Positions 1-64,000 of a stretch of 64,000 nt of DNA are shown here, in pieces; the stretch's first letter is position 1, and each line of letters opens with the position of its first letter. Location: the NCBI RefSeq assembly GCF_006538365.1, contig NZ_BJKN01000001.1, positions 124,001 to 188,000 on the forward strand. Reading direction: 5' to 3'. The position numbers were made by a program, and so were the translations under genes. The notes under the pieces are model-generated. The model had not been told where the DNA came from and did not search any database. It worked only from the letters and a program-made list of their open reading frames with translations. This DNA comes from Moorella sp. E308F (GTDB taxonomy: Bacteria; Bacillota; DSM-521; Neomoorellales; Neomoorellaceae).

Positions 1-567
1 CTTGTGGCAGGTATCCACCAGCCGCCTGAGCCCCTCCGGTCCACCGTAAGAGTTCTGGACGGCAAAGGGGAAAACGCCGTCGTACCCCCAATTGCGGCTT
101 CCCGGGAACTGGGCCACGGGCATTAATTCAATGGCGGTAACCCCCAGGGTGCGCAAATCGTCCAGGTGGGCGATGATGGCGTCAAAAGTGCCCTCCGGGG
201 TGAAAGTCCCTACATGCAGTTCATAGAAGATTAGCTCCTCTCGGGTGCAGCCCACCCAGGAGTCGTCCGACCAGACGAAAGCCTGGGGATCTACAACCTG
301 GGAAGGGCCGTGGACACCGTGTGGCTGGTAGCGCGAAGCCGGGTCAGGGAACTGCCTTCCGTCCAGAAGGTAGTAATAGAGACTACCAGGTTCGACCCCC
401 TCTACCTCGCCTTGAAAGTACCCACGTTCTTTCCGGGTTAAAGGTTCAAGTCTTTCTTCAGGTGCCACGATCTGTACCGCCACACTTTCGGCCAGGGGTG
501 CCCAGAGGTGGAAGCGGCAGCGGCCATCCCCCAAGTAAGTGGCCCCCAGGCTAACATTATAGGTCAT
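1..567 (-). CDS. treZ: Malto-oligosyltrehalose trehalohydrolase, C-terminally truncated by the window edge
   Basis: The 189 visible codons read in frame to the window edge. They begin MTYNVSLGATYLGDGRCRF, a CBM48/E-set domain, and include WAPLAESVAVQ and then the start of a GH13 barrel (ELHVGTFTPEGTFDAI, ELMPVAQFPG, WGYDG). This pattern fits TreZ, which releases trehalose from maltooligosyltrehalose; a branching enzyme is less likely because the N-terminus is short and YYYLLDGRQFPDPASR is typical of TreZ. The ATG at 567 lies inside the 3' end of malQ (11-base overlap), so the two are translationally coupled. A Shine-Dalgarno-like GAGGTGG precedes it. The catalytic residues lie outside the window. 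Confidence 0.85.
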   Translation of the reverse strand, partial: MTYNVSLGATYLGDGRCRFHLWAPLAESVAVQIVAPEERLEPLTRKERGYFQGEVEGVEPGSLYYYLLDGRQFPDPASRYQPHGVHGPSQVVDPQAFVWSDDSWVGCTREELIFYELHVGTFTPEGTFDAIIAHLDDLRTLGVTAIELMPVAQFPGSRNWGYDGVFPFAVQNSYGGPEGLRRLVDTCHK

Positions 568-2674
568 GGTTTGCCACCTCGCCTTTGCAGATAAGAGGGC
601 CGCAGATGTTAGTATTCCTTAGATAACTGATCTCCTTTAGTACTTGCAGCACTTCCGGCTTCTGACTAAACTCTTCCACGGTGTAGCGCGCCTTGCGCCG
701 CCAGTTGGGATAGGCATCGACTGTCCCGGGGATATTTTGCGGAGCAGTCTCTAACCACAAATCCTCCAGGTTAACCAGGAGAATCCGGGCCCGGCTGGCG
801 GCCAGGTGAGCCAGGCAAGCGCGGGTGACGTCCCCGGTTTTATTGGTGGGTAGCGCCAGCCGACCCTGGTGGTAAAGAAAGACGGGCAAAGCCACCCGTT
901 CACTGGCGTCTTTTCCTAACCAGAAGGCTGCGAAGGGTGGCATATCATGGGTATTTAAGCATACCAGGGCCCTGGCGGGGATAGGGCGCAGTACCCTCCG
1001 GGTATTACCGGTATATTCGAAGGGCAGCACATACATCCGGTTGATATTATGCCCCTTCATGGCGCTGCGAACGGAACCGGGTACGTTACCAAGGTCCTCG
1101 CCCACGAGTAGTGCCCGGTAGCGCTGGGATTCAAGGGCTAAAATGGCATAGAACTCCTCGGCGCGGTAGCGCACATAAACCCCCTCGCGCGCGGATAGAC
1201 CCCGGGGAATCCAGTAGAGACGGTGCAGCCCCATTACGTGGTCGAGGCGTAAGATGCCGGCATGTTGGAGGTGGTGGCGCACGACGGCGATATAGTAGCG
1301 ATAACCCTGTTCCCGGATTCCCTCTGGATGGAGGGGAGGAAACCCCCAGTCCTGTCCCCGGCTGTAAAACGCATCAGGCGGGGCGCCACTATTGGCTTCC
1401 AGGGCAAAGACGGAGCGCTCGCGCCAGACATCGTACCCATCGCGATGAACTCCCAGCGGCAGATCAAGATATAACCTTTGCCCGTTTTGCCGGGCCCGGG
1501 CGGCGAGGTCCTGGAACTGGCGATGGGCCAGCCACTGGACATAAAGGTGATAACCCTCGACCCTCGGATCATAGTCCCCTTCCCGAAGGATGCCGTCCCG
1601 CAGCCGGCCAGGCCATACCTGCCAGCTGGTGCGCCGTTTCTCGACGGTAGCCCGAAAACGGGCATAATCCTGCACCACCGGGTTCTTTTTCACCCAGTCC
1701 CGGAAGGCGGCCTGCCGCCCGGAATTTCCAGCAAAGAAGTGGCGGGCGCAGAGTTCGAGTATCCGGCGTTTCACTGCCATCCCGCGGCGGTAGTCCACCA
1801 GTGGTGCGGCCTGCAGGGCCGCTATCTCTTGCCGGAACGCCGGGGAATTTAGTAACTCCCTTGCCTCACGGCACCTTTTTAATTCCTCCACGCGGGTAAC
1901 ATCAAGGTAAAATTCATTCCAGAACAAGCGAGTGACTGGTTCGTAGGGGCTCGGGATAAAAGGTTCGTCTAAAAAGCTCGCCAGAAGCGGTAGCGTACCA
2001 ACCAGATCGCCTCCCTGCTCGTGGACCCAACCTAATAGGGTCTCAAGGTCGGTAAGATCCCCCGCACCCCAGCTTCGCCCGGAATGAAGGGCGTAGAGGG
2101 GTACGAAGATCCCCCAGAGGCGTTTCGTACTGGTAACTGGGCCATAGGCCTGGCGCGGGGCAGAAATAAGCAAGATTTTATGGTGACGAGCCGGCAAGGT
2201 TATTGTCAACCAGTGGTATCCCAACGGTAACCCGGACGGCAGTTTAAGCTGCCTGACCTCATAGTTCATGCCTTCCACGACAACTGCCTGGAGTACGGGT
2301 AAACGGGCTAAATGGCAGCTCCAGCGCCATACTTTGCCGTTTTCTAGTTCCAACCGGCAATCAGCAATACCTCCCGTAAGTTCCGCAGGCAGGCGCAGTT
2401 GGAGACGAACAGGTTCCCTATTCCAAGCTACGGCCGCCGGTTCACAACAACGCCGCCATTGCTTCTGGATGCCTTCCCGCAGGGCACTGGAAACGTCGGC
2501 GAGACGCTCTACCGGTGCTCCCAGGACCTGCAGTACCGCCAGCAACGATTGCGGCGAAGCCAGACGCCGGCGACCAGCATTATCGTAAAAGGCAGTTTCC
2601 ACGCCGTATAACCGGGCTAGCCGGTGCAGCAGGCGGATCTGTAATCCTGTCACGGCCAACAAATCTCCTATCAT
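557..2674 (-). CDS. malQ: 4-alpha-glucanotransferase (amylomaltase, GH77)
   Basis: A 705-residue cytoplasmic GH77 enzyme that transfers alpha-1,4-glucan segments between maltodextrins. Recognisable GH77 blocks are SPYEPVTRLFWNEFYLDV, GAPPDAFYSRGQDWGFPP, the nucleophile region GILRLDHVMGLHRLYW (Asp near residue 476), the acid/base region LLVGEDLGNVP (near 523) and NTHDMPPF (near 573). The N-terminal extension of about 170 residues makes it longer than the roughly 500-residue bacterial amylomaltases, as in the long MalQ subgroup. It is the upstream partner of treZ and its stop overlaps the treZ start. Together they suggest glycogen or maltodextrin turnover towards trehalose. Confidence 0.93.
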   Translation of the reverse strand: MIGDLLAVTGLQIRLLHRLARLYGVETAFYDNAGRRRLASPQSLLAVLQVLGAPVERLADVSSALREGIQKQWRRCCEPAAVAWNREPVRLQLRLPAELTGGIADCRLELENGKVWRWSCHLARLPVLQAVVVEGMNYEVRQLKLPSGLPLGYHWLTITLPARHHKILLISAPRQAYGPVTSTKRLWGIFVPLYALHSGRSWGAGDLTDLETLLGWVHEQGGDLVGTLPLLASFLDEPFIPSPYEPVTRLFWNEFYLDVTRVEELKRCREARELLNSPAFRQEIAALQAAPLVDYRRGMAVKRRILELCARHFFAGNSGRQAAFRDWVKKNPVVQDYARFRATVEKRRTSWQVWPGRLRDGILREGDYDPRVEGYHLYVQWLAHRQFQDLAARARQNGQRLYLDLPLGVHRDGYDVWRERSVFALEANSGAPPDAFYSRGQDWGFPPLHPEGIREQGYRYYIAVVRHHLQHAGILRLDHVMGLHRLYWIPRGLSAREGVYVRYRAEEFYAILALESQRYRALLVGEDLGNVPGSVRSAMKGHNINRMYVLPFEYTGNTRRVLRPIPARALVCLNTHDMPPFAAFWLGKDASERVALPVFLYHQGRLALPTNKTGDVTRACLAHLAASRARILLVNLEDLWLETAPQNIPGTVDAYPNWRRKARYTVEEFSQKPEVLQVLKEISYLRNTNICGPLICKGEVANHDL

Positions 2675-2813
2675 CGTGGCATCAGGAGCAGGAGTTTTTA
2701 TTATCCACCACTTCCGGTAGCAAAAGTATTATTCCCAGCTGGTAGCCTGATATGACTCTTCTCGGGGCGGAGTTGCCATTTTAGCATGAACCTCCATGAG
2801 GTGGTTCTCTTGC

Positions 2814-2864
2814 AAAAAAATTAAAGCCCCCTCATTCCCCGGTCGGGAAAAGAGGGGGCTTTTT
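2814..2864 (-). terminator. Rho-independent terminator of the methyltransferase operon (bidirectional-looking)
   Basis: Inverted repeat AAAGCCCCCTC (2823-2833) and GAGGGGGCT (2852-2860) with U-tracts on both sides. On the minus strand the hairpin is followed by a TTTAATTTTTTT run. It lies about 90 bases past the stop of the URO-D-like methyltransferase and before malQ. Confidence 0.85.
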
Positions 2865-2956
2865 GCCTGCGTCCTGACAGGCACCTGCAATAACAGATGT
2901 TCTCATGATCCCCGCAAAGCATAGAAAAAATATCTTCTTGCCTTGGTAATCTGCTT

Positions 2957-4273
2957 TTACCGGTAGGTGCCGTATTCCCTTGCGGATGCTATCAGGGCGT
3001 GCATGTTTTCAGGTCTTATGTCATCGATTACCGCCCCGGAGCTCAAAATAAACCCACCATTTTTACCGGCAATTTTGATAAGTTGTTTACAGTAATCCTT
3101 TATTTCTTCCGGTGTCCCAAAGGTCAACAGAGTAATGGGCACGTTGCCGGCAATGCAAGCTATATCCCCCAGTACCTCTTTAGCTTTAGCCATATCGGTC
3201 TGGTCAAAAAGCCATACCGTCGTGCCCTTGGGCAGGTCACGAATGACTTCTAACCGGGAATTATAGCCTCCTTCAGCAAATAAGAAAGGAACCAATCCTT
3301 CTTCAATTAAACCAGTAATAACTTTTCTTAGCGTCGGCCAATAGAAGGTCTTAAACTGTTTGCCTGACAGGAAACCGTCAGCTCCCTTATGCAGGGGCAT
3401 AAATACTAGCGGGTGGCCGGCGGTCTTGGCGGAAGATACCCCCATCCTTATGGCCAGGGGGGCAACCGCCTCCAGGGCTTCCAGCAGTTTTTCTGGCTGT
3501 CTATACATATCAATAATGATTCCATGGGTACCCCTGAGAGTGTCGCCGATGATATCAAAAGGTGCTTTGCTTACTCCTCCAACGAAGGAGGGGTATCCAT
3601 TCCCTTGAAGTGCCCGGTCCACTGCGCGAACCATACTGGCCCAACGGTGAACTTCATCTCCCGCTTCGAAAACGGCCTTGAAGGCGGCCTGTACTTCGGG
3701 AAAACCGAAGGGAATAAAACTACCACAAGTCATTACAATTTCCAGAACGTCGGTAAGAGGAGCCAGTTTTGCGAAGGGTTTAAGTGCACCGAAAATGCGG
3801 GGGAAATATAATCTTATCCAGAAGTCAGAAGGATCGTGGATCAAAGCGTCGTACTCATCGGCCTTCATATACTCCGCCTCAAGGCATTGGTATGAGGTAT
3901 CCGGCGGGACACCATGACCTGGCCACCTATACAGTTTGTAGTCAAGAATTTCAAAAAATCTACCTGGCGGAACAAAAGTTGTTCCTAGATATGCATCGGG
4001 CTCAAAATCTAAAACGTATTTCTTCCAAGCAACCGCAGTTTTGTCATAATCATACATCGCATCTTGAACGGTTATACCTGAGTAATAAACCGGAAAAAGT
4101 CCCGTTATAGGACAAACCGGTACCCGGTCAGGTACCTTTCTTAATTGAATAGCGTCTTTTAGACGCATTACTCGCTCTTTATACGACTTTTCTGCTTCCG
4201 GACTCGCAAATTCGATGCCTTGACCAGAAAGCCACGAAAAGAACATTTGCTCTTGCCTTTCTTCCGGTTTCAT
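2957..4273 (-). CDS. Uroporphyrinogen decarboxylase-like corrinoid methyltransferase
   Basis: A 438-residue URO-D superfamily protein (PDRVPVCPITGLFPVYYSG, GVSKAPFDIIGDTLRGTHG, FMPLHKGADGFLS, LFAEGGYNSRLEVIRDLP, CIAGNVPITLLTFGTPEE). It is much longer than haem-pathway HemE (about 350 residues) and matches the MtvB/MtaA/CmuA-like branch that moves a methyl group from a methoxylated or methylated substrate to a corrinoid protein. The gene directly upstream encodes the corrinoid protein, separated by only 16 bases, so this is probably the substrate-specific methyltransferase of a small O-, N- or S-demethylase. The substrate cannot be read from sequence. No MtvA-like second methyltransferase is present in the window. 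Confidence 0.8.
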   Translation of the reverse strand: MKPEERQEQMFFSWLSGQGIEFASPEAEKSYKERVMRLKDAIQLRKVPDRVPVCPITGLFPVYYSGITVQDAMYDYDKTAVAWKKYVLDFEPDAYLGTTFVPPGRFFEILDYKLYRWPGHGVPPDTSYQCLEAEYMKADEYDALIHDPSDFWIRLYFPRIFGALKPFAKLAPLTDVLEIVMTCGSFIPFGFPEVQAAFKAVFEAGDEVHRWASMVRAVDRALQGNGYPSFVGGVSKAPFDIIGDTLRGTHGIIIDMYRQPEKLLEALEAVAPLAIRMGVSSAKTAGHPLVFMPLHKGADGFLSGKQFKTFYWPTLRKVITGLIEEGLVPFLFAEGGYNSRLEVIRDLPKGTTVWLFDQTDMAKAKEVLGDIACIAGNVPITLLTFGTPEEIKDYCKQLIKIAGKNGGFILSSGAVIDDIRPENMHALIASAREYGTYR

Positions 4274-4289
4274 TGACTTCTCCTCTTTA

Positions 4290-4946
4290 TCATTCCTTCG
4301 AAATTAAAACCCTCATCCCCAGCCAGCGCCGGCAGATGGCCACTCCTTCCCCCGCCTCCCGCACCCAGGCGTCGGCACCTACATACTGGCAGACACGCTC
4401 ATTGACCAGACCTCCTATAAGAACTTTAACCGCAGGCTTAGGAGCCAGCATGCGGACCAATTGGACGGTGCGGCGCATGGATTCAAAAGAAGAAGTCAGC
4501 AAAGCAGATAACCCCAAAACCCGGGCGCCTGTTTCCCGGATAATATTCAAAAAAATGTCCGGTGGAATGTCCACCCCCGCATCGTAGACGCGAAATCCTT
4601 CACATCGAAGCAGGGAGATAGTTATGTTCTTGCCGATGTCATGGATGTCACCCTCTACCGTACCAAAAACGATATCGGCTTTGCCCGGCTGCTCCTGAGA
4701 GATTGCTGAAATAGACAGAAAGGGTTCTAGAACCCGGAGAGCCTCCTGAAATATTTCTGCCGACATTACCAGGTCACTTAAGAAATATTCTCCACTCGCA
4801 TAACGTTCCCCTACGATTTTAAGTCCCTGCCGGCATTCTTCTACAATTTCCAGGGGTGGTTTCTGCTCGCGGAGGGCTTGTCCGACCAGTTCAAGGACCT
4901 TCTTTTCTTCTAATTCTGCCATAGCCATCGTTAAGGGCCCCAACAC
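4290..4946 (-). CDS. Corrinoid (B12-binding) methyl-carrier protein
   Basis: A 218-residue protein with an N-terminal B12-binding cap (about 1-90) and a C-terminal cobalamin-binding Rossmann domain. The signature GDIHDIGKN (His supplies the lower axial ligand of Co) is near residue 97, followed by GLSALLTSSFESM and VLIGGLVNE. It belongs to the MtvC/MtaC/MtbC family that carries the methyl group between methyltransferases. AGAGGTGG at 4950-4957 serves either the GTG at 4946 or, with better spacing, the TTG at 4943. It lies between the GntR regulator and the methyltransferase in one cassette. Confidence 0.9.
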   Translation of the reverse strand: MLGPLTMAMAELEEKKVLELVGQALREQKPPLEIVEECRQGLKIVGERYASGEYFLSDLVMSAEIFQEALRVLEPFLSISAISQEQPGKADIVFGTVEGDIHDIGKNITISLLRCEGFRVYDAGVDIPPDIFLNIIRETGARVLGLSALLTSSFESMRRTVQLVRMLAPKPAVKVLIGGLVNERVCQYVGADAWVREAGEGVAICRRWLGMRVLISKE

Positions 4947-4994
4947 AAACCACCTCTTTTTTTGTTAGACTGGTAGCAGGATTGTTAATCAGAT

Positions 4995-5726
4995 CTAAAT
5001 TGTCGCGGAGACGGAGGTTAATTGATACCTGTCGCCACGGTATAAACACCATCCCCACCCCACCGGCCGGCCATCCCCGGCCAGAAGTACCTGCTCCAGC
5101 AAGAAGGCCGGCGAACCCGGTGCCACACGTAAAGCGCGGGCCTCTTCATCATTCAGGGATGTAACCTGCAAGATCATCTTGCTGCTTACGGGCAGGGCTT
5201 CAGCATGTTTCTCCACCATGTCCGGAAGCGCCTGGTACTGGAGCTCGTTCTCTAGGATGGGTCGCCCCCGGTCGTAGCGAAGGTATTTCCGGTCATAGGC
5301 GAGGGGCTCCCCGCCAGCCAAAAGGGAGCGGCGGATATAGAGCACCTTCGTCCCTGCCGGAACTTGTAATTTCCCGGCCGCTTTTTCCGGTGCGGGAACC
5401 AGCCGGGCTTCCAGCAGCCGGACACTGGAGGTCAAACCCCGTGCAGCCACCTCCTTGTGAAATTCTTCCATGACAAAGACAGCGCGATCCAGCTCGGGGC
5501 GGGAGACAAAAGTACCTTTCCCTCGTTCAGTGCGAATAAGACCGGCCCTGGCCAGCTGGCTCAGGCTGCGGCGGACAGTCATACGGCTTAACCCGTATTT
5601 TTCACTCAGCTCCGCTTCGGAGGGTAAAGCCTCGCCCGGACGGTATTCTCCTAATCTGATCTGGCGTTCCAGGATCTGTGCCAGCTGGTAGTAAGGAGGT
5701 ACAAAAGAGCTTTTGTCTATAGCCAT
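4995..5726 (-). CDS. GntR/HutC-family transcriptional regulator
   Basis: 243 residues. A winged helix-turn-helix lies at about 8-77 (GEYRPGEALPSEAELSEKYG, then SRMTVRRSLSQLARAGLIRT and GKGTFVSRP), followed by a UTRA ligand-binding domain (about 95-238; VLYIRRSLLAGGEPLAYDRK, AFLLEQVLL). It is the first gene of the corrinoid-methyltransferase cassette and a likely substrate-responsive regulator of it. A typical operator was not recognised in the 220 bases upstream. Confidence 0.9.
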   Translation of the reverse strand: MAIDKSSFVPPYYQLAQILERQIRLGEYRPGEALPSEAELSEKYGLSRMTVRRSLSQLARAGLIRTERGKGTFVSRPELDRAVFVMEEFHKEVAARGLTSSVRLLEARLVPAPEKAAGKLQVPAGTKVLYIRRSLLAGGEPLAYDRKYLRYDRGRPILENELQYQALPDMVEKHAEALPVSSKMILQVTSLNDEEARALRVAPGSPAFLLEQVLLAGDGRPVGWGWCLYRGDRYQLTSVSATI

Positions 5727-5904
5727 ATTTTAATCACCTCGATCAGTTATAGCTAAGAGTAGCTGGTATATCTTAAGCCCGGGCCCGTTTTTCCAATGTC
5801 AGGACGCCGGGAAGCAATACCGTATTCCAGCGAACCTTTGTCGTTTATACAACTATTCTCTATTTATTTGATAATTCCTGCTTCAACCAAACTGTCTCCT
5901 AAAT

Positions 5905-5932
5905 TAAAAGGCCCCGGTTAAGTCCAGGGGCC
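5905..5932 (-). terminator. Intrinsic terminator after the CBM25-like gene
   Basis: GGCCCC (5910-5915) and GGGGCC (5927-5932) form a stem. On the minus strand it is followed by TTTTAATTT. It lies just past the stop at 5949. Confidence 0.75.
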
Positions 5933-5948
5933 GCTAGATTATACTCTT

Positions 5949-6341
5949 TTACCTGCGTCCCGGCAGATTGCCCTTGTGGATTTCAAAGCTCCAGTTGAGA
6001 CCGTTGTTGTTGTCCCAGTTGTTGGCGCTGTCCTTGAAGCAGATGTTCAGGCGGCTGCCGTCTTCCACCCGGATGTTTTTGACCCAGCCGTAGCCGGTAC
6101 GCTCCATGCGGTAATCATAGATATTTTGCCAGTTATTGGCGTCACCGTAACCGGTATGCAGCCATACCTGGTCGGCGCCGCAGGCATCCAGGAGGCCGTG
6201 GTAAAGGATGGTTACTTCGTCGCCGGCGGTAATGGGTACCGGGTCTACCACCACCCCGCCGGGATATTCAGCCGCCCGCATCTGTTGCAGGCGCGTCCGC
6301 TCATCACTCACAAAACGGCTGCGGTTTTTATCACCCAACAT
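5949..6341 (-). CDS. Free-standing CBM25-like carbohydrate-binding protein
   Basis: 130 residues. After a polar N-terminus of about 30 residues comes one beta-sandwich module with the CBM25-type pattern: ITAGDEVTILYHGLL, GADQVWLHTGYG, MERTGYGWVKNI, LNICFKDSANNWDNNNGLNW. CBM25 modules normally sit on secreted amylases and bind starch. Here there is no catalytic domain and no signal peptide, so a cytoplasmic protein binding glycogen or maltodextrin is the simplest inference. It has its own Shine-Dalgarno (GGGGAGGTAATAA then ATG) and terminator, so it is a separate unit. It lies 3 kb from malQ/treZ. Confidence 0.75.
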   Translation of the reverse strand: MLGDKNRSRFVSDERTRLQQMRAAEYPGGVVVDPVPITAGDEVTILYHGLLDACGADQVWLHTGYGDANNWQNIYDYRMERTGYGWVKNIRVEDGSRLNICFKDSANNWDNNNGLNWSFEIHKGNLPGRR

Positions 6342-6497
6342 TTATTACCTCCCCAGGAGAAGTTGCTAAAATTAGTTTCTCTGGGAAAAGGCCGGGCTAT
6401 ACCTTACTGCCGCCCTGATGACTACACCAGCCGTATCTCTACCACCCCACAAACATAATCCCTTCTTAAGGCCTCTATAAACCCGCCAGGATTTCTC

Positions 6498-7319
6498 CTA
6501 ACGCCGTTCCAACCATTCCCTACTGGCATATTTCGCCCTTAACTCCTCCAGGCGCCCTTTTTCGCCATCTGTAAGCTCTCCCCGTATAAACTCTAAGCCG
6601 TAGAGCCGGGTAAAGGCCCGGACAATGCCGGCCTTTATTTCCCCTGCTTCAACCCTGCGGCCTAAAATTTCCTCCAGGCCACAGGCCTGGTGGTAAAATT
6701 TATCCTTGAGGCGCTGGCGTACGGCTTCCGAAGGCATCTTCAGGACGGCAAAAAGGTCGTCAACATTTAAGGCGATGACTATAGATCCGTGCTGGAGGAC
6801 GACGCCCCCTTTGCGGGTCTGGGCACTGCCTACGACTTTGCGCCCGCCGCTGGTTATCTCATACCAGGAGGGGGCATCAAAGCAGGCGGCCGAAGTATGC
6901 TCATCCTGGGCTCCTTTGCGGCCGGAAGCAATCTCCACCGGCGCTCCCAGTTCCTTTAACCCCAGGGCCAGGGCCTCTGCCAGGCGTAAGTAAGAAGGGC
7001 GAATCCCGCCGGTCATGAGGGGGTGGTCCTCCCGGGCAACCACGCTGTAAGTGACTTCATTATCATGAAGTACGGCCCGGCCGCCGGTTAAGCGGCGCAC
7101 CAACCCCAGGCGCCGTTCTTTCACGGCCTCCAGGTCAATTTCTTTTTCTAACTGCTGGAAATACCCCAGGGAAATGGTTGGCGGCGACCAGGCGTAAAAA
7201 CGTAAGGTCGGCGGTGTTTTGCCTTCCCGGTGCTCCAGCAGGATGGCCTCGTCCACGGCCATGTTGGTGTAAGGGTCAGCCACGCCGGTATCTAACAGCC
7301 GCCAGGTTTCAACTGGCAT
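6498..7319 (-). CDS. lipM: Octanoyltransferase LipM (lipoate-protein ligase A fold)
   Basis: A 273-residue BPL/LplA-superfamily protein. RRLTGGRAVLHDNEVTYSV is the acyl-binding block. CFDAPSWYEIT contains the Cys that is the acyl acceptor in Bacillus LipM, and GRKVVGSAQTRKGGVVLQHG contains the invariant Lys. Length and Cys position fit LipM (octanoyl-ACP:GcvH octanoyltransferase) better than ATP-dependent LplA. gcvH lies about 4 kb away in the same orientation, so this protein probably starts lipoylation of GcvH. LipA is not in the window. Confidence 0.85.
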   Translation of the reverse strand: MPVETWRLLDTGVADPYTNMAVDEAILLEHREGKTPPTLRFYAWSPPTISLGYFQQLEKEIDLEAVKERRLGLVRRLTGGRAVLHDNEVTYSVVAREDHPLMTGGIRPSYLRLAEALALGLKELGAPVEIASGRKGAQDEHTSAACFDAPSWYEITSGGRKVVGSAQTRKGGVVLQHGSIVIALNVDDLFAVLKMPSEAVRQRLKDKFYHQACGLEEILGRRVEAGEIKAGIVRAFTRLYGLEFIRGELTDGEKGRLEELRAKYASREWLERR

Positions 7320-7347
7320 ATATATCCCCCCTACAATTACCCCGATA

Positions 7348-7376
7348 TTGACATACCACTCATGTAATGCTATCCT
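7348..7376 (+). promoter_or_regulatory. Sigma-A-type promoter of the HEPN/MNT pair
   Basis: TTGACA at 7348-7353, a 17-base spacer and TATCCT at 7371-7376, 45 bases before the proposed HEPN start. It is divergent from lipM. Confidence 0.65.
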
Positions 7377-7420
7377 GTAAACAGATGGGAAAATATGTAA
7401 TAATATTGCAGGTGTTGAAA

Positions 7421-7810
7421 ATGCCTGAAAGAAGCAGCGACTGGCTGCGGCAAGCAGAAGCAGACTTAAGGCATGCCATTAATTCGTTTAACGCCGGGGA
7501 TTTTGAATGGACCTGTTTTGCCGCCCAGCAGGCGGCGGAAAAAGCAGTAAAAGCATTATTTCAAAAGTTGCACCTCGACGCCTGGGGGCATACCGTATCC
7601 ATTTTACTGGCAAATCTACCGGCAGAAATTGCCGTTCCTGAAGATTTGATTGATAAAGCTAAGGTTATCGACAAGCATTATATCCCGGCCCGCTATCCGA
7701 ACGGTTTCGAAATCGGAGCGCCCACCGACTTTTACACTGCCGGGGAGGCCGACACCGCCATCAAGATTGCAGGTGAAATCATTGAATTCTGTAAGAATCA
7801 TCTCCGTTGA
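7421..7810 (+). CDS. HEPN domain protein (possible HepT-like toxin)
   Basis: 129 residues from the ATG at 7421, chosen because AGGTG lies 6 bases upstream. The COG2250-type HEPN helical bundle is clear: SDWLRQAEADLRHA, FAAQQAAEKAVKALFQ, HTVSILLANL and IDKHYIPARYPNGF near residue 85. The classical Rx4-6H RNase motif is not obvious, so RNase activity is uncertain. The next gene is a minimal nucleotidyltransferase overlapping its 3' end, the usual HEPN/MNT toxin-antitoxin or nucleotide-transfer pair. The pair is an isolated plus-strand insertion between minus-strand glycine-pathway genes. Confidence 0.85.
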   Translation: MPERSSDWLRQAEADLRHAINSFNAGDFEWTCFAAQQAAEKAVKALFQKLHLDAWGHTVSILLANLPAEIAVPEDLIDKAKVIDKHYIPARYPNGFEIGAPTDFYTAGEADTAIKIAGEIIEFCKNHLR

Positions 7811-8102
7811 GGAGAAAGTTGTCAGAAATGCCCTGGAAGACCTGGCGGCAAGGTTGAAGTCAAGGCCGGAGGTGTTGGCCGTTTACCTTTGCGGCTCCTG
7901 GGCCAGGGGGAACTACACCCCTTACAGCGACATCGACCTTTTGATCCTGATTACAAATGACGATAGAAAACCCTGGGAGAGAGTGCCGGATTATTTGCCC
8001 GGCAAATTTCCCGTGGGGCTGGACCTTTTTGTATATACTCCCGAAGAGCTTAAAAACAGCCGGTTTGCCAGGGAACTTTTAAAAAACGCCATCCCACTCT
8101 AG
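7782..8102 (+). CDS. Minimal nucleotidyltransferase (MNT/MntA-like)
   Basis: 106 residues with the polymerase-beta-type motif GSWARGNYTPYSDIDLLIL (GSx10DxD). The start is taken as TTG 7782 because AGGTGA lies 5 bases upstream and no ATG or GTG is in frame nearby. It then overlaps the HEPN gene by 29 bases, implying translational coupling. In MntA-HepT systems the MNT protein neutralises HEPN by adding AMP to a Tyr, and a similar role is possible here. Confidence 0.82.
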   Translation: MNSVRIISVEEKVVRNALEDLAARLKSRPEVLAVYLCGSWARGNYTPYSDIDLLILITNDDRKPWERVPDYLPGKFPVGLDLFVYTPEELKNSRFARELLKNAIPL

Positions 8103-8180
8103 CCTTGCTATGTACTTCCCGCGCGAACAGCAATTAGTGAACGTCCCGGTATCCGATGGTTTAATAAGGTATAGGGAAGC

Positions 8181-8210
8181 AAAGCCGGCAAGTCTTGAGC
8201 TGCCGGCTTT
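8181..8210. terminator. Shared convergent terminator
   Basis: AAAGCCGGCA (8181-8190) and TGCCGGCTTT (8201-8210) form a 10-bp stem between the convergent MNT gene and gcvPB. The plus-strand side is followed by GTTTATCTTT. Confidence 0.75.
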
Positions 8211-8232
8211 GTTTATCTTTCGCCAGGGACAA

Positions 8233-9690
8233 CTATTTTCCCTGCCAGCGTAAAACCGGGTTCCTGGCCGCGCCCACCTCGTCCAGGCGCCGCACCGGGG
8301 TGTTATGGGGCGCGCTGTGGAGGAGGTCCGGATTGGCGACTGCCTCTTTGCTGATAGCTATCAAAGCATCACAGAAGGCATCCAGGGTTTCCTTGGGCTC
8401 TGTTTCCGTCGGCTCAATCATCATGGCCTCATGGACAATCAGGGGAAAATAGATGGTCGGCGCGTGGAAGCCGTAGTCCAGGAGGCGTTTGGCGATATCC
8501 AGGGTATGAACGCCGGCGTCATTTACCTCTTTGAGCGGGGCGATGACAAACTCATGCTTGCACACCCGGTCGAAGGGCACCTTGAAGTAGGGCCTGAGCC
8601 GCGCCAGCATGTAGTTGGCGTTTAAAACGGCTTGCTCGCTGGCTTCTTTCAGGCCGGAAGCTCCCAGGGTACGGATATAGGCATAGGCCCTGACCATGAC
8701 GCCGAAATTGCCATAGAAAGAACGTACCCGGCCGATGGTCTGCGGCCGGTCGTAATCCAGGTAATACCGACCGGCATCATCCCGGGCCACCACCGGTACC
8801 GGCAGGAAGGGCGCCAGGTGCTTTTTCACCCCCACCGGGCCGCTGCCGGGTCCGCCGCCGCCGTGGGGGGCGGAGAAGGTCTTATGGAGATTCAAATGCA
8901 CCACATCAAAGCCCATATCCCCCGGCCGGGTAATACCCATAATGGCGTTCAGATTGGCGCCGTCGTAATAGAGGAGCCCGCCGGCCGCGTGGATAAGGGC
9001 GGCCATAGCTTCAATATCGCTTTCAAAAAGGCCCAAAGTGTTGGGATTGGTCAGCATAAGGGCCGCCGTCCGGGGGCCAACGGCCGCCTGCAATGCTTCC
9101 AGGTCTACCAGGCCCCGCTCGTCCGAGGGTATCTGGACTACCTCCAGGCCGGCCATGGCGGCGCTGGCCGGATTGGTCCCATGGGCGGAATCCGGCACCA
9201 GCACCTGGCGGCGTTCCAGGTCGCCGCGGCTCTGATGATAGGCGGCAATAATGGCCAGACCGGTATACTCGCCGTGGGCCCCGGCGGCCGGCTGCAGGGT
9301 AACGGCGTCCATACCGGTAATTTCCGCGAGATACTCCTGCAGGTTGTACATGAGTTCCAGGGCGCCCTGGGCCGCCTCAACCGGCACCAGGGGGTGCAGG
9401 CTGGTGAACCCGGGTAAACTGGCGGCCGCTTCATTGACCTTAGGGTTGTACTTCATAGTGCAGGAGCCCAGGGGGTAAAAGCCGGTATCCACCCCATAGT
9501 TCATGCTCGACAGGTGGGTAAAATGGCGGACGACTTCCACTTCGCTCAGCTCCGGCAAGGCGGCATCAGCCCGGCGGCGGGCCGCTTCCGGGAGGTAGTC
9601 TTCTACCTTCCCCGGCACGTCGCACTCCGGCAGGGTATAACCCCGCCGGCCGGGACCCCCCAGTTCAAAAAGCAACGGTTCCGTCCTCAT
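8233..9690 (-). CDS. gcvPB: Glycine dehydrogenase (decarboxylating) subunit 2
   Basis: 485 residues, the PLP-binding half of the split glycine decarboxylase P-protein. The PLP-lysine block [17 protein letters not shown] is clear, as are GANLNAIMG and [15 protein letters not shown]. It decarboxylates glycine and passes the aminomethyl group to the lipoyl arm of GcvH. It overlaps gcvPA by 4 bases and is the last gene of the riboswitch-controlled gcvT-gcvH-gcvPA-gcvPB operon. Confidence 0.97.
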
Positions 9691-11021
9691 GCCAGTATCC
9701 CTCCCATGGCCGTCACAAAAGCGTCAATTTCGGCCCTGGTCCGCACTTCCGTGACAGTATAGAGCATGGCGCCTTCGAGTTCCGGGTAGAAAGGACTTAA
9801 GTCAAAACCGGCGGCAAAACCTTTAGCTGCCAGGCTCCGCGCCACTTGGCCGGGCGTGAGTTTCGTCCTCAGGACAAACTCGCAGAAGAAGGGGCCATTA
9901 AAGACCGGCGTCACCCCCGGCAGGGCGGCCAGCCTGTTGAAAGCGTAATGGGCCTTAAGCAGGCACTGGCGGGCCACTTCTTTCAGGCCCTCCTTACCCA
10001 GGGCCGCGAGATATATGGTGGCTGCCAGGGCGCAGAGGGCTTCATTGGAGCAAATATTGGAAGTAGCTTTCTCGCGGCGGATATGCTGCTCCCGCGCCTG
10101 GAGGGTCAGGACAAAGGCCCGTTTACCTTCAACATCCGTGGTCTGGCCGACGATGCGCCCCGGCAATCGCCGTACCAGTTTCTCCCTGGCGACGATAAAG
10201 CCCAGATAAGGGCCGCCGAAGTTCAGGGGATTACCCAGGCCCTGGCCCTCGCCTACGGCCAGGTCGGCCCCATATTCCCCCGGTGCCGCCAGGAGCCCCA
10301 GGGAAATGGGATCCACGACGGCAATGCTTAAAGCCCCGGCCTTATGGGCCAGTTGCGTCGCGGCAGCCATTGGTTCAATTTGACCAAAGAAATTGGGATT
10401 CTGCAGAATAACCCCGGCAACGTCCTTCCCGGCCATTTTTTCCAGGGCAGCCAGGTCCGTCTGGCCATTAGCCATGGGTATCTCCACCAGCTCTACTCCC
10501 TGGCCTTTTGTATAGGTAGCCAGGACAGCCCGGTACTGGGGATTGACGGCCCGGGAAACTAAAATCTTCTGGCGCCGGGTGGCGTTGCAGGTCACCAGGG
10601 CTGCCTCGGCCGTGGCCGTAGCCCCGTCGTAATGGGACGCCGTGGCTACATCCAGGCCTGTCAGCTCGCACATTAATGATTGAAATTCAAAAATGGCCTG
10701 TAAAGTCCCCTGGCTAATCTCCGGCTGGTAGGGCGTGTAGGCGGTATAAAACTCCGATCTCGCCAGGAGGTTACCAACAACGCTGGGAATGTAGTGCTCA
10801 TAGGCACCGGCGCCCAGGAAGGAGATCAGTCTTTTATTCTTCCCGGCCAGTTCCTCCAGGTGGCGCCACAACTCGGCTTCCGCCATGGGCCGGGGAAGAT
10901 CAAGTTCCCGGCCCAGGCGGACAGTCGCCGGTATGTCGTTAAAAAGCTCTTCCATCCGGTTGGCACCGCAGGTCGCCAGCATCTGCTGCCGTTCCGCTGC
11001 CGTGGTGGGAATGTACGTCAT
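9687..11021 (-). CDS. gcvPA: Glycine dehydrogenase (decarboxylating) subunit 1
   Basis: 444 residues, the N-terminal half of the split P-protein. It has [50 protein letters not shown] and [19 protein letters not shown]. It pairs with GcvPB, as is usual in Firmicutes. Four bases separate it from gcvH. Confidence 0.97.
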
Positions 11022-11025
11022 CCCC

Positions 11026-11418
11026 TTACTCCCCCTTCTCCTCCTTCACCAGTTGCCGGTAAGCGCCGGCATCCATCAAGTCTTCTATTTCATCCGGGTC
11101 ACTCATTTCCAGTTCAATCATCCAGCCCTTGCCGTAAGGGTCGGCGTTGATGTCCTGGGGTGAATCCAGGAGGGCTTCATTGACGGCGACGACTTTGCCG
11201 CCTACCGGTGCGTAGACGTCGGAGGCCGACTTGACGGACTCGACGACGCCAAAGCTGTCACCGGCAGCCAGCTCGTCGCCTACCTGGGGTAACTCGACAA
11301 AGACGATATCCCCCAAAGATTCCTGAGCGTAGTCGGTAATGCCGATGCGGGCGCGGTTGCCCTCTACTTCCACCCATTCATGATCCTTGCTGTAATACAG
11401 GTTTGCAGGGAATTCCAT
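11026..11418 (-). CDS. gcvH: Glycine cleavage system H protein
   Basis: 130 residues. The lipoyl-lysine site lies in [16 protein letters not shown] (Lys near residue 64), between beta strands typical of lipoyl domains. It carries the aminomethyl group from P- to T-protein. A GGAGGAATGGG Shine-Dalgarno lies upstream. Confidence 0.97.
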
Positions 11419-11435
11419 TTTCCCATTCCTCCTTC

Positions 11436-12536
11436 TTACTTTCTAGGCCGGCGGTAGAAGGGGAGATCCACCACCACGGCGCGGTGCAAACGGCTGCGGA
11501 TGCTCACCTCTACTTCGGCGCCGGCGCTAACAGTTCCTGCTGCCACCAGGGCCAGGGCAATATTTTTCCCTAAAGTGGGGGCAAAGGAACCGGAAGTAAC
11601 ATAACCTATTTCCCGGCCACCCGCCAGGACGGGGTACTCCGGCCGCGGGATGCCCCGGTCAACCATGGCCAAGCCCACCAGCCGGCGTTTTATACCGGCT
11701 TCTTTTTGCGCCGCCAGGGCTGCCCGGCCGTTGAATTCGCCCTTCTCCAGGCAGACAAAGCGGCCCAGGCCCGCCTCCAGGGGGCTAATGGTCGGACCCA
11801 GCTCATGGCCGTACAGGGGCAGGGCTGCTTCGAGGCGCAGGGTATCCCGCGCCCCCAGCCCGGCGGGAACCAGGCCCGCCTCTTGGCCTGCAACCAGGAG
11901 CTGGCGCCACATGGCGGGGGCGTCAGCCGCCGCAAAATAGATCTCAAAACCGTCTTCCCCCGTATAACCGGTGCGCGAAATCAGGCAATCCACCCCCAGG
12001 ACCCGGCCCCTCGTCCAGCGGTAGTAGCCCAGGGGAGCAAGCTCCACATCCGTAAGGGGCTGGAGGATCCCTAAGGCCCGGGGACCCTGCAGGGCCAGCT
12101 GGGCCGTAGCCGCTGAGATATCGCTTACCTCCACTGCCAGGCCGGCAGCGTTCTCCCGGATCCAGGCAAAGTCTTTATCGATATTCCCGGCATTGACCAC
12201 CAGCAGGTACTCGCCTTCTCCCTGGGGATAGACCAGGAGGTCATCGACAATACCGCCGTCCGGGTAACACATGGGACTGTAAACCACCCTGTTGCCGGTA
12301 GCCCGGGCGGCATCGTTGGTGATTAATTTTTGCACCAGGTTAAAGGCATCCGGTCCTTTAATGACAATCTCCCCCATGTGGGATACATCGAAGAGACCGG
12401 CACAGTTACGCACCTGCTGGTGTTCTTCGATAATGCCGGTGTACTGGACGGGCATCAACCAACCGCCGAATTCCACTATCCTGGCTCCGGCAGCTATATG
12501 TTCTGCATACAAAGGTGTCTTTTTTAACTCCGCCAC
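11436..12536 (-). CDS. gcvT: Glycine cleavage system T protein (aminomethyltransferase)
   Basis: 366 residues, complete. It has [55 protein letters not shown] and the C-terminal barrel [18 protein letters not shown]. It transfers the methylene unit from aminomethyl-GcvH to tetrahydrofolate, feeding the methyl branch of acetogenic metabolism. It is the first gene after the tandem glycine riboswitch. Confidence 0.97.
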
Positions 12537-12567
12537 CTAATCCACCTCGCTTTGTTAGTATGTCCAT

Positions 12568-12602
12568 AAAAAAAGCCATCGCCGCATTATGCGGTGATGG
12601 CC
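12568..12602 (-). terminator. Riboswitch-controlled terminator before gcvT
   Basis: Read on the minus strand, GGCCATCACCGC / GCGGCGATGGC form a stem followed by seven Ts, between the second glycine aptamer and gcvT. It is the expected expression platform of the glycine riboswitch, with glycine favouring read-through as in Bacillus (established knowledge). Confidence 0.85.
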
Positions 12603-12872
12603 TCTGTCCTGATACCTGAGAGATTAGGCAGCTACCTGCCTTCCCCTTTGGTGTCCCTTAAAGCTGGCTGCTGTTTCCAGACCCGGCTGCCAGGTGCTTG
12701 CCTGAAGACCCCAGCAGTTTCAATACCGGCTTTAAGGGAACTCTCCAGAGTTGGGTCCGGGAGTAGTACTTTTGCCTGAGAGTTTCCTTCCCCCGTCACC
12801 CAACCGGGGGAAATTGCTCCTTCGGCGCCCTGGAAAAGGGTCTCTTCCACTCCCTTCATCCACCCGTTATGC
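12603..12872 (-). ncRNA. Tandem glycine riboswitch (gcvT RNA)
   Basis: Two consecutive aptamers on the minus strand. The first has GAAGAGACCC, CGCCGAAGGAGCAA and AACTCTCAGGCAAAAG. The second has TCTGGAGAGTTCCC, then GACACCAAAGGGG and AATCTCTCAGGTATCAGGA ending GACAGAGG. These are the hallmark gcvT-type blocks, with the CTCTCAGG core repeated. The second copy is more divergent in its CCGAAGG block (CACCAAAGG). The apparent 80-codon minus-strand reading frame here is an artefact. The remaining 110 bases up to sdaAA hold a long inverted repeat (GCCGGTGT at 12902-12909 with ACACCGG at 12954-12960) of unknown role. Confidence 0.93.
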
Positions 12873-12982
12873 AATTTTCTTTTAAGAAATATATTCGCTT
12901 TGCCGGTGTAAAATCCTGCTGCCTAGCAACATTTTTCAGGTAATTTTACCCTGACACCGGTGATGTAAGATATAAGCGCACA

Positions 12983-13885
12983 TTAGCAATCACAAATCTC
13001 TCCCTGGCGGAAGGCTTGCTCCACCAGCCTCCGGGCGGTAGGGCAGGCAGCTACCCCGCCGGTACCGGTTTCCCGTAATGATGCCGGCAGGGCGCGGCCC
13101 ACCTGGACCATGGCGGCTATTATCTCGTCAAAGGGTAGATAGCACTGAACGCCAGCCAGGGCAATGTCGGCTGCCGCCAGGGCATGGGCCGCCCCGATGG
13201 CGTTGCGCATGACACAGGGGATCTCCACCAGGCCACCCACCGGGTCACAGACCAGGCCCATCAGGCCCTGGAGGGCCACGCCGGCGGCGGCAGCAGCCTG
13301 TTCCGGTTCCCCACCGGCCATTTCTACGGCTGCAGCCGCCGCCATGGCCGTAGCTACCCCGCATTCCGCCTGGCAGCCCAGGGCCGCCCCGGAAAGGGAG
13401 GCCTGCCGGGACGCTACCATACCGATGCCGGCGGCTGTAAATAAACCGTCCACCAGCTGGTCTTCTGTCAGGCCTTTTTCGGCTTCCAGGGCTAGGAGCA
13501 CCCCCGGCAGTATCCCGCAGGAGCCGGCCGTAGGCGCCGCCACCACCCGGCCCATGGCGGCATTGACTTCGGCTATGGCCATAGCTATGGCTACAGCCCG
13601 GGCGGTGGTGGTACCGGAAAGACTCTTACCATTATGGCGCCACTCCTCCAGGAGTTTTCCGCCCCCGCCTACCAGGCCGCTGGGGGAGCGGTTATCCTCC
13701 GTCAATCCCTTCCGGGCCGCAGCCCGCATGACCTGGAGCCGATCGGCCATCATGCTACGAACCTCTTCCCGGGGTTTGCCTTCCAGCTCCTCCTGATAAC
13801 GGATAACAACCCCGGCCAGGGTTAATTTTTCAGTCCTGGCCAGTTCCAGGAGTTCGGCCATGTTGCGAAAGCTATGCCGGGTCAA
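12983..13885 (-). CDS. sdaAA: L-serine dehydratase, iron-sulfur-dependent, alpha subunit
   Basis: 300 residues. It has the [4Fe-4S]-type serine dehydratase blocks GKSLSGTTTARAVAIAMA, AAPTAGSCGILPGVLLALEA, LGCQAECGVATAMAAAA and CDPVGGLVEIPCVMRN, with the cluster-binding cysteines. It converts L-serine to pyruvate and ammonia. It overlaps sdaAB by 14 bases. Its position beside the glycine operon suggests a glycine to serine to pyruvate route. Confidence 0.95.
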   Translation of the reverse strand: MTRHSFRNMAELLELARTEKLTLAGVVIRYQEELEGKPREEVRSMMADRLQVMRAAARKGLTEDNRSPSGLVGGGGKLLEEWRHNGKSLSGTTTARAVAIAMAIAEVNAAMGRVVAAPTAGSCGILPGVLLALEAEKGLTEDQLVDGLFTAAGIGMVASRQASLSGAALGCQAECGVATAMAAAAAVEMAGGEPEQAAAAAGVALQGLMGLVCDPVGGLVEIPCVMRNAIGAAHALAAADIALAGVQCYLPFDEIIAAMVQVGRALPASLRETGTGGVAACPTARRLVEQAFRQGEICDC

Positions 13886-14528
13886 TGCATATCACCCGCT
13901 CAATAATTGGTAAAGACCGCATAGCCGCTACCAGTCCCGGCGGAACCGGCTGATCCGTTTCCACGACCATCAACGCCTCTTGGCCGGCAGCCTGGCGGGA
14001 AACCCGCATGCCGGCGATATTCACCCCGGCCCCGGCCAGCAGGGCCGTAACGGTGGCTATCACCCCCGGACGGTCCGGGTAGGCCGCCACCAGGGTCGGT
14101 AACTCGCAGTTCATCTCTACGGTAAAAGCATCGATTTTTTTTATTACGACCTGGCCGCCACCCAGGGAAGAGGCTAACACCTGGACGGCCCGTTCTTTTC
14201 CTTTTAAGTTTAGCTGCACGGAATTGGGGTGAACATCCCCCAGGTCCTTTTCGCTAAAGCTTACTTCCAGCCCTTGACGGGGCGCCAGTTCCAAGGCCTC
14301 CCGCACCCGTTCATCAGCGACATTAAATCCCAGAAGGCCGGCCACCAGGGCGCGGTCGGTGCCGTGGCCGCGGTAAGTACGGGCAAAGGAACCATGGAGC
14401 AAAATTTCCGCCCGGCAGGGCACTTCACCCAGGATGGCCCGGGCCAGGCGACCTATACGGACAGCCCCGGCCGTATGGGAACTGGAAGGACCGATCATTA
14501 CCGGGCCGATAATTTGAAAGGCATCCAT
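13872..14528 (-). CDS. sdaAB: L-serine dehydratase, iron-sulfur-dependent, beta subunit
   Basis: 218 residues. The N-terminal half begins with the family signature IGPVMIGPSSSHTAGAVRIG and contains HGSFARTYRGHGTDRALVAG. The C-terminal ACT domain (about 145-218; PTLVAAYPDRPGVIATVTAL, VNIAGMRVSRQ) probably binds serine. Shine-Dalgarno AAGGAGTGG lies upstream of the ATG. Confidence 0.94.
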   Translation of the reverse strand: MDAFQIIGPVMIGPSSSHTAGAVRIGRLARAILGEVPCRAEILLHGSFARTYRGHGTDRALVAGLLGFNVADERVREALELAPRQGLEVSFSEKDLGDVHPNSVQLNLKGKERAVQVLASSLGGGQVVIKKIDAFTVEMNCELPTLVAAYPDRPGVIATVTALLAGAGVNIAGMRVSRQAAGQEALMVVETDQPVPPGLVAAMRSLPIIERVICIDPA

Positions 14529-14569
14529 CGACCGCCACTCCTTAGTATTATAACCTGCTCCTACCTTGG

Positions 14570-15517
14570 CTACCCTGCGATAATCCTGGTCCCCGAACGG
14601 CCGGCTACAGCCTCGGCGGCCCTGGCCAGGGAACCAATTATAGCCTTCTCACCACCCGCCTCAACGAAGGCTATAGCAGCTTCAATTTTTGGCCCCATAC
14701 TACCCGGTGGGAACTGGCCTTCGGCAAGATAACGGCGGGCTTCGCTGACGGTCATTTCCTCGACCTCTCGCTGGGTTGCCTTGCCGTAATCCAGACAAAC
14801 CCGCTCGACATCCGTCAGCAAGAAAAGGACATTAGCCCCCACCTGGCTGGCCAGAATTGTGGCCGCCCGGTCCTTATCAATGACAGCCTCTACCCCTTGC
14901 AGGCTGCCGTCGGGACGGCGCACCACCGGAATGCCTCCACCGCCCGCGGCGACAACAATAACTCCAGCCATAGTTAATGCCTTGATGGCATCTTTCTCGA
15001 TAATCTCCAGGGGGATTGGTGATGGTACCACCCGGCGCCAGCCCCGGTTACTGTCTTCCACCATCTGGTAACCTCGTTCCTGCATCAATTTTTTGGCTTC
15101 TTCCAGGGAGTAAAAGGGGCCTATGGGCTTGGTGGGATTTTGAAAGGCCGGGTCATCTTCGGCAACTACTACCTGGGTAATGACCGCAGCCACCGGCACA
15201 TGGAGGCCCTGCCGGGCAAGTTCATAGCCCAGGACCTGCTGGATGGCATACCCTATGGAACCCTGGGTGTTGGATACCAGCACATCCAGGGGCATTGCCG
15301 GAACGATGTCCTTGGCCAGTTCATTTTTAATTAACAAATTCCCTACCTGGGGCCCGTTGCCATGGGTTAAGACCAGGCGGTAACCGTTACGGACAAGGTC
15401 AACCAGTTGCCGGCAGGTGACAGTAACATTGGCCTTTTGCTCAGCAAAGGTCCCCTTTTCCCCCGGGCGGGTAATGGCATTGCCACCAAAGGCCATGACT
15501 ACGGTCTGGGGCATCAT
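14570..15517 (-). CDS. arcC: Carbamate kinase
   Basis: 315 residues of the amino-acid kinase fold: VMAFGGNAITRPGEKGTF, LTHGNGPQVGNLLIKNE, VVAAGGGGIPVVRR, VIDKDRAATILASQVGAN and FPPGSMGPKIEAAIAFV. It makes ATP from carbamoyl phosphate. In enterobacterial and clostridial purine/ureide loci a carbamate kinase (YqeA/ArcC) clusters with ygfK, ssnA and xanthine dehydrogenase genes (established knowledge), which matches this neighbourhood. An arginine deiminase role is unlikely since arcA and arcB are absent nearby. Confidence 0.94.
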   Translation of the reverse strand: MMPQTVVMAFGGNAITRPGEKGTFAEQKANVTVTCRQLVDLVRNGYRLVLTHGNGPQVGNLLIKNELAKDIVPAMPLDVLVSNTQGSIGYAIQQVLGYELARQGLHVPVAAVITQVVVAEDDPAFQNPTKPIGPFYSLEEAKKLMQERGYQMVEDSNRGWRRVVPSPIPLEIIEKDAIKALTMAGVIVVAAGGGGIPVVRRPDGSLQGVEAVIDKDRAATILASQVGANVLFLLTDVERVCLDYGKATQREVEEMTVSEARRYLAEGQFPPGSMGPKIEAAIAFVEAGGEKAIIGSLARAAEAVAGRSGTRIIAG

Positions 15518-15594
15518 ACTCCCTCCTGTTTTATCACTCTTTATTTATTCAATATAGATTTATTTATTCCTGCCGGTTTTAATAGATTTTAAGT

Positions 15595-15626
15595 AAAATT
15601 AAAACGGGGTGGTTTTACCACCCCTG
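15595..15626 (-). terminator. Intrinsic terminator after ygfK
   Basis: GGGGTGG (15606-15612) and CCACCCC (15618-15624) form a 7-bp stem followed on the minus strand by GTTTTAATTTT. Confidence 0.85.
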
Positions 15627-15664
15627 CTAAACTCCACCGTCCCAGGCGTCGTTCTCCTTAGCTT

Positions 15665-18600
15665 TTAAAACAAATACTTATAACCCTTATAGGCAGCCCA
15701 TATAATGTCTAAAATGCTCTTTTCTAAATCAACATCAGCTTTTCCAGAAGTATCAAAAGTTACCTCCCGTACCCTGCCGCCAACCCGGACCCTGAAAACA
15801 GGTTTCTCCCCGCCTGCCAGCAGGAGAAAACCGCTGTTCCGGCTACTGGTAAAATCATCCTCCCTCCAGAATAGGGTTAACTTTTCCTTATAAGGAGCGC
15901 CGTCATAGGGACAAAATGTCGCGCAGTTGCCGCATTCATTGCACATGCCGTCTACATGGATAACCTGATTTATCTGCTGCAAACTGCTGCTGGCTACCTC
16001 AACAGCAATGTTGGCCCTGTTAGGGCATACTTCCGTACAAATATTGCAGGCAAAGCCGCACTCCAGGCATCTCTCATGTTCTTTTTCCAGATCGGGGGCA
16101 GCAGCCTGGAGTGTACCTTTTTTCAGGTTAATTTGCTGCAGCCTCTTTGCCTTTTCAAAGGAAACATCTGTGCAGTTTGGGAAATCAATACCTTCCCGCG
16201 CCAGAATGGCCCTGGCAACCTTACTGCCATCGGCAATGGCCTCCACTATTGTCGCCGGGCCGTGCAGGGCATCGCCGCCGAGAAATACATTTTCCACATT
16301 TGTTTCATTGGTAGCGGGATTAATGGCAATGTCCCCTTGCGCGTTAACTTCTATACCGTTCTTCTGCAGAATACTATAGTCCACACCCTGGCCGGTGGCT
16401 GAGATAACGGCATCAACTGCGATATTTTCAAACTCACCCTCTAGCGGAACTACACTACGCCTTCCGGAGGCATCCGGTTCACCAAGTTTAATCTTTTGAC
16501 ACTGCAATACACCACCGGACCAGGAATGGGGAGACAAAAGCTCTTTCAAGACTATGCCCTCCGCCAGGGCAGCTTTTAGCTCTTCCCTCCTCGCCGGCAT
16601 ATACTCTTTGGTTCTCCTGTAGATTATATAAACTTTTTCAACCCCTTCCACCCTCAGGGCCGCCCTGGCGGCATCCATAGCCACGTCCCCGCCGCCGATG
16701 ACGGCCACTTTTTTGCCGAGTTGCACAGTATTCCTGTCCGCTTTAAACCTCTCCAGGAATTCAATAGCGCTCAATACTTTTTCTGCGCCGCTCTTTAGAT
16801 CCAGGGCTTTAGATTTTCCTGCCCCTATGGCCAGGTAGATGTATTTATAGCCGTCCCTTTTCAGCTCCTCGACGGAAAAGTCCGGATTGGCACCCAGCTT
16901 AAATTCGACGCCCGCCCCCTTAATCAGCTCCAGATCCCTGGCAATTGCTTCCCCGGCAATGCGGAATGGGGGAATAATATATTGAACGGTACCGCCGGGT
17001 TTTTCCCTTTTGTCAAAGATAGTGACACCCAGACCGGCCCTGGCAAGAAAATAACCCGCAGCCAGGCCCGCGGGCCCCGCGCCGATAACTGCCACCCTGA
17101 CAGGACTTTTTCCCTCTGTTTTTCCCCTCTTTTGCAGGTAAGCCCGGTAGCCATTTTCGGCAGCCATCCTCTTGATTTCGCGAATGCATACCGGCTCATC
17201 ATAGTCTAAACGAGTACATTTGGCGGTACAATACCGGGGGCAAATAGACCCCGTGATAAAGGGCAGCGGGTTTTTAGCAACTATAAGTTCATACGCTTCG
17301 CGATACCTCTTCTCTCCCACCAGCCTGATGTACTCCGGGATATCCTGGCCGATGGGGCAGCCAGCGGTACAGGGCGCTATAAAGCAATCCGTTAAGGGTA
17401 ATTTCTTGCCCAGCTTCCGGCTCTTGAGCCCCCTTTTTTCCTTCAGGTAAGCGGAATCTTTAAAGGCACCGGCCGCAAGGGCGGTGAGCTTTTCCACATC
17501 TACAGTATCTGTGGTCATGTCCTGCAGGTGCGGCTCCAGTTCCTCGGCTATTTGCTTTAACCGCAAGTAGCCGCCGGGTTTTAAGAGCGTCGTAGCCATG
17601 GTAATAGGCCATATTCCCGTCGCAAAAATGTGCGGAACGTTAAAAGCATCCCCGCCGCCGGCATAGGAAATTTGCAGCCGGCCGGCGAATTCGGCCGCCA
17701 GCCTGGCGGCAAGATTGATGGTCAGCGGGTACAGAGCCCTGCCTGAGAGATACATTTCTTCGCCAGGCAATTCGCCTTTTGTGTTTTTCACCGGCAGGGT
17801 ATTGGAAAGCTTGACGCCGAAATCCCTTCCGTGTTCCCGGGCAAACCCTTGTAGCCTCTTTAACAAGGCGAGGCCGTCGTCATATTGCAGGTCGTGGCTG
17901 AAAGACTCCTCTTGCAGGCAGATGTAATTGTATCCCATCCCGGCCAGGGCATCTTTTACAAATGCATAGCCCAGCAGGGTCGGATTCAGCTTGACAAAGG
18001 TATGCAGTTTTTTCTCCGCCAGGAGATACCGGCAAATTGTTTCTATTTCCGCCGGAGGGCAACCGTGCATAGTCGAAAGGGTGACGGAGTTGCATATATT
18101 TGGCGAAATACTGTCAATAAATCTTTCATCCACCCGAGTAAACCTTTTAATTTCTTCTTTTAGAACTGTTTTGCATTCCTGGAATATACTGGTCTGTGAG
18201 GCGTCTTTAAGCCCCTCGATGAATTTATCAACCTTGGGGGATTTTATTCCTTTTAGGTCATAGCCAACGCTCATATTGAATATGAAGCCCCGCTGCTCCA
18301 AATCCCACAGTTCCTTTTGTAAAATGTGTAATAAAAACCATGCCTTGACATACTCAGCAAAGGCTTCCTCAACGGTTAGTTCGGTTGACCATTCCACATT
18401 ATAGCATTCATCCCCGGCATCAATACAGGGCTTGGGTATGTCTAACTGGTCCAGAACTTGAACCGTTTTCAGCTCAAAAAACCTGCCCCCGCAGAGGTAG
18501 GAAGCGACTATATTCTGGGCCAGCTGCGTATGGGGACCGGCAGCCGGCCCGATAGGAGTATCGAGATATTCGCCGAATAACCGCAGGGAGGCATCAGTTC

Positions 18601-18715
18601 TCTTCTTAAAAAATTTTACTTGCGATATGCCAAAAACGCTACTGTATTTTTCCCTCTCCTCAAGTATCCAGGATAAAAGTTTCCTGAACGGTATTGGACG
18701 CATTACGCTACCCAT
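15665..18715 (-). CDS. ygfK: YgfK-type iron-sulfur flavoprotein (putative selenate reductase family)
   Basis: A 1016-residue multidomain redox protein. Residues about 1-440 form a dihydroorotate-dehydrogenase-like part (TPIGPAAGPHTQLAQNI, MSVGYDLKGI, LSTMHGCPPAEIETI). Residues about 450-860 are GltD-like, with cysteine motif CTAGCPIGQDIPEYI and dinucleotide sites VIGAGPAGLAAGYFLARAG and VIGGGDVAMDAARAAL. Residues about 885-945 hold two ferredoxin motifs, CGFACNICTEVCP and CNECGNCATFCPYDG. E. coli YgfK was named for selenate reduction, but the family clusters with ssnA, xdh and carbamate kinase genes in anaerobic purine/ureide catabolism and more probably reduces a purine-derived intermediate (inference). 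MRPIPFRK (Met5) is an alternative start. Confidence 0.85.
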   Translation of the reverse strand: MGSVMRPIPFRKLLSWILEEREKYSSVFGISQVKFFKKRTDASLRLFGEYLDTPIGPAAGPHTQLAQNIVASYLCGGRFFELKTVQVLDQLDIPKPCIDAGDECYNVEWSTELTVEEAFAEYVKAWFLLHILQKELWDLEQRGFIFNMSVGYDLKGIKSPKVDKFIEGLKDASQTSIFQECKTVLKEEIKRFTRVDERFIDSISPNICNSVTLSTMHGCPPAEIETICRYLLAEKKLHTFVKLNPTLLGYAFVKDALAGMGYNYICLQEESFSHDLQYDDGLALLKRLQGFAREHGRDFGVKLSNTLPVKNTKGELPGEEMYLSGRALYPLTINLAARLAAEFAGRLQISYAGGGDAFNVPHIFATGIWPITMATTLLKPGGYLRLKQIAEELEPHLQDMTTDTVDVEKLTALAAGAFKDSAYLKEKRGLKSRKLGKKLPLTDCFIAPCTAGCPIGQDIPEYIRLVGEKRYREAYELIVAKNPLPFITGSICPRYCTAKCTRLDYDEPVCIREIKRMAAENGYRAYLQKRGKTEGKSPVRVAVIGAGPAGLAAGYFLARAGLGVTIFDKREKPGGTVQYIIPPFRIAGEAIARDLELIKGAGVEFKLGANPDFSVEELKRDGYKYIYLAIGAGKSKALDLKSGAEKVLSAIEFLERFKADRNTVQLGKKVAVIGGGDVAMDAARAALRVEGVEKVYIIYRRTKEYMPARREELKAALAEGIVLKELLSPHSWSGGVLQCQKIKLGEPDASGRRSVVPLEGEFENIAVDAVISATGQGVDYSILQKNGIEVNAQGDIAINPATNETNVENVFLGGDALHGPATIVEAIADGSKVARAILAREGIDFPNCTDVSFEKAKRLQQINLKKGTLQAAAPDLEKEHERCLECGFACNICTEVCPNRANIAVEVASSSLQQINQVIHVDGMCNECGNCATFCPYDGAPYKEKLTLFWREDDFTSSRNSGFLLLAGGEKPVFRVRVGGRVREVTFDTSGKADVDLEKSILDIIWAAYKGYKYLF

Positions 18716-18782
18716 TGGCTATCCCCCCATGTGAAAATGCAATCCAGGTCCTCATGAAAAAACTGCTCACCGGATCACGACC

Positions 18783-19718
18783 CTACCTTTCCTCTCGGTC
18801 ATAGGGAATGGCCAGGGCTCCGGGGGCCCCGATGTGCTTGACCAGGGTCTGGCGGGTGGCAATGATCAGGACCACCAGGGTCAGAATGTAGGGCAACATT
18901 TTTAAGAAAAAGGAGGGAATGGCGATTTTGGTGGCTGCCTGGAGAGTATAAGTCAGGGCATCCACGCCGCCAAAGAGATAGGAACCGAGGAGCGCTTTAA
19001 CGGGGTCCCAAACGGCAAAGATCACCAGGGCAACGGCAATCCAGCCCCGTCCGGCCGTCATATTCTCCAGCCAGCTGGGGGCATAGGCCAGGGAAAGGAA
19101 GGCGCCGCCGGCACCGGCCAGCATGCCGCCAATGATGACATAAATATAGCGCAGGGCAAAGACATTGACCCCCAGGGCATCGGCCGCCGCCGGGTTTTCT
19201 CCTATGGCCCGTAAGTTCAGGCCAGGCCGGGTACGGTAAAAATAGTACCAGAGTAAAGGCACCAGGATATAGGTCAGGTAAACCAGGGGGTCATGGTTGA
19301 AAAAAACCGGACCAATAATGGGAATATCCGCCAGGATGGGTACGGCTGCCGGTTTAAAGCTCAAGGGCAGGGGAACACCAACATAGGGTTTGCCCAGAAA
19401 GCCGCTTAAACCGGTGCCAAATATGGTCAGGGCCAGGCCGGTCACCACCTGGTTGGCGCGCAAAGTGATAGTTAAAAAAGCAAAGACGGCTGCCATCAAC
19501 CCTGCCGCCAGCAGGGCCACAAAAAAGCCCAGCCAGGGGTTACCCGTGCGTACCGCTACCATGAAACCGGTCACGGCACCCACCAGCATCATGCCTTCCA
19601 CCCCCAGGTTTAAAACCCCGGCCCGCTCGGCCAGGATTTCTCCCAGGGCGGCATAAAGGATGGGCGTACCGGCAGTTATGGCTGCCGCCAGGGTGGCAAT
19701 CCAGACAGAGTTTTCCAT
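18783..19718 (-). CDS. ABC transporter permease, NupQ/BmpC-type nucleoside/purine importer
   Basis: 311 residues, hydrophobic throughout, about eight to ten membrane helices, BPD_transp_2 family. Motifs include ITAGTPILYAALGEILAERA, GVLNLGVEGMMLVGAV, GLALTIFGTGLSGFLG and NLRAIGENPAAADALGVNV. One base separates it from the partner permease. It is the last gene of the BMP importer set and lies 67 bases before ygfK. Confidence 0.9.
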   Translation of the reverse strand: MENSVWIATLAAAITAGTPILYAALGEILAERAGVLNLGVEGMMLVGAVTGFMVAVRTGNPWLGFFVALLAAGLMAAVFAFLTITLRANQVVTGLALTIFGTGLSGFLGKPYVGVPLPLSFKPAAVPILADIPIIGPVFFNHDPLVYLTYILVPLLWYYFYRTRPGLNLRAIGENPAAADALGVNVFALRYIYVIIGGMLAGAGGAFLSLAYAPSWLENMTAGRGWIAVALVIFAVWDPVKALLGSYLFGGVDALTYTLQAATKIAIPSFFLKMLPYILTLVVLIIATRQTLVKHIGAPGALAIPYDREER

Positions 19719-19719
19719 A

Positions 19720-20814
19720 CTATTTCACCTCCCTGCGGCCAATGTGCAGGCGGTAACGGGTTAAAATCTCGCCACCGAGGACAAAGAAAAGGATGGCACC
19801 CTGGAGCATGGATACCGTCGCCGCTGGCACGCCGGACGTCTGAACGCTGTATCCACCAACAATGAGGCCGCTAAAAAGAAATGATACCAGGATGATGGTC
19901 GCAGGGTGAAGTTTGGCCAGCCAGGCAATTATAATTGCCGTATAACCATATCCCGGGGAAATACCATGTTGCAGGCGGTGGGTAATGCCCGCCACTTCGC
20001 TCATGCCCGCCAATCCGGCCAGAGCGCCGCTCAACAGCATCACCAGGATAATATTCCTTTCAATTTTAATCCCGGCGTAGCGGGCGGCCCGGGGACTTTC
20101 ACCAATAACCCGGATTTCATATCCCCAGCGAGTACGCCAGAGAATAATTGTCAGCATAACAGCGGCCAGCAAGGCGAAAATAAGGCCCAGGTGGACGCGG
20201 GTGCCGGCAATGGTCGGCAGGGTTGCCGCCTCGCTAAAGGGTGCGGTCAGGGGAAAATTAAATCCTTTGGGGTCCTTCCAGGGGCCGTAAACCAGGTAAT
20301 CTACCCAGAGGATGGCTACATAGTTTAACATCAGGGTAGTAATAACTTCATTAACACCCCACCTGGCTTTGGGCAATGCCGGCAACACGGCCCAGAGGCC
20401 GCCCATAGCGATACCGGCTACAAACATGGCCGGCAGCATGATATAGGCAGGTAAATGGGGAAAGGTCAGGGCTACCCAACTCGCCCCAAAAGCCCCCATG
20501 TAGAATTGCCCCTCCGCCCCGATATTCCAGAGGAGCATGCGGAAGGCTACGGAAACGCCCAGGCCCGCCAGCATCAGAGGAATGGCCTTAACGACGGTTT
20601 CCGAAAGGCCGTATTTGGAACCGATCACGCCTTCCAGCATATTTTGATAAACTTTTAAAGGATTATAACCGGTTGCGGCTAAAAAAATGGCACCTACGCC
20701 CAGGGCCAGGATGACAGCAGCAACAGGAACTATAATAGCCATCACCCGCGAAGGTTCCAGCCGCTTTTCCCAGGTAATAAAGGGTACCTGGCCCGATAAG
20801 GATGATCCAAACAT
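19720..20814 (-). CDS. ABC transporter permease, NupP/BmpB-type nucleoside/purine importer
   Basis: 364 residues, BPD_transp_2 family. Motifs include IPLMLAGLGVSVAFRMLLWN, IGAEGQFYMGAFGASW, WGVNEVITTLMLNYVAI and RVIGESPRAARYAGIKI. Its ATG overlaps the stop of the ATPase gene (TGATG), so the two are translationally coupled. It forms the heterodimeric membrane channel with the 311-residue permease. Confidence 0.9.
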   Translation of the reverse strand: MFGSSLSGQVPFITWEKRLEPSRVMAIIVPVAAVILALGVGAIFLAATGYNPLKVYQNMLEGVIGSKYGLSETVVKAIPLMLAGLGVSVAFRMLLWNIGAEGQFYMGAFGASWVALTFPHLPAYIMLPAMFVAGIAMGGLWAVLPALPKARWGVNEVITTLMLNYVAILWVDYLVYGPWKDPKGFNFPLTAPFSEAATLPTIAGTRVHLGLIFALLAAVMLTIILWRTRWGYEIRVIGESPRAARYAGIKIERNIILVMLLSGALAGLAGMSEVAGITHRLQHGISPGYGYTAIIIAWLAKLHPATIILVSFLFSGLIVGGYSVQTSGVPAATVSMLQGAILFFVLGGEILTRYRLHIGRREVK

Positions 20815-22331
20815 CAGGCACTAACCTCCATTCTTTTCGCCCCGGCCATCATCAGGCCTAACTCCTCAATCCTGGCCTCTCCGGCGGCCATCAGGCCCGT
20901 AATTTCTCCTTCATACATGACAGCAATACGGTCGGCCAGGCGGAAAAGCTCTTCCAGGTCTTCGGAGATTAAGAGGATAGCCGTCCCGGCTGCCCTTTGC
21001 TCCAGGAGCAACCGGTGTACGGTTTCAGTAGCGCCGACATCCAGGCCCCGGGCCGGGTAAACGGCTACCAGAAGGCGGGGCCGATTGGAAATTTCCCGGG
21101 CCAGGAGCAACCGTTGCAGGTTACCGCCGGACATCATCTTCACCGGGGCATTCAGACCCGCCGTCTTAACCTGAAAACGTTCTACCAGCTCTCTGGCCCA
21201 CTCGCGCGCCGCCTGCCTGTTGAGAAAGGCCCGCCCCCAGCGAGGGTGGCGGTATTCTTTCAGGAGCAGGTTATCGACAGCGCCCAGGTTGGGTACCAGA
21301 CCCATACCCAGGCGATCTTCGGGTATATAACCCACCCCGGCGTTAATTACCCGGCAGGGGTCGCACTGGCCCAGCTCCTGTCCGGCGACGGTGATAGTCC
21401 CCTCCTGACAGGGTCTTAAGCCGGCAATAACCTCCGCCAGTTCCCGCTGGCCATTACCGGCCACCCCGGCTATGCCAAGGATCTCCCCGGCATAAACCGC
21501 CAGGTTTATGCCCTTTAAGGCCGGCAGTCCCTTATCGTTTAAAGCCTTTAAATTCTTTATCTCCAGGACTTTATCGCCTTTCCGGCCCGCAGGTTTACTA
21601 ACCTGCCACAGGATTTCCCGGCCCACCATCATCCGGGCCAGTTCCTTCTCGTTTGTTTCGCTTTTATTGACAGTAGCCACGGTTTTCCCGCCCCGTAAAA
21701 TGGTAATGGTGTCGGCGGCATCCATCACCTCCTGCAGTTTATGGGTAATAAAGATTACGGCGCAACCCCGGGCGGCCATCTTTTTCAACGTCTGGTACAG
21801 GTCCCGTGCTTCCTGGGGAGTCAAAACCGCCGTCGGCTCATCCAGAATCAACACCCGGGCGTGGCGGTATAAGAGTTTGATAATCTCCACCCGCTGCTGT
21901 TCGCCTACCGACAGCTGCCAGATACGCGCCTGGGGATCTACCTGGAGACCGTATTCTTTAGAAAGGGCGGCTATCTCCCCGGCCAGCTTGTTCAGGTTGA
22001 GTCTGAGGCCCCCCTTAAGACCTAAGGCCACGTTTTCCGTCACCGTAAAGGGCGCCACCAGGCGGAAATGCTGGTGGACCATACCGATTCCCGCCGCAAT
22101 GGCATCCCGGGGTGAACGGAAATTCACCCTTTGCCCATCAATATAGATTTCCCCGCCATCGGGCCGGTACAGCCCGGTAAGGATACTCATGAGGGTACTC
22201 TTACCGGCACCGTTTTCCCCGAGCAGGGCATGAATTTCCCCCGCTTGGATGGATAAATTAACCCCGTCGTTGGCCACCACGCCGGGGAAAACCTTCGTTA
22301 TTCCCCGCATCTCTACCAGGGGTACTGCCAT
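20814..22331 (-). CDS. ABC transporter ATPase, NupO/BmpA-associated (duplicated ATPase)
   Basis: 505 residues, two fused ATPase domains (RbsA/NupO type). The first has Walker A ALLGENGAGKSTLMSIL, signature LSVGEQQRVEI and Walker B VLILDEPTAVLTP. The second is degenerate: GIAGVAGNGQRELAEVIAGL for Walker A, MMSGGNLQRLLLAREI for the signature and LLVAVYPARGLDVGA in place of a canonical Walker B, as usual in this family. It energises purine or nucleoside uptake. Confidence 0.93.
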   Translation of the reverse strand: MAVPLVEMRGITKVFPGVVANDGVNLSIQAGEIHALLGENGAGKSTLMSILTGLYRPDGGEIYIDGQRVNFRSPRDAIAAGIGMVHQHFRLVAPFTVTENVALGLKGGLRLNLNKLAGEIAALSKEYGLQVDPQARIWQLSVGEQQRVEIIKLLYRHARVLILDEPTAVLTPQEARDLYQTLKKMAARGCAVIFITHKLQEVMDAADTITILRGGKTVATVNKSETNEKELARMMVGREILWQVSKPAGRKGDKVLEIKNLKALNDKGLPALKGINLAVYAGEILGIAGVAGNGQRELAEVIAGLRPCQEGTITVAGQELGQCDPCRVINAGVGYIPEDRLGMGLVPNLGAVDNLLLKEYRHPRWGRAFLNRQAAREWARELVERFQVKTAGLNAPVKMMSGGNLQRLLLAREISNRPRLLVAVYPARGLDVGATETVHRLLLEQRAAGTAILLISEDLEELFRLADRIAVMYEGEITGLMAAGEARIEELGLMMAGAKRMEVSA

Positions 22332-22473
22332 AAAAAATGCCCCCCTTCGTTTGGCTATAAATTTATCGTTAAATGATTCGCTACCCCGAGATAAAATTCC
22401 TTCCCCATAATATAATTTTAATTAAATTTTGACCTTCTAAATACTATACTATTTAACTTCCAACTTATAGTTA

Positions 22474-22500
22474 AGGCCGTGGAAATAAATCCCACGGCCT
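22474..22500 (-). other. Intercistronic hairpin between BMP and ATPase genes
   Basis: AGGCCGTGG (22474-22482) and CCACGGCCT (22492-22500) form a perfect 9-bp stem, 20 bases past the BMP stop. It lacks a strong minus-strand U-run. It could be a partial terminator or RNA stabiliser that keeps binding protein above ATPase levels, as is common in ABC operons (inference). Confidence 0.6.
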
Positions 22501-22519
22501 CCTGTCAACTCGTTTTATT

Positions 22520-23662
22520 TTATTTGGGGATCTCGCCTTCTACCCCTTCTACAAACCAGTTAAAACCAAGAACTTCTTCGTGGCTCATCTTTTGTCCTTC
22601 CTGTACCCGCACTTTACCGCTCTGGTCCTTGATGGGTCCCTGGAAGACGTAGAACTTGCCGTCAATAATTTCCTGCTTCTTCTCGTTTACCAGGTCGCGG
22701 ACCTCCTGGGGTACCTTGTCGCTGAAGGGCCCGAGGTCAACAACACCATCCTTCATGGTTCCGTAGTAGTCTTCTGATTTCCATGTCCCGTTCTTGACGG
22801 CTTCTACTGTTTTAACATAGTACGGCCCCCAGTTCCAGACTGGCGAGGTCAGGTTGGCATCGGGAGCGAACTGACGCATATCGCTGTTATATCCGATACC
22901 ATACTTGCCCCGCTCCTGGGCGGCCTGCTGGGGCCCCGGCGTATCCTGGTGCTGGGCAATGACGTCGGCCCCGGCATCTAAGAGGCTCAAAGCTGCCTGC
23001 TTTTCGGCCGCCGGGTCGTACCAGGTATTGGTCCAGACCACCTTAACCTTGACATCGGGGTTAACTGAACGCGCCCCCAAGGTAAAGGCGTTGATGCCGC
23101 GGATTACTTCCGGAATGGGATGGGCGGCGACATAACCCAGAATATTGGATTTGGTCATTTTGCCGGCTACCATACCTGAAAGGTAACGAGGTTCTTCCAT
23201 GGCCCCAAAGTAGGTCCCGACGTTTTTGGCCGTCTTATAGCCGGAGCAGTGCATAAAGACAACGTCGGGATATTTTTCGGCCACTTTAATTACATAATCC
23301 ATATAACCGAAGCTGGTAGCAAATATGACCTTATTACCCTTTTCTGCCAGTTCCGTTAATACCCGTTCCACATCGGCCCCTTCGGGGACGTTTTCTACAT
23401 AAGAGGCTTCTACCCAGGGCAATTTTTCTGCCAGGTACTGGCGTCCCTGCTCATGGGCCCAGGTCCAGCCGGCATCACCAATCGGTCCCACATAAATAAA
23501 GGCGACCTTCATTTTCTCGTCTGCAGCCTGTTCGCCGGCCGCCGACTTCTCCCCGCTCTGGCTGTTCCCGGCCTCTTTCTGGCCGCCGCAGCCGGCGGCA
23601 AATACAGCTACCGCCAGGACCAGGAGCAGCACTGGTATGAAACGCCATCCTTTACGCATCAT
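22520..23662 (-). CDS. BMP-family ABC substrate-binding lipoprotein (purine/nucleoside)
   Basis: About 380 residues from the ATG at 23662. The lipoprotein signal is MMRKGWRFIPVLLLVLAV and then AVFAAGCGG with lipobox Cys near residue 24. The mature part has BMP/PnrA-type blocks KVAFIYVGPIGDAGWTWAHE, VIFATSFGYMDYVIKVAEKY, GTYFGAMEEPRYLSGMVAGK, DVIAQHQDTPGPQQAAQERG and SPVWNWGPYYVKTVEAV. A GTG at 23698 is also in frame but lies within the Shine-Dalgarno, so it cannot be the start. The SD is separated from the ATG by a hairpin (see separate entry). It is first gene of the importer operon behind a riboswitch-like leader. Confidence 0.9.
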   Translation of the reverse strand: MMRKGWRFIPVLLLVLAVAVFAAGCGGQKEAGNSQSGEKSAAGEQAADEKMKVAFIYVGPIGDAGWTWAHEQGRQYLAEKLPWVEASYVENVPEGADVERVLTELAEKGNKVIFATSFGYMDYVIKVAEKYPDVVFMHCSGYKTAKNVGTYFGAMEEPRYLSGMVAGKMTKSNILGYVAAHPIPEVIRGINAFTLGARSVNPDVKVKVVWTNTWYDPAAEKQAALSLLDAGADVIAQHQDTPGPQQAAQERGKYGIGYNSDMRQFAPDANLTSPVWNWGPYYVKTVEAVKNGTWKSEDYYGTMKDGVVDLGPFSDKVPQEVRDLVNEKKQEIIDGKFYVFQGPIKDQSGKVRVQEGQKMSHEEVLGFNWFVEGVEGEIPK

Positions 23663-23703
23663 GTGTCCATAGCTTGTCCAGCAAACTATGGACGTCACCT
23701 CCT
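23659..23703 (-). promoter_or_regulatory. Shine-Dalgarno separated from the ATG by a perfect hairpin
   Basis: On the minus strand AGGAGG (23703-23698) and TGAC are followed by CTATGGAC's partner GTCCATAG, a 13-base loop, CTATGGAC, then AC and ATG (23662). The 8-bp inverted repeat occupies 23665-23693. Linear SD-ATG spacing is 35 bases, but folding the hairpin out leaves 6, near the optimum. The in-frame ATA at 23689-23687, 8 bases after the SD, is an alternative rare start. Confidence 0.7.
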
Positions 23704-23848
23704 TTTTGATGTTTTTTCATTGAGGCCGTTGCTGCTTTACTTTTTCCTGCTATAACTCCCACCCCCTTGTACTGTAACTCCCGGGACGGCTAATCCCCCG
23801 GGAACTCTCTCGGACCGGGCTACCTCCAGGTTTTGGGGCAAATTAAAA

Positions 23849-23949
23849 ACCAGGCTCCCGCAGCGCGACAATTGGTAATCACCTTTGTAGCCAAGAAATT
23901 CCGGTCACCTGGTATATACTCCCGGTCCCACTACCGCAACTATGCAAAG
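23849..23949 (-). ncRNA. Variant purine-riboswitch-like leader of the importer operon
   Basis: The 67-base element (23949-23883) aligns along its length with the clear purine riboswitch upstream of the hydroxylase operon. P1 is CTTTG/CAAAG, J1/2 is TAG, J2/3 is AGTATATACC, and a shared block ACCAGGTGACCGGAAT covers P3 and L3, then GGCTAC as J3/1. Ligand-contact positions corresponding to U22, U47, U51 and C74 of the xpt aptamer appear kept, while C50 and A73 differ and P2 is weak. The ACCAGG of J2/3-P3 can pair with CCTGGT at 23854-23849, directly before a TTTTAATTT run, giving a terminator that excludes the aptamer. Other bases of 23704-24196 show only the repeat and terminator listed separately. 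Confidence 0.6.
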
Positions 23950-23969
23950 ACTATAGGAGAAGGCTCCAA

Positions 23970-23997
23970 CTTATATAATTAAGCTTATATAATTAAG
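23970..23997. repeat. Tandem 14-bp direct repeat in the importer promoter region
   Basis: CTTATATAATTAAG occurs twice with no spacer (23970-23983 and 23984-23997). It sits about 20 bases upstream of the riboswitch-like leader. Read on the minus strand each unit contains a TATAAG-like -10 element, so the promoter may be duplicated or slippage-prone. Confidence 0.8.
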
Positions 23998-24128
23998 TTC
24001 GCCGCAATTTTTTAAAATCCTGCTGGGATTAAATGACCGGATTAAACAAGGTGGAGAACATCGAAAAGGCCCTGGATAAATTGCCGCTGTTGTCAAAGAG
24101 CTATAGATAAAGGCCGGGGTTTTTGAGG

Positions 24129-24176
24129 CCTTAAAAAAACGTCTACCTGAGGGTTTGTTAACCCCCCTGTAGACGT
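24129..24176 (-). terminator. Terminator of the molybdenum hydroxylase/SsnA operon
   Basis: ACGTCTAC and GTAGACGT form an 8-bp stem around a loop of about 22 bases that itself contains GGGTT/AACCC. On the minus strand it is followed by TTTTTTTAAGG. It separates this operon from the importer operon. Confidence 0.85.
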
Positions 24177-24196
24177 CTTCGCCTCTGGGAATTTTA

Positions 24197-25084
24197 CTAT
24201 TCGACGTCAATCTCTATTTTCCTGCCGGTGGCCCGGAAAAAAGCTGCGGTCAAAGCCCGGGTAACCAGGACGGCCGTCATATCTTTGCGATAGGCGCCGG
24301 AACCCCGGAGAAGGCTGTCCCGGGGCCGGGCTGCTTCTCTGGCCGCCGCCGCGGCCCTGGCGATCACGCCCGCGCCAGGCTCCTGGTCAATAAGGACCCT
24401 GGCCGCTTCCTCACACAGGAAAGGCCGGGGTGCCACCGGGGCGATACAGATACGCGCCCTGGTGCACTTTCCCTCTACCACCTGGACCCGGACGGCAACA
24501 TTGAGCATGGGCAGGGAAAGGGCCCGCCGTGGTGAAAGGCGGGCAAAGGCCGACCCTTCGCCTTCTCCCCACAGGTCAACGGTAAAGCGAGTTAAGATCT
24601 CACGGCCGGCGTTTACCCTGGAACGGCCGACGCCTTCGTAAAGGTCTGCGACCGGTGCCTGGCGTTCACCTTCCGGCCCCAGGATGGTGGCTACGGCTCC
24701 CAGGGCCACCAGGGCCACAGCCGTGTCGGCCGCCGGCTGGGCGTTTACTACGTTGCCGCCCAGGGTGCCGACATTGCGTATCTGGGGCGAGCCGACGGCT
24801 GCAGCGGCTGCCGCCAGGGCCGGCAGCTTCTCCCGGATAAGTTCTGACGTTGCCACCCGGCTGTGGGTGACGGCCCCGCCTAGTATTATCTTGCCGTTTT
24901 CTTCCGCAATTATCTTTAGTTCTGGAATACGGGTAATATCGATCAGGGTATTGACCTGGAGTTTTTCTTCTTTAAGGTCGATTACCAGGTCGGTGCCCCC
25001 GGCAATGAGGCGCGCCCCCGGGTGGGTGGCCAGCATGGTAAGGCACTCGGCCGCCGAGGTGGCAAAAAGGTACTGCTGGGGCAT
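24197..25084 (-). CDS. FAD-binding subunit of molybdenum hydroxylase (YgfM/XdhB-like), second copy
   Basis: About 295 residues from the ATG at 25084, chosen because AAGGAGA precedes it by 6 bases; the upstream in-frame Met lies within ssnA. FAD-PCMH domain motifs are LIAGGTDLVIDLKEE, PQIRNVGTLGGNVVNAQPAADTAVAL split over two stretches and ALSLPMLNVAV. It transfers electrons from the 2Fe-2S clusters to FAD. It is the last gene after ssnA, as ygfM follows ssnA in E. coli. It is distinct from the FAD subunit at 26918-27805. Confidence 0.9.
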   Translation of the reverse strand: MPQQYLFATSAAECLTMLATHPGARLIAGGTDLVIDLKEEKLQVNTLIDITRIPELKIIAEENGKIILGGAVTHSRVATSELIREKLPALAAAAAAVGSPQIRNVGTLGGNVVNAQPAADTAVALVALGAVATILGPEGERQAPVADLYEGVGRSRVNAGREILTRFTVDLWGEGEGSAFARLSPRRALSLPMLNVAVRVQVVEGKCTRARICIAPVAPRPFLCEEAARVLIDQEPGAGVIARAAAAAREAARPRDSLLRGSGAYRKDMTAVLVTRALTAAFFRATGRKIEIDVE

Positions 25085-25101
25085 GTTATCTCTCCTTAAC
25101 C

Positions 25102-26427
25102 CTAAAACCTCTCCCACACTTTAACCGCCAGTTCCCTTGCTCTGGCGGCAATGGCCGCCTCATCCAGGTGCAGGAGCCGCCGTTCCCGCATGAGGACTTT
25201 GCCGCCAATAATGGTCGTGTCCACCAGCCCGGCGTTAAAGCCGAAGAGGAGGTGGCCAAACCAGTTGGCCGTCGTTATAGGGGTCGGCGCATGATAATTC
25301 ACCAGTATAATGTCGGCATAGGCCCCTTCCTGCAAACGCCCCACGGGATGGGCGAAGAACTGCCCTGCTATGCGAGAGTTATTGGCAAAAACCATGGCCG
25401 GGACTTCCGCCCAGCCAGCGTTGGGGTCGCCGGAGACAAACTTGCGCAAAACATTGGCCACCTTGAGGGATTCAAACATATCACCGGTATAGCCGTCCGT
25501 CCCCAGGCCGACCACCACTCCCGCCGCCAGCATATCCCCTACCGGTGCGCAGCCGACGGCATTGCCCATGTTGGATTCCGGGTTATGGACCACCATGGTG
25601 CCGGTTTCCTTGAGGATGGCTATTTCCCTTTCGGTCACATGGACACAGTGGGCGGCGATAGTTCTGGGGCCCAGGATACCGTGGTCAGCCAAACGTTCCA
25701 CCACCCGCTTACCCTCGCGTTCCAGGGCATCTTCTACGTCCTGGATGCCTTCCGCCACGTGGATGTGGAAGCCGCTGCCAACCTCGGCCGCTGCCTCCCG
25801 GCAGGCGGCCAAAGTGGCATCGGAAAGGGTAAAGGAGGCATGGAGGCCGAAGGTAGCGCTAACCAAACCTTCCTGGCCGCGGTATTTTTTGATGGTGGCA
25901 ATGTTCTCTTCAATACCTTCCCGCATAATGGTCTCCCCGTCACGATCGGAAACCTCATAGGCCAGGCAGGTACGGACACCGGTTTCGACAGCCGCCCGGG
26001 CGATCATCTCCAGGCTGCCGCGAACGGCGCGGGGGCTGGCGTGGTGGTCCAGGATGGTGGTGGTACCGCTCTTGATGCAGTCAATGAGGGGAATCAAGGC
26101 GCTGTAATAGACGTCCTCCAGGGTAAGGGCCTTGTCCAGGCGCCACCAGAGGCGCTGCAATATTTCCAGAAAGTTGCCCGGCGGCGCGTCTTTCAGGGCC
26201 ATGCCCCGGGCGAAGGTGCTGTAAAGGTGCATGTGGGTGTTAATCATCCCGGGCATAATCACCATGCCCCGGGCGTCAAGCCATTCAGCTTCCGGGTAGC
26301 GCCGCTTTAATTCAGCTGTAGGTCCGACGGCGACAATCCGGTCGCCGTCAATAGCCACCGCTCCATTTTCCTGGTAGGGATTTTCCGGCACCAGGGACAA
26401 CAGGCGGCCGTTACCAATAAGGAGCAT
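25102..26427 (-). CDS. ssnA: SsnA-type amidohydrolase
   Basis: 441 residues of the amidohydrolase/cytosine-deaminase-like superfamily. The first metal motif is GMINTHMHLYSTFARGM (His near 64-66), followed by GLHASFTLSD, GFHIHVAEGIQDVED, TIAAHCVHVTEREI with the catalytic His, VVHNPESNMGNAVG and the metal Asp in GLGTDGYTGDM. It matches E. coli SsnA in size and sequence style. The reaction is unproven; a hydrolytic deamination or ring opening of a purine-derived compound fits the locus. An 8-oxoguanine or guanine deaminase role is possible. Confidence 0.88.
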   Translation of the reverse strand: MLLIGNGRLLSLVPENPYQENGAVAIDGDRIVAVGPTAELKRRYPEAEWLDARGMVIMPGMINTHMHLYSTFARGMALKDAPPGNFLEILQRLWWRLDKALTLEDVYYSALIPLIDCIKSGTTTILDHHASPRAVRGSLEMIARAAVETGVRTCLAYEVSDRDGETIMREGIEENIATIKKYRGQEGLVSATFGLHASFTLSDATLAACREAAAEVGSGFHIHVAEGIQDVEDALEREGKRVVERLADHGILGPRTIAAHCVHVTEREIAILKETGTMVVHNPESNMGNAVGCAPVGDMLAAGVVVGLGTDGYTGDMFESLKVANVLRKFVSGDPNAGWAEVPAMVFANNSRIAGQFFAHPVGRLQEGAYADIILVNYHAPTPITTANWFGHLLFGFNAGLVDTTIIGGKVLMRERRLLHLDEAAIAARARELAVKVWERF

Positions 26428-26463
26428 AATTATACCTCCAAAATGTTTCTTTACAGGATTTAA

Positions 26464-26925
26464 CTAATCTGCCAGGGCTTTTTCCACCGCTTTAATGATG
26501 TTCTGGTAACCGGTGCAGCGGCAGAGATGACCGGACAATTCTCTTTTAATCTCCTCCCGCGTATATTTTTTGCCGCTTTCTACCATAGCCGTTGCCGTGA
26601 GAACATAACCCGGTGTACAGAAACCGCACTGGATGGCTCCCTCTTCAATAAAGGCTTTTTGCACCTTGGAAAGCTCCCCGTTTTTAGCTATACCTTCTAT
26701 CGTGACTATATCTTTGCCGTCGGCCCAGACAGCCAGGTAAATGCACGAGTCAATGGGAGTTCCATCGATGAGAACAGTGCAGGCGCCGCATTCACCGACG
26801 CCACACCCTTTTTTTACACCCGTATATCCCAGGCGGTCGCGCAAAACGTCAAGCAACGATTCGCGAATGTCTACTTCCATACTTACCTGGATCCCGTTTA
26901 CGGTAAAGGATATTTTTTTAAGCAA
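26464..26925 (-). CDS. 2Fe-2S subunit of molybdenum hydroxylase (XdhC-like), second copy
   Basis: About 153 residues. The plant-type cluster GCGVGECGACTVLIDG and the helical-domain cluster QCGFCTPG...CRCTGY are complete, giving two [2Fe-2S] centres. The start is uncertain: TTG 26925 gives MLKKISFTVNG as in homologues and is preceded by GGGGGTGAGG; GTG 26934 and TTG 26949 are also in frame. It overlaps the 3' end of the upstream FAD subunit gene. Confidence 0.9.
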   Translation of the reverse strand: MLKKISFTVNGIQVSMEVDIRESLLDVLRDRLGYTGVKKGCGVGECGACTVLIDGTPIDSCIYLAVWADGKDIVTIEGIAKNGELSKVQKAFIEEGAIQCGFCTPGYVLTATAMVESGKKYTREEIKRELSGHLCRCTGYQNIIKAVEKALAD

Positions 26926-27805
26926 TTGCCTCACCCCCAGCCTTGACAATGGCCGCTTTCAGGGCCCTCTGGGTAAGTTCCTCCACCAGGTGCTCCCTGT
27001 ATTCTTTGGAAGCGCGCCAGGAAGTTCTCGCCTGCGTCGCTTTAACCGCTAATTTCCCAATTTCCGCAATGGTTTCAGGAGAAATGGTTTTGCCTCTCGC
27101 AAAGGCTTCTGCTTCGGGACATCTTAGAGGCGTTGGCCCGGCAACCCCAAGTCCAATCCTGACGTCTTCCAAAATGTTGCCTTGTTTTACTTTACAAATC
27201 ACCGCCACGCCTAAAGTAGCAATATCCATGGCCTTGCGCATGGAAAATTTTATATAGTGCCCACCATAGCCCCGGTAATTCTCCGGAGAAATGATAATCT
27301 GAGTAAGGAGTTCACCAGGTTTTAAATCAACCTTTCCGGGTCCAAGGTAAAACTCCTGGATGGGAACAACCCGCTCACCTTGATTGCTCTGTAATTTCAA
27401 TCTGGCTTCAAGGGCAAACAAGGTGGAAGCGCTGTCGGCCGAGGTGGCGCCGTTGCAAATGTTGCCGCCGATAGTGGCAACGTTGCGGATCTGCGGTCCC
27501 CCCATGGTGAGGGCCGCTTCCGCTAAGACGGGGATATTTTCTTTGATTACAGGATCGTTAGCAATCTGCGTGAAAGTTGTCAACGACCCGATTAGAATAG
27601 TACCATCCTCAAGTTTAACAACACCTTGGAGGGATTTTATTTTGCGAATGCTCAGCAACTCTGCTTTCTCTATTTGGCCATGATGCATTTTAATCAAAAC
27701 ATCAGTCCCGCCGGCAATGACGAGCAGGTGAGGGGCAGCCGCCAGCAGCGCAGTAGCTTCATTTACGGACTCCACCTCAAAATAACCCTGGATGTTGTAC
27801 ACCAT
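26918..27805 (-). CDS. xdhB: FAD-binding subunit of xanthine dehydrogenase-type hydroxylase
   Basis: 295 residues, FAD_binding_5 plus CO-dehydrogenase flavoprotein C-terminal domain. Motifs include LLVIAGGTDVLIKMHHGQ, GGPQIRNVATIGGNICNG, SADSASTLFALEARLKL and KAMDIATLGVAVICKV. It is encoded 14 bases after the Mo subunit, the expected partner order. Symbol follows the E. coli xdhABC convention. Confidence 0.9.
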   Translation of the reverse strand: MVYNIQGYFEVESVNEATALLAAAPHLLVIAGGTDVLIKMHHGQIEKAELLSIRKIKSLQGVVKLEDGTILIGSLTTFTQIANDPVIKENIPVLAEAALTMGGPQIRNVATIGGNICNGATSADSASTLFALEARLKLQSNQGERVVPIQEFYLGPGKVDLKPGELLTQIIISPENYRGYGGHYIKFSMRKAMDIATLGVAVICKVKQGNILEDVRIGLGVAGPTPLRCPEAEAFARGKTISPETIAEIGKLAVKATQARTSWRASKEYREHLVEELTQRALKAAIVKAGGEAIA

Positions 27806-27819
27806 ACTTCACCACCTTC

Positions 27820-30111
27820 CTATATTAAGCCGGTTTTCTTGAACTTTTCAAAGACCCGCTGGGGGTTCATGGGTAGCCTGTTAAAGGCCACGCCGGTCGC
27901 GTCGAAAACGGCATTGCGAATGGCCGGTGCCACGGGAATAGTCGGCGGCTCTCCTAAAGCCTTGCAACCAAAGGGGCTGGTGGGCTCAAAGGTTTCGACA
28001 AAAGCCACACCAATATCCGGGATATCCATTATCGTTGGCATTTTATAGTCCAGCAAATTATTATTCAGGGGTTTGCCGGTTTTTTCGTCAAACAGCATCT
28101 GTTCTGTAAGCGCATAGCCAATTCCCATGCCTACGCCGCCATGCACCTGTCCTTCTGCTAATTGGGGGTTGATAATTTTACCTGAATCATGCACATTATA
28201 TATTTCCAGGACCTCTATTTTTCCGGTTTTAAGGTCTACTTCAACTTCTGCAAAAGTAACACCAAAAACAAAGGCATTGATCCTGGCATTGTTGGACGTA
28301 TCGCTTGTTATCGGTCTGGCAAAAACGGTATCATAATAAGTGTGCAATGCCACTTCGGCTAAGGGCATGACCACCTCTCCCGAGTGTTTGTAGACAATAT
28401 TTTGATCCTTAATATCTAAGGCGTGGGCGGGTATGTCGGTCATACCCCAGACAAAATCCAGGATTTTTTCTTTTACTTCTAATGCCGCTTTGGCCACCGC
28501 CATGCTGGTAATATAAGTCTGCCTGGAAGCATAGGCACCAGTGTCAAAAGGTGTAATATCGGTATCCTGGGTGGAAATGACATGCACCATGTCTACAGGG
28601 ATGCCCAGCACTTCGGCTACCATCTGGGCAAAAACTGTATCGCTTCCCTGCCCTATTTCGGTAGCGCCGATTTGCAGCTGGACGGAGCCGTCCTGATTTA
28701 AAACAATTCTCGCTCCCGCCATTTCCAGCCCGACCGGATGGGTGCCGGAGGCGTAGCTAAAGCACGCCATTCCTAACCCTCTGCGTTTTGTGCCTGTTTG
28801 ATTCTTATACCGCGCTTTTTTCTCATCCCATTTGATTAATTCTTTACCTTTGGCAATGCACTCGCGAATGCCGCAGCTCCTCACCGTATTGCCGTTCAAG
28901 GGATCGACATAGCCTGCTTTAACCAGGTTTTTCAGGCGGAATTCAATAGGGTCGATATTTAATTTTTTTGCAATATTTTCCAGATGGCTTTCCACGGCAA
29001 AGGTTAACTGGGGCGAACCATAACCCCTCATGGCACCGGCGACAGGCAGGTTGGTATACACAGTTAAGGGTTCGTATTTTAAGGCCTTCATGGGGTACAG
29101 GGCCCTGAACTTCGAGCCCGCAGCCATAGCGATGGAATGACCGTGGGAAGCATAGGCCCCGGTGTTGGAGATGGCCGTTATATGCATGCCAATTAATTTT
29201 CCGTCTTTAGAAACACCCGTTTTAATTTTGTATTTGATAGCATGACGGGTCCGCGTATCGATCATGCATTCTTCCCTGGATAATTCTAACTTTACCGGCC
29301 TGCCGCCTACGGCCAGGGTCATTGCGGCATTTAGAGGTTCCAGGCAAGCATCCTGTTTGCTGCCAAAGCCGCCGCCGACGTAAGGCTTGATTACCCGTAC
29401 CCTTCCCCAGGGGATACCCAGCGCTTGTCCGACGATTCTCCTTATAATGTGCGGGATCTGCGTGGAGGTTACAATCACAATGCGGCCGTCACTGTCAACA
29501 TAGGCGTAGGATACATGGTTTTCAAGCTGGCAGTGCTGGACAATACTTGTTTCCAACTCGTCCTCAAATATATAGTCAGCTTCTTGAAAAGCCTCTTCAA
29601 CATCGCCAATTTCATAACCCTGAGAACTAAGGATATTTCTTTCACAGTCGTCGTGGATTAAAGGCGCCCCTTCCCTCATTGCCGCCTCCGGGGTGAGCAG
29701 GGGTTCTAATACTTCATAATCTACCTCAATTAATTTCAGGGCTTCTGCGGCGGTCAACTCGTCTGTGGCCACTACTGCCGCAACAGCATCCCCCACAAAG
29801 CGTGCTTTGTCGGTTAAAATAGTCCGGTCTTCTCTATCCCTGTGCTTCGGGTCAAGGGCATAGGGATGCCCTGCAGTGGCAAATTTAATTTGCGGGACGT
29901 CTTTATAAGTCAGAACCGCTTCAACACCAGGTAAAGCTCTAGCCCTGCTGGCATCAATGTTTTTAACCAGGGCGTGAGCATAAGGGCTTCTTAATATTTT
30001 TCCTACCAGCATATCTCTTGTAAAAAAGTCTGCGGTATACTTTGCTTTCCCGGTAACTTTGGCAACAGCATCAACCCGGCTTATGCTTTTTCCCACTACT
30101 GTAGAAGCCAT
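27820..30111 (-). CDS. xdhA: Molybdopterin-binding catalytic subunit of xanthine dehydrogenase-type hydroxylase
   Basis: 763 residues. An N-terminal a/b hammerhead domain (GKAKYTADFFTRDMLVGKIL) is followed by two Moco-binding domains. Active-site blocks are PYVGGGFGSKQD (near 245), GAMRGYGSPQ (near 360), IGATEIGQGSDTVFAQM and the catalytic Glu in CKALGEPPTIPVAPAI (near 718). It hydroxylates a purine or other N-heterocycle at Mo. The exact substrate is not decided by these motifs. It is the only Mo subunit in a cluster holding two FAD and two Fe-S subunits. Confidence 0.9.
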   Translation of the reverse strand: MASTVVGKSISRVDAVAKVTGKAKYTADFFTRDMLVGKILRSPYAHALVKNIDASRARALPGVEAVLTYKDVPQIKFATAGHPYALDPKHRDREDRTILTDKARFVGDAVAAVVATDELTAAEALKLIEVDYEVLEPLLTPEAAMREGAPLIHDDCERNILSSQGYEIGDVEEAFQEADYIFEDELETSIVQHCQLENHVSYAYVDSDGRIVIVTSTQIPHIIRRIVGQALGIPWGRVRVIKPYVGGGFGSKQDACLEPLNAAMTLAVGGRPVKLELSREECMIDTRTRHAIKYKIKTGVSKDGKLIGMHITAISNTGAYASHGHSIAMAAGSKFRALYPMKALKYEPLTVYTNLPVAGAMRGYGSPQLTFAVESHLENIAKKLNIDPIEFRLKNLVKAGYVDPLNGNTVRSCGIRECIAKGKELIKWDEKKARYKNQTGTKRRGLGMACFSYASGTHPVGLEMAGARIVLNQDGSVQLQIGATEIGQGSDTVFAQMVAEVLGIPVDMVHVISTQDTDITPFDTGAYASRQTYITSMAVAKAALEVKEKILDFVWGMTDIPAHALDIKDQNIVYKHSGEVVMPLAEVALHTYYDTVFARPITSDTSNNARINAFVFGVTFAEVEVDLKTGKIEVLEIYNVHDSGKIINPQLAEGQVHGGVGMGIGYALTEQMLFDEKTGKPLNNNLLDYKMPTIMDIPDIGVAFVETFEPTSPFGCKALGEPPTIPVAPAIRNAVFDATGVAFNRLPMNPQRVFEKFKKTGLI

Positions 30112-30204
30112 TTTACCCCCTCCGTTTCTAGTGGAGATACCCGCTCCGCAAGACCCGGCCCTAAGAATATCGCCACAGCCTTCTTCCCTGGACAGGGACG
30201 GCGG

Positions 30205-30696
30205 CTACCCTTCTTCCTTTCCACCCCCCGTCTTCATGACAGCGGCCGCCTTTTCTACGGCGGTGATAATTTTGGCATAACCGGTGCAGCGGCATAAATT
30301 GCCCGACAGGGCGATCTTAATTTCCTCCCGTGTTGGGTGGGGGTTCTGGTCCAGCAGGGCTTTAGCGCTCATGATCATCCCGGGGGTACAGAAACCGCAC
30401 TGGACAGCCCCCTCGCTGATAAAGGCTTCCTGCAAAGGATGGAGCCTGCCTTCAGGTGAGGCCAGGCCTTCAATAGTGAGAATCTCGGCCCCATCGGCCT
30501 TAGCGGCGGGAATCAGGCAGGAGTTGACCGCCCGGCCATCCATGAGTACCGTACAGGCGCCGCATTCCCCCTTGCCGCACCCCTCCTTGGTACCGGTGAG
30601 GCCTAAATTTTCCCGTAAGAGTTCCAGCAAGGTAATATCTGCGGGGGCCTCAACCTGGTACTCCTGGCCGTTGACTTTAAGTTTCAACCCGGGCAT
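30205..30696 (-). CDS. xdhC: 2Fe-2S subunit of molybdenum hydroxylase (XdhC-like), first copy
   Basis: 163 residues with both [2Fe-2S] motifs: EGCGKGECGACTVLMDG and QCGFCTPG with CRCTGYAKIITAVEKA. It is the first gene after the purine riboswitch, with GGGGGTAGG before its ATG. Ninety-three bases separate it from the Mo subunit. Confidence 0.92.
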   Translation of the reverse strand: MPGLKLKVNGQEYQVEAPADITLLELLRENLGLTGTKEGCGKGECGACTVLMDGRAVNSCLIPAAKADGAEILTIEGLASPEGRLHPLQEAFISEGAVQCGFCTPGMIMSAKALLDQNPHPTREEIKIALSGNLCRCTGYAKIITAVEKAAAVMKTGGGKEEG

Positions 30697-30730
30697 CTTG
30701 CCTACCCCCTGGTAGTTTCATCGCAGTAAT

Positions 30731-30824
30731 ATATAAAAGAAACCAGCTGACGGCCCTCCTCGTAGTCGGGTGATTCCGGTCACCTGGTAGAAACCCCCGG
30801 CCCCATCGCCGGGGCTATACGAGT
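30731..30824 (-). ncRNA. Variant purine riboswitch with predicted ON-type terminator platform
   Basis: On the minus strand: P1 CTCGTA/TACGAG, J1/2 TAG, P2 CCCCGG/CCGGGG, L2 CGATGGGG, the diagnostic J2/3 GTTTCTACC, P3 AGGTGA/TCACC, L3 CCGGAA, and J3/1 GACTAC. The C of GACTAC corresponds to C74, the guanine-type specificity base. J1/2 has G where the class consensus has A (position 24) and the loops differ by one base each. The stretch CCAGGTGACCGG (30787-30776), used by J2/3, P3 and L3, can instead pair with CCGTCAGCTGG (30753-30743), which is followed by TTTCTTTTATA. Ligand binding should therefore block termination. The bases 30825-31098 contain no gene; only promoter-like AT stretches were seen. 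Confidence 0.88.
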
Positions 30825-31098
30825 TCATTAAATTTATATTCGGCAAAGGCAACTTAAATCCTGCTAAAAAATTTTATCTTTGCGCGAATAGCAGGTTCTG
30901 CTTTAATCCGGGTTTCCTTTCGCCAGGGGGACATTTTATCCTAATCTACCTCTGTTCCGGTTGTCTGGTTTTAGGCTGGTACCGTACCGGTGTTTTTAGA
31001 AGGCACGTTTTCCGCCAACCCCTGCTAATCTGGGTTTAGGGGACGCCAGGCCTTGGAGCGGTTCTGCCCGCTAAATACTTTTCGCACGACTTCCGGGG

Positions 31099-31152
31099 TT
31101 GACACTCTCAGGAAGCTGGCATAAACTTATAGTCAAAAGTATTTTTGATTAT
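31099..31152 (+). promoter_or_regulatory. Promoter and ArsR/CadC operator of the cad operon
   Basis: TTGACA at 31099-31104, a 17-base spacer and TAAACT at 31122-31127. Directly downstream, ATAGTCAAAA (31129-31138) and TTTTGATTAT (31143-31152) form a 10-4-10 inverted repeat with one mismatch, the layout of CadC/ArsR operators. The regulator encoded just downstream is the probable ligand. Confidence 0.8.
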
Positions 31153-31156
31153 TTGA

Positions 31157-31552
31157 ATGAGGAGCCGGCCGAAAGTGAAGTTACAGCCCATGGCAAGCCA
31201 ACTGGAACGAGATCCCCCCGTTTGTCAGGTCAATTGCGTCAACGAGGAGAAGGTGAAGCGGCTCAAGCCCCAGGTGGATCGTACAGAGGGCGTCGCTACT
31301 ATCTTCAAGGCCCTGGCCGATGATACCCGGGTGAAGATAATCTACGCCCTCAGCGAGGCCGAGCTTTGCGTCTGTGATGTAGCGGCACTAATCGGCAGCA
31401 GCAAGGCGACTGCTTCCTATCACTTGCGCTTGCTGTACCATATAGGGCTGACCAGGTATCGCAAAGCCGGCAAGCTAGTATACTACCGCCTGGCTGACCC
31501 GCATATCGGCAACCTGGTACGGGAGGTCCTGCAGCACCTGGCCAGGACATAG
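31157..31552 (+). CDS. cadC: CadC-type ArsR-family metal-responsive repressor
   Basis: Up to 131 residues. A winged helix is formed by IFKALADDTRVKIIYAL, DVAALIGSSKATASYHLRLL and RKAGKLVYYRLAD. Metal-binding cysteines match CadC: an N-terminal CQVNCVNEEKV pair and the ELCVCDVA CxC in helix alpha-3, giving a Cd/Pb/Zn sensor. GTG 31175 is an alternative start placed after AGGAG. It is expected to repress the promoter at 31099-31152 until metal binds. It lies 69 bases before the ATPase gene. Confidence 0.9.
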   Translation: MRSRPKVKLQPMASQLERDPPVCQVNCVNEEKVKRLKPQVDRTEGVATIFKALADDTRVKIIYALSEAELCVCDVAALIGSSKATASYHLRLLYHIGLTRYRKAGKLVYYRLADPHIGNLVREVLQHLART

Positions 31553-31621
31553 GGACGATAACCAGATTGTTATTATGACCCCCCCATCGCATAAGACCGT
31601 ACACATGAAGGGTGATGGCAA

Positions 31622-33757
31622 ATGGCACAGGCTGAAAGCCCGGGTAGGCCCGGCAAGACTGCAGACTTCCGAGTTGAAGGGATTACTTGACTGGATTGCG
31701 CCGCCAAGTTTGAAAAAAATGTCGCGGCGCTCCCTGGTGTAACCAGGGCCAGTTTAAACGCTACCACCGGTAAGCTAGTTGTTGAAGGCGCAGCCGATTT
31801 GGAAGCCATCCGGCGGGAAGGCAGGAAGGAAAACTACGCTATCTTCCCCGCCAGGCAAGACGAGGTAAAACCGGCCAGGCCCATGGTTAATTGGGAATTG
31901 TTGCGCACGGTGATCGCTGCCGGCGCCTTGCTGGCTGCCTATATCGTAGAACGGGCTGGTGGAGCAGCTACCTTATTCATCTCGCTATACTTAATAGCTA
32001 TAATAGCCGGCGGATGGGGTAACGCCCGCAAGGCCTGGTACTCCCTGCCGCGCCTGGACTTTAATATGAGCGTGCTGATGACCATAGCCGTTATCGGGGC
32101 CGTGGCCATTGGTGAATGGGAGGAAGGAACCGTTGTGGCCTTCCTGTATTCCGTGTCCGAGATGCTAGAGTCCTGGACTATGGAACGGGTGCGCCGGTCT
32201 ATCCGCGCGCTCATGGATATCGCCCCCAGGGTGGCCAGAATCCGCCGCCAGGCGGGGGAAGAAATAGAAGTCCCGGTCGAAGAGATCCAGGTGGGTGACG
32301 TGATGATCGTCCACCCTGGCGAGAAGATCGCCATGGACGGGCGTATCATCAAAGGCGAGTCGGCCGTCAACGAAGCCGCCATCACGGGTGAAGCCGTACC
32401 CGTGGAAAAAGGCCCCGGGTCCGAAGTTTATGCCGGTACTCTCAACACCCATGGTTCCCTGGAGGTCGAGGTCACCAAGCTGGTCCGGGATACCACCATC
32501 GCCAGGATCATTCACCTGGTGGAGGAGGCACAGGCCCGGCGGGCGCCATCCCAGGCCTTTGTAGAACGCTTCGCTGCCGTTTATACCCCCATTGTTCTGG
32601 CCCTGGCCGCCGGCATTGTCCTGGTACCGCCCCTGCTCCTGGGCTACCCGTGGAGTCCATGGATCTACCGGGGGCTGGCTCTGCTGGTAGTTGCTTGTCC
32701 CTGCGCCCTGGTGGTATCGACTCCGGTAGCCATTATCAGTGCCATTGGTAACGCCGCCCGCAACGGAGTCCTGATCAAGGGCGGGGTCTACCTGGAACAG
32801 GCCGGTGCCCTCACTGCTGTCGCTTTTGACAAGACCGGAACCCTGACAAAAGGCGAATCCACCATTACCGACATTATTCCCCTGGGACGTCTGACCGAGG
32901 AGGAACTGCTCCAGATTGCCGCCAGCCTCGAGGCACGTTCCGAGCACCCCCTGGCGCAAGCTGTTGTTAAGGCGGCAGAAGCCCGCGGGCTAGCAATAAA
33001 ACCTGCGGAGGATTTCAGCGCCCTTACCGGCCGCGGGGCACGAGGGGTCGTGAGCGGCCGGACCGTCTATATAGGTAACCTTCGCCTTTTTACTGAGCTG
33101 GGTATGGAGACCAAGGCGGTGGCCGGCCGGATCCGCCTGCTGCAAGAGGAAGGCAAGACAGCCATAGTCGTGGCCACGGCTGAAGATTTTCTGGGAATCA
33201 TCGCCGTGGCCGATGAGGTCCGGGAAACAAGTGCAACGACAATTGCCGCCTTAAAGCGAACCGGCATCCGCCGCACAGTCATGCTGACGGGGGATAACGA
33301 GGCGACAGCCCGCACCATTGCGAGCCGGGTCGGGGTGGATGAATTTCGCGCTGAACTGCTGCCCCAGGACAAGGTTAAAGCCGTTCAGGAACTGATGCAG
33401 CAATATGGCAAGGTGGCCATGGTAGGTGATGGTATTAATGATGCCCCGGCCCTGGCTACGGCTACGGTTGGCATCGCCATGGGCGGGGCAGGGACGGATA
33501 CAGCGTTGGAAACAGCGGACATTGCCCTCATGGCCGATGACCTGACCAGGTTACCCTTCACCATCCGCCTCAGCCGGGCGGCCCTCGGGGTGATCCGGCA
33601 GAACATCGGCTTTTCCCTGGCCATTAAGGCCATGGCTGTGGCCGCCGTGTTCCCCGGGTGGCTCACCCTCTGGCTCGCCATTCTGGCCGATATGGGAGCC
33701 TCATTGCTGGTAACCCTGAACGGCATGCGGCTCCTGCGGCTGCATCCGGAAAAATAG
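31622..33757 (+). CDS. cadA: Cd/Zn/Pb-transporting P1B ATPase with candidate selenocysteine (in-frame TGA, codon 23)
   Basis: From the ATG at 31622 (AGGGTGATG upstream) the frame runs 711 codons to 33757, broken only by TGA at 31688-31690. The N-terminal heavy-metal domain reads FRVEGIT-TGA-LDCAAKFEK, whereas CadA proteins have GxTCxxCAxKFEK, so the TGA stands exactly at the first metal-binding Cys. The rest is canonical: NATTGKLVVEG, VACPCALVVSTP (CPC, near 357), DKTGTLT (near 401), MLTGDNEATA and [11 protein letters not shown] (near 600). Either the TGA encodes selenocysteine, giving a UxxC metal site, or the domain is disrupted and translation restarts later (for example TTG 31799). A possible bacterial SECIS hairpin follows the TGA. 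It exports divalent soft metals under CadC control. Confidence 0.88.
31688..31730 (+). promoter_or_regulatory. Candidate bacterial SECIS element within cadA
   Basis: Seven bases after the TGA, GCGCCGC (31698-31704) pairs perfectly with GCGGCGC (31724-31730). Inside, GTTT (31708-31711) can pair with AAAT (31717-31720), leaving a GAAAA apical loop that begins with G about 21 bases after the TGA. This placement suits bacterial SECIS rules (loop starting with G about 16-37 bases from UGA, recalled knowledge). The 3' arm uses two consecutive GCG alanine codons, which complement the GCC-GCC codons of the 5' arm. Confidence 0.5.
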
Positions 33758-33767
33758 TTGCCAGAAA

Positions 33768-33804
33768 CGGGGAAGGGAAGGCCGGGCGCCTTCCCTTCCC
33801 CGTT
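33768..33804 (+). terminator. Terminator of the cad operon
   Basis: CGGGGAAGGGAAGG (33768-33781) and CCTTCCCTTCCCCG (33789-33802) form a perfect 14-bp stem with a 7-base loop, 10 bases after cadA. The U-run is short (TTCT). Confidence 0.85.
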
Positions 33805-33879
33805 CTAAAAAGGTACTCTGCCCCTCCCGGAAGGAAGGAGCGTTTTCAACCAGGATTTCCGTAACATATAAAACCACCT

Positions 33880-35175
33880 TTAAGAGGCAACCATCTCCAA
33901 AAAAGCCTCAATCCGGGTCTGCAGCTGGGCTGCGTCTTTTTCACTAAAATCACTTTCCAGGCATAAAACCGGTAGCCCCGCTTCCCGGAGGGCTTTTTCT
34001 ACCTGCCGGGCTTCGAGGGCATAAGTCTGGCAGAACTGGAGGGAATAATAAATCACCCCGTCGGCCTTTCCTTCCCTGGCCAGGCGCAGGATGTCCTCCA
34101 CCCGGGACGTATTGGGAGTAAAGCAGGCACAGTTGATGCCCAGCAATCGCCGGGCCAAATTTTTTACCTGCTGGGATAAGGTTTCACCGTCTTCAGGCAC
34201 CATCCCGGCGAAATAACGGCTGCCGGTACATGTTTCTTCACCGATAATCACCGCCCCTGACTTCTCTACCAGGTGGTGTAACTTCCAGTAAGGTAAAGGC
34301 ATAGGTGTCCCGGTTACCAGGAGGCGCGGTGCTCCTTTACTGGTAACACCTTCACCCCGGGCAATCCTTTCCTCAAGTTCTTCGCAAAGGGCATTAACTT
34401 GAGCAGTAAAACGTTCCGGGTCATCAAAGAAAGCCAGTTGCGAAATCAGCAGGGCGTCTTTTCCGCTGATAGGAGCCGGGTCGGCCTGGCGGGCTTGATA
34501 CAGGCGCTGCAGGGCCGCACGGCGGGCATTGGCCTTCTTGATAGCGACATTTAATTTCTCGCTATCGATTTTTTGTCCCGACCGTCGTTCAATTTCTTCT
34601 TTAAATCGGTAAATTTCCCCTTCCCAGAGGGCCAGGTCGGCCGCTTCCTTACGCTGGGGCAATTCCATTACGTAAGTAGGAACATAATCATTCAGAATTT
34701 CCCAGGTCTTCTTTTTCCCATCACAGGTAGTTTCGCCAACAAGAAAATCGACGACCTGAAAGTAAGGGCAAATCCGCTCCAGTTTAAAGCCAACCAGAGA
34801 CTTAATCAAGGGGCACAGGTTACGCGGTAAAATTTGTTCCCCGGCAGGAACGGTAAAGTGGGTTCCCGCACAGAGCCCCACACTAACACCATCGACGGCA
34901 AAGATAAGTTCTTCCGGCACAAAAACACAAAAGGTACCGGCCACCAGCCGCCCGGCTCTTTTATGGGCCAAAATTTCTTCGACCCTCCTGCCATGGGCCT
35001 CGCCTAAAAGGTTATCAAAATAGGCCATACCCGCCGGCCGGTTATCTTGTTGTAAAAAAACCTCGCTAAAGGCTTCGGGCAATGCCGCTAAAAAAGCATC
35101 ATGCCTTTCCAGGTCCAGCCCTAAATCCCGCCACATTTCCCGGCAAGCATCGCTCAAAGGGATCAGCTCCTCCAA
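33880..35175 (-). CDS. Double-cubane-cluster-type protein (2-hydroxyacyl-CoA dehydratase D-component/BcrC family)
   Basis: 431 residues of the HgdB/BcrC/YjiM superfamily. Conserved-looking cysteines occur in LVAGTFCVFVPEELI (83), VGLCAGTHF (102), RNLCPLIKS (121), ERICPYFQ (136), GETTCDGKKKTWE (151), GEETCTGSRYF and SLQFCQTYALEA. Stand-alone members of this group bind an [8Fe-9S] double-cubane cluster and need an ATP-dependent activase (established for the DCCP family). No activase and no CoA-dependent pathway gene is adjacent, so an aromatic or hydroxyacyl-CoA role is less likely than a small-molecule reductase of unknown substrate. Confidence 0.82.
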   Translation of the reverse strand: MEELIPLSDACREMWRDLGLDLERHDAFLAALPEAFSEVFLQQDNRPAGMAYFDNLLGEAHGRRVEEILAHKRAGRLVAGTFCVFVPEELIFAVDGVSVGLCAGTHFTVPAGEQILPRNLCPLIKSLVGFKLERICPYFQVVDFLVGETTCDGKKKTWEILNDYVPTYVMELPQRKEAADLALWEGEIYRFKEEIERRSGQKIDSEKLNVAIKKANARRAALQRLYQARQADPAPISGKDALLISQLAFFDDPERFTAQVNALCEELEERIARGEGVTSKGAPRLLVTGTPMPLPYWKLHHLVEKSGAVIIGEETCTGSRYFAGMVPEDGETLSQQVKNLARRLLGINCACFTPNTSRVEDILRLAREGKADGVIYYSLQFCQTYALEARQVEKALREAGLPVLCLESDFSEKDAAQLQTRIEAFLEMVAS

Positions 35176-35341
35176 GTAATTTTTGCCTGGTATATTTTCG
35201 CTTTTTATCTTGAATATCCTTTATAATATATATTCCATTTTGTTATGATTTGGGGCCGGTTGTAAAGTAATATCCGTCTCTAGAAAGCAGCTCTGCAGCC
35301 TTAGATAAAGCTTCCTACCATTTGTCATGGTGCAAGCGCGG

Positions 35342-36466
35342 TTATTTTTCGGCTTTTTCCGATTGCCCGTCGACCTTCTCAATATATATGCTCCGGCTGG
35401 GGAAGGCCACGGAAACTCCTTCCTGTTCCAAAATCTGCATGATTTTAAAGTTTACATCTTCCCGTATGCTTAGATATTCCTTCCAGTCGGTCGTATTGGT
35501 AAAAAAGTAGAGAAAGATGTCCAGGCTGCTCTCATTAAACCTCTCGAAATAGACAAATATCGTTTCTTTATGAATTCCTGGGTGCTCTTCCAACATGGCC
35601 CTTATAGCTTGAACGCACTTCTCCAGTTTAGACCGGCTGGTAGTGTAAGTAACCCCCAGGTGAAATGTTATACGGCGTTTTCCCATCCGCGACCAGTTGG
35701 TGATGGGCTCGTTGGCCAGGGTCGCGTTGGGGACCGTGACCAGAGCATGCGCAAAGGTGCGTATTTTCGTACTGCGAAAAGTTATATCTTCCACCGTTCC
35801 CTCCACGCTGGGAGTACTTATCCAATCTCCTATGGTAAAGGGTTTGTCGAGAAAAATAACCATACCCCCAAACATGTTAGCCAACGTATCCTTGGCCGCC
35901 AGAGAAAATGCCAGTCCGCCCAGGCCCAGGCCTGTTATAAGGCCATTGATGTTATAATTCCATTCGACAGCGACGACCATAAGGGCCAAGGCGCACACAA
36001 TAAACCTTATGGCTTTGGACAAGAAGGGCACTAAAATATTATTGATATCAAACTTCTTCCTGACCTCCCGGGAGACGACCGAATCCGGGCCAGACAGAAT
36101 ATAGAGCACCCAAGCGATGAGGATAATAAGGTAAGAGCGGAACACTTTGAGGACCCAGAGGTGCTGAGCCTGGCTTAAGGGTAGTATGGTCAAGGCCAGG
36201 TAGATCCCGAGGGCCGCAACGAAGTTCTGCAACGGCCTTTCCAGGGACTTCACCATTTGATCATCCAGGTCAGTAGCCGTCCGCTGGGTTATTCTAAGGA
36301 TCGTACTATACAGATGTCTTGCAAAGACATTTCTTAAGCCAAGAAACAGCAGAAAGACGATGATCGCTGCTGCAGTGTTCCAGAAGAAGCCCTGGGGCCT
36401 AAAATATATTTGGTTTAAAAAATCGGGAATCCGCACCTTGCTCCATAACGACAGGATTTTTTCCAC
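35342..36466 (-). CDS. MscS-family mechanosensitive ion channel
   Basis: 374 residues. Four to five N-terminal membrane helices end in the pore helix and beta domain: GLGLGGLAFSLAAKDTLANM, FGGMVIFLDKPFTIGDWI, GTVEDITFRSTKIRTF and VTVPNATLANEPITNWSR. These are the MscS hallmark blocks; the C-terminal a/b domain follows. It releases solutes on hypo-osmotic shock. It is a single gene; 35176-35341 shows nothing further. Confidence 0.93.
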   Translation of the reverse strand: MEKILSLWSKVRIPDFLNQIYFRPQGFFWNTAAAIIVFLLFLGLRNVFARHLYSTILRITQRTATDLDDQMVKSLERPLQNFVAALGIYLALTILPLSQAQHLWVLKVFRSYLIILIAWVLYILSGPDSVVSREVRKKFDINNILVPFLSKAIRFIVCALALMVVAVEWNYNINGLITGLGLGGLAFSLAAKDTLANMFGGMVIFLDKPFTIGDWISTPSVEGTVEDITFRSTKIRTFAHALVTVPNATLANEPITNWSRMGKRRITFHLGVTYTTSRSKLEKCVQAIRAMLEEHPGIHKETIFVYFERFNESSLDIFLYFFTNTTDWKEYLSIREDVNFKIMQILEQEGVSVAFPSRSIYIEKVDGQSEKAEK

Positions 36467-36570
36467 CGCTGAAGTTTACCCCCCCTGCTCTGAACGCGCA
36501 AGCTATTAACATAATGGTATTCGAATAGCATACGCCTTTCAAGTACTTTCCTTTCACGTACCGGGACGTG

Positions 36571-36647
36571 TCTACCCGCTAAATACTCTTCTATCGATCG
36601 CTTTAGCTGTCGTTTATACTCCCATTCTTCTGGCTCTGGCCGCCAAC
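36571..36647 (+). pseudogene. Decayed fragment of a CadA-like P-type ATPase locus
   Basis: At 36593-36647 the plus strand encodes IDRF, a one-base frameshift, and AVVYTPILLALAAN. This matches cadA of this window around 32560-32615 (ERFAAVYTPIVLALAAG). At 36571-36591 a 21-base stretch agrees at 19 positions with 31063-31083, just upstream of the cad promoter. The two pieces lie side by side, so they look like the scar of a second cad locus with a large internal deletion. Confidence 0.7.
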
Positions 36648-36651
36648 ACCG

Positions 36652-36693
36652 GCTGTGAAGACATTATGAAGAAAATATGAAGAAAGTCTGAAA
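36652..36693. promoter_or_regulatory. 11-bp-phased direct repeats, copy A (response-regulator-type box)
   Basis: On the minus strand the units TTCAGACTTTC, TTCATATTTTC, TTCATAATGTC and TTCACAG follow one another with an 11-base period. This phasing is typical of OmpR/PhoB-family binding sites. The box ends 15 bases before the -35 of the DUF2933-like gene. It matches copy B (39511-39552) at 36 of 42 positions. Confidence 0.65.
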
Positions 36694-36708
36694 GATCGCA
36701 TACCCGTC

Positions 36709-36738
36709 TTGACACATACCTGCATAGGGTAATATGCT
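36709..36738 (+). promoter_or_regulatory. Promoter of the DUF2933-like gene
   Basis: TTGACA at 36709-36714, an 18-base spacer and TATGCT at 36733-36738. The weak -10 and the repeat box just upstream suggest an activator-dependent promoter. Confidence 0.6.
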
Positions 36739-36783
36739 GGGACTAGACTTATGTCTTATTCACTTCCAAGAGGAGAGATGGGG

Positions 36784-37044
36784 ATGAATCACAGAAGGCA
36801 CGGCTTGCTTATGCTTCTTGGTTGTGGCCTGATGATAGTCGCTGTATTTTTCTTACTGACCCGCGGTGCAGCTGCAAGCGACGGCACTGCAGGTGGGGGT
36901 TGGTTGTGGTTGTTATTCTTACTTTGTCCCCTGATGCACCTTTTCATGATGCGCGGTCATAATCATGGTGAATGTCAGCATGGGGAGCAAAAGGCTACCA
37001 GCAAAGACGATCAGTCCCAAGCAGGAAAAACCCAGATAGAATAA
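36784..37044 (+). CDS. Small DUF2933-like membrane protein
   Basis: 86 residues from the ATG at 36784, chosen because AGGAG lies 7 bases upstream (the ATG at 36751 has no Shine-Dalgarno). Two hydrophobic helices (LLMLLGCGLMIVAVFFLL, WLWLLFLLCPLMHLFMM) are followed by a His/Cys-rich tail RGHNHGECQHGEQ, a possible metal-binding tail. DUF2933 proteins often accompany metal-efflux genes. Function is unknown. Confidence 0.75.
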   Translation: MNHRRHGLLMLLGCGLMIVAVFFLLTRGAAASDGTAGGGWLWLLFLLCPLMHLFMMRGHNHGECQHGEQKATSKDDQSQAGKTQIE

Positions 37045-37068
37045 GCTAGAATAAAAATAATGGAGAAG

Positions 37069-37094
37069 AGCGGCCATGTTAAAAGCCGCTTTTT
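37069..37094 (+). terminator. Terminator after the DUF2933-like gene
   Basis: AGCGGC (37069-37074) and GCCGCT (37085-37090) form a stem followed by TTTT. Confidence 0.8.
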
Positions 37095-37105
37095 CACATC
37101 TTATC

Positions 37106-39343
37106 CTAACGCCCAAGTAATCCCCGGCGGCAGCGATAAGCAAGCAGCGCATATATTATCGCCCCGGCAAAAAGGACCATTCGGAAGCCGGCGGTAATGG
37201 CAACCATCATGGCGATAATCGACCCGATTACAGAAAACCAACCATTTATGCCCCAGGCTAACGGTACAAAATCCTCCCTTCCCTCCTCCCTTAAGGCACG
37301 CAGGCCGGTCGGGAATGGTAAACCCAGGGTTACGCTTAAAGGAAAAAGGGTGAAGACGGTGAGGATTGTTTTACTGGTCGCTAGAGCTGCGCCTGTCGAA
37401 AAAATCCAGGGTACAGCAACACCGGTCAATGCAGCCAGCACGGCCACAAGAAAAGCCGGCAGCCACCTTCGCCTCATTAAAACTCTTTGAACAGCGGCCA
37501 CCTGGCCGAGCAAACTACCCAGACCACCGCCGATGAGGAGGGTAGCAGCAACTACTGTAAAGGCAAGGGTTGGATGACCAAGGATCAAAACGAATTTCTG
37601 CACCAGGGCGATCTCAAGCAGCATGAAACCCACACCTAGGGCACCAAAATACAGCAGTAATGATTTTTTATTCTTCACGGTGCCGTCTGTGGCATGCTTC
37701 AGCCAGCGCCAACCCAGGTGCAAGACCAGGGCCAGGAGAATATACAGTTCGAAGGGTATGGTATTACCGACATTATAGAAAAAGGGCCGGTCATCGGTGA
37801 CGACGGTTGCCGCCGTCTTACCAACTTTCCCATAGTGCAATAATTGCTCCAACTGCAATTGCGCCTCCTTAAGCCGGGCAGTGATGGCCGCCAGCTCATC
37901 CGGGGCAAATGGTGTCTTTTTAACCAGGAGAAGCGGGTAGTTAACTTCCTGGTCATGATGTTCCGCGGGTGTGCCGGCAATCAAGACTTGCCTGGCTATT
38001 TCTTCATCTGCCACCCCGCTTTCCTTTAAAACAGCCATGACCGTTGCCAACGCCTTGCTTAGATCATCAGGGCCGTGCAGGACGAACGCCAGCCGGCCGC
38101 CAGGTGTTAGATGATTTAAGTATGAACGTATGGCCTCGCGGGTGTAGATATAGTTTTCGGAAAGGGCGTATCCCGTACCTTCCGCGGCCTGGGTCATGAC
38201 CTTCGAGAGATAGATTACATCAAACTGTTCGCTGGTAGTATCTATAAAGGTTCTGCCATTCTGGATAAAGGTGCGTACTTCCGGCAAATCATAAATACTC
38301 CCGTTGTAATCGCTGAACTTACGCGCAGCCGCGACACTGCCTGGATTAATCTCCACGGCAGTGATATCTTCACTGCCCCCCAGGCGGGCAAGGAGAATGT
38401 CAATGCCTCCTCCACTACCAATTACTAACACGCGCCGCGGCTTTTCGGGTACAAAAGCGAGGTAGCCGGCTTCTTTTTTCAGTTGCTGGACCCCTGCCAG
38501 GTTGCCATCAAAGCGTACCATGGGAGCAGCAGCACCGCCGTCAATGAGTACCAATTTTTCGTTCGGGTCTTTAGTGGCGACTACGTCTGTTCTGGCAAAA
38601 GCATCCCACGAAGAATATTCAACAACCGGCTGCTCGCCGTTGAGTTTGAGAAGGCCGATCATCTTCGGTATGCCCCTGTAGGCGGAAAAATCCCTCGCCA
38701 GTACTTCAGGTAGGGGGGATACGGCCAGGACGGCAAGGAGGGCAACCCCGCCGAGAGCAGCCAAAACCTTTCGCCGGGAGCGCTTTTTAATAATAGCAAG
38801 GTTTAACAACAGGGAAATCAATAAGATAGCTTCGCCAAGGTAAACTGTCAACCTGATGAGGTTAACAGTGTTCAACAGCGTAACCACGCCAAAGGCAGCC
38901 AGCCCGGCGCCAACGAGATCGCCAAAATACAGCAGGTAAGAGTACTTGCTGAGTACACTGAACGAGCAAGACAAAAACCTACCGCCCAGTACGAAGGGAA
39001 GTACGGCTAAAGCAATGTAAACAAAGAAATTTAGGGGTTGAAAGGGCAATTTGTAAAAAAATAACGTGAGCAGCGGCAGCGTAAACCCCAAGAAAACTAC
39101 GGATCGAATTCCTATGTCCCATATTTGTTGCCCATCCGTTTGCGGAAATTCCTTCACTTTTTTATAAATATCCATGGCCCCCAGACCCAGACCGAGAATG
39201 GCCACCGAAGCAACGATGAAGACAAAATGGTAGGTCATTATCGCCGAGAATATCCGGGTTAGGATAACCTCGTACATAAAGAGAGCCCCTGAGACCACGA
39301 ACACTGCCGATAAAGAAATTCCCAACCTCATAAACTTGTGCAT
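37106..39343 (-). CDS. Membrane-fused spermidine synthase-like protein
   Basis: 745 residues. The N-terminal 220 or so residues hold about six membrane helices. The middle (about 270-450) is a spermidine-synthase/SAM-methyltransferase fold: RVLVIGSGGGIDILLARLGG, ITAVEINPGSVAAAR, DVIYLSKVMTQAAEGTGYAL, LTPGGRLAFVLHGPDD. The C-terminal 240 or so residues form another six or seven helices. Whether it makes polyamines or transfers aminopropyl or methyl groups to a membrane substrate is unknown. Copy B of the phased repeats lies about 170 bases upstream of its start. Confidence 0.8.
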   Translation of the reverse strand: MHKFMRLGISLSAVFVVSGALFMYEVILTRIFSAIMTYHFVFIVASVAILGLGLGAMDIYKKVKEFPQTDGQQIWDIGIRSVVFLGFTLPLLTLFFYKLPFQPLNFFVYIALAVLPFVLGGRFLSCSFSVLSKYSYLLYFGDLVGAGLAAFGVVTLLNTVNLIRLTVYLGEAILLISLLLNLAIIKKRSRRKVLAALGGVALLAVLAVSPLPEVLARDFSAYRGIPKMIGLLKLNGEQPVVEYSSWDAFARTDVVATKDPNEKLVLIDGGAAAPMVRFDGNLAGVQQLKKEAGYLAFVPEKPRRVLVIGSGGGIDILLARLGGSEDITAVEINPGSVAAARKFSDYNGSIYDLPEVRTFIQNGRTFIDTTSEQFDVIYLSKVMTQAAEGTGYALSENYIYTREAIRSYLNHLTPGGRLAFVLHGPDDLSKALATVMAVLKESGVADEEIARQVLIAGTPAEHHDQEVNYPLLLVKKTPFAPDELAAITARLKEAQLQLEQLLHYGKVGKTAATVVTDDRPFFYNVGNTIPFELYILLALVLHLGWRWLKHATDGTVKNKKSLLLYFGALGVGFMLLEIALVQKFVLILGHPTLAFTVVAATLLIGGGLGSLLGQVAAVQRVLMRRRWLPAFLVAVLAALTGVAVPWIFSTGAALATSKTILTVFTLFPLSVTLGLPFPTGLRALREEGREDFVPLAWGINGWFSVIGSIIAMMVAITAGFRMVLFAGAIIYALLAYRCRRGLLGR

Positions 39344-39510
39344 CTTTTCTCTCCCTTTAAACTCAAGTTAAAACAGTTGAAAGCCAAGGGGGTTATCCTG
39401 GCTTCCAAATTAGGCGCAATTTCTTTTCTTAATAAATTCTTTATTATTCGAGTGAACGCCTCTCACTACAGTTCCCTTAACATGATTTCCATTCCATTCT
39501 AGCTTTCAAC

Positions 39511-39552
39511 TGTGAAGACATCATGAAGAAAAAAAGGAGAAAGTTTGAAGGG
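39511..39552 (-). promoter_or_regulatory. 11-bp-phased direct repeats, copy B
   Basis: On the minus strand TTCAAACTTTC, TCCTTTTTTTC, TTCATGATGTC and TTCACAG repeat with an 11-base period, like copy A at 36652-36693. The spermidine-synthase-like gene is the downstream gene on this strand. The bases 39344-39510 show no gene. Confidence 0.6.
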
Positions 39553-39594
39553 TGTTCAGGACTGTAGCCTGGGGGTGACAACGCAGGATGAACA

Positions 39595-39634
39595 AAAAGC
39601 GCAACAACCGCATCACGAGGTTGCTGCGCTTTTG
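39595..39634 (-). terminator. Terminator of the sulfur-relay/M20 operon
   Basis: AAAAGCGCAACAACC (39596-39610) pairs with GGTTGCTGCGCTTTT (39619-39633) with one mismatch around a short loop. On the minus strand it is followed by a T-run. Confidence 0.85.
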
Positions 39635-39664
39635 GTACAGGGTGTCCGCGGCCGATGTAAGCTG

Positions 39665-40855
39665 TTAGAAATCGGCCAGGGCTTTGAAGGCCAGCCAGGA
39701 AAGCAGGGCACTGCCAATGGGCAGGCAATCTTCGTTGATATTAAACCGGGGATGGTGCCAGGGATAGGGAGGCTCTCCCGGGATGGCTGCCCCGAGGTTA
39801 AAATATACTGCCGGGACCTTTTCGGCATAGCGGGCAAAATCCTCGGCACCCATAGAAGGGGCTGCCAGTTCGAATACCTTTCCCGGTCCCAGGAGTTCTC
39901 CGGCTACCCGGCGAAACAGTTCGGTAAGCCTGGCATCGTTTATTAGGGGCGGGTAGCCCAGCAGATAATCAAGTTCAATCTCCGTCCCGCTGGCGGCGGC
40001 CACCCCGGCCAAAATCTCCCGCATATCTTTTTCCAGCTGCTGCCTGGTAACCTGGTTTAAGGCCCTGGTAGTGCCCGTCATGGTTACCTCACCAGCAACA
40101 ATATTTTCTTTCTCACCACCATTAATAGTGCCGATGGTCAGAACAGCCGGCTGCACCGGATCAATGCGGCGGGCGACAATAGACTGTAAAGCCAGAATCG
40201 CTTGGGCGGCAGCGACGATGGCATCCGCGCCCAGGTGGGGTGCAGCACCGTGGCTGGTACGCCCCTTGATCCTGATGGTAAAGTTATCGGCCGAGGCCAT
40301 AGCAGCTCCCGATCTGACGCCCACCGTACCTGCCGGCAGGGCTGAAGTTACATGGAGGCCAAAGATAGCCTTGACCGGCGGGTCGGCCAGGGCTCCGGCT
40401 TCAATCAGCAGGCGAGCCCCGCCAGGGGGTAATTCCTCCCCCGGTTGAAAAAGGAAAACCACCGGGCCGGGTAGTTCCCGGCGGTGGGTTGCTAGCAGCG
40501 TCGCCGCCCCTAAAACGATGGCCATATGGGCATCATGGCCGCAGGCATGCATCCGGCCCGGGCAGCGGGAAGCATATTCCGCCCCCGTAGCCTCCTGGAG
40601 GGGCAAGGCATCCATATCCGCCCTTAAGGCCACGGCGGGGCCTTCTTGCGCCCCGTGCAGGATTCCGATAATCCCGGTACCACCGATACCGGTCCTGACC
40701 TTCAAACCCAGTTGCTCTAACACCCCGGCCACCAGGGCGGCTGTTTCTTTTTCCTCAAAACTCAGTTCCGGGTACTGGTGCAGCTGCCGCCGCCAGGCGA
40801 CCAGCTGCGGTTTGAGGTTTTCAGCTTCTGCCAGGTAGTAATCTCTTTCTACCAA
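39665..40855 (-). CDS. M20-family metallo-amidohydrolase
   Basis: 396 residues of the M20D group (N-acyl-amino-acid/hippurate amidohydrolase type). It has VALRADMDALPLQEATG with a metal Asp, MHACGHDAHMAIVLGAA, FLFQPGEELPPGGARLLIEA with the catalytic Glu, FGLHVTSALPAGTVGVRSG and the dimerisation-domain block GRTSHGAAPHLGADAI. It probably hydrolyses an N-acyl amino acid. Its start is 49 bases past the ThiS-like gene, so it ends the sulfur operon and might process a sulfur intermediate (inference). Confidence 0.9.
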   Translation of the reverse strand: MVERDYYLAEAENLKPQLVAWRRQLHQYPELSFEEKETAALVAGVLEQLGLKVRTGIGGTGIIGILHGAQEGPAVALRADMDALPLQEATGAEYASRCPGRMHACGHDAHMAIVLGAATLLATHRRELPGPVVFLFQPGEELPPGGARLLIEAGALADPPVKAIFGLHVTSALPAGTVGVRSGAAMASADNFTIRIKGRTSHGAAPHLGADAIVAAAQAILALQSIVARRIDPVQPAVLTIGTINGGEKENIVAGEVTMTGTTRALNQVTRQQLEKDMREILAGVAAASGTEIELDYLLGYPPLINDARLTELFRRVAGELLGPGKVFELAAPSMGAEDFARYAEKVPAVYFNLGAAIPGEPPYPWHHPRFNINEDCLPIGSALLSWLAFKALADF

Positions 40856-40904
40856 CAGGGGGTCACCTTGATTCCGCGATTGATTTGCGCATTTACATTT
40901 TTCA

Positions 40905-41105
40905 TTATACTCCCCCGCCCATATTTAAGACAAGTTCTACTTTATCACCTTCTTGCAGGGGATTGCTATACTCCTCTTTTAGTAACAAACGCCCGTTTAC
41001 CTCAACCGCCACGGCAACGGGGTCAAAATTAAGCTGCTCCACTAATTCCCTTACGTTAATACCTTCCTGGACTTCTTTTTCCTGCCGGTTTAAAATAATC
41101 TTCAT
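40905..41105 (-). CDS. ThiS/MoaD-like sulfur carrier with C-terminal GGGV
   Basis: 66 residues with a ubiquitin-like fold (MKIILNRQEKEVQEG, VRELVEQLNFDPVAVAVEVN, EGDKVELVLNMGGGV). Ordinary ThiS ends in Gly-Gly, which is adenylated and thiocarboxylated. Here the codons are GGC GGG GGA GTA TAA, so a Val follows the glycines. HcyS of Wolinella likewise carries an extra Ala that a protease removes before activation (established knowledge). Neighbours TusA, siroheme reductase and ThiF-like enzyme fit a thiocarboxylate route, more likely for cysteine/homocysteine than thiamine. Confidence 0.88.
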   Translation of the reverse strand: MKIILNRQEKEVQEGINVRELVEQLNFDPVAVAVEVNGRLLLKEEYSNPLQEGDKVELVLNMGGGV

Positions 41106-41350
41106 TGGTCTTCTCCCCTTTCAACAATTAATGAATAAATATTGGCGGCTATTTTCTTTACCTGGAGAATTTTATGGCCTTCTGCCTTCAGGCTCCGGGG
41201 CACATTACTTAACGGCTCTCCTTCTGTTAATAAAACCTCCAGGATTTCCCCTGGCTGCATCTCCTCCAGGGCCAGCTTGGTTTTAACGAAGGTTATGGGG
41301 CAGCAGTCCCCGGTAATATCCAGTCGTTTAGTCGCTTTAATTTCCGCCAC
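41102..41350 (-). CDS. TusA/SirA/YeeD-like sulfur-relay protein
   Basis: 82 residues. The sulfur-carrying motif CPxxxxK is in TGDCCPITFVKTKLALEEM, followed by GEILEVLLTEGEPLSNVP. It probably carries persulfide sulfur on the Cys before Pro. It overlaps the ThiS-like gene by 4 bases and the reductase gene by 14, which indicates tight coupling. Confidence 0.88.
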   Translation of the reverse strand: MAEIKATKRLDITGDCCPITFVKTKLALEEMQPGEILEVLLTEGEPLSNVPRSLKAEGHKILQVKKIAANIYSLIVERGEDQ

Positions 41351-42221
41351 CGGCAGCGACCTCCTTCCGGCCGGGGTAAGGGATTAATTCCCGGAACACT
41401 TCAGGTCCCAGGCGCCTTACAACATCACCCAGGCGTTCCTGTCCCTTCCTTTTCTCTTCATAAACCGCCAGGATAGAATTAATCAGGGGGACTATATCAT
41501 CTTCCGGGACCAGGTCAAACATTTTATACCCCAGCTGAGGATTGCGGCCCATTTTTCCACCAACATAAACTACAAATCCTGTAGCCGCCATTACCCAGGC
41601 ATTGTTCGGGCAGGATGCTATACAGGCACCATCGCCGTTGCATCTTTTCTTATCTATGCTTACCCGATCATTAATTATTTTAATGGCACCACCCGGACAG
41701 ATGGACTGGCACAATCCGCAAAGGCTGCAGCGCTCGGCCGCCAATTCCGGGTAAACAACACCCCGTAAACCGATATCATTTTCCATGGGTTTGGTACAGG
41801 CGTTATAACACCCGGCTACAGCAATTTTTAGTTTTACCGGGACATCGCGGCCAAAAAAGGCCCGGTCCAGTTTGCCGGCAATAGCCCGGGTATCAACTAC
41901 CCCGTTGGAACAAATTTCCTTGCCCGGGCAAGCGACAATCGATCGTACCCGCGGGCCGCAGGCCCCCGGAAGCAGGTGCAAGGCCTTGATCTCGGCAATC
42001 AGCTCCTGGTATTTCTCCAGCCTGACCCCGGGTATCTCCACCCCCTGGCGGGTGGTCAAATGGACCTCCCCCCGGCCATATTTAGCCGCAATCCTGGCGA
42101 TATTCTCCAGATCCCTTGAGGTTAAATACCCGCCAATGGTCCGCAGGCGCATCAGGAAAAGATCGCGGCCTTGCTGCTTGATAAAGCCGCCTTTTTTGAG
42201 TTCATGAAAATCCAGGTTCAT
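41337..42221 (-). CDS. Siroheme nitrite/sulfite reductase-like protein with two 4Fe-4S motifs
   Basis: 294 residues. A ferredoxin-like half-domain (about 10-70; EVHLTTRQGVEIPGV) precedes the siroheme/[4Fe-4S] ligands ACPGKEICSNGV (Cx5C) and VAGCYNACTKPMENDIG (Cx3C). Two ferredoxin motifs follow, CSLCGLCQSICPGG and CNGDGACIASCPNN. It resembles the small AsrC/Dsr-like group. In this operon it probably supplies sulfide for the carrier protein, as Sir does in the HcyS system (inference). Confidence 0.87.
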   Translation of the reverse strand: MNLDFHELKKGGFIKQQGRDLFLMRLRTIGGYLTSRDLENIARIAAKYGRGEVHLTTRQGVEIPGVRLEKYQELIAEIKALHLLPGACGPRVRSIVACPGKEICSNGVVDTRAIAGKLDRAFFGRDVPVKLKIAVAGCYNACTKPMENDIGLRGVVYPELAAERCSLCGLCQSICPGGAIKIINDRVSIDKKRCNGDGACIASCPNNAWVMAATGFVVYVGGKMGRNPQLGYKMFDLVPEDDIVPLINSILAVYEEKRKGQERLGDVVRRLGPEVFRELIPYPGRKEVAAGGGN

Positions 42222-42227
42222 GGTGTT

Positions 42228-43037
42228 TCACCTTTCGCATTTTGTGGCACAGACAAAGGTATACTCTTCCAGTTCACGAATGCGCGGGCTGTCGCCGCAG
42301 ACAGGGCAATTACTATTGCGTTCGGCCTTAACTTCCCGGAAGCGCATCTCCAGGGCATTGTAAATCAGGAGCCGGCCGGTCAGGGTATCCCCAACCCCAA
42401 GTAAAATCTTGATTACCTCCGTGGCCTGGATTGCCCCGATAAGTCCCGGTACTGTACCTATAACCCCTGCTTCCTGGCAACTAGGTACGGCTCCCGGAGG
42501 GGGCGGGTCGGGAAAAATACAGCGGTAACATGGCCCCTGTCCGGGTTTGATGGTCATGACTAGCCCGTCCCATTGCAGCACCCCGCCCTCGACCATGGTC
42601 TTGCCGGTCATGACACAGGCATCGTTTAGCAAATAGCGGGTGGGAAAGTTGTCGACGCCGTCGACAATCACGTCATAGTCACGGATGATGTCTAGAATAT
42701 TATCTTTACCCAAACGTAAATGGTAAGTATTAATTGTCAGGTTAGGATTTAAGGCCAGCAAGGTCTTGCGGGCCGATTCTACTTTAGGCCGCCCCAGGCG
42801 TTCAGTACTGTGAAGGATCTGGCGCTGTAAATTCGATATGTCTACTACGTCACTGTCAACTATACCGATTGTACCTACACCGGCAGCCGCCAGGTAGTAA
42901 GCTGCCGGGGAACCCAACCCGCCGGCTCCAACGATCAATACTTTGCCTCTTTTAAGCCTTTCCTGCCCCCGGCCGCCGACGTTGCGCAAAATAATCTGCC
43001 GGCTGTAACGTTCTATTTCTTCGTTGGTTAAGACCAT
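42228..43037 (-). CDS. ThiF/MoeB/HesA-family adenylyltransferase (HcyF-like)
   Basis: 269 residues. ATP-binding Rossmann motif VLIVGAGGLGSPAAYYLAAAG, RQILHSTERLGRPKVESA, VDGVDNFPTRYLLND, GQGPCYRCIFPDPPPP and the zinc cysteine pairs CYRC and CPVC. It activates the C-terminus of a ubiquitin-like sulfur carrier by adenylation; the likely partner is the 66-residue protein of the same operon. It is the first gene of the operon. Confidence 0.92.
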   Translation of the reverse strand: MVLTNEEIERYSRQIILRNVGGRGQERLKRGKVLIVGAGGLGSPAAYYLAAAGVGTIGIVDSDVVDISNLQRQILHSTERLGRPKVESARKTLLALNPNLTINTYHLRLGKDNILDIIRDYDVIVDGVDNFPTRYLLNDACVMTGKTMVEGGVLQWDGLVMTIKPGQGPCYRCIFPDPPPPGAVPSCQEAGVIGTVPGLIGAIQATEVIKILLGVGDTLTGRLLIYNALEMRFREVKAERNSNCPVCGDSPRIRELEEYTFVCATKCER

Positions 43038-43080
43038 TATTAGCCCCCCAATCTACACTTAATTTATCGGTTTTCTTTAG

Positions 43081-43132
43081 ATTATATCAGGGAGCATCAG
43101 GGTGGTCAAGACGATTTTTATGTTTACATAAA
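43081..43132 (-). promoter_or_regulatory. Promoter of the sulfur-relay operon with palindromic operator
   Basis: Minus-strand TTGACC (43109-43104), a 17-base spacer and TATAAT (43086-43081). Just upstream of the -35, TTTATGT/ACATAAA (43117-43132) is a perfect 7-2-7 palindrome, a candidate operator for an unidentified regulator. Confidence 0.75.
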
Positions 43133-43176
43133 TGTTTCCCTGACGGGGAGAGAGCCCCAGTTCCGGAAGGATAAAG

Positions 43177-43216
43177 AGGCCCCTTTGCCTTTACAGGAAA
43201 GGGGCCTTCCTTTTTT
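43177..43216. terminator. Terminator hairpin downstream of metQ
   Basis: AGGCCCCTTT (43177-43186) and AAAGGGGCCT (43198-43207) form a perfect 10-bp stem. The stronger T-run (TCCTTTTTT) lies on the plus side, but it is located to stop metQ transcription on the minus strand. Confidence 0.7.
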
Positions 43217-43268
43217 GCCGATTTGCTGTAATTCAAATTACCCGCCTCCGGCCTTCCCGTAGGGTGCC

Positions 43269-44087
43269 TTAAAAAGCCGGGATAACTGCTCCCTGATATT
43301 GTTCTTCTAAAAACTTCTTGACTTCGGGCGTATTTAGCGCTTCTGCCAGTTTCTTTAAAGCTGGATTGTCTTTATCCTCGGGACGTACCACCAGGACGTT
43401 GGCAAAAGGAGAGCTTTTATCCTCGAGAACGAGGGCATCCTTGACTGGATTCAAGTTAGCCTCCAGGGCATAGTTGCCGTTTATGACCGCGGCGTCGACG
43501 TCTGTTAAGGACCGCGGCAGCATGGCGGCGTCCAACTCCTTGATAGTCAGCCCGGCGGGTTTCTCGACAATGTCATTTTTGGTTGCCAAAATGCCCGCGC
43601 CTTCCTTTAACTTAATCACCCCGGCCTTGGCCAGTAACATCAGAGCCCGGCCGCCGTTGGTGGCGTCATTGGGAATGGCAATAGTTCTGGCGTTTGTCAA
43701 TTCGCCGGCACCCTTAATTTTTTGGGAATAAATCCCCATGGGTTCGATGTGTACTTTGGCAATATAAACTAGTTTATTCCCTGTTTTCTGGTTGTAATCC
43801 TCAAGGTATGGTATATGCTGGAAAAAATTGGCGTCGATTTGCTTATCCGCCAGGGCCGGGTTGAGCTGGGCATAATCATTAAAAACTTTAATGTTCAGGG
43901 TGATTCCCTCTTGGGCCAACACCGGTTTAATCCTTTCCAGGATTTCGGCATGGGGACGAGCGGTAGCACCGACAGTAATTTCTTTTTTGGCCGCTTCCCC
44001 CGGGGATGCTTTCTGTTGCTGGCCGCATCCTGTTAAAACTGCCCCCAGTGTTAATAAAACGAGAGCCAGAACAACAATCTTTTTCAA
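43269..44087 (-). CDS. metQ: MetQ-type methionine-binding lipoprotein
   Basis: 272 residues, NlpA family. Lipoprotein signal MKKIVVLALVLLTLGAVLTG with lipobox Cys follows, then ITVGATARPHAEILERIKP, ANFFQHIPYLEDYNQKTG, KVHIEPMGIYSQKIK, TIAIPNDATNGGRALMLL and NALVLEDKSSPF-like region. It captures D/L-methionine or a related sulfur compound. It is divergent from metN-metI, which is unusual since metQ normally follows them in one operon. Confidence 0.92.
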   Translation of the reverse strand: MKKIVVLALVLLTLGAVLTGCGQQQKASPGEAAKKEITVGATARPHAEILERIKPVLAQEGITLNIKVFNDYAQLNPALADKQIDANFFQHIPYLEDYNQKTGNKLVYIAKVHIEPMGIYSQKIKGAGELTNARTIAIPNDATNGGRALMLLAKAGVIKLKEGAGILATKNDIVEKPAGLTIKELDAAMLPRSLTDVDAAVINGNYALEANLNPVKDALVLEDKSSPFANVLVVRPEDKDNPALKKLAEALNTPEVKKFLEEQYQGAVIPAF

Positions 44088-44121
44088 AGTCTATCAACCC
44101 CCTTTGAAATAGCTTATTAAG

Positions 44122-44182
44122 ATAATAGGTTTACTTGATTTTTTTGTCAAGGGATTCGGAGGGAAAATTTTTTCCCGAATTC
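44122..44182 (-). promoter_or_regulatory. metQ promoter and upstream inverted repeat
   Basis: Minus-strand TTGACA (44150-44145), a 17-base spacer and TATTAT (44127-44122). Upstream, GATTCGGAGGGAAAA and TTTTCCCGAATTC (44153-44182) form an imperfect inverted repeat in the divergent metQ-metN region, a candidate operator. No S-box RNA is seen on either side. Confidence 0.7.
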
Positions 44183-44271
44183 AATCTTATTGACATTATA
44201 CCAACCCCTTTGTTACCATCGACAAGAAAGATGCGAGTGTTTTATTAATTACCCCCTTCAGGTGTTATATT

Positions 44272-45297
44272 ATGGTTAAAATCGAAAACCTTAGTAAAAC
44301 TTTTACAACCAAAGATGGCAAACTGATACAGGCCCTGGAAAATATCAACCTGGATATTGCCGAAGGGGAAATCTTTGGCATCATCGGGCGTAGCGGGGCC
44401 GGAAAAAGTACCCTGGTCCGCTGTATCAACATGCTGGAAAAGCCAACCTCCGGCCGGGTAATTATTGACGGGCAGGATCTTACTACCTATTCTGAAAGGC
44501 AGCTCCGCCGGGCGCGCCAGCAGATAGGCATGATTTTCCAACAATTCAACCTGTTCTCAGCCCGCAACGTCGCCGGTAATGTGGCCTTTCCCCTGGAAAT
44601 TGCCGGCCAGCCGCGCCGGGTTATCCAGGAGAAAGTCAAACGCTCCCTGGAACTGGTGGGGTTGAGCGATAAGGCCGGGCATTATCCTGCGGAACTGTCG
44701 GGCGGTCAAAAGCAGCGGGTAGGAATTGCCCGGGCTTTAGCAAGCGAACCCCGGTTGCTTTTGTGCGACGAACCGACATCAGCCCTGGATCCCCAGACGA
44801 CTGCCTCCATCCTGAGTTTGCTCCGGGATATCAATAAAAACCTGGGGCTAACAATTATTATAATCACCCATGAAATGCAGGTAATTAAGGAAATATGCGA
44901 CCGGGTGGCCGTCCTTAACCAGGGCCGTATTGTCGAAGCCGGTTCCGTACTGGATATCTTTACTGCTCCTCGTCATCCTGTTACCAGGGAGTTAATTAAG
45001 AGTATCCTCGATACCTCCGTCCCGGAACAGGTGCTGGCAGGGTACAAACCTACCGGAACGAGCCTGCTGGTACGGCTTTCTTTCATTGGTCACTCTGCCG
45101 GTGAACCCATCATCTCCCGCATGATTCAAGAGTACAACGTTCAGGCCAATATCCTTTACGGTAAGATTGACCATATTAAAGATACCCCCTTTGGTACCCT
45201 GACCCTGGAATTATCAGGTCAGCCTGAGGCCCTGCAGAGGGCCCTCGCTTTCCTCCAGAGCAAACAATTAAGTATTGAGGTGTTAGAAAGACCATGA
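44272..45297 (+). CDS. metN: Methionine ABC transporter ATPase
   Basis: 341 residues. Walker A IIGRSGAGKSTLVRCIN, Q-loop MIFQQFNLF, signature LSGGQKQRVGIARAL, Walker B LLLCDEPTSALDP and H-loop IIIITHEMQV are complete. The C-terminal NIL (ACT-like) domain from about 260 to 341 senses methionine and is typical of MetN. Confidence 0.95.
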   Translation: MVKIENLSKTFTTKDGKLIQALENINLDIAEGEIFGIIGRSGAGKSTLVRCINMLEKPTSGRVIIDGQDLTTYSERQLRRARQQIGMIFQQFNLFSARNVAGNVAFPLEIAGQPRRVIQEKVKRSLELVGLSDKAGHYPAELSGGQKQRVGIARALASEPRLLLCDEPTSALDPQTTASILSLLRDINKNLGLTIIIITHEMQVIKEICDRVAVLNQGRIVEAGSVLDIFTAPRHPVTRELIKSILDTSVPEQVLAGYKPTGTSLLVRLSFIGHSAGEPIISRMIQEYNVQANILYGKIDHIKDTPFGTLTLELSGQPEALQRALAFLQSKQLSIEVLERP

Positions 45298-45956
45298 GTA
45301 ACTGGCTCGACCAAATAATTCCCATGGTAACCATGGGAACTCTGGAAACCCTTTATATGGTGTTTGTATCGGTATTTATAGCTTATCTCTTTGGCCTCCC
45401 CCTGGGCGTTATCTTGCTTATCACCAGTGAAAAGCATATCAAACCCAGTCCCTTAATCAACAGTATCCTGGGCACGGTAATCAATATCGGCCGTTCTTTC
45501 CCTTTTATCATTTTATTAATCGCCATAATACCCTTTACCCGGCTGGTCGTTGGTACCTTTATCGGTACAACGGCATCTATCGTCCCCCTGTCTGTCGGCG
45601 CTATACCCTTTGTCGCCCGCCTGGTGGAAACTTCCCTGCGGGAAATACCCTGGGGAGTCATTGAGGCGGCCCAATCTATGGGAGCGTCTCCATGGCAAAT
45701 TATCGTCCGGGTGATGCTTCCGGAAGCCACACCCTCCCTGGTATCCGGTTTTGTTTTAACTACCATTACCTTGATTGGCTATTCCGCCATGGCCGGTGTA
45801 GTCGGCGGCGGCGGCCTGGGTACCCTTGCTTATCAGTACGGCTTTCAGCGCTACCAAAATGACGTTATGGTTATTACCGTCGTTTTATTGATCATTATGG
45901 TCCAGATCATTCAGGTTGTAGGTGACCGGATTGTCGCCCGTTTAAGCCGGCGTTAA
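45294..45956 (+). CDS. metI: Methionine ABC transporter permease
   Basis: 220 residues with five membrane helices. The EAA-type loop is VIEAAQSMGASPWQIIVRVM, and IPFVARLVETSLREIPWG and AMAGVVGGGGLGTLAYQYG are typical of MetI. The ATG overlaps the metN stop by 4 bases. Confidence 0.95.
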   Translation: MSNWLDQIIPMVTMGTLETLYMVFVSVFIAYLFGLPLGVILLITSEKHIKPSPLINSILGTVINIGRSFPFIILLIAIIPFTRLVVGTFIGTTASIVPLSVGAIPFVARLVETSLREIPWGVIEAAQSMGASPWQIIVRVMLPEATPSLVSGFVLTTITLIGYSAMAGVVGGGGLGTLAYQYGFQRYQNDVMVITVVLLIIMVQIIQVVGDRIVARLSRR

Positions 45957-45990
45957 CCCCGAAATCGGAAAAAGTTTCTCTAAGCTCCCC

Positions 45991-46018
45991 TTGACGCTTG
46001 AGATATAGAGGATATAAT
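45991..46018 (+). promoter_or_regulatory. Promoter of the SAM-riboswitch operon
   Basis: TTGACG at 45991-45996, a 16-base spacer and TATAAT at 46013-46018, about 50 bases before the SAM aptamer. Confidence 0.7.
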
Positions 46019-46065
46019 AAATATAACTAAACCGATTGAAAAACTTAAAAAATAAATATGCGGAA

Positions 46066-46177
46066 ACTCTTATCAAGAGCTGGCGGAGGGACTGGCCCAA
46101 TGAAGCCCGGCAACCGGCCTGTTAGAACCCAGGTACGGTGCCAATTCCTGCAGGATTTCTCCTGGCAGATGAGAGTT
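46066..46177 (+). ncRNA. SAM-I (S-box) riboswitch
   Basis: All hallmark segments occur in order: CTTATCAAGAG, GGCGGAGGGACTGGCCC, GATGAAGCCCGGCAACC-type block (TGAAGCCCGGCAACCG), GGTGCCAATTCCTGC and the closing GATGAGAG. It controls the sulfur amino-acid genes downstream by SAM-induced termination. Confidence 0.97.
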
Positions 46178-46181
46178 GAAA

Positions 46182-46213
46182 AAAGCTCTTCTTCTGCGAA
46201 GGGCTTTTATTTT
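46182..46213 (+). terminator. SAM-riboswitch terminator
   Basis: AAAAGCTCTTC and GAAGGGCTTTT form a stem followed by ATTTTG, directly after the aptamer and before the first gene. Confidence 0.88.
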
Positions 46214-46235
46214 GTCATGAGGGGAGTTGGATAAA

Positions 46236-47372
46236 ATGCGTCTGGCTACAGAGCTGGTCCAGCTGGGAGTGGGGTATGATAGTAAAACAGGAGCTATCAG
46301 TACGCCTATCTACCAGTCTGCTACCTTCCGTCACCCGGCCCTGGGTCAAAGTACCGGTTTTGACTACAGCCGGACGGGCAACCCTACCCGCCAGGTCCTG
46401 GAAGAAGGCATAGCCGGGCTGGAGGGAGGCTGCCGCGCCCTGGCCTTTGCCTCCGGCATGGCCGCCATTACCGCCGTTCTCTGCCTTTTCCGGCCCGGCG
46501 ACCACCTGCTAGTCTCTGAAGATCTGTACGGCGGTACTTACCGGCTGCTCAACCAGGTAGCGGTTCCCTGGGGGCTGGAATTTTCCCTTGTAGACACCAC
46601 TGATCTGGCTGCCCTGGCTGCTTCTATTAAAAACAATACGAAGGGCATCTTCCTGGAGACCCCTACCAATCCCTTAATGAAAATCACCGACATTGCCGCC
46701 GTTGTCGCCCTGGCCCGCCAGCGGGGCCTGCTGACTATTGTGGATAATACTTTTATGACCCCTTACCTGCAGCGACCCCTGGAACTGGGAGCGGACCTGG
46801 TGGTCCACAGCGCCACCAAATATTTAGGCGGCCACAATGATGTAGTTATGGGGATAGCGATAACCGCCCGGGAGGACCTCGGCGAAAAGCTGGCCTTTAT
46901 CCAAAATACCATCGGTGCGATTCCCGGTCCCCAGGATTGCTGGCTGGTAATCCGGGGCTTGAAAACCCTGGCCGTACGCCTGGAGCGGGCTCAGGCCAGC
47001 ACTTTAGAGCTGGCCCGGTGGCTGGCCGAACACCCCCTGGTGACCAGGGTTTATTATCCGGGTCTACCCGATCATCCCGGTCACGAAATCTGTAAGAAAC
47101 AGGCCAGCGGGTTTGGGGCCATGCTTTCCTTTGAGGTCAAGCATGCCGAACTGGTCGAGCAGATTTTACACCGCTTAAAAATTATTTCCTTTGCGGAAAG
47201 CCTTGGCGGGGTAGAAAGCCTGATCACTTTTCCGGAGCGCCAGACCCATGCCGAAATCCCTAGTGAGATGCGTCTTAAACTGGGCATCAATGATCGTTTA
47301 TTACGTTTGTCAGTGGGACTGGAAGATTTAAACGATCTCAAGGCCGACCTGGAGCAGGCCCTTGCCTGTTAA
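46236..47372 (+). CDS. Cys/Met metabolism PLP enzyme (cystathionine gamma-synthase/lyase-like), copy 1
   Basis: 378 residues from ATG 46236 (GGGGAG 9 bases upstream; the TTG at 46227 abuts the SD). Blocks include FDYSRTGNPTRQVLEEGIAG, AFASGMAAITAVL, LETPTNPLMKITDI, VDNTFMTPYLQRPLELGAD and PLP lysine in VHSATKYLGGHNDVVMG. It could be MetB, MccB or an O-acylhomoserine sulfhydrylase; sequence alone does not decide. It is the first gene after the SAM riboswitch. Confidence 0.9.
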   Translation: MRLATELVQLGVGYDSKTGAISTPIYQSATFRHPALGQSTGFDYSRTGNPTRQVLEEGIAGLEGGCRALAFASGMAAITAVLCLFRPGDHLLVSEDLYGGTYRLLNQVAVPWGLEFSLVDTTDLAALAASIKNNTKGIFLETPTNPLMKITDIAAVVALARQRGLLTIVDNTFMTPYLQRPLELGADLVVHSATKYLGGHNDVVMGIAITAREDLGEKLAFIQNTIGAIPGPQDCWLVIRGLKTLAVRLERAQASTLELARWLAEHPLVTRVYYPGLPDHPGHEICKKQASGFGAMLSFEVKHAELVEQILHRLKIISFAESLGGVESLITFPERQTHAEIPSEMRLKLGINDRLLRLSVGLEDLNDLKADLEQALAC

Positions 47373-47473
47373 TCCGCCGGCCAGGACGAAAAGGAAATCC
47401 TTTTTACCCTGGGCGGCGGTTGGCAATCAACGCCAGGTAAGCAAGGACTTTAAAGAAGAGGGGTAAACAAAGT

Positions 47474-48613
47474 ATGCAGAGGGGAACGCGACTGGTCCAT
47501 CACCGCTTATCTATGGATTCTGCCACCGGGGGGGTGAGTATCCCCATCCACCAGAGCGTGGTATTTGCCCAGGAGAGTCTTGAGCAACCGGGCGAATACG
47601 AATACACCCGTTCCGGCAATCCTACCCGGCGGGCCCTGGAAGAAGCCATCGCCGATCTCGAAGGAGGTAATTACGGCTTTGCTTTTGCTTCCGGCATGGC
47701 GGCCATCACGGCAGCCTTAAGCCTCTTTTCCGCCGGCGACCACCTCCTTGTCTCCCAGGATATCTACGGCGGCACCTACCGTGCCCTGACCCGGGTCTTC
47801 AAACGCTTTGGCCTGGAAATTACTTTTGTCGATACTACGGACCTGGAGAAGGCAGCTGCCCAGATCCGCCCTTCTACCAAAGGGCTTTACCTCGAAACCC
47901 CTTCCAATCCGCTGATGAAAATTACCGAACTGGCCCGGGCCGCCGCCCTGGCCAGGGAGCACGGGCTCATAACTATAGCTGACAACACCTTTATGACGCC
48001 TTACCTGCAGCGACCCCTGGAACTGGGAATTGACGTGGTGGTCCACAGCGCTACCAAATACCTGGGCGGGCACAGCGACTGCCTGGCCGGCCTGGCAGTT
48101 ACCAGGGATGCTGGCCTTGCCCGGGAACTGGCTTTGCTCCAGAACACCCTGGGAGCAGTGCTGGCACCCCACGAATGCTGGCTAATCCTGCGCGGTATTA
48201 AGACCTTAAAAGTACGCCTGGCCCAGCAGGAGCAAACCGCCACGGCCCTGGCAACATGGCTGGCCGGGCACCCGCAAGTAAAGGCCGTTTATTATCCTGG
48301 CCTGGAAGGCCATCCTGGCCGGGAGGTTCATTTCCGGCAGGCCCTTGGCGCCGGAGGTGTATTCTCCTTCCGCCTGGCAACTTCAGAGCTGGCCCGCCAG
48401 GTAATCAATAAGGTGCGCCTGCCGATCATCGGCTCCAGCCTGGGCGCAGTAGAGAGCATCATTTCTCTGCCTGCTACCATGTCCCATGGTAGCCTCCCGG
48501 AAGAATTTAAAAAGCGCCTGGGGATTACCCCTGACCTGGTACGCCTGTCGGTAGGCCTGGAGGATGCCGCGGATCTTCAGGCCGACCTGGAGCAGGCGTT
48601 AAAATCCCCTTGA
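47474..48613 (+). CDS. Cys/Met metabolism PLP enzyme (cystathionine gamma-synthase/lyase-like), copy 2
   Basis: 379 residues and clearly paralogous to copy 1: YEYTRSGNPTRRALEEAIAD, AFASGMAAITAALSLFSAGD, LETPSNPLMKITELARAA, ADNTFMTPYLQRPLELGID, and PLP lysine in VHSATKYLGGHSDCLAG. Tandem copies of this family often split into a synthase and a lyase acting in opposite directions of transsulfuration (inference). It lies 101 bases after copy 1 without a second riboswitch. Confidence 0.9.
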   Translation: MQRGTRLVHHRLSMDSATGGVSIPIHQSVVFAQESLEQPGEYEYTRSGNPTRRALEEAIADLEGGNYGFAFASGMAAITAALSLFSAGDHLLVSQDIYGGTYRALTRVFKRFGLEITFVDTTDLEKAAAQIRPSTKGLYLETPSNPLMKITELARAAALAREHGLITIADNTFMTPYLQRPLELGIDVVVHSATKYLGGHSDCLAGLAVTRDAGLARELALLQNTLGAVLAPHECWLILRGIKTLKVRLAQQEQTATALATWLAGHPQVKAVYYPGLEGHPGREVHFRQALGAGGVFSFRLATSELARQVINKVRLPIIGSSLGAVESIISLPATMSHGSLPEEFKKRLGITPDLVRLSVGLEDAADLQADLEQALKSP

Positions 48614-48701
48614 TCTAAAGTATATTAAAATGATAAAATTACTATGACATTAATTCCGTGTATTTTGATTGGAATAATACTTATCTAAGGAGAGGATTTT
48701 C

Positions 48702-49628
48702 ATGGAGCGCATTTACCAGAACATAATCGACCTCATCGGAGGAACGCCGCTGGTCAGGCTCAACCGCATTAACCAGACGGCGGCAGAAGTACTGGTGAAA
48801 CTGGAACTGTTTAACCCCGGTGGCAGCGTCAAAGACCGGATTGCCCTGGCCATGATCGAAGACGCCGAAGCCAGGGGACTCCTGGATAAGGAGACGGTGA
48901 TTATCGAACCGACCAGCGGCAATACGGGGATTGGCCTAGCCATGGTAGCGGCCGCCAAAGGGTACAAGCTAATCCTCACCATGCCGGAGACCATGAGCCT
49001 GGAGCGGCGCAAGCTTCTAAAGGGATACGGCGCCGAGCTGGTACTTACACCGGGGGCAGAAGGCATGAAAGGTGCCATCCGCCGGGCGGAAGAACTGGCA
49101 GCCAAATATCCCAAGGCTTTTATCCCCCAGCAGTTTGAAAACCCGGCCAACCCGGCTGTCCACCGCCGCACTACGGCAGAAGAAATTTACGCCGATACCG
49201 GCGGCCGGCTGGATGTCCTGGTCTGCGGGGTAGGGACCGGCGGTACCATTACCGGTGCCGGTGAAGTATTAAAGGAGCGCATTCCCGGGTTGCGGGTGGT
49301 GGCGGTGGAACCGGCCGCCTCGCCGGTCCTTTCCGGAGGTATGGCCGGACCCCACAAGATTCAGGGCATCGGAGCCGGTTTCGTACCGGAGGTTTTGAAT
49401 ATCGAGGTTTTTGACGAAATCATCCAGGTCAGCGATGAAGATGCCATTGAAACAGCCCGGCGCCTGGCCCGGGAAGAAGGAATGATGGTGGGCATCTCTT
49501 CCGGGGCCGCCTGTTACGCGGCACTGAGCCTCGCGGCCCGGCCGGAAAATGCCGGCAAGAGAATTCTGGCCGTGCTGCCGGATACCGGCGAGCGCTACCT
49601 GTCAACCTCCCTTTTCAAGGACATTTAA
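48702..49628 (+). CDS. cysK: Cysteine synthase (O-acetylserine sulfhydrylase)
   Basis: 308 residues. PLP lysine lies in [19 protein letters not shown] (near 43), followed by [52 protein letters not shown] and [12 protein letters not shown]. It makes cysteine from O-acetylserine and sulfide. Shine-Dalgarno AAGGAGAGG precedes the ATG. Confidence 0.95.
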
Positions 49629-49651
49629 ACTTTGCAGAAAGGGTCTTGTCC

Positions 49652-51619
49652 ATGAAGTACCAGTATCCCCAATTAAATGCCGAAATGCCGGACCGGGAAG
49701 ACGTCCTGAACCTGACCCCCAACCCGGCCAGCAAAGACCTGCTGCAGCACCTGCACCAGCAGGGGGTGGAAACCTGGCTGGACCGTTATGAGGCCCAGCA
49801 GCCCATGTGCGGTTTCGGCCTTCGGGGACTCTGCTGCCGCATGTGCCAGTGGGGTCCCTGCCGGCTCAGTGACAAACGCCCCCGGGGCATTTGCGGCCGG
49901 GATATGAGCACCGTCATTATGGCCAACCTGGTGCGGGCACTGGTGGCCGGCATGGCGGCACACGGCCGGCACGCCCATGAAGTTATCCTGGCGGTGATGG
50001 CGGCGGCGGAGGGTAAGGCCCACCTCCCCCTCAAAGGGGAAGAACGGGTGTGGGACCTGGCCCGGCGGCTGGGGCTTCAAACACAAGGGCGAAAGCCGGA
50101 GGAAGTAGCCCGTGAGGTGGCCCAGGTGCTGCTGGACGACCTGAGCCGGATGACCATGGGCCCCTTGCGCACCCTGGAAGCCTACGCCCCGGCGGAAAGG
50201 CTGGAGACCTGGCGAACCCTCGGCGTGCTGCCGCGTTCGGCCGCCTATGAGATCATGGAAACCCTGCACATGACCACCCTGGGCGGTACCAGTGATTGGA
50301 TGTCACTGGCGGAACAGGAACTCCGCTCCGCCCTGGCATACTGCTACAGCACCCTGTTCGGCAGCTCTCTGGCCACCGAGATGCTGTTCGGCATCCCCCG
50401 GCCCAAACTGGCCACGGTGAATTACGGCATCCTGCGGGAAGACCACGTTAACATCTTGGTGCACGGCCACTCCCCCGTGATGGTGGAAAAAATCTTGGAG
50501 AAAATAGCCACCCCGGAAATCCAGAGTTTGGCTAAGAGCCTGGGGGCCAAAGGCATCGTGATTGGCGGCATGTGCTGCACCGGCGACGAATTGCTGGCAC
50601 GCTACGGCATCCCCACCGTAACCAATATTATGGGCCAGGAACTGGCCCTGGGCACCGGGGCGGTGGATGCGGTGGTGGTGGACATGCAATGCGTTATTCC
50701 CGGCATGAAGATCATCGCCGACTGCTTCGGCACCCAGGTGATCACCACCTGCAACTCCAACCGCATCCCCGGGGCGGTGCACATTCCCTTTGACGCGGAG
50801 CGGCCGGAAACTCTGGAGGAAGATGCCCTAAAAGTTGCGCGGCTGGCGGTAGAAGCTTTTGCCCGCCGGGACCGCAGTAAAATTCGTATCCCCAGGGTCA
50901 CTAGCAGAGCTATGGTTGGCTGGAGTTACGAAGCCATCGTCGATACATTTGACGGTATTACAGGTTTGCTTAACCTCCTGCGGGAAGGGAAAATTAAAGG
51001 TATTGCTACAGTGGTAGGCTGCAATACCCCGAAGGTCCCGTATGAATATAATCACGTAACGGTGGTCCGGCGCCTCATCGAGGCTGACATCCTGGTAACC
51101 ACCACCGGATGCTGTTCTCACGCTCTTTTAAATGCCGGACTTTGTGACCCGGAGGCGGCAGACCTGGCCGGTGCCGGCCTCAAGGAAGTATGCCGTACCA
51201 GGAGCATCCCGCCGGTTCTGGCAGTAGGTGGGTGTGTAGATAATACTCGCACTTTGCGCTTGTTTATCGATCTGGCAGCAGCAGCTGGTGTAGCCGTCAA
51301 ACAAATGCCCTTTGTCTTCGTCGGCCCGGAACCCGGCAACGAAAAGACGGTTGGGCAGGGGGTTACTTTCCTGGCCCACGGGGTATCCAACGTCATCGGC
51401 TTTCCCGGGCCTATCCCCGTCCCCCAGCCGCGGCCCAAAGAGGGGGCGGCACCCGATGAATATGAGCGCGGTAGCAACGAAGTAGCCGACTTTTTTGCCG
51501 GTGACGGCCTGTTTGCAAAGGTGGGGGCGCGGATTTATACCGAGCCTTACCCGAAGCTGGCTGCTCAGACCATCCGATTGTTAATTCGTCGCCAGCGCCT
51601 GGGCCTGGGGTGGCGGTAA
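49652..51619 (+). CDS. cooS: Ni-dependent carbon monoxide dehydrogenase catalytic subunit
   Basis: 655 residues from ATG 49652 (AAAGGG 8 bases upstream). N-terminal B/D-cluster cysteines lie in MCGFGLRGLCCRMCQWGPCR. C-cluster ligands all appear present: His in VHGHSPVM (near 270) and Cys in GGMCCTGDE (305), DMQCVIPG (343), VGCNTPK (455), TTGCCSHAL (484) and GGCVDNTR (525). It interconverts CO and CO2. It is a monofunctional type with no acetyl-CoA synthase beside it; instead cysK precedes it by 23 bases and a NitT/TauT ABC transporter follows. Composition looks richer in GC before about 50870 than after, by eye. Confidence 0.93.
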   Translation: MKYQYPQLNAEMPDREDVLNLTPNPASKDLLQHLHQQGVETWLDRYEAQQPMCGFGLRGLCCRMCQWGPCRLSDKRPRGICGRDMSTVIMANLVRALVAGMAAHGRHAHEVILAVMAAAEGKAHLPLKGEERVWDLARRLGLQTQGRKPEEVAREVAQVLLDDLSRMTMGPLRTLEAYAPAERLETWRTLGVLPRSAAYEIMETLHMTTLGGTSDWMSLAEQELRSALAYCYSTLFGSSLATEMLFGIPRPKLATVNYGILREDHVNILVHGHSPVMVEKILEKIATPEIQSLAKSLGAKGIVIGGMCCTGDELLARYGIPTVTNIMGQELALGTGAVDAVVVDMQCVIPGMKIIADCFGTQVITTCNSNRIPGAVHIPFDAERPETLEEDALKVARLAVEAFARRDRSKIRIPRVTSRAMVGWSYEAIVDTFDGITGLLNLLREGKIKGIATVVGCNTPKVPYEYNHVTVVRRLIEADILVTTTGCCSHALLNAGLCDPEAADLAGAGLKEVCRTRSIPPVLAVGGCVDNTRTLRLFIDLAAAAGVAVKQMPFVFVGPEPGNEKTVGQGVTFLAHGVSNVIGFPGPIPVPQPRPKEGAAPDEYERGSNEVADFFAGDGLFAKVGARIYTEPYPKLAAQTIRLLIRRQRLGLGWR

Positions 51620-51690
51620 CCGGCCAATAAACCGGTCGGCAGTTGGAGGATATAACGGCTGCAACGAACGAAGGGAGCGGAGCGAAGATT

Positions 51691-52689
51691 ATGGGAGGCA
51701 GAAAAATCATCCTCCTGTTACTGGTATTATTACTGGTAGCCGGCCTGGTGACCGGGTGTGGAGGCAACAAGCCGGACACGGCCCAGGGCCAAAAACTGAC
51801 GATTAAAATAGGCTACTTGCCCATTACCCATTCCCTGCCACTTTTAGTAGCGGAGGCCCAGAATAAAGCCGGTTTTCAAAATTTCCAACTGGAATTGGTC
51901 AAATTCGGCTCCTGGCCGGACCTGACCGAAGCCCTCAATTCCGGCCAGATTCAGGGTGCCATCACCATGCTGGAGCTGGCTCTGGTGAGCAAAGGGAAAG
52001 GTATTCCTACCGAAGTGGTGCTGTTAAGCCACAGGAACGGCGATGTCCTGGTAGCGGATCCGTCCATTGGCGAGGTTAAGGACCTGAAAGGGAAAAAGGT
52101 AGCCATCCCGCACCGCCTGTCCGGCCACAACATCCTCCTCCATCAAGCCCTCCAAAAGGCCGGCCTGGCTTATGAGGACGTGGAAAAGATAGAGATGGCC
52201 CCGCCGGAAATGCCAGCTGCCCTGGCCCGGGGGGAAGTGGCAGCGTACATTGTCGCTGAACCCTTCGGCGCCCAGTCGGTGGTGGCGGGAAAGGCGCGGG
52301 TGTTGAAACGAGCCCAGGACATTATCCCTGATTGGGCCTGCTGCGGGCTGGTGCTCAACCCCCGGCTGACCCGGGATAATCCTGCCGCCGTCCAGGAGCT
52401 GGTAAGCCGCCTGGTGGAAGCCGGCCGCTACATCATGACCAATAAAGCCGGCGCCATCACCATTGCCCAGCAATACATGCCCGTATCCAAGGAGACCTGG
52501 GAGCAATCCCTGGAGTGGATCGACTACGACAATTTGCTACCGGCAGTATCCGATCTGGATCTTATCCAGCAAAACCTACGGGAAATCCCCTGGGACGGTC
52601 ACCCGGGGCGCCTGTTACCATCTGAAATCAAAGTGGAAGAGCTGGTCAACGACCGGTTTGCCCGGCAGGCCGCCGGAGGAGTGAATTAG
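51691..52689 (+). CDS. NitT/TauT-type ABC substrate-binding lipoprotein
   Basis: About 332 residues from ATG 51691 (Shine-Dalgarno GGAGCGGAG). Lipoprotein signal MGGRKIILLLLVLLLVAG is followed by LVTGCGG. The mature NMT1/SsuA-like fold includes KIGYLPITHSLPLLVAEAQ, LVKFGSWPDLTEALNSGQIQ, KGKKVAIPHRLSGHNI, AYIVAEPFGAQSVVAGK and PDWACCGLVLN. The ligand is unknown; nitrate, taurine, sulfonates and pyrimidines are bound by relatives. The CO dehydrogenase gene lies 71 bases upstream. Confidence 0.88.
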   Translation: MGGRKIILLLLVLLLVAGLVTGCGGNKPDTAQGQKLTIKIGYLPITHSLPLLVAEAQNKAGFQNFQLELVKFGSWPDLTEALNSGQIQGAITMLELALVSKGKGIPTEVVLLSHRNGDVLVADPSIGEVKDLKGKKVAIPHRLSGHNILLHQALQKAGLAYEDVEKIEMAPPEMPAALARGEVAAYIVAEPFGAQSVVAGKARVLKRAQDIIPDWACCGLVLNPRLTRDNPAAVQELVSRLVEAGRYIMTNKAGAITIAQQYMPVSKETWEQSLEWIDYDNLLPAVSDLDLIQQNLREIPWDGHPGRLLPSEIKVEELVNDRFARQAAGGVN

Positions 52690-52690
52690 A

Positions 52691-53452
52691 TTGACACGCC
52701 TCGAACGCTTTTTGCTGCCGCTGGCCGGCCCGGCAGCCGCCATAATCATCTGGCAGGCAGTGGCCTGGTCCGGCATCTATCCCAGGTACCTTTTCCCCTG
52801 GCCGGCGGATGTGGTGCTGGGCCTGTCCCAGCAAATCAAAAACGGTGCTCTTTGGGAACATATCGGTGTCAGCCTGTACCGTTTCTCCGGGGGCTATCTG
52901 GCCGCCGCGGCAACAGGTGTGCCCCTGGGGCTCCTGCTGGGCTGGTCGCGGCGGCTGTGGGCTGCTGCTGACCCGCTGGTGCAGGTGCTGCGACCGATAT
53001 CCCCCATCGCTTGGTTGCCGCTGGTCACCCTGTGGTTCGGTATCGGCGATCTGCCGGCTATGGTCATCATTTTCATGGCCGCCTTCTACCCCATCCTGCT
53101 GGGCACCGTAACGGCGGTCAAAAATGTTGACCCGGTGTACCTGAAGGTGGCCCAAAACTTCGGTACCCCCGGGCGCCACATCCTGTGGCGGGTTGTCATT
53201 CCGGCCGCCTTCCCTTACATTACCATGGGACTGCACATCGCCCTGGGTACTGCCTGGGTGTTCCTGGTAGCCGGGGAAATGATGGGGGTTAGATCGGGAC
53301 TGGGTTTTCTCATTATTGATGCCCGCAACAGCATGGAAACCGGGCTGGTGGTGGCCGCCATGCTAATTATCGGCCTGCTGGGTCTCACCATTGATCGGAT
53401 GTTTGCCTGGCTGGAGGGAAAGGCCCACCGCCGCTGGGGCGCAGCGCGATAG
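52691..53452 (+). CDS. NitT/TauT-type ABC transporter permease
   Basis: 253 residues from TTG 52691 (GGAGGAGTG upstream). BPD_transp_1 family with about six helices: GVPLGLLLGWSRRLWAA, QVLRPISPIAWLPLVTLWFG, and the EAA loop KVAQNFGTPGRHILWRVVI. One base separates it from the binding-protein gene. Confidence 0.92.
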   Translation: MTRLERFLLPLAGPAAAIIIWQAVAWSGIYPRYLFPWPADVVLGLSQQIKNGALWEHIGVSLYRFSGGYLAAAATGVPLGLLLGWSRRLWAAADPLVQVLRPISPIAWLPLVTLWFGIGDLPAMVIIFMAAFYPILLGTVTAVKNVDPVYLKVAQNFGTPGRHILWRVVIPAAFPYITMGLHIALGTAWVFLVAGEMMGVRSGLGFLIIDARNSMETGLVVAAMLIIGLLGLTIDRMFAWLEGKAHRRWGAAR

Positions 53453-53464
53453 GAGGTAAGGGAT

Positions 53465-54247
53465 TTGGCAGCAGTAAAGATCGATGTCCAGCATATAAAC
53501 AAGGCCTACACCGACAGTAAGGGGCAACGCCGTCCGGTACTGGTTGACATCCAACTTCAGGTGCAGGACGGCGAATTTCTCTGCCTGCTGGGTCCCAGCG
53601 GATGCGGTAAAAGCACCCTGTTAAGCATCATGGCCGGGTTTGAACGGTCCGACCAGGGTCAGGTGCTGATTGACGGGCGGCCGGTAACCGGACCGAACCC
53701 TCGTTACATCACCATTTTTCAAAACTACGGCCTGTTTCCATGGCGCACGGTGCTGGGCAACGTGGAATACGGCCTGGAGGTAAAAGGGGTGCCCGCCCCC
53801 CAGCGGCGCGCCACAGCTATGGAGTATATTCGCCTGGTAAAACTGGAATCATTTGCTTACCACCACCCGCACCAGCTATCCGGGGGCATGCAGCAGCGGG
53901 TAGCCCTCGCTAGAGCATTAGCGGTAGACCCCGATGTTATTTTTATGGATGAACCGTTTGGCGCGCTGGATGCCATCACCCGCATCCAAATGCAAGAGGA
54001 ATTGGTGCGTATCTGGCAGGAAAAACAAAAGACCATCGTCTTCGTCACCCACGATATTGACGAGGCGGTCTTCCTGGCGGACCGGGTAGTACTTTTTACC
54101 GCCCACCCGGGCCGGATTAAAAATATAATCCCTGTTGATATCAGCCGGCCCCGGGATCGCAGCCGCTCAGATTTTGCTGACCTGCGGGACCAGATCTTCA
54201 CTGCCTTCCAGATGAAACACAAGGAAGAATTGGAATACTATATCTGA
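53465..54247 (+). CDS. NitT/TauT-type ABC transporter ATPase
   Basis: 260 residues from TTG 53465 with AGGAGGT 8 bases upstream. Walker A LLGPSGCGKSTLLSIMAGF, Q-loop FQNYGLFPWRTV, signature LSGGMQQRVALARAL, Walker B DVIFMDEPFGALDAITR and H-loop FVTHDIDEAVFLADRV are intact. It completes the three-gene importer after cooS. Confidence 0.94.
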   Translation: MAAVKIDVQHINKAYTDSKGQRRPVLVDIQLQVQDGEFLCLLGPSGCGKSTLLSIMAGFERSDQGQVLIDGRPVTGPNPRYITIFQNYGLFPWRTVLGNVEYGLEVKGVPAPQRRATAMEYIRLVKLESFAYHHPHQLSGGMQQRVALARALAVDPDVIFMDEPFGALDAITRIQMQEELVRIWQEKQKTIVFVTHDIDEAVFLADRVVLFTAHPGRIKNIIPVDISRPRDRSRSDFADLRDQIFTAFQMKHKEELEYYI

Positions 54248-54284
54248 ACGCCTGTAATGTGGTATACCGGTGCACTTTAAGATT

Positions 54285-54313
54285 AAAGGCTCCGTCCCTG
54301 GTGGCGGAGCCTT
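54285..54313. terminator. Convergent terminator
   Basis: AAAGGCTCCG (54285-54294) and CGGAGCCTTT (54304-54313) form a perfect 10-bp stem between the plus-strand ABC operon and the minus-strand DUF1540 gene. Confidence 0.82.
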
Positions 54314-54319
54314 TAACTC

Positions 54320-54490
54320 TTACTTTTTCATGGTAATAGTATGTCGGGGGACAAAAGTTCCACATGCCGTATCGTCGGATACAGTAATCATGTGATCCAT
54401 AGCTGTCGGGCGAACCTGGATACTGGAGGCCTTGCACTCGCTTCCTTCCTGGTAAAGGCAATCGTCTACCGAGCACTTGATACGGGGCAC
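54320..54490 (-). CDS. DUF1540-like small cysteine protein
   Basis: 56 residues from GTG 54490 with GGAGG 8 bases upstream. It begins MPRIKCSVDDCLYQEGSECK, then ASSIQVRPTAMDHM, and ends DTACGTFVPRHTITMKK. The CxxxxC, C and C spacing resembles DUF1540 proteins, which may bind metal through these cysteines. Function is unknown. Confidence 0.8.
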   Translation of the reverse strand: MPRIKCSVDDCLYQEGSECKASSIQVRPTAMDHMITVSDDTACGTFVPRHTITMKK

Positions 54491-54576
54491 TACTATCACC
54501 TCCTCCGCTAGAGATAGAATACCCTTTAAAGGTTAATTTATACACAAAAATACCCGTCAACTCCGGGAGCAAGCTG

Positions 54577-54699
54577 CTAAGTCATGAAGCCTGCCGTAAT
54601 GACGGCTAATAATATACTTTCCGGCAGGGCAGGTGCCACCCGGAGAACAGCCAAGCCGGCCATTAACGCCAGGCCTGAACCCAGGAGAATGCCGGCCAG
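54577..54699 (-). CDS. Possible tiny membrane protein
   Basis: Forty codons reading LAGILLGSGLALMAGLAV and then LRVAPALPESILLAVITAGF-MT. The hydrophobic profile suggests one or two membrane helices. There is an AGGAGG upstream, but the only near start is CTG 54699; ATG 54663 would give 28 residues. No ATG, GTG or TTG start with good spacing exists, so this is tentative. Confidence 0.3.
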   Translation of the reverse strand: MAGILLGSGLALMAGLAVLRVAPALPESILLAVITAGFMT

Positions 54700-54784
54700 T
54701 GAGGAACCTTTTCCTCCTGGCCGGGTATATATCCCGCCGGCCGTGAAGTTTCACGCCGCTCACGTTAAATACATAGCCATAATG

Positions 54785-55975
54785 TTATTCCCTTGCCGAG
54801 AAGCTTCGGTCATTCCGCCGTTGATACATCACCCCGCCTATTGCCATCGCCAGGAGAATTATTTGTGGGAAAAGGGTCTGCCAGGTGGGGTAAATCCCCA
54901 GGAGGTCTATTGCTGGAACGCCCGGTACAGGCGTTACGCCTACAAATCCGGCTTCCTGCAGTTCTTTAACGCCATCGCCGGCAAAAACAAAAGCCAGGTA
55001 GTAAAGCAGGAGGCTGGTGCCCAGGAAGAAAGGCTTCATGGGTATCTTTAAACTCCCGTAACGGACCAGCAGAAAGACGGCGACCAGGGCCACACAACCC
55101 AGGGCAAAGCCCAGCCAAATCATACCTGTAGCGCTACCGGTGTTACTTAATAAGGCCTGGTAGAAGAGAACCGTTTCCGCTCCTTCACGGTAGACGGCCA
55201 GGAAAGCAGCGGCCCCCAGGGCCAGGGTGCTGCCACTGCTCAAAGAGTCCTGAACTTTATCTTCAATATAACGTTGCCAGGCTTTTGTTCCGGCCTTCCC
55301 TACCATCCAGTGGCTGACGGAGAAAAGGACTACTGTTGCCAGCAGCATGGTTATGCCTTCCAGGACTTCCTGGCTGGCACTGCTGACTCGAAAGACTATT
55401 TGTAAGGCTATGGCCGTCACGAGACTGGCCAGCACAGCCAGGACGGAGCTGGAGTAGATAGTACCTACTTTGTGGCCGTTACCTGATTTGATCAGGTAGG
55501 CGATTATGGCACCGATGATCAGGATAGCTTCAAAGCCTTCGCGGATTAAAATAAGAAAGGATGAAAGGAATATCTCAAATGGGTTTTGTTCCGTACCGTC
55601 CAGCCGGGCAGCATCTTCCCGCAGCATCACAACCAGTTCCCCGATGGCCCGTTCAACCTGGGCAACGGGCATCTGGTTAGTCATCATCTTTTTAATGTTG
55701 CTAAACTCATCTTCCAGCATGGCAGCCCGGCGACCTGAAATGTTGGAGAGTATCGCCCTTTCCATGCCTTCCTTTTCAAATAAGTCAAAGTACGCATCGT
55801 TAACCAGTCCTTTGGCCTTCTCTATATCTCCCTGCCGGTAGGCATTGAGGGAATGCTGCATCACATCCTCTATATCGTGTGCAACTTTTTTCCATGCTAT
55901 TGCCGCCAGGCCCGTGCGTTGCCAGGCCAGGATAAGTATCAGTAACACCAGAATGGTTAGCAACACTCGACGCAT
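54785..55975 (-). CDS. FTR1-family iron permease
   Basis: About 396 residues from ATG 55975 (MRRVLLTILVLLILILAW signal/anchor; AGGGAT upstream). Earlier in-frame Met codons give an implausible basic N-terminus. After an extracytoplasmic helical region (about 30-130; HDIEDVMQHSLNAYRQGDIE) come seven membrane helices with both FTR1 REGxE motifs, LIREGFEAILIIGAII and YREGAETVLFYQALL. It imports Fe(III) or Fe(II). Two Fur-type boxes upstream imply iron repression. No EfeO/EfeB partners are adjacent. Confidence 0.9.
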   Translation of the reverse strand: MRRVLLTILVLLILILAWQRTGLAAIAWKKVAHDIEDVMQHSLNAYRQGDIEKAKGLVNDAYFDLFEKEGMERAILSNISGRRAAMLEDEFSNIKKMMTNQMPVAQVERAIGELVVMLREDAARLDGTEQNPFEIFLSSFLILIREGFEAILIIGAIIAYLIKSGNGHKVGTIYSSSVLAVLASLVTAIALQIVFRVSSASQEVLEGITMLLATVVLFSVSHWMVGKAGTKAWQRYIEDKVQDSLSSGSTLALGAAAFLAVYREGAETVLFYQALLSNTGSATGMIWLGFALGCVALVAVFLLVRYGSLKIPMKPFFLGTSLLLYYLAFVFAGDGVKELQEAGFVGVTPVPGVPAIDLLGIYPTWQTLFPQIILLAMAIGGVMYQRRNDRSFSARE

Positions 55976-56163
55976 TATCCCTACCCACTTTCTGTCAAGA
56001 TTCTTTACTATTGCCCGTAGAGCCATTAAGCCGGCCGACCACGGGTAGTTTGGCCCAAAACTTCTTTTGCCGGTGTGAAGGCGGCGCCTTGGCCGTTGGC
56101 GGTCATAACAGGAAAAACAATGCCGCCAGCAAAGAAAACGCCGGGCCATGGGTTTTTGCCTTA

Positions 56164-56296
56164 ATTGATATTGATTATCAATCTCATTGTAAAAATATAA
56201 AGCCTGACATAATCTATGTTAAAATGGCTTCATGTTTAAAAATCTCAATCTCAGGCTCACTTTGATATCACCTCTCATTGATAATGATTTTCATTC
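56164..56296 (-). promoter_or_regulatory. Two Fur-box-like operators upstream of the FTR1 gene
   Basis: ATTGATATTGATTATCAAT (56164-56182) is an almost perfect 19-bp palindrome. TTGATAATGATTTTCATTC (56278-56296) closely follows the GATAATGATAATCATTATC consensus. Both lie in a non-coding stretch (about 55976-56563) that contains no other gene I can support. Confidence 0.8.
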
Positions 56297-56443
56297 TTTA
56301 CGTTACTAATTATATTTACCACTCCTGCCAATGTCAAGCTATCAGATAAAAACACTTTTATTTAAGGGGCGACTTGTCGAGAGCAGGTATGATAATGGGT
56401 ATACCTGAAAAGTTATTTTGTGGGCGAGAGCCGAGTATTCCAG

Positions 56444-56490
56444 AACGGGATTAAAACAAAAACAGGCGTAAGCAGTTGCCAATACGCCTG
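56444..56490 (-). terminator. Terminator after the lipoprotein gene
   Basis: CAGGCGTA (56463-56470) and TACGCCTG (56483-56490) form an 8-bp stem; on the minus strand it is followed by TTTTTGTTTTAAT. Confidence 0.8.
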
Positions 56491-56563
56491 CTAATTGCCT
56501 GCAATATTGTTGTCTTAAAACCGGTGGTCTGCTTTTCCGTCCGGATTAAAAGGACAACTGGCC

Positions 56564-57244
56564 CTATAATTCCCATTTAAACTCGCGTACTGGTACACCA
56601 CCTAGGTTATTGATACTTAAGGTTAACTCTCTTACAGGTTCGTTGGCAGGAACTTTGAAACGGATCATGCCTTCCGGATGATGGAAATCCTGGTATACAA
56701 ATTCCCAGGTGCCCTGGCCGGCATCGCGACCGTTGACCTTTAAAGACGTGTTTCCGCTAAAGTTAAATTCCATCAGGTTGCCGGAATGGGCTGTCAAAGC
56801 TATATTAAAAACAAAGTTGGTAGCCAGGTCCTTCTCCTCCTCTGGAGTCAATATTTGTCCAAGGGCTTGCAAATATTCAGGTGTTAACCAGATAACTTCA
56901 ACCTCAATCCCGCCCTGGAAATCCTGACGTTCATAAAACCTGGTATCAGAAGGCCTGCCGGGTAGCGGCGACCGATTACCTGGCGGCTTTTGACTCTTAT
57001 CCTGGTTATTTTGGTCGGGGTTAGTTTTCGGCTGGCTTGCGGTGGCCGCTGTCTTTTCTTCTCCGGCCTGACCTGTCCGGGAATTTTCCGGGGCATTTGT
57101 TCCTCCAGTATTTACCTGCTCCTGGGAAACCCGGGGTACTTCTTTAACTTCTTTTTTGCTCTGTCCGCAGCCAGACAGGAAGACAGCTATCACGATAACG
57201 GTACTAGTAAAAATTATAAATAATAGGCTTCTGTGCTTTTTCAT
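56564..57244 (-). CDS. Lipoprotein of unknown function
   Basis: About 226 residues from ATG 57244 (GGTGGAG 6 bases upstream). A lipoprotein signal ending AVFLSGCGQSKKE is followed by a polar low-complexity linker of about 75 residues (rich in Gln, Asn, Lys, Pro). A beta-rich C-terminal domain follows (GGIEVEVIWLTPEYLQALG, FVFNIALTAHSGNLMEFNF, VREFKWEL). I do not recognise the domain. Six bases... the neighbouring 167-residue membrane gene ends 18 bases upstream, so they are probably one operon; both lie in the copper region. Confidence 0.7.
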   Translation of the reverse strand: MKKHRSLLFIIFTSTVIVIAVFLSGCGQSKKEVKEVPRVSQEQVNTGGTNAPENSRTGQAGEEKTAATASQPKTNPDQNNQDKSQKPPGNRSPLPGRPSDTRFYERQDFQGGIEVEVIWLTPEYLQALGQILTPEEEKDLATNFVFNIALTAHSGNLMEFNFSGNTSLKVNGRDAGQGTWEFVYQDFHHPEGMIRFKVPANEPVRELTLSINNLGGVPVREFKWEL

Positions 57245-57262
57245 TGCGTGCTCCACCTTCCT

Positions 57263-57766
57263 CTACCTGGCAACTGGAGGTACCGTAATTTTGGCCGCCA
57301 CCCGTGATGGCCAGAGGTTATTTCTGGCGATGATCCGTAACATAAGATAAATACCTAGCAAATTGATACTGATACCCAGCCACATAAGAGGATATCTGTA
57401 CTGTTCAAAAAAGATTGCCGCCCCAGAAGCACCAATAACAGGTAACAAGTCCCCAACGTGATGCAGGCAGCAAGCCAGCATGGAAACTGTCGAGGTACCG
57501 GTGCCCGAAGCAGCCACTGCACCTGCACCACCTACCCGCACCAGTTTTTGTAGTTGCCGGATATAGACAAAAAGGCCTACCTGAATCCCAAACCCGACCG
57601 CAATGGCCCCAACATAAAAGCGATCCTGCCTCAGGAGTTCAAGGCTATGTTGCCATGAACGGGAGCTGATACCAACCAGCAAAAAATAGAAAGCCATTAA
57701 GGCGAGGGCCGCTATGATTCCGGTTATTACTGCTGATTTTAAGCCCAAGTTTTTAGCTGCACTCAT
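57263..57766 (-). CDS. Four-helix membrane protein with CCLHH motif
   Basis: 167 residues with about four membrane helices (AVITGIIAALALMAFYFLL, YVGAIAVGFGIQVGLFVYI, LLPVIGASGAAIFF, YPLMWLGISINLLGIYLML). Between helices 2 and 3 is SMLACCLHHVGDLLPV, whose adjacent Cys-Cys and His-His could bind a soft metal. This resembles small membrane proteins found near mercury or copper genes. Function is not known. It is divergent from the copper-type promoter at 57956. Confidence 0.7.
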   Translation of the reverse strand: MSAAKNLGLKSAVITGIIAALALMAFYFLLVGISSRSWQHSLELLRQDRFYVGAIAVGFGIQVGLFVYIRQLQKLVRVGGAGAVAASGTGTSTVSMLACCLHHVGDLLPVIGASGAAIFFEQYRYPLMWLGISINLLGIYLMLRIIARNNLWPSRVAAKITVPPVAR

Positions 57767-57932
57767 TCAACCGCCCCCTGTAGTAATATTGTTGCCTCTA
57801 TTGTAGCTGCTAATTGTGATATGTTTTTGATGTAAAATAGAAGATAGTATAAAGACTCCTTACAACGGTAAAAGGAATTAACCCTGCCTTTAAAATGAAC
57901 CCACCCGGCGGGACCGATATGATGTGCTAAGA

Positions 57933-58010
57933 TTTTGTAGTTTTTGTGAAGTTCCTTGACACCGGATAGCTTGATAAATATAATCGGCATAGGATACCGG
58001 TGGTGGGTAG
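57933..58010 (+). promoter_or_regulatory. Copper-type promoter/CsoR-like operator module, copy 1
   Basis: TTTTGTAGTTTTTGTGAAG (57933-57951), TTGACA (57956-57961), a 17-base spacer, TATAAT (57979-57984) and GATACCGGTGGTGGGTAG (57993-58010). The last element resembles CsoR operators (TACC/GGTA arms around a G/C-run). All elements recur before copA (copy 2). Confidence 0.8.
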
Positions 58011-58019
58011 TCGAAAGCG

Positions 58020-58421
58020 ATGGGGGTATACAAAGTGGAACCAGCTAAAGTCATGGAAATCTTAGAACAAATTACTTCCCAACGGATTTATATTGAAGCT
58101 GATGAACTGGATGAACTTTTGCAGAACGGGCCGTGTGCAAATATGGTCATCTTGGATATCCGTAATGCTGAAGCCTTCCAAGCAGTAAGAATAAGATATT
58201 CCTGGAATCTACCCTGGGATCAAATTGGCGTTGCCCTGAAATCCATTCCTCAAGACAAGACTTTGCTACTTGTCTGTAATACCGGACAGAGAGCCTCACT
58301 GATAGGGTCTCTGCTAACCCTGTTAGGATATAGAATTGCTATTCTTCATGGTGGTATTAACGAGTATATCGATCTGAATGGAGCGTTTCTGGAGAGATCA
58401 CCTGTTAGAAAACTGGCGTAG
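58020..58421 (+). CDS. Rhodanese-domain protein
   Basis: 133 residues. Rhodanese fold with VILDIRNAEAFQAVRIRYSW, NLPWDQI and the active-site loop VCNTGQRASLIGS, where the Cys would carry persulfide. GTG 58035 is an alternative start after a GGGGG tract. A single-domain rhodanese behind a CsoR-type promoter resembles the sulfur-transfer genes of CstR/CsoR regulons, so it may manage sulfur stress linked to copper (inference). Confidence 0.85.
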   Translation: MGVYKVEPAKVMEILEQITSQRIYIEADELDELLQNGPCANMVILDIRNAEAFQAVRIRYSWNLPWDQIGVALKSIPQDKTLLLVCNTGQRASLIGSLLTLLGYRIAILHGGINEYIDLNGAFLERSPVRKLA

Positions 58422-58528
58422 GACGAAAGTTGCCCCAGGGATCGCACCAGAAAGTGGCCCGGTAACGAGGTAACAGGGAGAAACATTTAGATGCCGGCAC
58501 GAAGATGCTAAAGTTAGAGGGGTAGCGA

Positions 58529-59404
58529 ATGCGACGGGTACTTTTTTCTTTAGGTCCCTTGCCAATAAACACTTTCGGTTTTATGATCGCTCTGGGCGTC
58601 CTGGCAGCCGTCTTTATCATTTTACGGGAGGCCAGGCGGAAAGGATTAAACGAAGATAAGGTCCTTGATTTTACTTTATTGGCCCTTATTTTAGGTATTA
58701 TCGGCGCCCGGGTCGGCTACGTAGTTATTGCCGATCCCGTCTATTACTGGCAAAATCCATGGCAATTCTTCCACCTCCAGGCTGGCGGTCTTTCCATCCA
58801 GGGAGCGCTGGTCGGGGGCGTATTAGCGGGCCTAATCTTTTGCCGACGCCAGCGCATACCCTTCTGGCGGTTGGCCGATATTGTTGCACCAGGACTGGCC
58901 CTGGGAATTGCTATTGGCAGGGTAGGTTGTGACGTTTTCGGCCGCCCAATGGGCAGCGCCTGGCCCTGGGGGGTTATGGTCAACGGGCAACTGCTCCACC
59001 CGGCCCAGGTCTATGAGTTTATCCTCGACTACCTCCTTCTCTTCTACCTGTGGCGGCGAAGGAAGAAAATTACCTATGAGGGCCAGCTCTTTATCCACTT
59101 TATTATCCTCTATGCTGCCATCAGGGGACTAGTAGAGTTTGTACGTTACAACCCGCTGGTGTTAGGCCCCCTGTCCGTAGCCCATGTGACCAGCCTGGTG
59201 TTTATTGCTACTGCCGCCCTGGCCGGTATGATCTTGAAGAAACGTACCAGACCGCCGGAAAACTCCGACGCTCCCGTGGTGGACGCCACAGCTGAACTCC
59301 GAGGCCTGGTAGCAGCTATAGAAGACCGGCTTGCGGTGCAACTTTTAGTCCTGGTTTTGCTGATTGGTCTGTCCCTCACAGTCTTTTATAGCCTGGGACC
59401 ATAA
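58529..59404 (+). CDS. Diverged prolipoprotein diacylglyceryl transferase (Lgt) homologue
   Basis: 291 residues with about seven membrane helices. Lgt features: PINTFGFMIALGVLAAV, GIIGARVGYVV, LQAGGLSIQGALVGGVLAGL, HPAQVYEFILDYLLL and the C-terminal RGLVEFVRYNP. The signature GRxGNFxNGE is altered to GRVGCDVFGRPMG, and the usual His of SxHGG is Gln (SIQGA). It may be a paralogue with changed substrate or activity. It lies 107 bases after the rhodanese gene. Confidence 0.8.
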   Translation: MRRVLFSLGPLPINTFGFMIALGVLAAVFIILREARRKGLNEDKVLDFTLLALILGIIGARVGYVVIADPVYYWQNPWQFFHLQAGGLSIQGALVGGVLAGLIFCRRQRIPFWRLADIVAPGLALGIAIGRVGCDVFGRPMGSAWPWGVMVNGQLLHPAQVYEFILDYLLLFYLWRRRKKITYEGQLFIHFIILYAAIRGLVEFVRYNPLVLGPLSVAHVTSLVFIATAALAGMILKKRTRPPENSDAPVVDATAELRGLVAAIEDRLAVQLLVLVLLIGLSLTVFYSLGP

Positions 59405-59489
59405 GATCTCCATGCCGCAAACTATAGACAGGATAAAACATGTTCTAGTACAATTTTATATAGGCTACCACCACGAGGAGGGATCAAAA

Positions 59490-59546
59490 TTGACCAGGAA
59501 GCGCTGGATGCTGAGGGCAGTTGCCCATTGCAAAGAAGGCTGCTGA
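59490..59546 (+). CDS. Possible 18-residue peptide
   Basis: TTG start with GAGGAGG 8 bases upstream encodes MTRKRWMLRAVAHCKEGC and stops at TGA, with TAG two codons later. The strong ribosome-binding site and the terminator 50 bases downstream suggest it may be translated. The HCxxxC tail could bind metal. It could be a leader peptide or a gene remnant. Confidence 0.35.
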   Translation: MTRKRWMLRAVAHCKEGC

Positions 59547-59596
59547 ATTTAGTCCCGGGCATGACGTTAAACTGCCCAGTTGAAACCAAGGAGCCG

Positions 59597-59634
59597 GCCT
59601 TCCCCTTCCCTAAAAGAAAGGGGAAGGCTTTTAT
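59597..59634 (+). terminator. Terminator before the copA promoter
   Basis: GCCTTCCCCTT (59597-59607) and AAGGGGAAGGC (59618-59628) form an 11-bp stem followed by TTTTAT. Confidence 0.9.
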
Positions 59635-59751
59635 AATGCACCGGACAGGACGGCTAATCACCCAAAAAGGAAGGTGTTATTTGCAATAGATTTCAATAGA
59701 CTTAATCGCCCGGGAAATTGTAACGCCGGTTGGGAAAAACGCCCAAAAAAA

Positions 59752-59830
59752 TTTTGTAGTTTTTGTGAAGTTCATTGACAGTATGTGGCCATCAAAATAT
59801 AATCAAGATAAAGATACCGGTGGGGGGTAG
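59752..59830 (+). promoter_or_regulatory. Copper-type promoter/CsoR-like operator module, copy 2 (copA)
   Basis: TTTTGTAGTTTTTGTGAAG (59752-59770), TTGACA (59775-59780), a 17-base spacer, TATAAT (59798-59803) and GATACCGGTGGGGGGTAG (59813-59830). It matches copy 1 element by element with identical spacing. The operator overlaps the initial transcribed region, suiting repression. The CsoR gene is not in the window. Confidence 0.85.
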
Positions 59831-59904
59831 ATTAAATGTTGACCTAGCCGGCAAGACTCATTTTATCTGATATTTTATAATCACTTACCCGGTGGTGAAA
59901 AATA

Positions 59905-62478
59905 GTGTCTAACAGTGAAAAGATTGGCCCTGTCAAGGTAAGTTTCGCCGTCCATGGTATGACCTGTGCGGCCTGCGTGGCCAAAGTGGAAAAGGCTCTA
60001 AAAAATATGGCGGGTGTAGTGGACGCCCGTGTCAACCTGGTTGCCGGGAAGGCAACCGTGGAATATTTCCCGGACCAGGTCAGCGTGCCTCAGATGGCCA
60101 AGACCATCCAGGCCCTCGGCTATGAGGTACCGGAAGAGGAAGTCCTCCTGACAGTAAGGGGAATGAGTTGTGCCGCCTGTGTGGCCAAGGTGGAAAAAGC
60201 CGTTAAAGCCCTGCCCGGCGTAACTTCAGTAGTAGTGAACCTGCCAGCAGAATCGGCCAGAGTCCGGTTCTACCCCGGGGCCGTGGACAAGGGGCGCATT
60301 AAAAAGGAAATCAACGCCCTGGGGTATGAAGCTACGGAGAAGCTCACCGGCCAGGCCGCCCTGGACCAGGAGAAAGAGGCCCGGGAGAGGGAGATCCGGT
60401 TCCAGCGCCGCAATATGTGGATTGCCTGGCCCCTGGCAACCCTGGTGATGCTCGGTATGTTCCGCGATGTATGGATTTTCCCCTACTTTATACCAGAATG
60501 GCTGGGGAACGTGTATGTGCTGTGGGCTTTAACCACACCTGTCACTTTTATCCCCGGCTGGCAGTTTTTCGTTCACAGTTGGAACGGCCTTAAACGTGGA
60601 ACTACGGATATGAACCTCCTCTATGCGACGGGTATTGGTGCGGCCTATATCATCGCCACCATCAATACCCTCTGGCCTGAGGCCGGTTTCGGGGGGCGCG
60701 GAGCCACTTTCTTCGAGTCTGCCGCATTGCTTACCGCCTTCATCGTCCTGGGCCGTTACCTGGAAGCTATTACCCGCGGCCGTACTTCCGAGGCCATCCG
60801 CAAGCTCATGAGCCTGCAGGCCAAAACCGCCCGGGTTATCCGGGACGGCCGGGAAATGGAGATTGCTGCCGATGAAGTCGAGGTAGGAGATGTTGTCGTG
60901 GTCCGTCCCGGTGAAAGCATCCCGGTGGACGGAGAAGTCATCGAAGGTTATTCGGCCGTGGACGAATCCATGATTACCGGCGAAAGTATTCCGGTAGAAA
61001 AACGTCCTGGTTCCCAGGTCGTGGGGGCGACTATCAACAAGACCGGTTCCTTCAAGTTCCGGGCCACCCGGGTCGGGAGCGAAACGGCCCTGGCCCAGAT
61101 TATCAAGATGGTGGAGGAAGCCCAGGCTTCCAAAGCTCCCATTCAAAAACTGGCCGATTTTGTGGCCGGCCACTTTATCGCCGGTGTCCACGTGCTGGCC
61201 CTGATCGTGTTCCTGTTCTGGTTCTTTATTGGCTATAACGCCTTCTTCTTGCCCGATAGCCGCTTTATCCTCTCGCCCTATAGCCTGGCTGAAATCGGCG
61301 TCTTCGGTTTCGCCCTTCTGCTTTCGGTAACCACTCTGGTCATATCCTGCCCCTGTGCCTTAGGTCTTGCCACCCCCAGTGCGATTATGGCCGGTACAGG
61401 TAAGGGGGCTGAAAACGGCATCCTCTTTAAGGGAGCCGATGCTGTGGAGGCGTGCAGCAAGCTGAATGCCATTGTTTTTGATAAAACGGGGACCTTGACT
61501 AAAGGCGAGCCTTCGGTCACCGATGTGATCGCCGCCCCGGGTTTTGAGAAACGCGAGGTCCTGCGGCTGGCCGCCATGGCCGAAAAACCCTCCGAGCATC
61601 CCCTGGGCGAGGCCATTGTCCGCGGCGCCGGGGAGGAAGGCTTAGGATTAGAGGAAGTACAGGACTTTGAAGCCATTCCAGGCCATGGTGTCAGAGCCAC
61701 TTACCAGGGTCAGGAAATCCTTTTAGGCAACCGCCGTTTGATGCAGCAGCATAACATCAATGTGGGCGATCTGACCGCGCAGATGGAAAAACTTGAAGAG
61801 CAGGGCAAAACCGCTATGCTGATAGCCGTAAACGGTAAAGCCGCCGGTATTATTGCCGTGGCCGATACCCTGAAGGAAAACGCGAAAGTCGCTATTGAAC
61901 GGTTGCACAGGATGGGCATTAAGGTGGCCATGATTACCGGTGATAACCGACGTACGGCCCAGGCTATTGCCCGTGAGCTCGGTATCAAGACCGTCCTGGC
62001 CGAGGTCTTGCCCCGGGATAAAGCCGAGGAAGTAAAGAAACTCCAGGCCCAGGGTCTTAAAGTGGCCATGGTGGGTGACGGCATTAACGACGCTCCGGCC
62101 CTGGCCCAGGCTGACGTCGGGATTGCCATTGGCTCCGGAACCGATGTGGCCAAGGAAACAGGTGACATCATCCTCATCAAAGACGATATTCGCGATGTGG
62201 TGGGAGCCCTCGAAATCGGCCGCGCCACCATGCGCAAGATCAAGGAGAACCTGGTATGGGCTTTTATCTACAATATATCGGGTATTCCCATTGCAGCCGG
62301 CCTGCTGTACCCCTTTACCGGGCTGATTGTCAGCCCCGAACTGGCGGCGTTCTTCATGGCCATAAGTTCGGTTTCGGTTACACTAAATACACTCCTTTTA
62401 AAGCGCTTCCAGCCCTCCCTGCGGAAAGATGCCGCCAAAGCAGAACATCATAGGCAGCTGGCCCACCAAATGGGTTAA
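59905..62478 (+). CDS. copA: Copper-translocating P1B-type ATPase
   Basis: 857 residues from GTG 59905 (GGTGGTG upstream). Two N-terminal HMA domains carry normal CxxC sites, [14 protein letters not shown] (near 18) and [14 protein letters not shown] (near 86). The membrane CPC motif is [14 protein letters not shown] (near 480), followed by [10 protein letters not shown] (near 525), [10 protein letters not shown] (HP motif), [11 protein letters not shown] and [17 protein letters not shown] (near 723). The [10 protein letters not shown] motif and C-terminal MSSVSV-like helix ([17 protein letters not shown]) specify Cu(I). It exports Cu(I) under the CsoR-like operator. Confidence 0.96.
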
Positions 62479-62495
62479 TGAGGAGGTAAAACAGG

Positions 62496-62714
62496 ATGCA
62501 AGATCTGGAAGCGAAAGCCGCAAGGCAGGCGGCGACAATTTACACCGGTATCTCGCTGGCGCTGGCCCTGCTTTTCCTGGTAATCACCTTCCTTGACGGG
62601 AGAACCTATACGGCTGTGGCCCGTATAGGCGGAACGATATGGGTTTTCATCTTGACCATGATTATTACCATGCCCATTATCATTCCTTACGTCAAGAAGA
62701 AAGTGCTGGGATAA
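62496..62714 (+). CDS. Small two-helix membrane protein
   Basis: 72 residues. Helices IYTGISLALALLFLVITFL and IWVFILTMIITMPIIIPYV flank a polar loop. The start lies 17 bases after the copA stop with GAGGAGGT upstream, so it is co-transcribed with copA. No family recognised; a copper-related accessory role is inferred only from position. Confidence 0.75.
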   Translation: MQDLEAKAARQAATIYTGISLALALLFLVITFLDGRTYTAVARIGGTIWVFILTMIITMPIIIPYVKKKVLG

Positions 62715-62748
62715 GGGGTTGCCAGAGCTAATTTTACAGGTTATAGCG

Positions 62749-62774
62749 GGGACAGGTTTCCACCTGTCCCTTTT
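62749..62774 (+). terminator. Terminator of the copA operon
   Basis: GGGACAGG (62749-62756) and CCTGTCCC (62763-62770) form an 8-bp stem followed by TTTT. Confidence 0.88.
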
Positions 62775-62906
62775 CATTTCCATTATTATCAGCGGCAACT
62801 GGATACGTTTTTTAAGGCAGCAGTATACCAAGAGTGTTGTTATGCCCATGTAAATTAGGATAAAATAGGTAGGGACACAGCACGTAACGTGGAGGTCAAA
62901 AGATAT

Positions 62907-63812
62907 ATGAGTTTACTGGAAACCTCCGGCAGGGCGCAAGCTATAATGAGCCGCTACTTCTGGCGTTATCTTTTTTTAAGCCTGCGTCCCAAACAGTGGA
63001 CGAAAAATGCCTTTGTCTTTGCCCCCATCCTTTTTTCCCGCCACCTGCTGGATTTTCCCCTTCTGGTACGCACCATCCAGGTGTTTGTCATTTTTTGCCT
63101 CCTATCCGGAGGCACTTATCTGGTTAATGACCTGGTCGACCGGGAAAGGGACCGCCGCCATCCCCGCAAGAAGCACCGCCCCATTGCCGCCGGCCTGCTG
63201 GCTTCCCTACCGGCGGCTGCGGCAGCCGTCATCATCCTGGCCGGTAGCCTCACCTGGGCCTTCACTTTGAGCTGGCAGGTGGGCCTAATAAGCCTCACCT
63301 ATGCCCTCCAGACCCTGGCCTATTCCTTTTATTTAAAGGATATGGTCCTCATTGATGTCTTCATCGTCGCCCTTGGTTTCGTCCTACGGGTGACGGCCGG
63401 CGCGGCGGCCATCATGGTACCGGTTTCGGCCTGGTTGCTCATTGCTGTTATCCTTCTGGCCCTTTTCCTGGCTTTATGTAAACGCCGCCATGAATTAGTC
63501 CTCCTGGACAACGCTACCGCCCACCGGCGAATCCTGGCTGAGTATTCCCTGGTACTCTTGGACCAGCTTATCGCCACAGTTACCTCGGCCACCGTTGTCG
63601 TCTATGCCATTTACACCTTTATCGGCGCTGCCCGGCCCCAGCTAATGTATACCGTACCCCTGGTTCTCTTTGGCATCTGCCGCTACCTGTACCTGACCTA
63701 CCACCGCCAGGGCGGCGGCGAGCCGGAAAGCCTGGTCCTCAAAGATAAGCCCCTGGCAGCCACCATCCTCCTCTGGGCGGCCAGCTGCTTTGTCATCCTG
63801 TACTGGTTATAA
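62907..63812 (+). CDS. UbiA-family prenyltransferase (decaprenyl-phosphate phosphoribosyltransferase-like)
   Basis: About 301 residues from ATG 62907 (GGAGG 10 bases upstream; the GTG at 62889 overlaps the SD). Eight or nine membrane helices. The first Asp-rich motif is YLVNDLVDRERDRRHPRKKH-R (NDxxDxxxDRxHPxK), followed by RPIAAGLL, and the second region is YSFYLKDMVLIDVFIVALG. This pattern matches DPPR synthase-type UbiA proteins (Rv3806c-like), which move phosphoribose to polyprenyl phosphate for cell-envelope sugars. Confidence 0.88.
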   Translation: MSLLETSGRAQAIMSRYFWRYLFLSLRPKQWTKNAFVFAPILFSRHLLDFPLLVRTIQVFVIFCLLSGGTYLVNDLVDRERDRRHPRKKHRPIAAGLLASLPAAAAAVIILAGSLTWAFTLSWQVGLISLTYALQTLAYSFYLKDMVLIDVFIVALGFVLRVTAGAAAIMVPVSAWLLIAVILLALFLALCKRRHELVLLDNATAHRRILAEYSLVLLDQLIATVTSATVVVYAIYTFIGAARPQLMYTVPLVLFGICRYLYLTYHRQGGGEPESLVLKDKPLAATILLWAASCFVILYWL

Positions 63813-63878
63813 GGTTGTGAAGCCTCTGATACCTAAAATAAAAACAGCAGCAGCGAGCGGCAACCGGAGGGTTGGTAT

Positions 63879-64000
63879 TTGAACTGGATGGCCTTTACTA
63901 GCGGCAATTTAATAGTTCTTCTCACGGCCTTTTTCTTGACCCGTCGCCGGAGTCTGGCCCCCGCTGAAAAGTTTCTGGCTATTTTTACCCTGGCTGCGGG
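63879..64000 (+). CDS. Membrane protein, truncated by the window edge
   Basis: TTG 63879 with GGAGG 8 bases upstream (ATG 63888 is an alternative). The 40 visible codons read MNWMAFTSGNLIVLLTAFFL, TRRRSLAPAEKFLA and IFTLAA, with one hydrophobic helix. The family cannot be assigned from this stretch. It may be an operon partner of the UbiA-type gene 66 bases upstream. Confidence 0.55.
   Translation, partial: MNWMAFTSGNLIVLLTAFFLTRRRSLAPAEKFLAIFTLAA

Follow-up and report, generated by a model that had tools for sequence, protein, structure and literature searches.

The cadA gene of Moorella sp. E308F was found in the window (the whole 64,000-nucleotide stretch of DNA analyzed) behind a gene for a cadC-like repressor, and the two form a cadC-cadA operon. 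As the original prediction stated, translation of the cadA frame (ATG 31622 to TAG 33755-33757) gave a single stop, TGA 31688-31690 at codon 23, within the product MAQAESPGRPGKTADFRVEGIT-TGA-LDCAAKFEKNV... (flanking codons GIT-TGA-LDCAAKFEK). The features of the locus were as follows.

30886..33878, no strand: cadC-cadA cassette, ~3.0 kb, ends approximate; same site empty in two genomes of the genus
31099..31127, + strand: sigma-70-type promoter-like site upstream of cadC (TTGACA-17-TAAACT; consensus match, not above shuffled expectation)
31157..31552, + strand: cadC-like ArsR/SmtB repressor (NF033788, 86.5 bits, over the cut-off; VCQVNC ... ELCVCD cysteines)
31622..33757, + strand: cadA, P1B-2-type Zn/Cd/Pb ATPase, 711 residues, with selenocysteine (Sec) predicted at residue 23 (translation, TIGR01525/TIGR01512, Pfam, ZntA match)
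31667..31819, + strand: N-terminal heavy-metal-associated (HMA) domain with the predicted Sec, residues 16 to 66 (PF00403, 44.3 bits)
31688..31690, + strand: predicted Sec UGA codon at the first CxxC Cys position of the HMA domain (GIT-U-LDC; TGA/Cys in homologues)
31698..31730, + strand: putative bacterial SECIS hairpin (GCGCCGC/GCGGCGC stem plus apical GUUU/AAAU, loop GAAAA)
33766..33804, no strand: perfect 17-bp inverted repeat directly 3' of cadA, likely transcription terminator (from the sequence)

CadA passed the curated cut-offs of TIGR01525 (631.2 bits; cut-off, 346.25) and TIGR01512 (544.2 bits; cut-off, 313.5), carried the Pfam domains HMA, E1-E2_ATPase, and Hydrolase, and scored below the ZntA equivalog cut-offs (NF033775, 555.9 versus 1240; NF008262, 643.9 versus 1005). 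Its translation, aligned with ZntA, contained the P1B-2 signature residues VVACPCALV, SLAIKAM, and LADMGASL; we take a CPC in a membrane helix, a Lys in the penultimate one, and a DxG in the last one to mark the P1B-2 (Zn/Cd/Pb) subtype, and from family membership we infer that the metal is Cd, Zn, or Pb. The nearest solved relatives were ZntA (4umv) and 7qbz. ZntA, also P1B-2, matched CadA over nearly its full length (E=2.5e-141) and shared the membrane-helix CPC, DKTGT, HP, GDGIND, and last-helix DxG, while 7qbz, a cadmium-translocating P1B-2 ATPase, matched only the part of CadA beyond the HMA domain, starting at query residue 92. The TGA had been said to replace the first Cys of the metal-binding CxxC, and the GMDCAAC of ZntA does align there; the first HMA ligand is Cys in ZntA, whereas in the window's CadA it would be Sec.

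The cadC-like gene ends 69 bases upstream of cadA, and its VCQVNC ... ELCVCD cysteines follow the CadC pattern; regulator homologues bearing ELCVCD sit at most related cadA loci. An ArsR-type regulator directly upstream of cadA is likewise the arrangement of CadC/CadA cadmium resistance operons, from which the window differs in the Sec predicted for the first HMA Cys of its ATPase. A second P-type ATPase (window positions 60148 to 62415) is ~40% identical to CadA and retains both Cys of its HMA CxxC.

In two genomes of the genus, the flanks of the cassette lie just 47 bases apart (G002, with a right flank 95% similar, the highest among genomes) and ~170 bases apart (G008), compared with ~3.0 kb in the window. 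These empty sites suggest that the cassette was probably acquired by the window's lineage, that is, gained laterally rather than lost elsewhere. No full-length cadA orthologue above ~40% identity was found in 10 other genomes of the genus, and a search of plasmids, which could have pointed to a recent donor, gave no relative at ≥60% identity. The UGA form also occurs in another genome of the family (G018, 74% identity), and the tree clusters G000, G018, and metagenome-assembled genome (MAG) L045.

Codon 23 was TGA in 33 distinct homologous segments (including that of the window) and TGC/TGT in 28 others, with no other recurring stop, the pattern expected under the Sec reading put forward originally. 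UGA-form relatives were 44 to 74% identical to CadA and came from several Bacillota families and Actinomycetota. Scanning 398 genomes from the phylum returned 18 strong matches having an in-frame TGA, 17 of them with the TGA at codon 23. The remaining one (L077; G303:C1:276384-278483), a Cys-form cadA 74% identical to CadA, encodes Cys at that position; its only TGA replaces a Trp codon (position 347) and may be a sporadic nonsense mutation, a recent inactivation, or a sequence error. This case illustrates that sporadic in-frame stops do arise in the family, as they would if the cadA of the window were an ordinary gene broken by a nonsense mutation or slightly mis-sequenced, and a homologue 83% identical to CadA (L045) has TGT at codon 23. 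Against that explanation stand the recurrence of TGA at codon 23 across two phyla, in dozens of genomes sequenced independently, together with purifying selection after the TGA and a covarying hairpin (below); this recurrence effectively excludes nonsense mutation or sequencing error.

Purifying selection acts on the protein on either side of the UGA: across 276 Sec-Sec pairs among the close Sec forms, pN was 0.105 and pS was 0.705 over the 17 codons after it, and pN was 0.221 and pS was 0.729 over the 6 codons before it. These values bear on whether the UGA is a true terminator (a regulatory stop or leader), with an HMA-less ATPase made from an internal start. One such alternative start, TTG 31799, opens a frame of 652 codons, and UGA copies of cadA exist in a genome where selA, selB, and tRNA-Sec were not found (ALC3; below). 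Two Thermosediminibacteraceae relatives (L063, Thermovorax; L065, Fervidicola), which align from residue 92 on, apparently without an HMA domain, sit near UGA forms in the tree and make a truncated product conceivable. However, protein-level conservation between the UGA and the TTG is strong (pN/pS, ~0.15; 17 codons), and among close relatives UGA alternates only with Cys codons; we consider termination at this codon very unlikely.

The 7-bp stem (GCGCCGC/GCGGCGC) noted earlier as starting 7 nt past the TGA is present, as the base of the putative SECIS hairpin. The SECIS-like loop GAAAA begins 21 nt past the UGA, and the element fits the limits published for a bSECIS (a loop of 5 nt opening with G, a spacing of 21 nt, and an energy well below −7.5 kcal/mol), with a predicted energy of −18.8 to −30.5 kcal/mol, varying with segment and constraint; its loop is without the GG/GU common in bSECIS elements. 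The hairpin agrees with the bacterial SECIS model and covaries, but its energy alone in this one sequence was not decisive, since 189 of 2,000 synonymous recodings fold as well as the native hairpin. The case for the hairpin rests on family conservation and covariation.

Counted from the U of UGA, columns 13 to 24 pair with columns 30 to 41 around a GAAAA/GAGAA loop. In a set of 24 distinct, closely related Sec sequences, 86.0% of cells were paired (78.4% when shuffled; 0/500) and the covariation score was 0.266 (0.149 when shuffled; 0/500), in shuffles that ignore kinship, some base changes being inherited by whole clades. Two-sided compensatory changes in the Sec genes fall at synonymous third codon positions, and the covarying pairs were 15-39 (CG 10, GC 9, UA 1, UG 1), 18-36 (CG 14, GC 2, UA 1, UG 1), and 24-30 (CG 12, UA 8, UG 3). 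The 28 Cys homologues, on average more distant, gave no signal (53.6% paired versus 52.4% shuffled; 137/500), and in L045, a close relative with Cys, the hairpin is less stable (−17.1 versus −30.5 kcal/mol). In a distant UGA clade (L112 to L116; 44 to 46% identity), the hairpin after the UGA is in a different register, which suggests a SECIS shaped independently; L047 and L050 do not fit the main hairpin.

The genome encodes all four of selA, selB, selC, and selD, the genes whose presence the original prediction had asked about, and selD itself has an in-frame UGA; ARAGORN identified tRNA-SeC(tca). At the thresholds used, SelB and/or tRNA-Sec were detected in 18 of 21 UGA-form genomes. Neither was found in two UGA-form MAGs (G043 and G045), perhaps reflecting MAG incompleteness, and Lucifera, which has the Cys form, yielded no SelB, full-scoring SelA, or tRNA-Sec.

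The complete chromosome of Alicyclobacillus sp. ALC3, the third exception among the 21, carries two UGA cadA copies and a UGA selD (L061, L067, and L122; NZ_CP066784.1, about 4.32 to 4.40 Mb). selA, selB, and tRNA-Sec were not found in this genome, nor were selA, selB, or selC found within 80 kb around the cadA copies, the second of which is also frameshifted; the ALC3 UGA genes look like stranded, decaying selenoprotein genes. Where selA and selB are missing, as in ALC3, reading of the UGA as Trp or Cys by a near-cognate tRNA could yield a full-length protein. For the window's CadA we judge such a reading extremely unlikely, given that tRNA-Sec, SelA, SelB, and SelD are all encoded in the genome and that the hairpin signal is confined to UGA forms.

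The UGA recurring in dozens of distant relatives and the conserved hairpin together indicate that the UGA of cadA almost certainly encodes selenocysteine. On a tree built from residues after codon 23 only, the U/C label needed 10 changes, 9 of them forced by well-supported branches, which points to repeated exchange of Sec and Cys in the family, at least 9 times.

We therefore hold with high confidence that the locus encodes a CadA with a Sec-x-x-Cys HMA site, its UGA 31688 decoded as Sec by means of the hairpin, acting in CadC-controlled efflux. Insertion of Sec into CadA, as we infer it from the sequence, would proceed by SelB and tRNA-Sec reading UGA 31688 under direction of the hairpin at 31698 to 31730. 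CadC would repress the operon, with release on binding of a soft metal ion, a mechanism suggested by family, and the Sec/Cys pair of the HMA domain would then probably bind the ion and help to regulate the membrane transport site or supply it with the ion. Selenium in place of sulfur could let the site bind soft metals more tightly or faster, or make it sensitive to redox state.

In most characterized selenoproteins, Sec serves redox catalysis; in CadA, it would occupy a metal-ligand position of a transporter. More tentatively, and with rather less than even confidence, we propose that this Sec is a metal ligand and not a redox catalyst, that the UxxC tunes the pump to Hg/Cd/Pb or redox-gates it, and that the many Sec/Cys swaps perhaps followed selenium supply.

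A Sec-containing P-type ATPase had been thought undescribed, which proved incorrect: a cation-transporting ATPase with UxxC is a predicted selenoprotein in existing catalogues (PMC13188914, PMC9312934, PMC2398784). The GOS survey counted 1 Sec form with UxxC versus 882 Cys homologues in the same family (PMC2398784), and a review places the ATPase among predicted Sec transporters, mostly for metal/metalloid resistance, with roles needing further study (PMC13188914). The catalogued protein (ABB15669.1) has TIGR01525 and the UxxC in common with the window's CadA, to which it is likened by family and motif; the catalogues give this one UxxC ATPase example, without a function. Our literature search turned up no work on the function of a Sec P-type ATPase, and as far as we found the family has been catalogued but never studied. 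The breadth of the family, the SECIS covariation, the at least 9 Sec/Cys exchanges, and the apparently stranded ALC3 copies exceed what is in the papers found and may be reported elsewhere.

Were Sec confirmed as a metal ligand, the Sec/Cys swaps would be a natural test set for the contribution of selenium to metal binding, and, because Sec and Cys versions 83% identical exist, the gain from selenium would be directly measurable. For annotation, treating the UGA as a stop moves the cadA start downstream (e.g., to TTG 31799), and the HMA domain is lost.
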